Assembly (NCBI GenBank): GCA_030650095.1
Contig: JAUSEE010000033.1
Coordinates: forward strand, 90,757 to 126,519
From: Candidatus Buchananbacteria bacterium
GTDB taxonomy: Bacteria > Patescibacteriota > Patescibacteriia > 2-01-FULL-39-33
DNA length: 35,763 nt
Direction: 5' to 3'
In this document: positions 1 through 35,763 of the stretch, one piece after another
Layout of the letters: each line of letters opens with the position of its first letter
How positions within the stretch are numbered: position 1 is the first letter of the stretch
Notes under the pieces: generated by a model
The model's input: only the letters and a program-made list of their open reading frames with translations
Database searches by the model: none
What the model was told of the DNA's origin: nothing
Program-made: the position numbers and the translations under genes

Positions 1-2
1 GC

Positions 3-263
3 GATGACATAATAAGCGATTTTCATATTTCCATTGCTCAAGCTATGTTGGGTGATAAAGTGGAGATTGAAACAGTCGACGGCTTGGTTAATTTAAAAAT
101 CCCAGCCGGCACTCAAAGCCACAGCCGTTTCAAGCTAGCCGGAAGAGGCGTACCCCATTTAAGATCCAGAGGCAGGGGCGATCATCTTATTCGAGTGATT
201 GTTGATATTCCCAAAAACTTTAACAAAAAACAAAAGAAATTCATTGAAGAATTGGGAATATAA
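3..263 (+). CDS. dnaJ: DnaJ chaperone, C-terminal fragment (5' truncated by window edge)
   Basis: Frame is open from the window edge; translation DDIISDFHISIAQAMLGDKVEIETVDGLVNLKIPAGTQSHSRFKLAGRGVPHLR...GDHLIRVIVDIPKNFNKKQKKFIEEL is typical of the DnaJ C-terminal substrate-binding domain. Confidence 0.85.
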   Translation, partial: DDIISDFHISIAQAMLGDKVEIETVDGLVNLKIPAGTQSHSRFKLAGRGVPHLRSRGRGDHLIRVIVDIPKNFNKKQKKFIEELGI

Positions 264-269
264 ATGTTA

Positions 270-392
270 AATTAAAAATCCAAAATCTCAAGCTCCAAAT
301 AAATATCAAATTATTAAATTACAAATTATTTTATAGTTTTTGGCTTTGGTTATTGTAATTTATTTGATATTTGTAATTTTGAATTTATTATT
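270..392. repeat. AT-rich imperfect inverted repeat between dnaJ and methyltransferase gene
   Basis: Left arm ...aaataaatatcaaattattaaattacaaatta... resembles the reverse complement of the right arm ...tgtaatttatttgatatttgtaattttgaattt... Confidence 0.5.
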
Positions 393-398
393 TTTCTT

Positions 399-941
399 AT
401 GATATATATATTGATTTTAATTTTAATCATTTCCACTATTGCTACCATTATGATGTCGTCAATTATAATTGGTCTCGTTATGACCGGGGGCGTGCCTTTT
501 ATTTCTACCAATAAAAAAGATTTCAAAGCTATTTTGAAAGCGGTTGATCTAAAACCCAATGAGGTTATTTATGATTTAGGCTGCGGCAAGGCGCATCTTT
601 TGATTTATGCTAGTAAGTATTTTGGCGCCAAGGGCGTTGGTTATGAATTAACTCTTTGGCCGTATCTTTGGGCGAAATTAAAAATACATTTAAGCCAAGC
701 CCAAGTTAAGGTTTTTAGGCAGAATTTTTTTAGAGCGGATTTAACCAAGGCCGATGTGGTTTTTTGCTATCTCTTTCCGGAAGTTATGGCTAAGCTGGAG
801 CCAAAATTCGCCCAAGAGCTTAAAAGCGGCAGCCGAGTTGTCTCCTATGGCTTTAAGCTGCCCAGTAAGCCAGCTGATAAGACAGTGATTACCAATGATG
901 ATAATACTGAGCTGGGCAAGATTTATGTTTATAAATATTGA
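399..941 (+). CDS. Membrane-anchored class I SAM-dependent methyltransferase (FAM173/ATPSCKMT-like layout)
   Basis: N-terminal hydrophobic helix, then VIYDLGCGKAHLLIYASKYFGAKGVGYEL (motif I/II of Rossmann methyltransferases). Stop is TGA. Confidence 0.7.
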   Translation: MIYILILILIISTIATIMMSSIIIGLVMTGGVPFISTNKKDFKAILKAVDLKPNEVIYDLGCGKAHLLIYASKYFGAKGVGYELTLWPYLWAKLKIHLSQAQVKVFRQNFFRADLTKADVVFCYLFPEVMAKLEPKFAQELKSGSRVVSYGFKLPSKPADKTVITNDDNTELGKIYVYKY

Positions 942-977
942 TAAAATAAGGATTTTGTAGTAGAGTATAAATTAAAT

Positions 978-1145
978 TTGGCGCCATCGTCCCTGCCTCG
1001 CGTCAGACAATCGACTGCGAGTCGAGGCGGGTAGTGGGTCGAATGAAACGAGACGGGTGGCAATGAGCCAAGCTGAAAGCGTAGGCGAGATGCCGACAAA
1101 AGCGAGCTGGCGTAGCTTTTGGCGCCACCCCGGATTGGACGCCTG
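978..1145. other. GC-rich structured intergenic element of unknown function, bounded by TTGGCGCCA / TTTTGGCGCCA
   Basis: Much higher GC than flanks; contains GCCTCG...CGAGGC dyad; no convincing ORF; sits directly upstream of tRNA-Glu. Confidence 0.4.
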
Positions 1146-1171
1146 TTAGTTTGTTAAAAAAATAAATATTT

Positions 1172-1243
1172 GCCGCCATCGTCTAGTGGCTAGGACGCCT
1201 CCCTCTCACGGAGGCAACCGGGGTTCGATTCCCCGTGGCGGTA
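1172..1243 (+). tRNA. tRNA-Glu (anticodon CTC), no encoded CCA
   Basis: Cloverleaf: GCCGCCA acceptor / TGGCGGT, anticodon stem CCTCC-CTCTCAC-GGAGG, T-arm GGGG-TTCGATT-CCCC. Confidence 0.95.
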
Positions 1244-1260
1244 CATGTAAATAAAAAGCC

Positions 1261-1725
1261 ATGCTCAATATTACTATTCTGGCAGTAGGAAAAATAAAAG
1301 AAAAATCTTTTTTAGAACTTGTCTTAGAGTATCTAAAAAGATTAAAGCCTTACGCTAAAATAAAAATCGAAGAACTGAAAGCTGAACCATTTAATCCTGC
1401 TAGCAAAAATAAAGCCAGGGAAATAGAAGGGGAGAGGATAATCAATTTTTTAAAAAAATTTGCCGGCAGCCGAGTTGTCTTGTTGGATGAAAGAGGCAAA
1501 AGTTTTTCTTCTCTGGAGCTAGCTGATTTTATCAGTGATGAGAAATCTCATTTTATTTTTGTCATTGGCGGATCACTGGGCTTGTCTGAAAATGTCAAAG
1601 AAAAGATAAAATCAAGGCTGTCATTGTCTAAGCTAACTTTCCCCCATGAAATGGCCAGAGTGATTTTACTGGAACAAATATATCGGTCTGTCGCCATACT
1701 CAAAAATAAAGAGTATCATTATTAA
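1261..1725 (+). CDS. rlmH: 23S rRNA (pseudouridine1915-N3)-methyltransferase RlmH
   Basis: LDERGKSFSS..., FVIGGSLGLSENVKEK, C-terminal HEMARVILLEQIYRSVAILKNKEYHY are RlmH/YbeA signatures. Confidence 0.95.
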   Translation: MLNITILAVGKIKEKSFLELVLEYLKRLKPYAKIKIEELKAEPFNPASKNKAREIEGERIINFLKKFAGSRVVLLDERGKSFSSLELADFISDEKSHFIFVIGGSLGLSENVKEKIKSRLSLSKLTFPHEMARVILLEQIYRSVAILKNKEYHY

Positions 1726-1734
1726 TTTTGATCT

Positions 1735-1772
1735 AAAAAGACTAAAAGGCAATAACTTTTTAGTCTTTTTTA
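1735..1772 (+). terminator. Rho-independent terminator after rlmH
   Basis: AAAAAGACTAAAAGGCAATAACTTTTTAGTCTTTTTT hairpin with T-tract. Confidence 0.8.
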
Positions 1773-1855
1773 TTTTTTATAATTAGATATATTTTATCTA
1801 AATTTAGCTGTATTCTATCAATTAAATAGCAGTTCTAAACTGTTATATTTTTTAC

Positions 1856-1884
1856 TTGACAAAATAAGTTTTTTAATGTAAAGT
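1856..1884 (+). promoter_or_regulatory. Sigma70-type promoter of the six-gene cluster
   Basis: TTGACA (1856-1861), 17-bp spacer, TAAAGT (1879-1884). Confidence 0.75.
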
Positions 1885-1892
1885 TTAAAGTT

Positions 1893-1950
1893 GCGTTTTA
1901 GATGTGAAACGCTTCAGTGAACGTTGACAACTGAAGAAAAAAGGAGAAAG
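1893..1950 (+). promoter_or_regulatory. Structured 5' leader: two short hairpins then SD
   Basis: GCGTTT(1893-1898)/AAACGC(1907-1912); CTTCAGT(1912-1918)/ACTGAAG(1930-1936); SD AAGGAGAAAGG. Confidence 0.55.
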
Positions 1951-1957
1951 GAAAGTT

Positions 1958-3268
1958 ATGTCGCAAGGTAATAGCGGAATGGAAATTTTGCAGCAGTTAT
2001 TGGATAATACCGATCAGGCTGTCAAGAGCATTGAAGGCCGAAGTCAGGCTGCTATTGAAGAGCAGTTGGCCGGCATTGAAAAGAAATTTTCCGAAGCGGA
2101 AAAAATTAAAGATCAGAATGAACGTGATATTCGCCTGAAGGTTTTGGAAGCTGAATTTCGCAGTTTATCCAAAGACGCAGCCCAAGAAGAGAAGGATTTG
2201 GCCGAAGCAGTTTTTGGCTTGAATGGCATGCTTGAAACTATGGGCGCCGAATATGACAATCTTGGACAGCTGTCAGAATCGGATCAGGCCGGCATCAAAA
2301 AGGCGGAAAACGCCATTGCTGAGGCCGAACAGGATTTGCTTTCAGCTCAAGGCAAGCGCTGGTTCCGCAGTCATGCGGTGAGCCAAGCAGAATTGGCCGT
2401 GCAAGAGACCAAGAGTCGATTGAAACAGCTTCAAGATGAATCGCGCAAAAATGCCCGCCAACGCCTCATGCACGCTGATATGAGCACTAGTCTTCAAGAA
2501 TTTCAAGTCCGGGTAGAAAAAACAATTGCTATTATGACCAGACGATTGAATGATATTACAACCCAACTTAAGAGTGTATCTGTTAGAAAGTCCAAGGCTT
2601 TTGAAATCAAGGAAGCGGCAGCCCAAGCTTTGGAACAATTGGATTCCAATTTGAACGAAGCTGAAGCCTCTCTTCGGGGCGAGGAAGAATTGCTTGAAAC
2701 CATGATAAATGGCACCAAAGAACATTCGGCTCAAACCGAAAAAGTTTCTAATCTTAGGGCGCAAGTGGAAGATTTGCGCGGCAATCGCAATACGGCTTTT
2801 ACTCTTTTCCAATCAAAAGAAAAATTTTCCGCTGAATTGGAAATCCATGAGCGCACCCAGATGAAGCTTCGTGATAACCAGCGCATGTGGATTGTTGCCT
2901 TGAAATCCGATACCGAGGAGCGCGTGGTCAGTTTTAAGTCGCGTCTCGAAGCCATGAAAGCCGCGGCCGATCAGGAAATCGCCAAGGAATTGGATGACAT
3001 GGGATCTCAAGTTGATCAAAACAACGCCGAATATATGGCGCGTGTCGGATCGGCTTCCGATCGTTTGCGAATGGATAAATTGGAAAAGCATCCCGAGCGC
3101 ATTCGGAAAATTGTTGAGGTTCAACAAGCCCAGGCCGAAGCTGTCTCGGCGATTCGCCAGCGTGAAACTAAAGCCATTGATGATTTTCGTAAAAGATACG
3201 GCATTGATCCGACCAGGTCATCCTTTTTTCATTACGAGAAAGGATCACCGGAGCCGGAAGGCGTTTAA
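1958..3268 (+). CDS. Long coiled-coil cytoplasmic protein, gene 1 of AAA+ cluster (unknown function)
   Basis: SD AAGGAGAAAGG; 436-aa protein dominated by Glu/Ala/Lys/Gln-rich heptad-like sequence, no signal peptide or TM seen. Confidence 0.85.
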   Translation: MSQGNSGMEILQQLLDNTDQAVKSIEGRSQAAIEEQLAGIEKKFSEAEKIKDQNERDIRLKVLEAEFRSLSKDAAQEEKDLAEAVFGLNGMLETMGAEYDNLGQLSESDQAGIKKAENAIAEAEQDLLSAQGKRWFRSHAVSQAELAVQETKSRLKQLQDESRKNARQRLMHADMSTSLQEFQVRVEKTIAIMTRRLNDITTQLKSVSVRKSKAFEIKEAAAQALEQLDSNLNEAEASLRGEEELLETMINGTKEHSAQTEKVSNLRAQVEDLRGNRNTAFTLFQSKEKFSAELEIHERTQMKLRDNQRMWIVALKSDTEERVVSFKSRLEAMKAAADQEIAKELDDMGSQVDQNNAEYMARVGSASDRLRMDKLEKHPERIRKIVEVQQAQAEAVSAIRQRETKAIDDFRKRYGIDPTRSSFFHYEKGSPEPEGV

Positions 3269-3294
3269 TTGTTATTTTTTCTGTCATTCATGTC

Positions 3295-3325
3295 GGGGAA
3301 GCTCTCTAAGCTTCCCCTATTTTTT
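3295..3325 (+). terminator. Strong terminator-like hairpin inside the cluster, after gene 1
   Basis: GGGGAAGCT-CTCTA-AGCTTCCCC 9-bp perfect stem followed by TATTTTTTT. Confidence 0.85.
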
Positions 3326-3375
3326 TAAAATAAATGCTGTTTTAATGTTTCCACCAGACCAGAAAGGAGAAATTA

Positions 3376-4527
3376 ATGACAAATGCCGTTAATCCGGTTT
3401 TAGCCAAGCAATTTGATATAACCGAATTAGATAGAAGAAGCGAATATAATATTTATTTCAGCGAAATGATCAAGCTGTTTGAACTGTTGATGAAATGCTA
3501 TCAATTGCAAGCAGACGGAGGCAATCTTGAAGCTAAAATAGTGAAGGTATTTTTGGATAAATTGCTTTGCACCATGGAAGCTCTTAAAATGAAATATTAT
3601 TTTAATACCGACCATTTTTTAAAAATTGATCTGATTGATTCCGGATTTCCTAATCACTTAGAAATAGAGTCTTTAGGTGTTGATTTGGAGATTAAAGCTG
3701 ATAAACTTGGCCAGTTGCCAACCGAATCAGTTTTGAGGCGGGTGATATTGGATAGGATGCTAACCAAATCAGAGGAGCCTGTGGAAGAGCTTCTTTTAAT
3801 GAGCAATCGTTCGTATTTGGAAATGCTTGATAGTGATAGCCTCTTTTTTATTTTTACTCCAGGTGAAATTACTTTGATGAGTACCAAACCGGAATATCGC
3901 TCCTACACTTTTTCCTGGGCTTATTGGGATTTTTCTACCAATTGTCCTTATATTAATATCATGACATTTCATCAAGATATTAAACAAGAGCCTCTCGAGG
4001 AAAAGGGATTATCTTTTTATGAATTTATGGCGGTGATCAGATCCGAAGGATCCAGGGCTTGCGATGTTGGTATTTTAGCTATGATTATTGATGAGCAGAT
4101 TGAAAGCATCCATCCCAAGATTATCAAACGTATTGGCTTGGGACCGCTGTATTCAAGATTTTTAACCAACAGTGATAATGTGGCTGAAATAGAATATTGC
4201 AATCCTGTGTTGGCGCAAGCCATAATTGATTGCGGATTAAAGGATGATGATTTTGTTTGTTTGATCGAGGATAATATTGTTTTTTCCGATCGACAGAAAA
4301 TTCATAGCAGCATGCTGACTTTTCGGAAAAAGGTCCGTGAGATATTTTTTATTCCAGAAGATGATCCCAAGTGTTATGAAAAAAGAGCTTCAGTGGTTCA
4401 CCGCTATGCTTTGATGCCCCACGCTTTGTTTCAATATTTAAGCGAAGGCAAAAAGGTTAAAGATAGCGGTTTAGCTGATTGTAAGATTTTAACTTATGAT
4501 GATAAGGAGGAAGTATATGGCATCTGA
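3376..4527 (+). CDS. Unknown protein (383 aa), gene 2 of AAA+ cluster
   Basis: SD AAAGGAG at proper spacing; overlaps next start by 11 bp. Confidence 0.85.
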   Translation: MTNAVNPVLAKQFDITELDRRSEYNIYFSEMIKLFELLMKCYQLQADGGNLEAKIVKVFLDKLLCTMEALKMKYYFNTDHFLKIDLIDSGFPNHLEIESLGVDLEIKADKLGQLPTESVLRRVILDRMLTKSEEPVEELLLMSNRSYLEMLDSDSLFFIFTPGEITLMSTKPEYRSYTFSWAYWDFSTNCPYINIMTFHQDIKQEPLEEKGLSFYEFMAVIRSEGSRACDVGILAMIIDEQIESIHPKIIKRIGLGPLYSRFLTNSDNVAEIEYCNPVLAQAIIDCGLKDDDFVCLIEDNIVFSDRQKIHSSMLTFRKKVREIFFIPEDDPKCYEKRASVVHRYALMPHALFQYLSEGKKVKDSGLADCKILTYDDKEEVYGI

Positions 4528-6466
4528 TACGGCTTATTTGCCGATTAAAGAATCACAATTAACTGAACATACAGAAAGAGCTAATGCTGTTTTAAATTCT
4601 GCCAGGTGGGCTCCCAAAAAGGGAATTCTCGATCACAAGCCGGCTGAAGTTTCAGCTGGCAAATGGCGCGAGTCTACCACTGAACGCACCACCGAGCAAG
4701 AGAAAAAATTGCTTATCTTGGCCCATCGTCTTTCCGGGCAGTCCATGCTTTTGACTGAAGACATTAATCACGTCATGAATGTAATTTTTCAAGGTTTGAA
4801 AATCGGCATGCATCTTTCTGCCACTTACGCTCAATTTTCTAATTTGGGTGTATTAATATCCCAAAATAACAAAGGTCTTCTAACAGAAGCCCAGAAGACA
4901 GAGTTTAGAGGCAAATATGTGACGGCTTCGGCTATTACAGCTTACGCCCTGTCTTATTATGTTGCCTGGAATCTGTCTAAATATAAAATCGAAGAAGTAG
5001 CCAATGTTAAAATGGAATTTGATGGTTTGCCGGAATTGTCTTTGGATAACCCGGCTCGAACTGTCAATTGCTTGATGTTTTATTTTGGAGCTTACGTGGA
5101 AGATGTAACCAAGGTGCGTTCCAGTATTGAAATGGTTAAAATGGCCCTGCTTTATTTCTCGTCTGTTTTGGATGAGATTAATTTACGCAAGTCAGCGCTT
5201 CAATATATGGAACCATTTACCAACAATTCGTATAGGCTCGAAGAGAGCGATTTTACTATTGAAGGTTTTGAAACTCATTTGGGCAATGGCGCTTCCAGCA
5301 TTGAATTTAATCATGTTGATTTGCATGACATTGTCGGCAATCAGATCGCCAAACATGAAGCGAGGCGGCTGGTTGAACGTCTGATGTGTTATGACATTTT
5401 AACCAAGAAGAATCCGATTATGAAGTTGGGTGGTTTTCCGGCGGTGCGCATGGGCTTTGGCCCTCCCGGCACTGGCAAGAGCATGCTTATTTCGGCTATT
5501 GCTACCTTATTGGATGATTGGTGCACACAGCTTAATATTCCATTTTTGTTTTGGCCCATGCCTGATACGGTAGTTTCTACCTTTCAGGGCGGTTCGGCCG
5601 AACACATGATGGCTTGGATGAAGCCCATCAAGGATCCATCCAGAATAATCTACGCGCCGATTGATGATGCCGAAAATAATTTGGAAGAACGTAGCCGGCA
5701 GGGCGTTTCAGCTGGTGTCAGGGAAGTTATTGCTGTTTTTTTACGTAATACCGAGGGTGCCTATGCGGTGAACCACGGCAATTCGGTCATTGATATTTTC
5801 ACCAATTTGCCCGATCAGGTTGATAAGGCGGTCTTGTCTCGAGTACGAAGCCGTTTTATTATCGCTGGAGCGGAAAATTGGCGTGATTTTGCGGATCAGA
5901 ATAAACTTTGGATTGATAAATATGGCCTTGATGCCAGTTTGGTTAAAATGATAGATCCTAGGAATTATGAATATTTTGCAGCCCAGAAGTTTAGCCAAGC
6001 AGCTGAAGTGGCATATGGCCAAATTGCTGGATTATCAGATAGCCGTCTTGATGAAATTTTCCAAAAAATTGCTAAGGACAATAAGCCCAATGAATATTTG
6101 TATTTTGCCAAGATGGAAGAAGCTGTTAAGGCAGTCTTTCCAACTTTTACTTCTCGCGATGTCAGAAATATCCAAGAAGCGGTTGATGGCCGAATTATGG
6201 ACTTTGATTTTCCTGATGAATGGATGGGTAATCCTGATATGTTTTTTAATCGCAGTTATGATGAAAAATTAGCTTTGCTTTTGGAACTTCGGCGCCATAA
6301 CATGAAGGGCTTGGCTTTTCATGATATTTTCCTGCAAGAATGCCGGCGTTATTTTTCCAATATGATTAAAATTGTTGATGAAGGCAGAAAACGCCAATTG
6401 GAAGATGCTGTTAGTCGCCTTAAAATTGAAAAAGAGGCTGCTCAAATTGTCCTAGGAACAAGATAG
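4517..6466 (+). CDS. AAA+ ATPase (divergent classical-AAA type), gene 3 of cluster
   Basis: Start moved to ATG 4517 behind SD AAGGAGG (ORF track begins at 4496). Walker A GFGPPGTGKS, pore-loop-like FQGGSAEHMM, Walker-B-like RIIYAPIDDAEN, sensor-1/Arg-finger-like VIDIFTNLPDQVDKAVLSRVRSRF. Confidence 0.9.
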   Translation: MASDTAYLPIKESQLTEHTERANAVLNSARWAPKKGILDHKPAEVSAGKWRESTTERTTEQEKKLLILAHRLSGQSMLLTEDINHVMNVIFQGLKIGMHLSATYAQFSNLGVLISQNNKGLLTEAQKTEFRGKYVTASAITAYALSYYVAWNLSKYKIEEVANVKMEFDGLPELSLDNPARTVNCLMFYFGAYVEDVTKVRSSIEMVKMALLYFSSVLDEINLRKSALQYMEPFTNNSYRLEESDFTIEGFETHLGNGASSIEFNHVDLHDIVGNQIAKHEARRLVERLMCYDILTKKNPIMKLGGFPAVRMGFGPPGTGKSMLISAIATLLDDWCTQLNIPFLFWPMPDTVVSTFQGGSAEHMMAWMKPIKDPSRIIYAPIDDAENNLEERSRQGVSAGVREVIAVFLRNTEGAYAVNHGNSVIDIFTNLPDQVDKAVLSRVRSRFIIAGAENWRDFADQNKLWIDKYGLDASLVKMIDPRNYEYFAAQKFSQAAEVAYGQIAGLSDSRLDEIFQKIAKDNKPNEYLYFAKMEEAVKAVFPTFTSRDVRNIQEAVDGRIMDFDFPDEWMGNPDMFFNRSYDEKLALLLELRRHNMKGLAFHDIFLQECRRYFSNMIKIVDEGRKRQLEDAVSRLKIEKEAAQIVLGTR

Positions 6467-6478
6467 AAAGGAGAAGGG

Positions 6479-7750
6479 ATGAAAAGACTCATTGAAAATG
6501 GCCTTTTTGGAGCCGGGTTAATCTCTTTAAGAACGCCAGAAATGGTGGCTCGTTATAACGCTACTTTAGAAGGATTGGGTGTTAAGCCCACATCTTTAAA
6601 ACAGTTTTCCATTGACGGCATTGGCTGGAGTCCGGAAATTGCCCATGAGCAAGGAGATAATTTCTATCTTGCTCACGGCGTTGCCAATCAATTGGCGATT
6701 ATCGCCACACCTGATCAGGATAATATGCCCATACATTTCCCTTTCACTTCTTACAACAGAAGGATGATGAAGGAGTATTTTGAAAAATTCCGGCGTGAAA
6801 TAGCCGATTTAACCGGCAGCGCTTTTATCTTTTTGGATATTGATCCGGAGATGGTTGATTTTGAGAGTCCTATGGATTTGCTCTTGATTGATCACATCAT
6901 TATTCGTTCTGAAGCCAGCGGCTTAATCGAAGCGGCTAGAAAACAGAAAGATTTACTTGATCAATTCCAAGATGATCGCAGTGCTTGGTTTGATCAGCAA
7001 TTAAGACAGGACATTATTGAAAGCGCTAAAAAATATGGCGACCTAAGATTTAGGAGTATTAATATTCCTAATATGAAATTCAGCGATCTAAGATATTTTT
7101 ATACCAGAGCCTTTAATGGAGTTTTCGTTTTCTGCGATCTGGAAAACGCCAACCATCATTCTGTCCTGATTATGGAAGATGAAGATCAATATAAATCGGT
7201 TAAGATAAACGGGCAGGGGATTTATTATTTGGGAGATTCCAAGATAATAGATCGTTTAACCAAATATGGCTTAATTGAAATTGATTTAGAGTGGTATAGA
7301 AATAATCTAGATGAGCTAAGAAAGAAGCGCGGGGCTTTGATACTTAGCGCTATTTGCGAAAATTATCCCGATATAGACTATGGCAAGACGACGTCGCCTA
7401 AAAAGAAAAGCCTAATAAAGGATTTAGGCGATAGGATGCCTAAAGTTTTCTTTCAACTGCAGAGATTGATTAAACAATTGACTATCGGACAGATTCCGAC
7501 AGTCAGTAATTTGTCTCCCAGTTTAAAACGAATTTTAATCCATCCGGCCAGTTCTTTAGCTGGTCCTGATAGGGAAGTTGTTTGGCAGATGATTTGCAAA
7601 ATTTGCCCCCTGGAAGTTTTACGGCTGTATGTTTCCGATAAAGACTTGTTTTTTAGGGAATATTTAACTTGGCCCGAAGCGAAAAAGAAATGGGTTGTTG
7701 AATTTCTGAAAGAAAATTATACGCCAGAAATGGAAAAAGAAGAACTTTAA
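6479..7750 (+). CDS. Unknown protein (423 aa), gene 4; resembles from memory the DUF6638-type family (unverified)
   Basis: SD GAAAGGAG; N-term MKRLIENGLFGAGLISLRTPEMVARYNATLEGLGVKPTSLKQFSIDGIGWSPEIAHE. Confidence 0.8.
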   Translation: MKRLIENGLFGAGLISLRTPEMVARYNATLEGLGVKPTSLKQFSIDGIGWSPEIAHEQGDNFYLAHGVANQLAIIATPDQDNMPIHFPFTSYNRRMMKEYFEKFRREIADLTGSAFIFLDIDPEMVDFESPMDLLLIDHIIIRSEASGLIEAARKQKDLLDQFQDDRSAWFDQQLRQDIIESAKKYGDLRFRSINIPNMKFSDLRYFYTRAFNGVFVFCDLENANHHSVLIMEDEDQYKSVKINGQGIYYLGDSKIIDRLTKYGLIEIDLEWYRNNLDELRKKRGALILSAICENYPDIDYGKTTSPKKKSLIKDLGDRMPKVFFQLQRLIKQLTIGQIPTVSNLSPSLKRILIHPASSLAGPDREVVWQMICKICPLEVLRLYVSDKDLFFREYLTWPEAKKKWVVEFLKENYTPEMEKEEL

Positions 7751-7768
7751 CCATCGGAGGATGAAGAC

Positions 7769-8383
7769 ATGATGTCTGTTTCGCAATATGTGATATTTTG
7801 GTCCGTCTTGTTTATTGGTTTTGGAGCGATTTGGTATAATCTTGATCGGCGTTTTGGAGTCAGATGGTATCGTTCTTGGTACAATATGACTCATAAAAAT
7901 AAATTGACGGAAGATAAAGCTATCGGTTTTATTTATAATCGTTCCACTCATTCTAAAGCCGCCTCCGCCGCTTTTATTGCTACTTTGCAAAGCATTCTAG
8001 TGGCCTGGTATATGGAAGTTAATCTTTTGGTAGCTTTAATCATGTGGCTAGCAGAAACTCCTCTGATGATGTTAGGTTTTTATCTGGCCCCCTTGGCTTG
8101 TGCCATTTGGCGAAAAAAAGAAATACTCTTCAAAACAGTCGATAAAGTGGAAAGCGGAGAACTCCAAGTGGGCGCTGAAGTAAGCCGGGTAGCCAAGAGA
8201 ATGGTGGCGCCGGTTAGAGAGCGTTTAGAAGCAATTCAGTCAAATATTGAAGCGGCTATATCGGGCGATGATGATGATTCTATTGTAGAACAGCCATCAC
8301 CGGATGATTTGCGGCTTAAAGAATTGGAGGAGACTGATCCGAGGAAGCTGATGTCTAAATTCACCAAACAAGGAGGTGATTAA
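7769..8383 (+). CDS. Small membrane protein with acidic cytoplasmic tail, gene 5 of cluster
   Basis: SD CGGAGG; about 3 predicted TM helices by eye, then helical tail with ISGDDDDSIVEQPSPDD. Confidence 0.8.
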   Translation: MMSVSQYVIFWSVLFIGFGAIWYNLDRRFGVRWYRSWYNMTHKNKLTEDKAIGFIYNRSTHSKAASAAFIATLQSILVAWYMEVNLLVALIMWLAETPLMMLGFYLAPLACAIWRKKEILFKTVDKVESGELQVGAEVSRVAKRMVAPVRERLEAIQSNIEAAISGDDDDSIVEQPSPDDLRLKELEETDPRKLMSKFTKQGGD

Positions 8384-8388
8384 CAGCC

Positions 8389-9984
8389 ATGGCCGATCCT
8401 GTTGTTAAAGAAGAACTAAAAAATGAACCTGGCAAGGTGCATTGGTTTTTCAAACATACTGGCGATAAGATTGTGAATTTTGCCAGAAAGCATATTATGG
8501 CTTTTATAATCATGGTTGTTCTGTCGCTCGTTTCATTATTTTTACTTAGAGTTTTTTTCCATCATTGGGCCATTGAACTGCGCAAGCATTTTGGGCTTTT
8601 AATTGTTGGTTTGCCGCTACTGACCTTGATGTGGCTATTGATTAGAAAAGGCTCGATTAAGAAAAAGATTATTGTGGGCTTAATGTATTTGATTTTAGGA
8701 AGTTTTGTTTATTTTTATGGCCGTGGTTGTTATGATTATTTTTCTTTTTATTATCGTTTTAAGACTTTGGTGACTGTTGAACTGGATGAGTTGCCAATCA
8801 CCGGCCATGAGAGGATACAACCTCTTAATTCTATCTATTCTTTGGCTCATGAAGTTATGGCTGAAAGCGAACTGCCAACTCGTCCTGGCTTTGTCAGGAT
8901 AGGAGATAATTATCGTTGGACTATGGCTGTTCAGCCGGCTTATCCTCTCTCGCAGCTTTTGGGCGAGGTAGACGAGATAATTAATGTTTCTGGGACGTCA
9001 CCCTCGCCTGATTTTTCCAGGGATAATAGGATTAAAGTCAGCTTTCTGGTTGGCGATAATCTAAGATTAAGCCATAACACCAATACGGCGGTTATCAAAC
9101 GGTTTGGCCCTTGGAAATTCTTTAATTATGAACCCAGCGATATTATTTACATAACTGACGATAATGGAGAATGGGTTCAGGTAGTTTCCTTGATTCGTTG
9201 GAAAGGAATATTTTTCCCCATGCCGGAATTTGGCGGTGTGGTGGTGATAAGGCAGGAAAAACATAGCCTGGTTTCATTAGCTAAACTCATTGTTGGCGGA
9301 ACAGGCGAGTGGATTAAGCCGCAAGATATTTGTAATTATAATTATTTAGTCGGTCAGGATATATTATCTTTTAATATTTCCAGATATATGGCTAATAGTT
9401 TTAGATTCCAAACTGGGTTTTTTGCTCCTTTTCCTGGCTATCACTTGGGTGATGTCCGGATTCCTGATTTATCAGAAGATGTCAATCAGCAGCCGTTTAC
9501 CACCCATTTTAAAATAGGCGAGGTGGAAGATGATAATTCTCTCTATCACTATTTTGCCCTTGAGCCATATGATATTAATCAGCAGGGTTTGAATACCAGC
9601 TTGTTTATTCCAGCCGATGGTTCTGGACCAGTTTATGTTTACAAGCATTACAATCGTAATCGATCAATGATCGGTGTTAGCGCCATTTCTGCCAAGGTTA
9701 TGGAAAGCAAAAAGAATTATGATTGGAGTCGTAACTTTCCAGTTGAGCATAGGCCATTTATCAAGAAGATAGATGGTCAGATCAGATTTTTTTGGCTGAC
9801 CACTGTGGTAACACTGAAGCAGACCGAGGATAATAATAAGTTTATCGCCGGCAATATTCCAGAACTGGTTATAACCGATGCTTCTTACAATGCTCCGGTT
9901 TGGGTTGATACTTTAAAACCAGACGGATGGGAAAGCGAATTAAAAGAAAAACTTTCCTATATCTGGTCGGATCAAAACCGATAA
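8389..9984 (+). CDS. Membrane protein with 3 N-terminal TM helices and large C-terminal domain, gene 6 of cluster
   Basis: SD AAGGAGGTGAT; hydrophobic segments HIMAFIIMVVLSLVSLFLLRVFF, FGLLIVGLPLLTLMWLLI, IIVGLMYLILGSFVYFYG followed by ~400 aa without obvious TM. Confidence 0.85.
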   Translation: MADPVVKEELKNEPGKVHWFFKHTGDKIVNFARKHIMAFIIMVVLSLVSLFLLRVFFHHWAIELRKHFGLLIVGLPLLTLMWLLIRKGSIKKKIIVGLMYLILGSFVYFYGRGCYDYFSFYYRFKTLVTVELDELPITGHERIQPLNSIYSLAHEVMAESELPTRPGFVRIGDNYRWTMAVQPAYPLSQLLGEVDEIINVSGTSPSPDFSRDNRIKVSFLVGDNLRLSHNTNTAVIKRFGPWKFFNYEPSDIIYITDDNGEWVQVVSLIRWKGIFFPMPEFGGVVVIRQEKHSLVSLAKLIVGGTGEWIKPQDICNYNYLVGQDILSFNISRYMANSFRFQTGFFAPFPGYHLGDVRIPDLSEDVNQQPFTTHFKIGEVEDDNSLYHYFALEPYDINQQGLNTSLFIPADGSGPVYVYKHYNRNRSMIGVSAISAKVMESKKNYDWSRNFPVEHRPFIKKIDGQIRFFWLTTVVTLKQTEDNNKFIAGNIPELVITDASYNAPVWVDTLKPDGWESELKEKLSYIWSDQNR

Positions 9985-10009
9985 AATAGCACTTTTATAA
10001 ATTAAATAA

Positions 10010-10037
10010 GAGTTCCAATTTCAGGAGCTCTTTTTTT
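10010..10037 (+). terminator. Terminator at the end of the AAA+ cluster
   Basis: GAGTTCC-AATTTCA-GGAGCTC followed by TTTTTTT. Confidence 0.8.
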
Positions 10038-10066
10038 ATTTCGTAATTATTGTTAATATAATAGAT

Positions 10067-10951
10067 ATGGATAAGCCTTTATTAATATTGCCTTTCGACC
10101 ATCGCAGTTCTTTTTCCAAGGACATTCTAGGCTTGGAGGGCGAGTTAAACCAAAAACAAAAAAAAGAAATATCTAATCTTAAAAAGATAATTTTTGAAGC
10201 TTTTGTTATCGTTCGGAAAAAGTACAAAGCCGATGATTATTTTGGCATTTTAGTGGATGAAGAATATGGCTTATCAATTATTAGGCAAGCGCAAAAAATA
10301 AAAATCATAGTTTGCCTGCCGGTAGAGAAAAGCGGCCAAAGTGAATTGCAATTTGAATATGGAAAATATTTTGGCAGTCATATTAAAAAAATAAACCCCG
10401 ATTACGTTAAAGTTCTAGTGCGTTACAATCCGCTTAACAAGCAGCTTAATAAAAAACAGCTGGTAAAATTAAAGGAGTTGGATTATTTTTGCCGTAAAAA
10501 TAATTATAAAGTAATGTTAGAGCTTCTGGAGTCGCCAACCGCCTATGATTTAAAAATGGCTAAAAGCGGAGCTAATTACAATAATACCCTGCGTCTAGCT
10601 AGAACAACGGCAGTTATAGAGGAAATAAGAAATGTTTTAAAAGTTGATATCTGGAAATTAGAATATTTTACCAAAAAAGGTTGGCAGAAGGTTATCAAGG
10701 TTGTCGGCCAGAAATCTAAAATAATTCTTTTGGGTGGTGGCGAAGATAAAGCAGTAGTGGATAAATGGATAAAAGACGCTTCAAAGTTTGATCAGATAAT
10801 CGGTTTTGCCATTGGCCGGACTATTTTCTTAAACGAGCTTAAAAAATATGTGGCTGGCAAAATAACCAAAAAGGAAGCCATCAAGCTGATAGCCGATAAT
10901 TTTGATTATTTTGTTAAATTATGGGCCAAGAATAAAGGTATCAATTTATAA
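10067..10951 (+). CDS. DUF2090/aldolase-like (TIM-barrel) protein
   Basis: LLILPFDHRSSFSKDILG..., ILVDEEYG, NYKVMLELLESPT, DIWKLEY, IILLGGGEDKAVVDKWI, IIGFAIGRTIF match the DUF2090/IolC-C-terminal aldolase pattern. Confidence 0.75.
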   Translation: MDKPLLILPFDHRSSFSKDILGLEGELNQKQKKEISNLKKIIFEAFVIVRKKYKADDYFGILVDEEYGLSIIRQAQKIKIIVCLPVEKSGQSELQFEYGKYFGSHIKKINPDYVKVLVRYNPLNKQLNKKQLVKLKELDYFCRKNNYKVMLELLESPTAYDLKMAKSGANYNNTLRLARTTAVIEEIRNVLKVDIWKLEYFTKKGWQKVIKVVGQKSKIILLGGGEDKAVVDKWIKDASKFDQIIGFAIGRTIFLNELKKYVAGKITKKEAIKLIADNFDYFVKLWAKNKGINL

Positions 10952-10952
10952 C

Positions 10953-10982
10953 TTGACATATCTTTTATAATATGTTATATAT
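10953..10982 (+). promoter_or_regulatory. Promoter upstream of small ORF
   Basis: TTGACA at 10953-10958 with TATATA ~18 bp downstream. Confidence 0.5.
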
Positions 10983-11005
10983 AAAACATATAATAAATTA
11001 AATAT

Positions 11006-11122
11006 ATGAAACGACATTTTAAACAATTGCCGAATAGAAATATAACCGTCATTTCTTATGTGAAAGCCGGTTGGTTTTCTCGTGGCTTAGCCCAGGCAGT
11101 GTTTAAAGAAGATAATTCATAA
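11006..11122 (+). CDS. Candidate small protein, 38 aa: MKRHFKQLPNRNITVISYVKAGWFSRGLAQAVFKEDNS
   Basis: ORF below the track length cutoff, with its own promoter and its own terminator. Confidence 0.5.
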   Translation: MKRHFKQLPNRNITVISYVKAGWFSRGLAQAVFKEDNS

Positions 11123-11150
11123 TATTTGAATATATTACTCTAAAAACTTT

Positions 11151-11175
11151 CTCGGCTAAGCAGGCCGAGTTTTTT
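11151..11175 (+). terminator. Terminator after the small ORF
   Basis: CTCGGC-TAAGCAG-GCCGAG then TTTTTT. Confidence 0.8.
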
Positions 11176-11210
11176 AATTTCTAGTTATACTAACAAGTTC
11201 TGTTTAAATA

Positions 11211-11231
11211 GTTCTTTGACAACTAAGGAGG
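11211..11231 (+). promoter_or_regulatory. boxA-like element plus SD
   Basis: GTTCTTTGACAACT AAGGAGG; close to Gram-positive rrn boxA consensus. Confidence 0.5.
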
Positions 11232-11239
11232 ATATTATC

Positions 11240-12433
11240 ATGGATGTAATAAGAGTTGGCAGAAACATCTCGCTTTATTATTTATTCCAATTATTTAGGG
11301 AGCCTTTGTTTTGGGGCCCGATTCTGATCACTTATATCACTGCTGTTTCCGGCATGAGCTTGTCGGAAATCTATTTTATGGAATCAGTCGTTTTATGGAT
11401 TCTGATTGTCTTGGAAATTCCTTCAGGCGCTTTGTCCGATTTAATCGGCCGGCGCAAAACGATCCTCATCGGCAGCTGCATATTGACTTGTGATTGTCTT
11501 TTATTTTCTCTGGCTAATTCAACAAATATGATTTGGCTGGCTAACTCTTGTTGGGCAGTGGGCTATTCTCTAGTTTCTGGCGCTGATTCATCACTCTTGT
11601 TTGATAGCTTAAAATATTTAAATAAAGAACACGATTTTAAAAAAATAGAGGGACGTTCAATTTCTTATAGATTGCTTTTGATTGCCCCCTGTTCAGTTGC
11701 TGCCGGCTATTTAGCCAGTATTAATATTCATCTGCCACTCTATTGTTCTTTGTTCTTTGTTTTTCTTAATTGCTTAGTCGTCTTTTTTATGAGTGAACCG
11801 CCTGTTTCCAGTGAAAGCAAATATGATTGGAAGAAGCACCTTGATTTAATGAAAGGCAGTCTGCTCTTTGTGATTACTAATGCTAAAATAATCTGGATTA
11901 TCGGTTTTGTGGTTTTAATCGGCGGCATTTCCAAGGTTTGGTTTTTTTCTTATAATCCTTATTTTGAGCTGGTTGATTTGCCCATTGTTTATTTTGGCTG
12001 GATATTTTTCTGGCTCAATATAATTGGAGCTTTAAGCAGTTATTTTGCTGACAGTATTTATAAAAAATTCGGTGAACTGGGTAGCATCATTTTGATTACT
12101 ATAGTTATGGCCGCGCCTGTTTTTATAATGGGAGTCTGGGTAGCGAAGTTAGCCTGTTTATTGGTTTTGATGCAGAGTATCGCTCGGGGCTATCAAACGC
12201 CGTTTATTGGCAATTTCTTGCATCATTATCTTGATTCCAAAAACAGGGCCACGGTTATTTCTATAAAATCAGCTGTCAATAGTTTTGGGCAATTTATCAT
12301 GCTGGTTTTGTTTGGCATTTTACTTAATATTTACTCTTTACCGGCTTGTCTTAAGGCCATGGGCATTATCATGGCTTTAGGCGGATTATTCTTTATTTTA
12401 TTTTATCTTAAAATATTTAAGAAAAATGCCTAA
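11240..12433 (+). CDS. MFS transporter
   Basis: Start moved from TTG 11216 to ATG 11240 behind AAGGAGG. About 12 hydrophobic helices; motif A-like SGALSDLIGRRKTI. Confidence 0.85.
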   Translation: MDVIRVGRNISLYYLFQLFREPLFWGPILITYITAVSGMSLSEIYFMESVVLWILIVLEIPSGALSDLIGRRKTILIGSCILTCDCLLFSLANSTNMIWLANSCWAVGYSLVSGADSSLLFDSLKYLNKEHDFKKIEGRSISYRLLLIAPCSVAAGYLASINIHLPLYCSLFFVFLNCLVVFFMSEPPVSSESKYDWKKHLDLMKGSLLFVITNAKIIWIIGFVVLIGGISKVWFFSYNPYFELVDLPIVYFGWIFFWLNIIGALSSYFADSIYKKFGELGSIILITIVMAAPVFIMGVWVAKLACLLVLMQSIARGYQTPFIGNFLHHYLDSKNRATVISIKSAVNSFGQFIMLVLFGILLNIYSLPACLKAMGIIMALGGLFFILFYLKIFKKNA

Positions 12434-12457
12434 AGATTTATCTTTCTTAATAAAATC

Positions 12458-12497
12458 AACCTGCCAGGGATCGTCTTCCGGCAGGTTTTATTTTTTT
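12458..12497 (+). terminator. Terminator after MFS gene
   Basis: AACCTGCC...GGCAGGTT then TTATTTTTTT. Confidence 0.75.
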
Positions 12498-12524
12498 GAC
12501 AAATTAGTTACTATGTGTTAATTT
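12496..12524 (+). promoter_or_regulatory. Promoter of 12566 gene
   Basis: TTGACA (12496-12501), 17 bp, TAATTT (12519-12524). Confidence 0.6.
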
Positions 12525-12565
12525 TTCAGCGATTAGAACTTTACAAACAAAGGGAGATTTATCTC

Positions 12566-13453
12566 ATGCTGATACCCAGAAAAATTCCGCCTCTTTTGAA
12601 AGAGGGACGAAGGATTAGAAAATCACAAAGAGAAAGTGACATTAATATTGTCTTGAGCGCTTTTCGTTCTTTTCGTTCTATTTTTCCGGTCGGCTATTTG
12701 AGCACGCCTATTACCACCGGCATATTATTTTATGAAGTTTTGGAAAAGTATGGCGTAAAAACCATGGAAGAGTTACTGGCTACTGGTAGCAGCCTGCTTT
12801 TTGAAGAGATTATTGGTCCCAATACCACTTCTGGCATTATCTTGGGTGATAAGTTAGCTCAAATGTGGCGTTTGCCCATAATTGTGCCGGCTGTTTTCGA
12901 AGCCAAATCCCAAAGATGGACTCAAGATGATTATATGTATGTTTGGTATCAGGTTATAAAAGAGATGGTCGGGCACACTATCATGCGCGATTTTTGGCAG
13001 TATTCCAATGGCGGAGCCGAAGAATTTGTCCATTCCGTGGAAATGCAATTTAAGCTGTTGTTGACGCCTAGGATTTCTTATGAGTTTCCGCAATATACTC
13101 CGGTTGATTTATTTCCGGCCGATTTTGCCGATCAGAAAATAGAATTTCCGGAAAAAACAATAAAGATAACCGATCAGAATAAAATCGATATCAGAGTGGA
13201 AGATGGTGCTGTTAAGATAACCGAAGCGATAATTGATTTGTATCAGCGCGGTTTCAGGGCTATAAAACTTCTATCGGTTTTAAGTCAACTGGTGGGCATA
13301 ACGCACTGCGTTGATTTTCATTTAAAGACAGGCCAATACGAAAAACAGGGTATTCATCCTTGTTATGAAATAAACAAAACCGCCGTTGATTATTATTGGC
13401 AATTGGCTTTGGCAGTTTCCAGAGAAAATTTGGAAGAGGTTAAATCTTCCTAG
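12566..13453 (+). CDS. Unknown protein (295 aa)
   Basis: Start moved from 12515 to ATG 12566 behind AAAGGGAG; no family recognised. Confidence 0.75.
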   Translation: MLIPRKIPPLLKEGRRIRKSQRESDINIVLSAFRSFRSIFPVGYLSTPITTGILFYEVLEKYGVKTMEELLATGSSLLFEEIIGPNTTSGIILGDKLAQMWRLPIIVPAVFEAKSQRWTQDDYMYVWYQVIKEMVGHTIMRDFWQYSNGGAEEFVHSVEMQFKLLLTPRISYEFPQYTPVDLFPADFADQKIEFPEKTIKITDQNKIDIRVEDGAVKITEAIIDLYQRGFRAIKLLSVLSQLVGITHCVDFHLKTGQYEKQGIHPCYEINKTAVDYYWQLALAVSRENLEEVKSS

Positions 13454-13470
13454 GTTTTCCATAGTTCATA

Positions 13471-13494
13471 AACGCCTGGTTATAGGCGTTTTTT
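13471..13494 (+). terminator. Terminator
   Basis: AACGCCT-GGTTAT-AGGCGTT TTTT. Confidence 0.8.
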
Positions 13495-13519
13495 CATTTA
13501 TTTTAATTTTTTTCAGCTC

Positions 13520-13548
13520 TTTAAAAAATTCTTTAACTATGCTATAAT
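13520..13548 (+). promoter_or_regulatory. Promoter of exporter operon
   Basis: TATAAT at 13543-13548 with TTTAAA 17 bp upstream. Confidence 0.5.
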
Positions 13549-13574
13549 ACTGGTAAATTATTAATATTTGTATT

Positions 13575-15230
13575 ATGAAAAGGCTATTAAAAAATAAGTT
13601 CTTTTTGGTAGGCGCTGCGGTTGTTTTAGTTATTGTTTTAGCAATTATTTTAAAAGCGGCAGGTAGCGGAGCTAAGGTAGAATATACCACCGAGGAAGCC
13701 AAAAAAGGAAATCTTATCCAAACAGTCACCGCTTCCGGCGCTGTAGCTTCGGCTAATGAAATTGAACTCAATTTTAAAAATCCGGGCAAACTAGTTAAGT
13801 TATCAGTTAAAGAAGGCGACCAGGTAAAAGCCCAGCAGCTGCTAGCCAGTATTGATTCAGCCGGACTAGTGGCTCAAGCCGCTCAGTATAGGGCCAATGT
13901 TGATGCCGCCAAAGCTGATTTAGAAAAAATAAAAGCCGGTTCGTCTGCCGAACAAATAAGCGTTTACGAGAAAGAGGCTGATAAAGCGGAAAATGATCTG
14001 GCCACCCTAATAAATAAAAGAGACAACGAACTTCAAACACTTCGCGAAAAATCCTTAAATGAATTGAATAATACCTCTTTCATTATTTCCGTGGCTTTGG
14101 ATACGATTTATAATTATTTGATAAGCGACAATAGCACTAATGATTTGCAAGTATCCAATTCCAGCCTCTTAAATAGTTTGGAGATTGACTATTTAAAAAT
14201 AGCGGCTGATTTTAATTCTTTAAAAACTAAGATTAATAATGCTACTTCTGAAAGAACAGCGGATGTTATAATCAGCGCTTCTGGCGAAACTGGCATTTTT
14301 TTGGACAGTTTAAATTCTTTTTTGGATGATTCATATCGGGTAGCTGATTCCATAATTGTAAATTCAACTTATACCCAAACTAAGAAAGATACTATCAAAT
14401 CAGATATCTCTGCTCAGCAGTCCAACAGCAATACCTCTATCACTTCCATTCAGACAACCAAATCAAATTTAATTAATTCCATAAATAGTTATAATTCTTT
14501 GGTTCAGGCCGCTGAGAATTCTTTAGATATTGCCAAAGCCCAGCTTAATTTAACCAAAGCCGGTCCCAGAAGTTTTGAAATAAACGCCGCCGAAGCTAAG
14601 GTGGCCCAAGCCCAGGCCCAATTGGATCAAACCCTGGCGACTTTAAGGGATTACAGCCTAATGGCGCCGATTGACGGCACAATCACCGAAATTAATTTTA
14701 ATTTAGGCGAACAAACCAATGTTTCCGAACCGGCTATTAAAATGTTAAGCGTGGAAAAATTTGAAATTAAGGTTGATATTCCGGAATCAGATATAGCTAA
14801 ATTATCAGTTGGCGACGAGGCTGTCATATCTTTGGATGCCTTTGGTTCTGATCATTTGTTTGCCGGCAAAGTAGCCTTCATTGATCCGGCCCAAACTGTT
14901 ATCCAGGATGTTATCTACTACAAAACTACTGTCAGCTTGGAATCCAATTCTTGGTCGGAGAAAGTAAAACCAGGCATGAGCGCTGATGTGACTGTTACCA
15001 CTGATCAAAGGGAGAATGTCACTTACATACCTCAAAGAGGCGTTAAAATAAAAGAAGCGTCTTTAGGAGAAGTACCGCAGAAATACGTTGAAGTTTTATT
15101 AAACGATAACCAGGTCCAGGAAAAGCCAGTGGAGATAGGTCTGCGCGCCGATAACGGGCTGGTTGAAATCATCAGTGGTGTAAATGAAGGCGACAAGATA
15201 ATAACTTTTAAGAAAAGTACCGCTAAATAA
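13575..15230 (+). CDS. HlyD/MacA-family membrane fusion (adaptor) protein
   Basis: N-terminal TM, lipoyl-like halves (VTASGAVASANEIELNFKNPGKLVKLSVKEGDQVKAQQLLA; LMAPIDGTITEINFNLGEQ), long helical hairpin, beta-barrel region. Confidence 0.9.
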   Translation: MKRLLKNKFFLVGAAVVLVIVLAIILKAAGSGAKVEYTTEEAKKGNLIQTVTASGAVASANEIELNFKNPGKLVKLSVKEGDQVKAQQLLASIDSAGLVAQAAQYRANVDAAKADLEKIKAGSSAEQISVYEKEADKAENDLATLINKRDNELQTLREKSLNELNNTSFIISVALDTIYNYLISDNSTNDLQVSNSSLLNSLEIDYLKIAADFNSLKTKINNATSERTADVIISASGETGIFLDSLNSFLDDSYRVADSIIVNSTYTQTKKDTIKSDISAQQSNSNTSITSIQTTKSNLINSINSYNSLVQAAENSLDIAKAQLNLTKAGPRSFEINAAEAKVAQAQAQLDQTLATLRDYSLMAPIDGTITEINFNLGEQTNVSEPAIKMLSVEKFEIKVDIPESDIAKLSVGDEAVISLDAFGSDHLFAGKVAFIDPAQTVIQDVIYYKTTVSLESNSWSEKVKPGMSADVTVTTDQRENVTYIPQRGVKIKEASLGEVPQKYVEVLLNDNQVQEKPVEIGLRADNGLVEIISGVNEGDKIITFKKSTAK

Positions 15231-15952
15231 TGCCGGAGAATATAATACAAGTTAAGGATTTAAAAAAGGACTATGTCAATGAAGAGGTTGTTACCAAAGT
15301 TCTTTATGGTTTGAATTTTGAAATCGGCGCCGGTGAATTCTTGGCCATTATGGGCCCGTCTGGCTCTGGCAAATCAACTCTCATGCATATCTTAGGCTTT
15401 TTGGACACTCCCACATCCGGCCAATACATTTTCAAGGGTCGTGATGTTTCTAATTTTGATGATGACAAGCTGGCTAAAATCAGGAATGAAGAAGTGGGTT
15501 TTGTCTTTCAGACATTTAATCTGTTGCCGAAAACAACAGTTTATGAAAATGTTAAGTTGCCTCTTTTGTACAGTAATTTAGGTGATCATGACAATAAGGT
15601 TAAGGAGGCTATAAAATCAGTCGGCTTGCTTCATCGCATCAATAATCTTTCCAACCAGCTTTCCGGCGGTGAAAGGCAGCGTGTAGCCATTGCCCGAGCT
15701 TTGGTTACGAGTCCCAGCGTTATATTTGCCGATGAACCAACCGGCAATTTAGATACCAAATCAGGCCAGGCGGTTATGGGAATACTGGAAGAATTGAATA
15801 ATACCGGCCATACTATAATTTTAGTCACCCATGAGCAATATACGGCCCAACATGCAATAAGAATCATTAAAATAATAGATGGCCATATAGTCAGCGATGA
15901 GAAAGTCATCAACAGGAAGTCATCGCTTAATGGCGATAATTTTCTAAAATAA
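15230..15952 (+). CDS. MacB/LolD-type ABC transporter ATP-binding protein
   Basis: Walker [10 protein letters not shown], signature [15 protein letters not shown], Walker [13 protein letters not shown]. Confidence 0.95.
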
Positions 15953-15998
15953 AAAAGAGTCGTAGCCGGCTTTTTAATTTCCTCTTATATTTTTTATT

Positions 15999-17234
15999 AT
16001 GACCATACTGGATGGCTTAAAATTATCTTTTTCTGTCCTGCGAACCAATAAGATTCGCAGTTTTTTGACCAGCTTGGGAATTATCATTGGCATTGCGGCT
16101 GTTATTATAATCATGTCAGTCGGCGCTGGAGCGCAAAGCTTGATAATCAATCAGCTTAATTCCGTCGGCACTAATTTAGTGGGCGTGTTGCCGGGCGCTT
16201 CTGATGAAGAAGGGCCGCCGGCTTCGGTTTTTGGCATAGTTGTGACCACTTTAAAATACGAGGATGCCGTGGCCATTAAAAAGCAAGTTGACAATGTGGT
16301 GGCGGTGAGCTCTTATAATTCCGGAGTCGGCACTATAAATTATCAAAACAATTCAGTTGATATAAATTTTAGCGGAGTGATGAGTGATTATCTTGGCGTT
16401 GAAGACACCGAGGTTTATTTAGGCCGATTTTTCACCGAGGAAGAAGATCGGGGAAGCGCCAGAGAGGTGGTTTTAGGTTATCAAGTTTACCAGGATTTAT
16501 TCGGCAGCGATAATCCCTTGGGCAAAAGAGTCAAAATAAAAAAAGAATCATTTGAAGTTATAGGCGTTATGAAAGAAAGGGGCACGGCTGGCTTTCAAAA
16601 CCAAGACGATTTGGTTTTAATGCCTGTTTCCACTGCGCAAAAAATAATGTTAGGTTTGGATTATGTTAATTACATCAGGGTCAAGATAAACAATACCGAA
16701 AACATAGATCGGGCCACAGAAGATATAAAATTTTTACTTAGAGACAGGCACGACATAAGGATAGATGGCACTGATGATTTTTCGGTTAGGAACACCAAGG
16801 ATGCCATTGATACTCTTTTAACAGTTACCAATGCCCTGAAGTTCTTCTTAGCGGCCATAGCGGGCATATCTTTAATCGTCGGCGGAGTTGGAGTGATGAA
16901 CATCATGCTGGCGGCTGTCAGTGAAAGAGTCCGCGAAGTGGGGCTAAGAAAAGCTGTCGGCGCCAGAAGATTTCATATTATGATCCAATTCGTTTTAGAA
17001 ACAATGGCCATCACTTTAATAGGTGGAATAATTGGCGTTGTACTTGGGTTCTTAGTGGCGGCTATAGTGGCTGCCACTGCCAATTATTTAGGTTATAAAT
17101 GGGATTTTGTCATTTCTTTCACCTCTATTATACTAGGCACCGGAGTTGCGGCTGTTATCGGCCTTGTTTTTGGCCTTTACCCGGCGCAAAAAGCAGCCAA
17201 ATTAGATCCCATAGAAGCGTTACGATATGAATAA
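15999..17234 (+). CDS. MacB/FtsX-type ABC permease 1
   Basis: IRSFLTSLGIIIGIAAVIIIMSVGAGAQ..., GGVGVMNIMLAAVSERVREVGLRKAVGARR, PAQKAAKLDPIEALRYE. Confidence 0.95.
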   Translation: MTILDGLKLSFSVLRTNKIRSFLTSLGIIIGIAAVIIIMSVGAGAQSLIINQLNSVGTNLVGVLPGASDEEGPPASVFGIVVTTLKYEDAVAIKKQVDNVVAVSSYNSGVGTINYQNNSVDINFSGVMSDYLGVEDTEVYLGRFFTEEEDRGSAREVVLGYQVYQDLFGSDNPLGKRVKIKKESFEVIGVMKERGTAGFQNQDDLVLMPVSTAQKIMLGLDYVNYIRVKINNTENIDRATEDIKFLLRDRHDIRIDGTDDFSVRNTKDAIDTLLTVTNALKFFLAAIAGISLIVGGVGVMNIMLAAVSERVREVGLRKAVGARRFHIMIQFVLETMAITLIGGIIGVVLGFLVAAIVAATANYLGYKWDFVISFTSIILGTGVAAVIGLVFGLYPAQKAAKLDPIEALRYE

Positions 17235-18480
17235 TATATTACTGCCAATAAAATTAGCTTGGAAATCACTCTTCTTGCACAAAGGCAGAACTTTTTTGAC
17301 AATCCTGGGAATTATCATTGGCATTGCGGCTGTGATAATAGTGATGTCAGCCGGAGAAAGCATCAAGGGTTTGGTCTTGGGAGAATTTGAATCATTCGGA
17401 TCGGATTATATTCAAATTGAAATTAAAGTGCCTACCACTAAAAAAAATTCCTTTGCCAACGCCGGTGGCTTAGCCCAAGGCATACAGATAACCACCTTGA
17501 AAAATAAAGACGCCGATGATATCGGCAAATTAGGCAACATCAAAGAATACGGCGGGGGAGTGATGGGGCAAGGAGTGGCGTCTTATTTAAATGAAAACAA
17601 GACGGTTAATTATATGGGCAGCTCCGGCACTATTTTAAATATCATGGGCATTGATGTGGCCAGCGGCCAGATTTATACCAGTGAAGATGATGATCAACTG
17701 GCCAAGGTGGTAGTTTTGGGTTCTAAGGTAGCCGAGGATTTATTCGGCAACAACGACCCTCTTGGTAAAAATATTAAAATAGGCCGAACCACTTTTCGGG
17801 TAATCGGAGTGGCTGAAGAAAAAGGCATGAGCCTGGGTTTTAATTATGATGAAATGGTTTATATACCTCTTCAGACGGCCCAAAAGCTTTTGCTGGGCAT
17901 TGATTATTTAATGTTTATAACCGCCAAGGTTAATAATCCTGATACTATGGAAGCCACAGCCAGTGAGATAGAGGATTTGTTGCGCCAAAATCATGAGATC
18001 ACTGATTCCAAAGATGATGATTTCGCCGTAACTACCGCTACCGAAGCTCTGGAAATAATTAATACGGTTTTTGGCGGTATGACTCTTTTACTGGTGGCTA
18101 TAGCCGGTATATCTCTTTTGGTTGGCGGTGTGGGCATAATGAATATCATGTATGTTTCGGTCACAGAAAGAACTTTTGAAATAGGGCTTAGGAAATCATT
18201 AGGAGCCAAGAAAAAGCAAATCCTTTGGCAATTTTTGTGGGAGGCGATAGTGGTAACCTTGTTTGGCGGCGTAATCGGCGTGGTTATAGGCGTGGCTATA
18301 ACTTTTTTAATCAGTTTTATAGCTTCACAAATAGGTTTTTCCTGGGATTTTATTTTACCGATCCAATCTGTTATAATAGCTTTCTTATTCTCTGCTGTCG
18401 TAGGTTTGATCTTCGGCTATTATCCGGCCAGGCGCGCAGCTGTTATGGATCCGATAGTTGCCTTAAGATACGAAAAATAA
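17227..18480 (+). CDS. MacB/FtsX-type ABC permease 2 (tandem paralogue)
   Basis: GRTFLTILGIIIGIAAVIIVMSAGESIKG..., GGVGIMNIMYVSVTERTFEIGLRKSLGAKK, PARRAAVMDPIVALRYE; overlaps permease 1 by 8 bp. Confidence 0.95.
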   Translation: MNNILLPIKLAWKSLFLHKGRTFLTILGIIIGIAAVIIVMSAGESIKGLVLGEFESFGSDYIQIEIKVPTTKKNSFANAGGLAQGIQITTLKNKDADDIGKLGNIKEYGGGVMGQGVASYLNENKTVNYMGSSGTILNIMGIDVASGQIYTSEDDDQLAKVVVLGSKVAEDLFGNNDPLGKNIKIGRTTFRVIGVAEEKGMSLGFNYDEMVYIPLQTAQKLLLGIDYLMFITAKVNNPDTMEATASEIEDLLRQNHEITDSKDDDFAVTTATEALEIINTVFGGMTLLLVAIAGISLLVGGVGIMNIMYVSVTERTFEIGLRKSLGAKKKQILWQFLWEAIVVTLFGGVIGVVIGVAITFLISFIASQIGFSWDFILPIQSVIIAFLFSAVVGLIFGYYPARRAAVMDPIVALRYEK

Positions 18481-18534
18481 GGCCAGGCTGGCAGGCAGAT
18501 TTTTACAAACTCTACAGATTTTTAATTCTTTGTT

Positions 18535-19665
18535 ATGCTTCCTATACAAAATTTATCAATTTTTAAAAAGATAGACTGGTCTTTGTTTATAACTGTTTTG
18601 TTTTTGTCCATGTTTGGTCTGGCTGCTATTTACAGCGTGGCTTTGGGCCAAGGCTTGGGTGAATTCTTGAATTTTAAAAAACAAATTATGTGGCTGGTTC
18701 TGGGTGTGATTTCCATGTTTGTCTTTTCAAATGTCGACTATCATTATTGGCAAAGAATAAGCTGGATCGGTTATTTTATAAGTTTGATGTTTTTAGTCTT
18801 GGTTTTAACTCCGCTAGGTTCAACTATTCGTGGCACTCAAGGCTGGTTTTCTTTGGGCTTTTTCAGCTTTCAGCCGGTGGAATTGGCGAAAATTTTTTTG
18901 ATAGTCGTCTTAGCCAATGTCTATTGCCATTGTTCTAGAACCATAAATCAATTTCGCCATCTTTTTTTAATCGGCCTGATTGCTTTCATCCCTTTTATTT
19001 TAGCTGTCAGCCAGCCGGATTTTGGTTCGGCCATGGTGTTATTTTTTACTTGGTTTATCTCATTTTTCCTGGTCACTAAAAACAAATGGCACATAATTTT
19101 CATTTTGATTTCTTTAATCGCTTTGTTTATCTTGGCTTGGTTTTTCATTTTTGCCGATTACCAAAAAGACAGAATAAATACTTTCGTCAACCCCTCGCTC
19201 GATCCCTTGGGCAGCGGTTACAATGTGAGGCAATCAATTATTGCTGTGGGTGCCGGCCGCTTGGTGGGTCGAGGCCTGGGCTTTGGTTCGCAAAGCCAAT
19301 TGAAATTCATACCGGAAAGCCAGACTGATTTTATATTTTCGGTTATTGCCGAAGAACTGGGTTTTGTGGGAGTGGTGATGATTTTAGGCTTCTTCCTGTT
19401 TTTGTTCTACCGTTTTTATAAAATAGCCTTAATGGCTCCCGATGATTTCGGCATGTTCTTATCCATCCTGGTGGCCATACTGATATTCATTCATGTCTTT
19501 ATTAATATCGGCATGGGCGTGGGTCTTTTGCCGGTTACTGGAATTTCTTTGCCTTTCATCTCTTATGGCGGAAGTTTTGTGATAGTGATGCTGACTTTGG
19601 TTGGCATTGTTATGAATGTTTATAAATCCGGCTTGATTTCCAGAAAAAATGGATTTGATTTTTAA
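18535..19665 (+). CDS. rodA: SEDS-family RodA/FtsW peptidoglycan polymerase
   Basis: GTQGWFSLGFFSFQPVELAKI, AVSQPDFGSAMV, AVGAGRLVGRGLGFGSQSQLKFIPESQTDFIFSVIAEELGFVG, GISLPFISYGGS. Confidence 0.88.
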   Translation: MLPIQNLSIFKKIDWSLFITVLFLSMFGLAAIYSVALGQGLGEFLNFKKQIMWLVLGVISMFVFSNVDYHYWQRISWIGYFISLMFLVLVLTPLGSTIRGTQGWFSLGFFSFQPVELAKIFLIVVLANVYCHCSRTINQFRHLFLIGLIAFIPFILAVSQPDFGSAMVLFFTWFISFFLVTKNKWHIIFILISLIALFILAWFFIFADYQKDRINTFVNPSLDPLGSGYNVRQSIIAVGAGRLVGRGLGFGSQSQLKFIPESQTDFIFSVIAEELGFVGVVMILGFFLFLFYRFYKIALMAPDDFGMFLSILVAILIFIHVFINIGMGVGLLPVTGISLPFISYGGSFVIVMLTLVGIVMNVYKSGLISRKNGFDF

Positions 19666-19689
19666 TTTTTTATGGTTTAATATGAAATT

Positions 19690-20031
19690 ATGAAAGATAT
19701 CATACCCCCAAACAATAAGCCATCGGAAGACGGCTTAAAAATGATCAGCCATTGCCCGGTTTGCCATTATAGCAATACTGCTATTGAGGCTAAGGTGTTG
19801 GAAGAAAATGATAATTCCCACTTGGTTTATATAAAATGCAAAAGATGCCAATCGGCCGTTTTAGCTTTATTTTCCAGCAATAGTTTTGGCATTAGCTCAA
19901 TAGGCGTCATTACCGATTTTGAAAGCTACGAGGTGGCTAAATTTAAGAATTTGTCGCGAGTTAATAATGATGATGTTTTGTCTGTGTATAAGCATTTATC
20001 GGAAAATGATGATTTTTCCAAAGTTTTCTAG
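19690..20031 (+). CDS. Small zinc-ribbon-containing protein, unknown function
   Basis: CPVCHYSN ... CKRCQS paired CxxC motifs. Confidence 0.65.
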   Translation: MKDIIPPNNKPSEDGLKMISHCPVCHYSNTAIEAKVLEENDNSHLVYIKCKRCQSAVLALFSSNSFGISSIGVITDFESYEVAKFKNLSRVNNDDVLSVYKHLSENDDFSKVF

Positions 20032-20088
20032 TCTTGATCTATAAATCTCGCTTACCTTTAAGTAGCTGGGGTGGCTATTTTTTTGTTC

Positions 20089-20117
20089 TTGACTTTTTTT
20101 GTCTTTTAGGTTAAATT
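20089..20117 (+). promoter_or_regulatory. Promoter of rplY
   Basis: TTGACT (20089-20094) with TTAAAT-type -10 at ~17 bp. Confidence 0.5.
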
Positions 20118-20150
20118 AAATAAGTATAAAAATTAAGTAATTATTGAATT

Positions 20151-20804
20151 ATGACTCTTAAATTGAATTCCAATCTTAGAACTTTGATTGGCAAAAAAGC
20201 GCAAATAATCAGGCAAGAGGGGAAAATACCGGCTGTTGTTTATGGCCATGGATTAGAAAATCAAAATATTGAATTAGACTACAATGCTTTTGATAAGGTT
20301 TTTAAAGAAGGTGGAGAAAGCACTATTATTGATTTAGGCGTTGATGGCAAAGAAGTTAAAGTGATTGTTTCCGATGTGCAATATGATCCGGTCAAGGGCA
20401 GGTATAGGCATGTTGATTTTCATCAGATTAAAATGGATGAAGCCATTACCGCTAATGTGGAATTAAAATTCGTAGGTGAGGCTAAAGCTGTTAAGGAATT
20501 CGACGGAGTTTTGGTGCACAATATCAGCGAATTGGAAATAAAATGTTTGCCTGGCGATTTAGTTGGTGAAATTGAGGTTGATGTTTCTAAGCTTAATACC
20601 TTTGATGATGTGGTTACTATCGCCGATTTGGTGATCTCCGACAAAATTGAAATAATCGGACATGAGCCGGAAGATGTGGTGGCTATTGTAACCAAGCCCA
20701 GGGCCGAGGAAGTCAATGAACCAGTGGCTGCTGTCGAAGCTGCTCCTGTTGCTGGTGAAGAGGGCAAGGAAGAAAATAAAGAAAAAGAATCAGAAGCCAA
20801 ATAA
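20151..20804 (+). CDS. rplY: 50S ribosomal protein L25 / general stress protein Ctc
   Basis: KIPAVVYGHGLENQNIELDYNAFDKVFKEGGESTIIDL, VSDVQYDPVKGRYRHVDFHQI plus long acidic C-terminal TL5/CTC domain. Confidence 0.93.
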   Translation: MTLKLNSNLRTLIGKKAQIIRQEGKIPAVVYGHGLENQNIELDYNAFDKVFKEGGESTIIDLGVDGKEVKVIVSDVQYDPVKGRYRHVDFHQIKMDEAITANVELKFVGEAKAVKEFDGVLVHNISELEIKCLPGDLVGEIEVDVSKLNTFDDVVTIADLVISDKIEIIGHEPEDVVAIVTKPRAEEVNEPVAAVEAAPVAGEEGKEENKEKESEAK

Positions 20805-20807
20805 ACC

Positions 20808-21842
20808 ATGAAAAAATTGGTTAAGATCCAAATAGCAATGGCCGTTTCGCTTTTACTGGCGGGCGGCTTTTTTGCTTTTTTTATTTATCATCAGCTTTAT
20901 AATAATTTGGATGATACTTCCAGCGTTGGCGGCAAAGAGGCCGGAGAGATTTTTTACAGCAAATTAGATGGAATGGAAGTGTCAAAAGAAAATCAAGACG
21001 TCGCTCCTGTTGGCGTTATGGTGGAAAATCATGTTGAGTCCAGGCCGCAATCCGGTCTCTCTAAAGCTAAAATAGTTTATGAATTTTTAGCTGAAGCTGA
21101 TATCACCAGATTTTTGGCCGTCTATGATTTATCGGAAAATTTAGAAAGAATAGGCCCGGTTCGATCGGCTCGCCCTTATTTTATTGACATAGCCAGGGAG
21201 TACCGCGCTATTTATGCGCACTCGGGTGGCAGTCCAAAAGCCCTGGATATTTTAAGAGATGATGATTTAGTTTATAATTTGGATGAATTTTTCGGTTATA
21301 ATTCCGGTTATTTTTGGCGTGATGATAAAAGATACGCTCCTCATAATTTATATACCTCATCAGAGCTGCTCTTAAAAGCCAAGGAGCATTATGATGTTTT
21401 AAATTATGCTGATCTGGTTTCTTGGAAATTCAAAGACGGCAAATCAGCGGCCGCCAGTAACTTAGAAATAAAAATAAATTATTCCGATTCGCCCTCTTAC
21501 CAAGTTATTTGGAAATATTCCTCAGATTCTAACATGTATGAGAGATGGCAGAACAATAATCGCCATGTTGATGATGACGGCAGTATAATAGAAGCTGATA
21601 ATGTTATCATTCAATATGCTGAAACCGAGGTCTTAGATGAAATCGGCCGCAAAGACATTGAACTGATAGGAGAAGATAAAGCCGTTGTTTTCCGCGATGG
21701 CTTGGCTATTTTAGGCCGTTGGCAAAAAAAAGACACAGCCTCCAGGACCGTGTTTTATGATGAAAATAATAACGAGATTGAATTGAATAGGGGAAAGACT
21801 TGGGTGGAAGTAGCGCCTGCTGATTTAGATGTGTCTTATTAA
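20808..21842 (+). CDS. DUF3048 (YerB-like) extracytoplasmic protein
   Basis: VAPVGVMVENHVESRPQSGLSKAKIVYEFLAEADITRFLAVY, IGPVRSARPYFIDIAREYRAIYAHSGGSPKAL. Confidence 0.85.
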   Translation: MKKLVKIQIAMAVSLLLAGGFFAFFIYHQLYNNLDDTSSVGGKEAGEIFYSKLDGMEVSKENQDVAPVGVMVENHVESRPQSGLSKAKIVYEFLAEADITRFLAVYDLSENLERIGPVRSARPYFIDIAREYRAIYAHSGGSPKALDILRDDDLVYNLDEFFGYNSGYFWRDDKRYAPHNLYTSSELLLKAKEHYDVLNYADLVSWKFKDGKSAAASNLEIKINYSDSPSYQVIWKYSSDSNMYERWQNNNRHVDDDGSIIEADNVIIQYAETEVLDEIGRKDIELIGEDKAVVFRDGLAILGRWQKKDTASRTVFYDENNNEIELNRGKTWVEVAPADLDVSY

Positions 21843-22678
21843 TTTTTAATTATCATCAGTCTTTTCTTATCGCACAAATCATTCTTTATTTCTATTTTGG
21901 CTTGAGGAAAATATTCTTGAGCCATTTTTTTATTTTTTTGCGCATAATTTGAACCTATTTCGCAAAATAGCGCAGTTGGCTTTCGAGGCAGGTTGCTTGT
22001 TTGCTGGAATAATTTTTCGTAACTGTCTAAGCCGTACCGGCCGGCGTAAAGAGCTCCGGCTGGCTCGTATTTAAGGGGTTTGGAAAAAACATTCTTTATT
22101 TTTTTTTCTTCTTCCGGCACATAGGGCAAATTGGCGGCGATTAGATCAATCTTATCTTTTATATTATAAATCAAGTTTGTTTTGATAAAACTTATTTCCG
22201 CCTTGTTTAAATCAGCGTTTTTTTTGGCCGTGTTTAAGGCTGATTTAGAAATATCAGTAGCGATTATCTTGGTTTGAGGCAGGTATTTCTTAAGAGCCAC
22301 AGCTATGGCTCCAGAACCGGTGCCGACATCGCAAATAGTCAGGCTTTTAGTGCCGACATATTTTATAACTTCTTCCACCAGCAGTTCGGTTTCGGGGCGG
22401 GGGATTAAGACATTTTTATTCACTAAAAATCTAAGGCCGTAAAATTCTTTTTCACCTGTTAGATAGGCTACCGGTTCAAACTTTGATCTTCTTTTGACTA
22501 AGGCTTTATATTTTTTTTCTTGGGCCTTGGTTATTTTCAATTTCGGGTTGGCCAGGATGAATTCTTTTGATTTTTTAAGCGTGCAAGCCAACAAAACTTC
22601 GGCATCCAAAATGGCCGAAGGAACTTTGGCCTGGTTTAATTTGTCTGCTGCAATTTTTCCCGCTTCAATTATGGTCAT
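21839..22678 (-). CDS. prmC: Peptide chain release factor N5-glutamine methyltransferase PrmC
   Basis: PVAYLTGEKEFYGLRFLVNKNVLIPRPETELLVE, DVGTGSGAIAVAL, IAANLPYVPE (NPPY-type motif). Confidence 0.93.
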   Translation of the reverse strand: MTIIEAGKIAADKLNQAKVPSAILDAEVLLACTLKKSKEFILANPKLKITKAQEKKYKALVKRRSKFEPVAYLTGEKEFYGLRFLVNKNVLIPRPETELLVEEVIKYVGTKSLTICDVGTGSGAIAVALKKYLPQTKIIATDISKSALNTAKKNADLNKAEISFIKTNLIYNIKDKIDLIAANLPYVPEEEKKIKNVFSKPLKYEPAGALYAGRYGLDSYEKLFQQTSNLPRKPTALFCEIGSNYAQKNKKMAQEYFPQAKIEIKNDLCDKKRLMIIKN

Positions 22679-22680
22679 AA

Positions 22681-23352
22681 TTAAAAGCTGTTTTTGTGCC
22701 TCATTATTTTTCTGGCTTTTCTAACCTGGCTCATTAATTTTAACCTGTCAGAAAAACCTTGCCACAGGCCGTATTTCTTTTCTTTGATAACTTGGTGGAG
22801 ATTTTTTAAAACCGGATAGCTGACTTTTAGCTTATTTTTTTTGGCATAATAATTCATGACAGTTTCAATGCCAAAATCAAGAATGTTTTTATTTTTGGGC
22901 AAGCTGTTAAAAAATTCCCTGGTCATGGCTCTTTCTCCGCCAATGGCGTACATCGGATATATTTTAGGAATCAGGGCGCCCAAACCGAAAACCCGGTCGC
23001 GCAAGCCAATAGACATAACTGCTCGGCCGCTTGTAACCGGATTTAAAACCTGGCTGATGTGGCGTGTGGTTAAGTTTTCCAAATCAGCATCGGCAAACAT
23101 AATAATTTCTCCACTAGACTCTTCCACGCCGGCGATCATGGCGCTGCCTTTGCCTTGTGTTTTTTTCCTTTCAATCACTTTGACTTTAAATTGTTTGGCC
23201 ACTTCGGCTGTGTTGTCTTGGCAGGCGTCGGCTACGACTATTATTTCGTCAACTTCTTTGGCTTGACTAGTCACGCTTAAAACAGCAGAAATATTATCTG
23301 CTTCGTTGTGGGCCGGTATGATAAGGCTGATTCTTATGTTTGATTTATTCAT
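22681..23352 (-). CDS. Family 2 glycosyltransferase
   Basis: ISLIIPAHNEADNISAVL..., IIVVADACQDNTAEVAKQ, GKGSAMIAGVEESSGEIIMFADADLE. Confidence 0.88.
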   Translation of the reverse strand: MNKSNIRISLIIPAHNEADNISAVLSVTSQAKEVDEIIVVADACQDNTAEVAKQFKVKVIERKKTQGKGSAMIAGVEESSGEIIMFADADLENLTTRHISQVLNPVTSGRAVMSIGLRDRVFGLGALIPKIYPMYAIGGERAMTREFFNSLPKNKNILDFGIETVMNYYAKKNKLKVSYPVLKNLHQVIKEKKYGLWQGFSDRLKLMSQVRKARKIMRHKNSF

Positions 23353-23410
23353 CTGATGTGAATTATAGCAATTTTTGGGTTAAGAAAAAAGAAGCCGAAT
23401 CAGGCTTCTT

Positions 23411-24475
23411 TTATGATTGCAACATTTCTAGTTCCGCTTTTTCTCTCAAGTTTTGTATTATAGGTTCAAGATCGCCATCTAAAATATTGGGAATATTGCC
23501 GAAATTCTCGCCAATGCGGTGATCGGTTATCCGGTCTTGAGGGAAATTATAAGTTCTTATTTTTTCACTTCTGTCACCGGTGCCGATTTGCATTTTTCTT
23601 TCGCTTGATGATTTTTTTCTTTCTTCATCGGCCATATTAGCTAAAATTCTGGAACGCAAGACCATCATGGCTTTTTCCCTGTTCTGCAGTTGTGATCTTT
23701 CATCTTGGCAGGAAACGATGGTATTGGTGGGGATGTGAGTGATTCTAACGGCTGATTTGGTGGTGTTAACAGATTGTCCGCCATGGCCGCCGGCGCAAAA
23801 AGTGTCTATTCTTAAATCTTTGGGATCAATATGAAGATCAACTTCTGCCGCTTCCGGCAAAACAGCCACAGTGGTGGTGGAAGTGTGGACTCGTCCTTTC
23901 TTTTCTGTTTCCGGCACTCTTTGGACGCGATGGACGCCGCTTTCAAATTTCATGGTGCCATAGACATCTTGACCGGTGATTTCAAAAATGACTTCTTTAA
24001 AGCCGCCGATGCCGATTTGATTGGAAGAAAGCAGTTTCGTTTTCCAACCTTCTCTTTCGGCAAATTTGGAATACATTCTAAAAAGTTCAGCGGCAAATAA
24101 GGCTGATTCGTCTCCGCCGGCGCCGGCTCTTATTTCGATGATGACATTTTTTCGGTCGTTTGGATCTTTGGGAGCAAGCAGGAATTTTATTTCTTTTTCT
24201 AAATCTGCTTTTTGCTGTTCCAAATCTGATTTTTCTTCCTGGGAAACAGCTTGCAATTCCTGGTCGTCTGTATTTTCTTTTATCATTTTTACGGTTTCTT
24301 CCAAATCATAATTTATCTTATCCAATTTTTTCTTGGTTCTAATCGTTTCTTTCAAATCCTCATATTCTTGCGATATCTCTTTTAATTTTTGGGTATTAGA
24401 AACAACCGACTCGTCTTGCAGGAGCCGTTCCAATTCATCAAATCTGGATTGTATCTTTTTTAATTTATCGTACAT
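23411..24475 (-). CDS. prfA: Peptide chain release factor 1
   Basis: GGQ motif [24 protein letters not shown], anticodon-loop region, [22 protein letters not shown]1 rather than RF2 is inferred from overall similarity. Confidence 0.92.
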
Positions 24476-24660
24476 AATTTATATATGTGATATTTGATTA
24501 TAACAGAATAGGCCGTTTTTTGCAAAAATAGGAGAAACCAATAAACCCATTAAATTTGTCAACTATTCTTTGGAATATTGCATATTAAGTTTTGCTTTTT
24601 TGCTATATTTATCTTAAAATTAAAGTAAGGAGGCAGCTATTTCCTAATATTTTTTGGGTT

Positions 24661-25170
24661 ATGGAGAAATATGTTTTTAGAAAATATAACAAGGAATATC
24701 TTGATTTTTTCAAATCAGAAAAAAAGAAATTGTCCCGAGCTCTTGGCGCAACAGCCAGAATTGAGCATGTCGGGTCAACGGCGATTTCTAATCTGGGCGG
24801 CAAGGGCATTTTGGATATCGCCGTCGGTGTTTTAAAATCTAAAATGGCGGCAGCCAAAAAACAGTTAGAGCAAGCTGGTTATGAATTTCGCGAGTCAGCC
24901 AGCTACCCCGAAAGATTATTTTTCAGGATTGATTATCCCTATAAAAACAGAAAGAGACGAGTCCACATCCATCTAATGATATTAAATAGCCAAGACTTCC
25001 AGGGCATGATTGGTTTTCGCCAGTATTTATTAAATCATCCGGAAGCCATTGAAGAATACATTAAAATAAAAAAAGCGGGAGTTAGATACACTCTGGGCGA
25101 TGGCCAGAAATATAGAAAGTATAAAGAGAAATTTATTAAAAATATTGTAAAAAAAGCAGTTTATTTTTAA
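24661..25170 (+). CDS. GrpB/UPF0157 nucleotidyltransferase-fold protein
   Basis: Start moved to ATG 24661. IEHVGSTAISNLGGKGILDIAVGV, HIHLMILNSQDFQGMIGFRQYLLNHPEAIEEY. Confidence 0.85.
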   Translation: MEKYVFRKYNKEYLDFFKSEKKKLSRALGATARIEHVGSTAISNLGGKGILDIAVGVLKSKMAAAKKQLEQAGYEFRESASYPERLFFRIDYPYKNRKRRVHIHLMILNSQDFQGMIGFRQYLLNHPEAIEEYIKIKKAGVRYTLGDGQKYRKYKEKFIKNIVKKAVYF

Positions 25171-25174
25171 ACTT

Positions 25175-25492
25175 ATGAATCCATTTATTTTAAACGTCTC
25201 CATAGTCATATTACTGGATCTGGCCGGCATCGTAACAGCCAAGATTTATAGCCTTAATAAAAATTCTGTTTGGCTGTGGTTGGCTATCTTATTTTTTGCC
25301 GGCACGGGCTTATTTTTTGCTCGCTCGCTCAAATACGAGGGCGCGGCTACTGTCAATATTTTATGGGTGGCTGGCTCGGCCATAGTTGTCACCTTAGTCG
25401 GCTATTTTGCTTTTAAAGAAGATATAACGCTAATTCAGGCTATAGGAATTTTAATAATAATAATCGGTTTGATATTTATAAACTTAAAATAG
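25175..25492 (+). CDS. Small 4-TM DMT/SMR-like membrane protein
   Basis: ~105 aa, four hydrophobic helices, TVNILWVAGSAIVVTLVGYFAFKEDITLIQAIGILIIIIGLIFINL resembles EmrE/EamA half. Confidence 0.75.
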   Translation: MNPFILNVSIVILLDLAGIVTAKIYSLNKNSVWLWLAILFFAGTGLFFARSLKYEGAATVNILWVAGSAIVVTLVGYFAFKEDITLIQAIGILIIIIGLIFINLK

Positions 25493-25499
25493 AAATAAT

Positions 25500-26156
25500 A
25501 TGAATAAAAAGATTGTTATTCTAACTGTGGCTGTTGTTTTATTAATTATAGTTGCTTGGTCGCCGTGGATAACCAACGCCTATTCTAAAAAGGTAGTCTT
25601 AGAAAAATTTACTGCTAAATGGCAAGGAGTCAGTGATGGCTGCGGCTTTAATTGCGATGGCTGCGGCATTGGCGAATCACGCCGAACTTTATTTGGTGTT
25701 AATGTAAAAATAGAATACGCTTGTGGCATGTTGCCGGAAGACTCTGCTAAATACAATCAAAAGAGCACTATTTTTGTTTCATCTTTAGGAACTGCTTATG
25801 AATTCAAGCAGAGCCAAAGTGATCAGAAAAAAGAAGATGATCAGCCGGTCCAAGAAAACAATAATAATTATGAAACGCTTAATATTTCTTTGGGGGAAGA
25901 GTTTACTTTGCATAAAAACCAATCAGCTATAATTAATGAAAGTGGCCTAGCTATAAAGATAACCGAATTTTATAATTCGCCCTGTCCAAAAGGTGTCCAG
26001 TGCATTTGGTCTGGAGTAGGCATAGCTTTTGCATACAGTTATGGCGGCGAAGTTCAAAAAGGCATAGATTTGGTTCAGGCTTTCGGCTATAAAACAAATA
26101 TTATTGATACCGATAATGAAACTTATGCTAAATTAAAAATCACAAAAATAGAATAG
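25500..26156 (+). CDS. Exported/anchored protein with Cys cluster and CPxGVQCIW domain, unknown function
   Basis: N-terminal TM/signal; CGFNCDGCG cluster; SPCPKGVQCIWSGVG motif. Confidence 0.7.
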   Translation: MNKKIVILTVAVVLLIIVAWSPWITNAYSKKVVLEKFTAKWQGVSDGCGFNCDGCGIGESRRTLFGVNVKIEYACGMLPEDSAKYNQKSTIFVSSLGTAYEFKQSQSDQKKEDDQPVQENNNNYETLNISLGEEFTLHKNQSAIINESGLAIKITEFYNSPCPKGVQCIWSGVGIAFAYSYGGEVQKGIDLVQAFGYKTNIIDTDNETYAKLKITKIE

Positions 26157-26172
26157 TTTTTAGGGATAACAA

Positions 26173-26197
26173 AAACTCGCGCCGGAGCGCGAGTTTT
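26173..26197. terminator. Bidirectional terminator between convergent genes
   Basis: AACTCGCGC-CGGA-GCGCGAGTT with T/A tracts on both sides. Confidence 0.85.
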
Positions 26198-26210
26198 TTA
26201 ATCTGAAGTA

Positions 26211-26507
26211 TTATTTGTCTATTTCAATTTTTGTTTTTTTGGTTGCTTGTTTGGCTTTCTGTTTGGCTTTTTTTTCTGTTTTCTTAACAGTCTTGCCTAT
26301 CTTGGTAGCTGTTTCAACTTTCTTTTTAAACTTATCAACTCTTCTGGCTGAATCGACTAGTTTTTGTTTGCCGGTATAAAATGGATGGCAGGCAGAACAA
26401 ATTTCCACAGAAATGTTTTCTAGAGTTGAGCCAATAGTAAAAGTGTTGCCGCAAGCGCAAGTTACCTTAGCTTCTTTAAAATACTTCGGATGAATGTCTT
26501 TTTTCAT
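26211..26507 (-). CDS. rpmE: 50S ribosomal protein L31 (zinc-type) with Lys-rich C-terminal extension
   Basis: [63 protein letters not shown]. Confidence 0.95.
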
Positions 26508-26598
26508 AATTATCGCTGGTTCTTTAGATGATATTTTTTATATCTTTGTATTTAACAAATAAAACTTTAGCATATTATTTAATTTTTGGCAAGAGGCT

Positions 26599-27009
26599 CT
26601 ATTTTCGCTTTCGAATCCTTTTAGAATGATGGGAAACAGCAAAGACGCCGATAACTGCAGTATACATTACCGCAAAACCTTCCGGCACGCTGTAGTAGCC
26701 CTGTGAAAATGGAGCTAAAATTACAAAAACAGCCATTATCACAGTCCAAGCAATCACAAACCATTCGCCGACAAACCTGGATTTAAAATCGTCTTTCCAA
26801 CGGGTGTATTCTTTCTCGCTGGTGTAAATGCCCAAAATCGCCAAATAGATTATGCCGATGGAACTGGTGGAAATATCAAACTGATGGCCGGAAAAGAAAT
26901 CAGCCAAAAAGAAAACCATAGTTAAAACAGTCCAGAAGTTTAATATCCTTTTTAAGATTAAGCGATCGAAGAATATGTTTTCTCTTTTGTTTATTTTCTT
27001 TATCAACAT
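26599..27009 (-). CDS. Small membrane protein, unknown function
   Basis: Several hydrophobic helices; no family recognised with certainty. Confidence 0.65.
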   Translation of the reverse strand: MLIKKINKRENIFFDRLILKRILNFWTVLTMVFFLADFFSGHQFDISTSSIGIIYLAILGIYTSEKEYTRWKDDFKSRFVGEWFVIAWTVIMAVFVILAPFSQGYYSVPEGFAVMYTAVIGVFAVSHHSKRIRKRK

Positions 27010-27037
27010 GCTTTAATTTTACAATAAATTAATAAGA

Positions 27038-27066
27038 TTGACAAAGCTTGTTATTAGTTTTAGGAT
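27038..27066 (+). promoter_or_regulatory. Promoter of 27145 gene
   Basis: TTGACA (27038-27043), 17 bp, TAGGAT (27061-27066). Confidence 0.65.
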
Positions 27067-27080
27067 TTAATTAATTTGTA

Positions 27081-27095
27081 GCTCTTTAAAAAACC
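27081..27095 (+). promoter_or_regulatory. boxA-like leader element
   Basis: GCTCTTTAAAAAACC just downstream of the predicted transcription start. Confidence 0.5.
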
Positions 27096-27144
27096 AAAAT
27101 AACCTGTTTTATACAAGAACAAACCCAACCAGGAGGAACCACTC

Positions 27145-27756
27145 ATGCATTTGCCGGTTATGGATCAATCTTACAGGGATGTGGCGCATCTTAATCAAAC
27201 ACTTATGGAAGTAATGTTTTGGCCATTTGGCTTAAAGAGGTTTCTTTTTTTAGTTTTCATGGCCATGTTTTTGGGCGGTTTACTGGCTGATGGCAGTGTT
27301 TATGTTTCCTTGTACCAAGCCATTATTGGGAGTATGTGTTTTACAACATTTGTTTTTTTATTCATAATGTTTTTTCGTTGCGGTGATTATAGGGTATTGG
27401 TTGGTGAAATCAAAGGCCATTATAGGATAAAATTGAATTCTTATTTTAAAATCATCGATGACGGGGTTAAAAATTTAACCGTGGCTCTGGCTTATGGTTT
27501 TAAAGACGATTTCAATCCCACCCAGCCAGTCTTGGCCGAATATTTTATAAAAAGCGGTTATGATGATTATTCCACCCCTGATACGAGCCGAATTTTTAAA
27601 GGTAAAGATATGGTTTGCCTTTATTATAGTTCTGATCCGGATACGGTTTTTATCACTAAATACGGTCTTAAAATCAAAATAATAGGTCGTACTTCAGATG
27701 GTTATTTGGAATTTGAAATTATGGGCCTAAAGAGATTTGGTTTTCTGTTTTCTTAA
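27145..27756 (+). CDS. Membrane protein of unknown function (203 aa)
   Basis: SD CAGGAGG; two hydrophobic helices then soluble C-terminal domain. Confidence 0.8.
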   Translation: MHLPVMDQSYRDVAHLNQTLMEVMFWPFGLKRFLFLVFMAMFLGGLLADGSVYVSLYQAIIGSMCFTTFVFLFIMFFRCGDYRVLVGEIKGHYRIKLNSYFKIIDDGVKNLTVALAYGFKDDFNPTQPVLAEYFIKSGYDDYSTPDTSRIFKGKDMVCLYYSSDPDTVFITKYGLKIKIIGRTSDGYLEFEIMGLKRFGFLFS

Positions 27757-27761
27757 AATTC

Positions 27762-27787
27762 AGCCGGGAATTATTCTCGGCTTTTTT
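27762..27787 (+). terminator. Terminator
   Basis: AGCCGGGA-ATTAT-TCTCGGCT then TTTTT. Confidence 0.75.
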
Positions 27788-27810
27788 AATTGTTAAAATG
27801 TTTGATTTCT

Positions 27811-28008
27811 ATTGATGCGGGCTTGTCTGCCGACAGGCAGGTGTAAACGCGGAAGATCCCTCGGCTTACTCTTCACTATCGCTCAGAGTTCGCTCGGGAT
27901 GACATTTTTATTGATGCGGATAGAAATCCGCTAGATCCCTCGACTAATTTTGCCTGCGGCAAAAATCGCTCGGGATGACATTTTTATTGATGCGGATAGA
28001 AATCCGCT
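27811..28008. repeat. Hairpin-rich intergenic repeat block with exact 42-bp direct repeat
   Basis: CGCTCGGGATGACATTTTTATTGATGCGGATAGAAATCCGCT at 27891-27932 and 27967-28008; internal dyads GCGGAT-AGAA-ATCCGC and ATCCCTCG...CGCTCGGGAT. Confidence 0.9.
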
Positions 28009-28015
28009 TTAATAT

Positions 28016-28044
28016 TTGACATTTGTTGGATAATTTGTTAAATT
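28016..28044 (+). promoter_or_regulatory. Promoter of rpsB
   Basis: TTGACA (28016-28021), 17 bp, TAAATT (28039-28044). Confidence 0.65.
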
Positions 28045-28076
28045 AAAAAGCGTTATATTACTAATTAATTTCTCAT

Positions 28077-28151
28077 ACTTTCCTGGGGTAGTTATAACAG
28101 CCCCAATAAAATTTCCTTGTTTTCGGAGCAATCCGCAAATAAATGGAAAGT
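28077..28151 (+). ncRNA. Candidate structured rpsB (S2) leader RNA
   Basis: Three-way-junction-like: ACTTTCC(28077-28083)/GGAAAGT(28145-28151); TGGGG(28084-28088)/CCCCA(28101-28105); CGGA-GCAA-TCCG (28124-28135). Confidence 0.6.
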
Positions 28152-28174
28152 AGAGGCAGAAAGGAAAAAAAATT

Positions 28175-28873
28175 ATGAAAATGCCAACAATTTTAGAATT
28201 GTTGCAAGCCGGAGTTCATTTTGGACATCAAAAGGGACGCTGGCATCCCAAGATGAAAGAATACATCTTCACCGAAAGAGGCGGAGTGCACATTATTGAT
28301 TTGGAAAAAACTTTAGTGAAATTGGAAGAAGCCGCTAATTTTTTGCGTGATACGGCGCAAAAGGGCGGTATTGTTTTATTTGTGGGCACCAAAAAGCAAG
28401 GCCAGCAAATAATAAAAAAATATGCCGATGAAACAGGCATGCCTTATATTATTGAAAGATGGATCGGCGGATTGTTCACCAACTTCAGCAATGTCGGAAA
28501 ATTGGTCAAAAAATACCGCAAATTGAAAGAAGAAAGCGCAGCCGGCGTTTTAGCCAAATACACCAAAAAAGAACAAGTTGATTTTGACAAAGAAATTGAA
28601 AGATTGGGCAAATTTGTCGGCGGTTTGGGCGATATGAGAAAAATTCCGGAAGCTGTTTTTATTCTTGATGCTAAGAAAGAAAAAACCGCTATTGTGGAAG
28701 CCAGAAAAAAAGGCGTGCCGGTTGTGGGCTTTTGCGATTCCAACATTAATCCGGAATTATTTGATTATCCGATTCCAGCCAATGACGATGCTGTTAAATC
28801 AATTGATTTGATCATCGGATTAATAGCTCAAGCTATTTTGGAAGGCAAGGCTAAACAGGAAGACAAACAATAA
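28175..28873 (+). CDS. rpsB: 30S ribosomal protein S2
   Basis: MPTILELLQAGVHFGHQKGRWHPKMKEYIFTERGGVHIIDLEKT..., PYIIERWIGGLFTNFSNV, DSNINPELFDYPIPANDDAVKSI. Confidence 0.97.
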   Translation: MKMPTILELLQAGVHFGHQKGRWHPKMKEYIFTERGGVHIIDLEKTLVKLEEAANFLRDTAQKGGIVLFVGTKKQGQQIIKKYADETGMPYIIERWIGGLFTNFSNVGKLVKKYRKLKEESAAGVLAKYTKKEQVDFDKEIERLGKFVGGLGDMRKIPEAVFILDAKKEKTAIVEARKKGVPVVGFCDSNINPELFDYPIPANDDAVKSIDLIIGLIAQAILEGKAKQEDKQ

Positions 28874-28899
28874 ATTTTAAAATAAATAATTTTTAGATT

Positions 28900-28973
28900 C
28901 ACCCTATTAAATAATCATAAATTTTTAAGACATTTATGATTAAGATTTAATCTCATACTAAATTAATAGGGTG
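28900..28973 (+). ncRNA. Structured RNA element between rpsB and tsf
   Basis: Outer stem CACCCTATTAA(28900-28910)/TTAATAGGGTG(28963-28973); inner AATCATAAAT(28913-28922)/ATTTATGATT(28932-28941). Confidence 0.6.
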
Positions 28974-29041
28974 GTAATTAATAAACAATATTAAGAGGAG
29001 AATGGTTAATAATTCAAATCTTAATTTAACATGGTAAAACT

Positions 29042-29827
29042 ATGGGAATTGACATCCAAACAATTACCCAGCTTAGGAATCAAACTGGCGCTGGAATAGC
29101 TGATTGTAAAAATGCTTTAGAAGAAGCCGGCGGGGATATAACCAAAGCGGTTGAAATCCTAAGGAAAAGGGGAGAGATAAAAGCGGCCAAGAAAGCCGAT
29201 CGAACAACCAACGAAGGATTGGTGGCAATTATTAAGGACGGCCAAAAGGCGTCGGCCGTTGTTTTGGCTTGCGAAACTGATTTTGTTTCCAGAAATGAAG
29301 ATTTTATTTCGGCCGTTTCCGGTTATGCTCAAAAATTACTAACCACTCCAGAGGCTGATTTTAAGAATTGGGCCGAAGAGAATATAAAAACAGATTTGGT
29401 TCTTAAAATCGGTGAAAATATAAAGTTAGGCGATTTTGGTGTGATTGAAGGCAATGTTTTAGGCACTTATTTGCATTCCAATAAGAAAGTCGGAGCTGTG
29501 GTGGCTTTAACCGGCGGCAGTTTAGAATTGGCTAATGATATTGCCATGCAGATTGTGGCGATGTCGCCAAAATATGTTAGTTCGGAAAATGTGTCCATGG
29601 CAGAAAAAGAGAAAGAAAAAGAAATTTACCGCGAGCAGATGAAAAATGAGAATAAACCGGCTGAAATAATAGAAAAAATAATTTTAGGCAAGCTTAACAA
29701 ATATTACGAAGATGTTTGCTTATTAAATCAACCTTTCATCAAAGATGACAGCAAAAAAATTTCTGATCTGTTAAAAGAAGCCGGCGAGGGGATTGCTATT
29801 AAGGAATTCAGAAAATTCTCCGTTTAA
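29042..29827 (+). CDS. tsf: Elongation factor Ts
   Basis: LRNQTGAGIADCKNALEEAGGDITKAVEILRKRGEIKAAKKADRTTNEGLVA, LACETDFVSRNEDF. Confidence 0.96.
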   Translation: MGIDIQTITQLRNQTGAGIADCKNALEEAGGDITKAVEILRKRGEIKAAKKADRTTNEGLVAIIKDGQKASAVVLACETDFVSRNEDFISAVSGYAQKLLTTPEADFKNWAEENIKTDLVLKIGENIKLGDFGVIEGNVLGTYLHSNKKVGAVVALTGGSLELANDIAMQIVAMSPKYVSSENVSMAEKEKEKEIYREQMKNENKPAEIIEKIILGKLNKYYEDVCLLNQPFIKDDSKKISDLLKEAGEGIAIKEFRKFSV

Positions 29828-29849
29828 TTTATTATTGATAAATTAATTT

Positions 29850-30659
29850 ATGCGTGTTGCTATGGTCCAATTCGCTTCCTGGGATAAATTCTATGCTTTT
29901 GATCCCGGAGACTTGGTTTTGAAAGCCGGTGATTTTGTCGTGGTGACGACTTCTCAAGGCACGGATTTGGGCAAGGTGATAGAATTTTCTGATTTATCAG
30001 AAGAAGAAATAAATTCTTTGGGCGAATTGAGGCCGATAGACAGGCTGGCTGCCAAAGAAGAGGTTGATCTTTTTATGGCCAACAATAATGTTAGTAAGAA
30101 AGAGCAGACGATTGATTACTCTCATAAAAATTTAAAAAAATATAATTTAGAGATGAAGCTGGTGGACTGCTATTTTTCTTTTGATGACAGCAGAATGATT
30201 TTGGCTTTTATCGCCGATGGCCGGGTTGATTTTAGGAATCTGGTTAAGGATTTAACCAGGCATTTCCAAAAGTCAGTTAGATTGCATCAATTAGGCGTAC
30301 GCGATGAAGTTAAAATTTCCGGTGATATCGGCTCTTGCGGCCAAGGCCTGTGTTGCCAAGGTCATTTGAAAAAATTAGGCAATGTTACTTCGGAATACGC
30401 CGAAAATCAACAAGTGGCTCATCGCGGTTCGGAAAGGCTCTCCGGCATTTGCGGGCGTCTTAAATGTTGCTTGTCTTATGAGAATGATCTTTATGAAGAG
30501 TTAGCCGGCAAATTGCCAGCTGTCGGCACCAGGGTTAAAACCAAGCATGGCCGAGGAAAAATTATTTCCAAGCATATTTTAAAAGGCAGTGTGGATGTGG
30601 AAATAGATTCGGAAAAAGAAGGCGATAAAAGAATAATCGTGGAAGTTCCGATTAAATAA
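29850..30659 (+). CDS. PSP1 domain (YaaT-like) protein
   Basis: DLVLKAGDFVVVTTSQGTDLGKV, GSCGQGLCCQGHL, GICGRLKCCLSYE. Confidence 0.88.
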   Translation: MRVAMVQFASWDKFYAFDPGDLVLKAGDFVVVTTSQGTDLGKVIEFSDLSEEEINSLGELRPIDRLAAKEEVDLFMANNNVSKKEQTIDYSHKNLKKYNLEMKLVDCYFSFDDSRMILAFIADGRVDFRNLVKDLTRHFQKSVRLHQLGVRDEVKISGDIGSCGQGLCCQGHLKKLGNVTSEYAENQQVAHRGSERLSGICGRLKCCLSYENDLYEELAGKLPAVGTRVKTKHGRGKIISKHILKGSVDVEIDSEKEGDKRIIVEVPIK

Positions 30660-30690
30660 AACATTGTTTTAACTGGCTATCCAAATATGA

Positions 30691-30704
30691 TATAATGCCA
30701 GTAT
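30691..30704 (+). promoter_or_regulatory. -10 element for an apparently leaderless flavodoxin mRNA
   Basis: TATAAT 30691-30696; ATG at 30705. Confidence 0.6.
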
Positions 30705-31157
30705 ATGAAAATATTAATTTCCTATGCTACCAATTCCGGCGGCACTTATGAAGCTGGACTCATTATTCAAGATGTGCTAGCTCAAAAACATCAAGTTGAT
30801 TTAAAGAAGGCGCTTCTAACGGCGCCGGATGATTTCAATAATTACGATTTGATAATTTTTGGTTCTCCCAGCTGGACTTTTGGCGACAGGGATGGCTTTC
30901 CCCACGAAGATATGTTGCTTTTTTTGAATAAATTGCAGGGCCAATCATATCCAGCCAAGAAATTTGCCGTTTATGGCTGCGGTGATTCTTCCTATGCTGT
31001 TTTTTGCGGAGCTGTTGAAAAAATGGAAGCAACAATTAGCCAGTTGCAGGGCCAAAAAATAGTTGATTCTTTAAAACTGGACGGTTATTTTTTTAAGCAA
31101 AAAGATAATGAAATTAGAGTGGCCGACTTCGCTAAAAAAATTTTACAATTAATTTAA
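30705..31157 (+). CDS. Flavodoxin-like protein
   Basis: MKILISYATNSGGTYEAGLIIQDVL, IIFGSPSWTFGDRDGFPHEDM, FAVYGCGDSSYAVFCGAVE. Confidence 0.88.
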   Translation: MKILISYATNSGGTYEAGLIIQDVLAQKHQVDLKKALLTAPDDFNNYDLIIFGSPSWTFGDRDGFPHEDMLLFLNKLQGQSYPAKKFAVYGCGDSSYAVFCGAVEKMEATISQLQGQKIVDSLKLDGYFFKQKDNEIRVADFAKKILQLI

Positions 31158-31162
31158 CAGAA

Positions 31163-32023
31163 TTAGCTGTATTTTGTAATCAAAGAATTAATTTCTTTTT
31201 GATTTCTGGGCAAATTAATCAAGATATCTTGGTTTAATTGAGGCAGTTGTTGTTCATAAGTTAACTTATTTTCTTGATAAATAATCCCGACCGGGATTTT
31301 TTTTATGCCCCATTCCAGCACTTTGGCAAAGGCCGCATTTTTGTCGCTAGCCTCGTAACTTTCTGGTAAATTATAAATATTTCGCCTATAAAAAGTGTGG
31401 GTGTTGGTTTTATTGAAAGCAACACAAGGCTGAAGGATATCGATGATGGCAAATCCTTTGTGCTCGCTGGCTTTTATTATTAACTGTGATAATTCTTTGA
31501 CATTGCCTGAATATTCCCTGGCGATGAATGTTGCTCCCGAAGCCAAGGCCACTTGCAGGGGGTTAATGGAATCTTCAATTTTTCCCAAGGGCGTTGATTT
31601 GGATTTAAAGCCTTTGCCTGATAAGGGTGAACTTTGCCCCGTAGTTAGGCCGTAAATAGCATTGTCGTGCAATAAAACGGTAATATCATTGTTGCGGTTG
31701 GCAGCATGGATTAGGTGGTTTCCGCCTTCCGACATACAATCGCCGTCACCGGTTGAAACAAAAACATTCAATTTATGATTAGCTATTTTAATGCCGGAAG
31801 CAACAGGTATTGGCCGGCCATGCAGACCTTGAAAACCAGTTATTTCGGTGAAGTTAACCATATGGCCGTGACAGCCAATGCCGGCGACAATTACTGAATT
31901 GGAATTATTCCAATCAGCTTCTTGAGCCGCATGCTTGAAAGCCGCCCAGATGCCAAAATTGCCACAGCCGGAACACCAGTTGGGATCCATCTTACTATTT
32001 AATTTTGTATTAGTAATAGCCAT
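31163..32023 (-). CDS. 2-oxoacid:ferredoxin oxidoreductase, beta subunit
   Basis: WCSGCGNFGIWAAFKHA, TPP motif STGDGDCMSEGGNHLIHAANRNNDITVLLHDNAIYGLTTGQSSP. Confidence 0.92.
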   Translation of the reverse strand: MAITNTKLNSKMDPNWCSGCGNFGIWAAFKHAAQEADWNNSNSVIVAGIGCHGHMVNFTEITGFQGLHGRPIPVASGIKIANHKLNVFVSTGDGDCMSEGGNHLIHAANRNNDITVLLHDNAIYGLTTGQSSPLSGKGFKSKSTPLGKIEDSINPLQVALASGATFIAREYSGNVKELSQLIIKASEHKGFAIIDILQPCVAFNKTNTHTFYRRNIYNLPESYEASDKNAAFAKVLEWGIKKIPVGIIYQENKLTYEQQLPQLNQDILINLPRNQKEINSLITKYS

Positions 32024-32026
32024 AAA

Positions 32027-33733
32027 TTAGCGCATTTTTTTTACTTTGTTTATGATTTCCTCGGCGTAAAAAGGCCGGCCGTCATATTTTAGAAGATTAT
32101 GCTTGATATTAATGCCGGTTTTTTCTCTGATCAATCCTTTCATCTGTCCGCTGTAGTTGCATTCTATATTGAGGATTTTTTTGGCTTTTCTTAAAATAGA
32201 TTCTACAGTTTTTGTTGGGAAAGGGTTAATCCAATTTAAGTGAAGATAATTAACAGATTTTAATTCAGCTATGGCGTCCAGTATCGGGCCTTTGTTACTG
32301 CCCCAGGAAACAAGAGTGATGTCGGCATTTTTGGAACCGTAGAGTGAAGGTTTGGGCATATCTAATTTGGCGCAAGTTTCCAGTTTTTTCATGCGTTTGT
32401 CCATTTGATCTAGGCGGATGTCACTATCTTCGGCTGATAAACCCATAGCATCGTGCTCATCGGAATTGGCGGTAAAATAATTTCCCGATCCTGGTAGGGC
32501 TCTGGGCGAAATGCCGTCTTTTTGGAGGGCATATCTTGAATAATTATTTTGCAGTTTAGTGATTAATTTTCCCTTGTCAATTCTAAAGCCGCTGGTTGAA
32601 AACGGCGCTGTGCTTATATAGCTTTCGCATATATATTTATCAACCAAAACCACTACCGGCGTCTGATAACGATCGGCTAGATTAAAAGCTAAGCGGGTCA
32701 TATAAAAAGCTTCCTCGCTATCGCCCGGGGCTAAAATTATTCTGGGGAACTCGCCTTGGTGGGCATGAAGAATAAAACGCAAATCGCCCTGTTCCGTCCA
32801 GGTTGGCAAGCCGGTGGCCGGAGATCCTCTCATGCCCTCGATTATGACTATTGGTGTTTCGGTTTGGCCGGCCAGGCCGTAGCCTTCGCTCATGAGGCAA
32901 AATCCTCCGCCCGAGGTGGCCACCATTGATCTGGCGCCGGCAAAGGAGGCGCCAATAGCCATGTTTATGGCAGCTATCTCGTCTTCCGGCTGTTTGTAAA
33001 CAAAACCGTATTTTTCTTGCAAGGGGGCCAAGACGCTTAAGATAGTGCTGGTTGGCGTCATGGGATAAATGGCGGCAAATTGCAATCCGCCGGCAATGGC
33101 GCCTAAAGATATGGCTTCATTGGCAGTGGTTAGTATTTGCCCAGAAATTTTTTCCCTGACTGCCAGCTCTTGGCCATTGGACCTTGGATAATTTTGCAGG
33201 ATATAATCATAGCCGGCTTGAGCCACTTGATTATTTTTTTCGGCGATTTTAGGATTTTTTTTGATAAATTGTTCGTTGATCAGTTTTTTGAGTATTCCCA
33301 AATCTCCGCCTAGCAGCGCCAGCGCGGCTCCCAGCATAACATTATTTCTCATAATCAAATCATCGGAAGCCTCTTTTACTATTGTGCTGGCCGGCACGCC
33401 GAAATATTTGTAATTTTTGTTAGGCGTTATTTTTTCATAAGAGCTGTTATCAAAAAGAATCATACCGCCTCGGGGCAATTCTTTTTTATGCAAATCTATG
33501 GTTTCTTGGTTTAGGGCGATGAGAAGATTGGTGTGCGGATATTGACAGTGGATTTTTTCTTTTGAGATATTAATGGAAACAACATTATGCCCGCCTCTGA
33601 TAAGCGATGGGTATTCCGGATAAGCGAAAACATAGTAGCCCGATCTGGTTGCTACCTTAGAGATAAGGAAACTGGATGTCATAATGCCAAAGCCAGCTTT
33701 GCCTCCTATTTTTATAACAAAGACATTCTTCAT
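32027..33733 (-). CDS. 2-oxoacid:ferredoxin oxidoreductase, fused gamma-alpha subunit
   Basis: IGGKAGFGIMTSSFLISKVATRSGYYVFAYPEYPSLIRGGHNVV; AIYPMTPTSTILSVLAP; QPEDEIAAINMAIGASFAGARSMVATSGGGFCLMSEG. Confidence 0.92.
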   Translation of the reverse strand: MKNVFVIKIGGKAGFGIMTSSFLISKVATRSGYYVFAYPEYPSLIRGGHNVVSINISKEKIHCQYPHTNLLIALNQETIDLHKKELPRGGMILFDNSSYEKITPNKNYKYFGVPASTIVKEASDDLIMRNNVMLGAALALLGGDLGILKKLINEQFIKKNPKIAEKNNQVAQAGYDYILQNYPRSNGQELAVREKISGQILTTANEAISLGAIAGGLQFAAIYPMTPTSTILSVLAPLQEKYGFVYKQPEDEIAAINMAIGASFAGARSMVATSGGGFCLMSEGYGLAGQTETPIVIIEGMRGSPATGLPTWTEQGDLRFILHAHQGEFPRIILAPGDSEEAFYMTRLAFNLADRYQTPVVVLVDKYICESYISTAPFSTSGFRIDKGKLITKLQNNYSRYALQKDGISPRALPGSGNYFTANSDEHDAMGLSAEDSDIRLDQMDKRMKKLETCAKLDMPKPSLYGSKNADITLVSWGSNKGPILDAIAELKSVNYLHLNWINPFPTKTVESILRKAKKILNIECNYSGQMKGLIREKTGINIKHNLLKYDGRPFYAEEIINKVKKMR

Positions 33734-33776
33734 ATTCTAATTATACTACTTTTAATATAGCCCAACAAATAAAACA

Positions 33777-33805
33777 TTGACAATGAATTGTTAAAATGTT
33801 AAAAG
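33777..33805 (+). promoter_or_regulatory. Promoter of PilB-like gene
   Basis: TTGACA (33777-33782), 17 bp, TAAAAG (33800-33805). Confidence 0.55.
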
Positions 33806-33818
33806 TTATGGTTAAGCA

Positions 33819-33836
33819 GCTCTTTAAAAAACAACC
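33819..33836 (+). promoter_or_regulatory. boxA-like leader element
   Basis: GCTCTTTAAAAAACAACC immediately after predicted start, SD AAAAGGAG downstream. Confidence 0.5.
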
Positions 33837-33857
33837 ACCACAAAAAGGAGAAGATAG

Positions 33858-35630
33858 ATGACTATAATTAATAACCCCTTTCTTAAAGAAATAGAGGCTT
33901 TGTATGTGGGCTTATTCCGCCAAGGCATGATCATTGGCACTATTGATGAATTATTTTTGACTTTTGAGGGTCTTTTAAGGGCTATGGACGTTTCTCGTCC
34001 GCCCTTGTTTAAGATTAATGATGAGCCATCAAGATCTTTTGAAGTTTTTTGCGCTCGCGGTTTTATCCCGTTAATGATTCGTTCTGACGGCAAGAAAGAA
34101 AATCTGCTGATAGGCATAATTACCCACGATGCTTCCGGCCAGTTGCGCGATTTCAATGAAGCGTCTATAAATTTGGAAGAAATTTTGGATATGTCTTTAA
34201 AAATGAATAAAGACAACAGCTATCTAAAATATGTTTTTTTAACACCGGAACAAGCTAAAGAACTTCTTCAGCATAAGTTGATTTTTGACAAGCGCCAAAG
34301 GCTGCATTATTTGAAAGGCATTGATGCCGATACGACAGCGGCTGAAAGCTTTGATGCTATTTTGAAATTTGCCGTTTCGGAAAATGCCACTGATATCCAT
34401 ATTGAACCGGGGCCCGATGGCTTGGCCAGAATCCGTTACCGCCTTGACGGCTTAATGCAAACAGGCGATTATGATCTGACTATGGAAAATATCAGGCGCT
34501 TGGTCGCTCTAGTGAAACATCGAGCCAATCTTAAGATTGATGAGCACATGTTGCCTCAAGACGGCGGCATTTCCTTTGGCGAAGACGATATCAAAAAGAA
34601 TCATCTTTTGGTGAATTGCAGTTTGCGCGTGGCGCTTACGCCCACTATTCATGATCCCAGAAAATACGGCGAGAAAGTGGTTTTGCGTCTGCTCCATTCC
34701 AAGCGCGATGAATATGATTTGGAAAAATTAGGCATGAAGGCGGATATAAAAATCAGGGTTAAAAAGCGCCTGGCTGAATCCAAGGGATTGATTTTGGTAA
34801 CCGGTCCCACCGGCAGCGGCAAAACCACCACCTTGTATTCCATGTTGGAAGAAATTAATGACGGCACCAGGAACATAACCACCATTGAAGATCCGGTGGA
34901 AGTGGCTCTCTCTGGCATAACGCAAATCCCGATCAATACTCGGATAGGCATGAACTTTCCAGAGGGGTTAAGATCAATTTTGCGGCAAGATCCGGATGTT
35001 ATAATGGTGGGCGAGATTCGTGACAAAGAAACCGCCGATATCGCCCTAAACGCCACCAACACCGGCCACTTGGTTTTAGCCACTGTCCACGCGGATGATG
35101 CCCAATCAACCTTGCTGCGTTTGCAGCGTTTGGGGGTTGGCTCTGAAAGCATCGCTCCCAACCTGAAAGTTGTTTTATCGCAGAGATTGGTTAGGAAAGC
35201 TTGTTTTGATTGTTTGGAAGAATACGACGCCCGTGATGAGCTGACTTATCTTCTGGGCGGAAAATACATTAATTCCGAATTGCTCCTGCACCATGTAGCA
35301 CCTGGCAATAAGCTGTGCCGGCAGTGCGGCGGCGTGGGCTATCGCGGACGCTTTCTGCTTTTGGAATATTGGGGCTTGGGTTATGATGAACGTCAAATGA
35401 TTATCAGTGGCGTGGAAGATCATGATGCCTACGTTGAAGTGGCCATGAAGCACGGCTTTAAGCCCATGATTTATTTGGCGATAGAGGCCTTGCTTGAAGG
35501 CATAACCGATATTCCGGAAATAATCCGATCGGCTGTAACCGAAGAAGAATTCTTGCGTCACGGCAAAGAAATAGGCGCTTGGCTTAATCGCCATTTGGAA
35601 AATACTTCTGAAGCTAAAGCCAAAAAATAA
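33858..35630 (+). CDS. GspE/PilB-type secretion/pilus ATPase
   Basis: VTGPTGSGKTTTLYSMLEEIN, TTIEDPVEVALSGITQIPIN, LRSILRQDPDVIMVGEIRDKETADIALNATNTGHLVLATVHADDAQSTLLRL, zinc CFDC...CRQC. Confidence 0.95.
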   Translation: MTIINNPFLKEIEALYVGLFRQGMIIGTIDELFLTFEGLLRAMDVSRPPLFKINDEPSRSFEVFCARGFIPLMIRSDGKKENLLIGIITHDASGQLRDFNEASINLEEILDMSLKMNKDNSYLKYVFLTPEQAKELLQHKLIFDKRQRLHYLKGIDADTTAAESFDAILKFAVSENATDIHIEPGPDGLARIRYRLDGLMQTGDYDLTMENIRRLVALVKHRANLKIDEHMLPQDGGISFGEDDIKKNHLLVNCSLRVALTPTIHDPRKYGEKVVLRLLHSKRDEYDLEKLGMKADIKIRVKKRLAESKGLILVTGPTGSGKTTTLYSMLEEINDGTRNITTIEDPVEVALSGITQIPINTRIGMNFPEGLRSILRQDPDVIMVGEIRDKETADIALNATNTGHLVLATVHADDAQSTLLRLQRLGVGSESIAPNLKVVLSQRLVRKACFDCLEEYDARDELTYLLGGKYINSELLLHHVAPGNKLCRQCGGVGYRGRFLLLEYWGLGYDERQMIISGVEDHDAYVEVAMKHGFKPMIYLAIEALLEGITDIPEIIRSAVTEEEFLRHGKEIGAWLNRHLENTSEAKAKK

Positions 35631-35631
35631 C

Positions 35632-35661
35632 CTACCGAGCCCTCACGGACTCGGTATTTTA
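35632..35661 (+). terminator. Terminator after PilB-like gene
   Basis: ACCGAG-CCCTCACGGA-CTCGGT then ATTTTAT. Confidence 0.65.
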
Positions 35662-35763
35662 TATTTCAAGCTTCGCTTGTCCGTTGTCCTCTTCGCCCTG
35701 AAGCTTTATGTATTTTTTAATCTGTTCTTCATTTACTCCAGCAGTTGAGACAAAATAACCGTC
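35659..35763 (-). mobile_element. tnpA: C-terminus of IS200/IS605-type TnpA (Y1) transposase, continues beyond window
   Basis: Minus-strand translation ...DGYFVSTAGVNEEQIKKYIKLQGEEDNGQAKLEI*; the GYFVSTxGVNEExIxKYI stretch is characteristic of TnpA Y1 transposases. Not in the ORF track because it is truncated by the window edge. Confidence 0.8.

What the first reader, a model, noticed from the sequence alone, without database searches (positions are those of the whole stretch)
1856..9984. Six-gene uncharacterised AAA+ / coiled-coil / membrane cluster: main candidate novel system
Seen: one strong promoter, six co-directional genes (coiled-coil 436 aa; unknown 383 aa; AAA+ 650 aa; unknown 423 aa; 3-TM 204 aa with acidic tail; 3-TM 531 aa with a large C-terminal domain). 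Genes 2-6 are tightly packed (11-bp overlap, then 12-, 18- and 5-bp gaps), all have strong SDs, and a terminator follows. Inference: a membrane-associated remodelling machine in which the AAA+ ATPase acts on the coiled-coil protein or membrane partners, conceptually like PspA/ESCRT-Vps4 or MoxR-type systems. From memory, gene 4 resembles the DUF6638-type family found beside AAA ATPases and coiled-coil proteins in Bacteroidota; if so, this is a cross-phylum cassette. I could not verify this.
Basis: partly seen in the sequence, partly recalled or inferred. Interest (0 to 1): 0.85.

Follow-up and report, generated by a model that had tools for sequence, protein, structure and literature searches.

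The report
Cross-phylum six-gene AAA+ membrane operon
This is a real, previously undescribed set of genes, built around an ATP-driven protein-remodelling motor, a long coiled-coil protein and membrane partners, that has spread as one block between very distant bacteria, a giant phage and large plasmids, so bacteria appear to share a molecular machine nobody has studied.

Summary
In detail: six co-directional genes at the stated coordinates and spacing. One correction: gene 1 has its own intrinsic terminator. Gene 4 is DUF6638 (PF20343, 8.5e-53) and gene 3 a classical-clade AAA ATPase; genes 1, 2, 5 and 6 match no described family, and the confident gene-4 model has no fold match in the PDB. 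The cross-phylum guess is right. The full six-gene order recurs in other Patescibacteria and in Bacteroidota. Genes 1-4 keep order and strand in 77/77 loci, mostly Alphaproteobacteria, plus Vibrio megaplasmids and a jumbo phage. In 696 sampled genomes, gene 2 and DUF6638 occur in exactly the same 30. In a same-genus relative the flanking genes are 69 bp apart: here the cassette is a discrete insertion. Membrane partners differ by lineage, and a hypervariable gene slot lies between genes 3 and 4 in Rhodobacterales. The ESCRT/PspA reading is not supported as membership; AAA+ threading of a partner at the membrane remains the best mechanism. Biological role is undetermined. An anti-phage role is possible, but the controlled test did not support it.

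The parts
1856..1884 (+). Promoter-like site (TTGACA-17-TAAAGT) upstream of g1
   Evidence: 10 of 12 matches, but promoter-like sites in the region are not above shuffles
1958..3268 (+). g1: long all-helical coiled-coil protein, 436 aa; AF2 helices 176-248 and 254-377; no described family
   Evidence: most conserved stretch is residues about 300-380
3295..3317 (+). Intrinsic terminator after g1; partly separates g1 from g2-g6
   Evidence: also present after g1 in L008 and in the Vibrio plasmids
3376..4527 (+). g2: soluble protein, 383 aa; no Pfam or PDB relative
   Evidence: conserved across phyla (A4)
4517..6466 (+). g3: classical-clade AAA ATPase, 649 aa, helical N-terminal domain plus one AAA domain
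   Evidence: Pfam AAA 7.8e-11, 43 bits vs cut-off 21.2
5453..5482 (+). g3 Walker A (residues 313-322)
5576..5590 (+). g3 pore loop 1 (STFQG, residues 354-358)
   Evidence: Aromatic-Q-G in 85 of 88 g3 sequences
5663..5668 (+). g3 Walker B acidic pair D383-D384 (Asp where Glu is usual); invariant in A5
5804..5854 (+). g3 sensor 1 Asn430 and Arg442/Arg446 (arginine-finger positions)
6479..7750 (+). g4: DUF6638 protein, 423 aa; confident AF2 model with no fold match in PDB or BFVD
   Evidence: PF20343 8.5e-53; pLDDT 89, pTM 0.84; Foldseek
7769..8383 (+). g5: small membrane protein, 204 aa
   Evidence: relatives in L008, L010, L011, L116, L117, L118
8389..9984 (+). g6: membrane protein, 531 aa; 3 TM near the N terminus, about 420-residue C-terminal domain with no relative in Pfam or PDB
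10008..10032 (+). Terminator after g6
1726..10066 (+). Whole interval present here and absent between rlmH and DUF2090 in same-genus genome G287, where the two genes are 69 bp apart

Best explanation
The block is a self-contained, horizontally moving operon for a membrane-associated ATP-driven protein-remodelling machine. Shown: conserved unit, insertion as a block, an AAA ATPase with intact motor motifs, a long helical g1, a g4 of apparently unsolved fold, and lineage-specific membrane partners. Inferred: g3 forms a ring that engages a partner, most likely the conserved C-terminal half of g1, through its aromatic pore loop and pulls it apart or rearranges it. Inferred: g1 is made in excess as the polymer or scaffold, because it has its own terminator. 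Inferred: g2 and g4 are fixed cytosolic subunits (adaptor or regulator), and the membrane genes (g5/g6 here, a small 2-TM protein plus DUF1523 in Rhodobacterales, DUF2333 in Rhizobiales) tether the machine to the membrane and couple it to the cell exterior. Its job is probably protective upkeep or remodelling of the cell envelope under stress or attack; the trigger is unknown.
For: Unit: same order and strand in 77/77 loci with g1-g4; 67 of 69 g3 loci with enough flank have all three partners. g2 and DUF6638 occur in the same 26 of 399 Pseudomonadota genomes and the same 4 of 297 Bacteroidota genomes (vs 123, 124); g3 and g4 occur in the same 10 plasmid records. Discrete insertion. Motor: Walker A, pore loop, sensor 1 and arginines conserved; nearest solved relatives Cdc48, VAT, spastin, Vps4. 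g1 long helices. In 56 Rhodobacterales-type loci g4, the 2-TM protein and DUF1523 are always within 60 bp of each other.
Against: No direct evidence that g3 acts on g1, that the complex sits at the membrane, or that g3 hydrolyses ATP (Walker B is Asp-Asp). g1 resembles no known remodelling polymer. The membrane partners of the three lineages are not homologous by profile comparison, so a common membrane role is inferred. No phenotype is known.
Confidence: 0.5

Rival explanations
1. A conflict system (anti-phage or anti-plasmid): the AAA ATPase core senses or is triggered by an invader and deploys a membrane protein or an exchangeable effector encoded in the slot between g3 and g4.
For: Patchy, single-copy occurrence (55/121 genomes of one roseobacter family; 1 of 3 genomes of the window's genus); carried by a jumbo phage and conjugative megaplasmids; clean insertion here. 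The g3-g4 slot holds extra DNA of over 300 bp in 49 of 56 loci, mostly small 2-3 TM proteins (30/55 vs 15/115 flank genes, p=5e-8) and singly TIR, Mrr, PIN/Phd, Nudix, DUF559, with Fic in the g2-g3 slot.
Against: Core genes match no PADLOC model at 1e-3. Slot genes are not enriched in PADLOC matches over flank genes (7/58 vs up to 15/115, p=1.0; 7/58 vs 5/115 without generic ATPase-type models, p=0.11). Rhizobiaceae keep the operon beside the same neighbours, which suggests a housekeeping use there.
Confidence: 0.25
2. A true ESCRT-III/Vps4- or PspA-type membrane-remodelling system, with g1 as a highly diverged family member.
For: Analogy of parts: coiled-coil protein, classical AAA with pore loop, membrane proteins; long helical hairpin in the g1 model. 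PspA/Snf7 with AAA ATPases in operons is a known theme (PMC11237479).
Against: No PspA, Snf7 or TelA match for any of 11 g1 sequences; no such structure among the first 50 Foldseek matches and nothing below E 0.01; CdvC model far below cut-off (20.9 vs 650 bits).
Confidence: 0.08
3. g3 is an activase-type AAA chaperone dedicated to g2/g4 (like Rubisco activase, which from memory also lacks the usual Walker B Glu), with no membrane-remodelling role.
For: Invariant Asp-Asp Walker B; g2 and g4 are strictly coupled to each other and to g3.
Against: g1 and membrane genes are as tightly linked as g2/g4.
Confidence: 0.1
4. g1 is a ClyA-type alpha-helical pore former held or deployed by the AAA machine.
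For: Many top Foldseek matches are AhlB/AhlC, MakA, XaxB/YaxA and F-BAR proteins.
Against: Best E-value 0.011, query TM-scores up to 0.40; no transmembrane head segment by hydropathy; long helical bundles match each other trivially.
Confidence: 0.04

Closest known systems
DUF6638 (Pfam PF20343)
   Same: g4 is a full-length member (180 bits vs cut-off 27)
   Different: Function unknown; no paper in the held library mentions it. I found no description of it as the marker of a fixed operon.
Classical AAA remodelling ATPases (Cdc48/VAT, spastin, Vps4, CdvC)
   Same: AAA domain, pore loop 1 aromatic, sensor 1 Asn, arginine fingers; best PDB sequence matches
   Different: Own N-terminal region of about 260 aa without a Pfam match, Walker B Asp-Asp, similarity confined to the AAA domain
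PspA/Snf7 operons with AAA ATPases (PMC11237479)
   Same: Coiled-coil protein + AAA ATPase + membrane proteins
   Different: g1 is not PspA or Snf7; the AAA partner described there for bacterial PspA has two AAA domains; no g2 or g4 counterpart is described
DUF1523 (PF07509) and DUF2333 (PF10095) membrane proteins
   Same: Serve as the membrane gene of the same operon in Rhodobacterales and Rhizobiales
   Different: Not homologous to g5/g6 by profile comparison; DUF2333 also occurs elsewhere, e.g. near T6SS genes (PMC5256989)

Membership tests
DUF6638 (PF20343) | Whole-protein score over Pfam gathering cut-off | tested here: met
   180.2 bits vs 27, residues 13-415
Classical AAA (PF00004) | Score over gathering cut-off | tested here: met
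   43 bits vs 21.2
Classical AAA (PF00004) | Walker A, sensor 1 and arginine fingers | tested here: met
   Conserved across 17 aligned g3 proteins
Classical AAA (PF00004) | Walker B Asp-Glu | tested here: not met
   Asp-Asp in all members of the aligned sets; whether it hydrolyses ATP is therefore open. The Pfam domain assignment itself stands
Substrate-threading AAA | Aromatic pore loop 1 | tested here: met
   Y or F in 85 of 88
Vps4/CdvC | NCBIfam CdvC cut-off | tested here: not met
   20.9 bits vs 650
MoxR (AAA_3/AAA_5) | Pfam match over cut-off | tested here: not met
   AAA_5 14.6 bits vs 22; AAA_3 not listed
PspA/Vipp1 or ESCRT-III | Sequence match of the coiled-coil protein | tested here: not met
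   None among 11 g1 sequences at E 0.1
PspA/Vipp1 or ESCRT-III | Hairpin fold | tested here: inconclusive
   Long hairpin predicted but no PspA/ESCRT structure among the 50 listed Foldseek matches; monomer model only
PspA/Vipp1 or ESCRT-III | Membrane binding and polymerisation | not testable with these tools
   Needs protein
TelA | PF05816 match | tested here: not met
   no match in the own genome either
Known anti-phage systems | PADLOC match of core genes | tested here: not met
   Best E 0.0062
Known anti-phage systems | Protection from phage | not testable with these tools
   Needs an experiment

The most novel reading that the evidence does not exclude
A new class of bacterial conflict system: an AAA-ATPase / coiled-coil / DUF6638 core of conserved architecture that triggers or loads a swappable effector encoded between g3 and g4 (small membrane proteins, TIR, Mrr nuclease and others), exchanged among bacteria, megaplasmids and jumbo phages.
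Probability: 0.22. Interest if true: 0.88.

Novelty: categorically new. Interest (0 to 1): 0.72.

Why it matters
An operon with invariant core order across Patescibacteria, Bacteroidota, Alphaproteobacteria, Vibrio megaplasmids and a jumbo phage, present in nearly half of one roseobacter family, has no described function; the library searched holds no paper on its marker family. One core protein has a confidently predicted fold with no counterpart among solved structures, and three of the four core families are absent from Pfam or known there only as a DUF. The alphaproteobacterial carriers are culturable, so the question can be tested directly. 'Categorically new' is meant at system level; the ATPase itself is of a known kind.

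Tried and rejected
(1) PspA, TelA, ESCRT-III membership of g1: no Pfam match in 11 diverse g1; Foldseek gave only weak long-helix matches. (2) Defence enrichment of slot genes: looked striking at first (TIR, Mrr, Fic, PDC families), but a control of 115 flank genes from the same loci gave a similar PADLOC rate, and several PDC hits were the same protein counted repeatedly; claim dropped. (3) g2 and g4 as related folds: hhalign probability 0.2%. (4) g5/g6 as diverged DUF1523/DUF2333 or the 89-aa protein: no support. (5) Foreign base composition as proof of transfer: cassette GC 0.406 vs 0.386 for the rest; only g1 stands out at 0.465. (6) Slot genes as 65 unrelated families: many of the small 3-TM ones look alike by eye and may be one fast-evolving family, so the cluster count is an upper bound. 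(7) Literature on DUF6638, DUF1523 or DUF2333: only passing mentions of the latter two.
Full report
WHAT IS THERE. All six genes are present at the stated places, on one strand, with strong ribosome-binding sites and the stated gaps. g3 starts at 4517, not at the upstream ATG at 4496, because AAGGAGG stands just before it. A terminator follows g6 (10008-10032), and a second, strong one follows g1 (3295-3317). Hairpins of different sequence sit after g1 in the same-family genome L008 and in the Vibrio copies, so g1 being made in excess of the rest is a reasonable inference.

WHAT THE GENES ARE. g3 is a classical-clade AAA ATPase whose nearest solved relatives are Cdc48, VAT, spastin and Vps4. 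g1, g2, g5 and g6 match no Pfam, NCBIfam, PHROGs or PADLOC family convincingly, and profiles of g2, g4 and g6 find no PDB relative. AlphaFold2 of g1 (pLDDT 84) is all-helical with helices of 73 and 124 residues forming a long hairpin; Foldseek against the PDB gives nothing below E 0.01. AlphaFold2 of g4 is confident (pLDDT 89, pTM 0.84), yet neither the PDB nor BFVD holds a match (best query TM-score 0.13). DUF6638 is therefore probably a fold not yet solved; a library of predicted cellular structures was not available.

IT IS A UNIT. A scan of one genome per species with the AAA alignment gave 80 loci. In all 77 loci with g1-g4 detected, the four genes stand in the same order on the same strand. 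Of 69 g3 loci with 3.5 kb of flank on both sides, 67 have all three partners. Those loci were chosen by g3, so tests free of that choice were made. In 399 Pseudomonadota genomes DUF6638 is in 26 and the g2 profile is in the same 26. In 297 Bacteroidota genomes both are in the same 4. In the plasmid collection, g3 and g4 independently find the same 10 records. In 287 Patescibacteria only 2 have DUF6638, and in the near relatives 2 of 58.

ACROSS PHYLA. The full g1-g6 set occurs in the window's lineage (also L008 and L009/L010, the latter 'Candidatus Doudnabacteria') and in Bacteroidota (L011, L116, L118; in L117 other genes separate g4-g6 from g2, which lies 12 kb away). The alphaproteobacterial, Vibrio and phage copies share g1-g4 with other membrane genes. 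Trees of g3 and g4 agree on two deep groups, Patescibacteria with Bacteroidota against the rest, with 100/100 support. In g3 the window copy groups with Doudnabacteria and Bacteroidota rather than with its own family member L008, though that L008 branch is very long and its place uncertain.

IT MOVED AS A BLOCK. In same-genus genome G287, which lacks DUF6638, rlmH (67% identical) is followed 69 bp later by the DUF2090 gene (72% identical); in the window these same two genes flank exactly the six-gene block. A gain here or a clean loss there both fit; the rarity of the cassette in relatives favours gain. A tRNA-Glu lies nearby in the window and in both same-genus relatives. No integrase lies inside the block.

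MEMBRANE PARTNERS AND A VARIABLE SLOT. In Rhizobiales the operon ends with DUF2333, which stands upstream of g1 in the phage. In 56 loci of Rhodobacterales type, g4 is followed within 60 bp by an 89-aa 2-TM protein and then DUF1523, with no exception. In the same 56 loci the g3-g4 interval exceeds 300 bp in 49. It holds genes that mostly differ from locus to locus: 59 ORFs over all loci, mainly small 2-3 TM proteins (30/55 against 15/115 control flank genes, p = 5e-8), and singly TIR, Mrr, PIN/Phd and DUF559 proteins; Fic proteins occur in the g2-g3 interval of two Rhizobiales-type loci, and Nudix genes in the g3-g4 interval in Bacteroidota. Many of the small membrane proteins may be one fast-evolving family. 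PADLOC hits in the slots are not above the flank control, so a defence role is not shown, although embedding of candidate defence genes in operons is an accepted lead in the field ('guilt-by-embedding', PMC12988326).

MECHANISM. Shown: g3 keeps Walker A, an aromatic pore loop (85 of 88), sensor 1 Asn and two arginines at finger positions; Walker B is invariantly Asp-Asp. g1 is strongly conserved among alphaproteobacteria (77 sequences fall into 8 groups at 72% identity) and, across phyla, most conserved at residues about 300-380. Inferred: a ring of g3 threads or dissociates a partner, most likely g1, with g2 and g4 as fixed cytosolic subunits and the membrane genes as tether and outside contact. 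The role, envelope upkeep under stress or conflict with mobile elements, cannot be decided from sequence.

VERDICT. Real, conserved, undescribed, and spread across phyla.

Noticed in passing
L090 (IMGVR_UViG_3300035698_035310, 359 kb), 2512-3416: The jumbo-phage contig that carries g1-g4 also encodes FliG- and FliM-like motor-switch proteins next to each other (FliG_M 5e-17, FliM 3e-22), a DUF2333 gene, about 30 tRNAs, an EF-G-like factor and topoisomerase II.
   Followed up: partly
L005, L006, L158 (NZ_CP062152.1, NZ_CP015514.1): Vibrio replicons of 882-939 kb annotated as plasmids carry g1-g4; one read further has a Dot/Icm-type conjugation system, PilO2 pilus, and its own recA, clpX, secA and mfd.
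   Followed up: partly
g3-g4 interval of Rhodobacterales loci (e.g. L074:11614-12303 TIR, L026:11910-12827 Mrr, L014:11917-12606 PDC-S31): Hypervariable gene slot inside an otherwise invariant operon, mostly small 2-3 TM proteins.
   Followed up: yes
L008:5646-7589: The same-family copy of g3 is very diverged (branch 3.5 changes per column; pore loop KMQG, Walker A GTTGTGKT), possibly under different selection.
   Followed up: no
window 1958-3268: g1 has GC 0.465 against about 0.39 for other genes of the window, in line with distinct expression or origin.
   Followed up: no
L117 (G427) 5152-15999: In one Bacteroidota genome g4-g6 are separated from g2 by about 12 kb (g2 at G427:C5:134151) with a gene of over 1400 codons and two other genes between, showing that the unit can be split.
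   Followed up: partly
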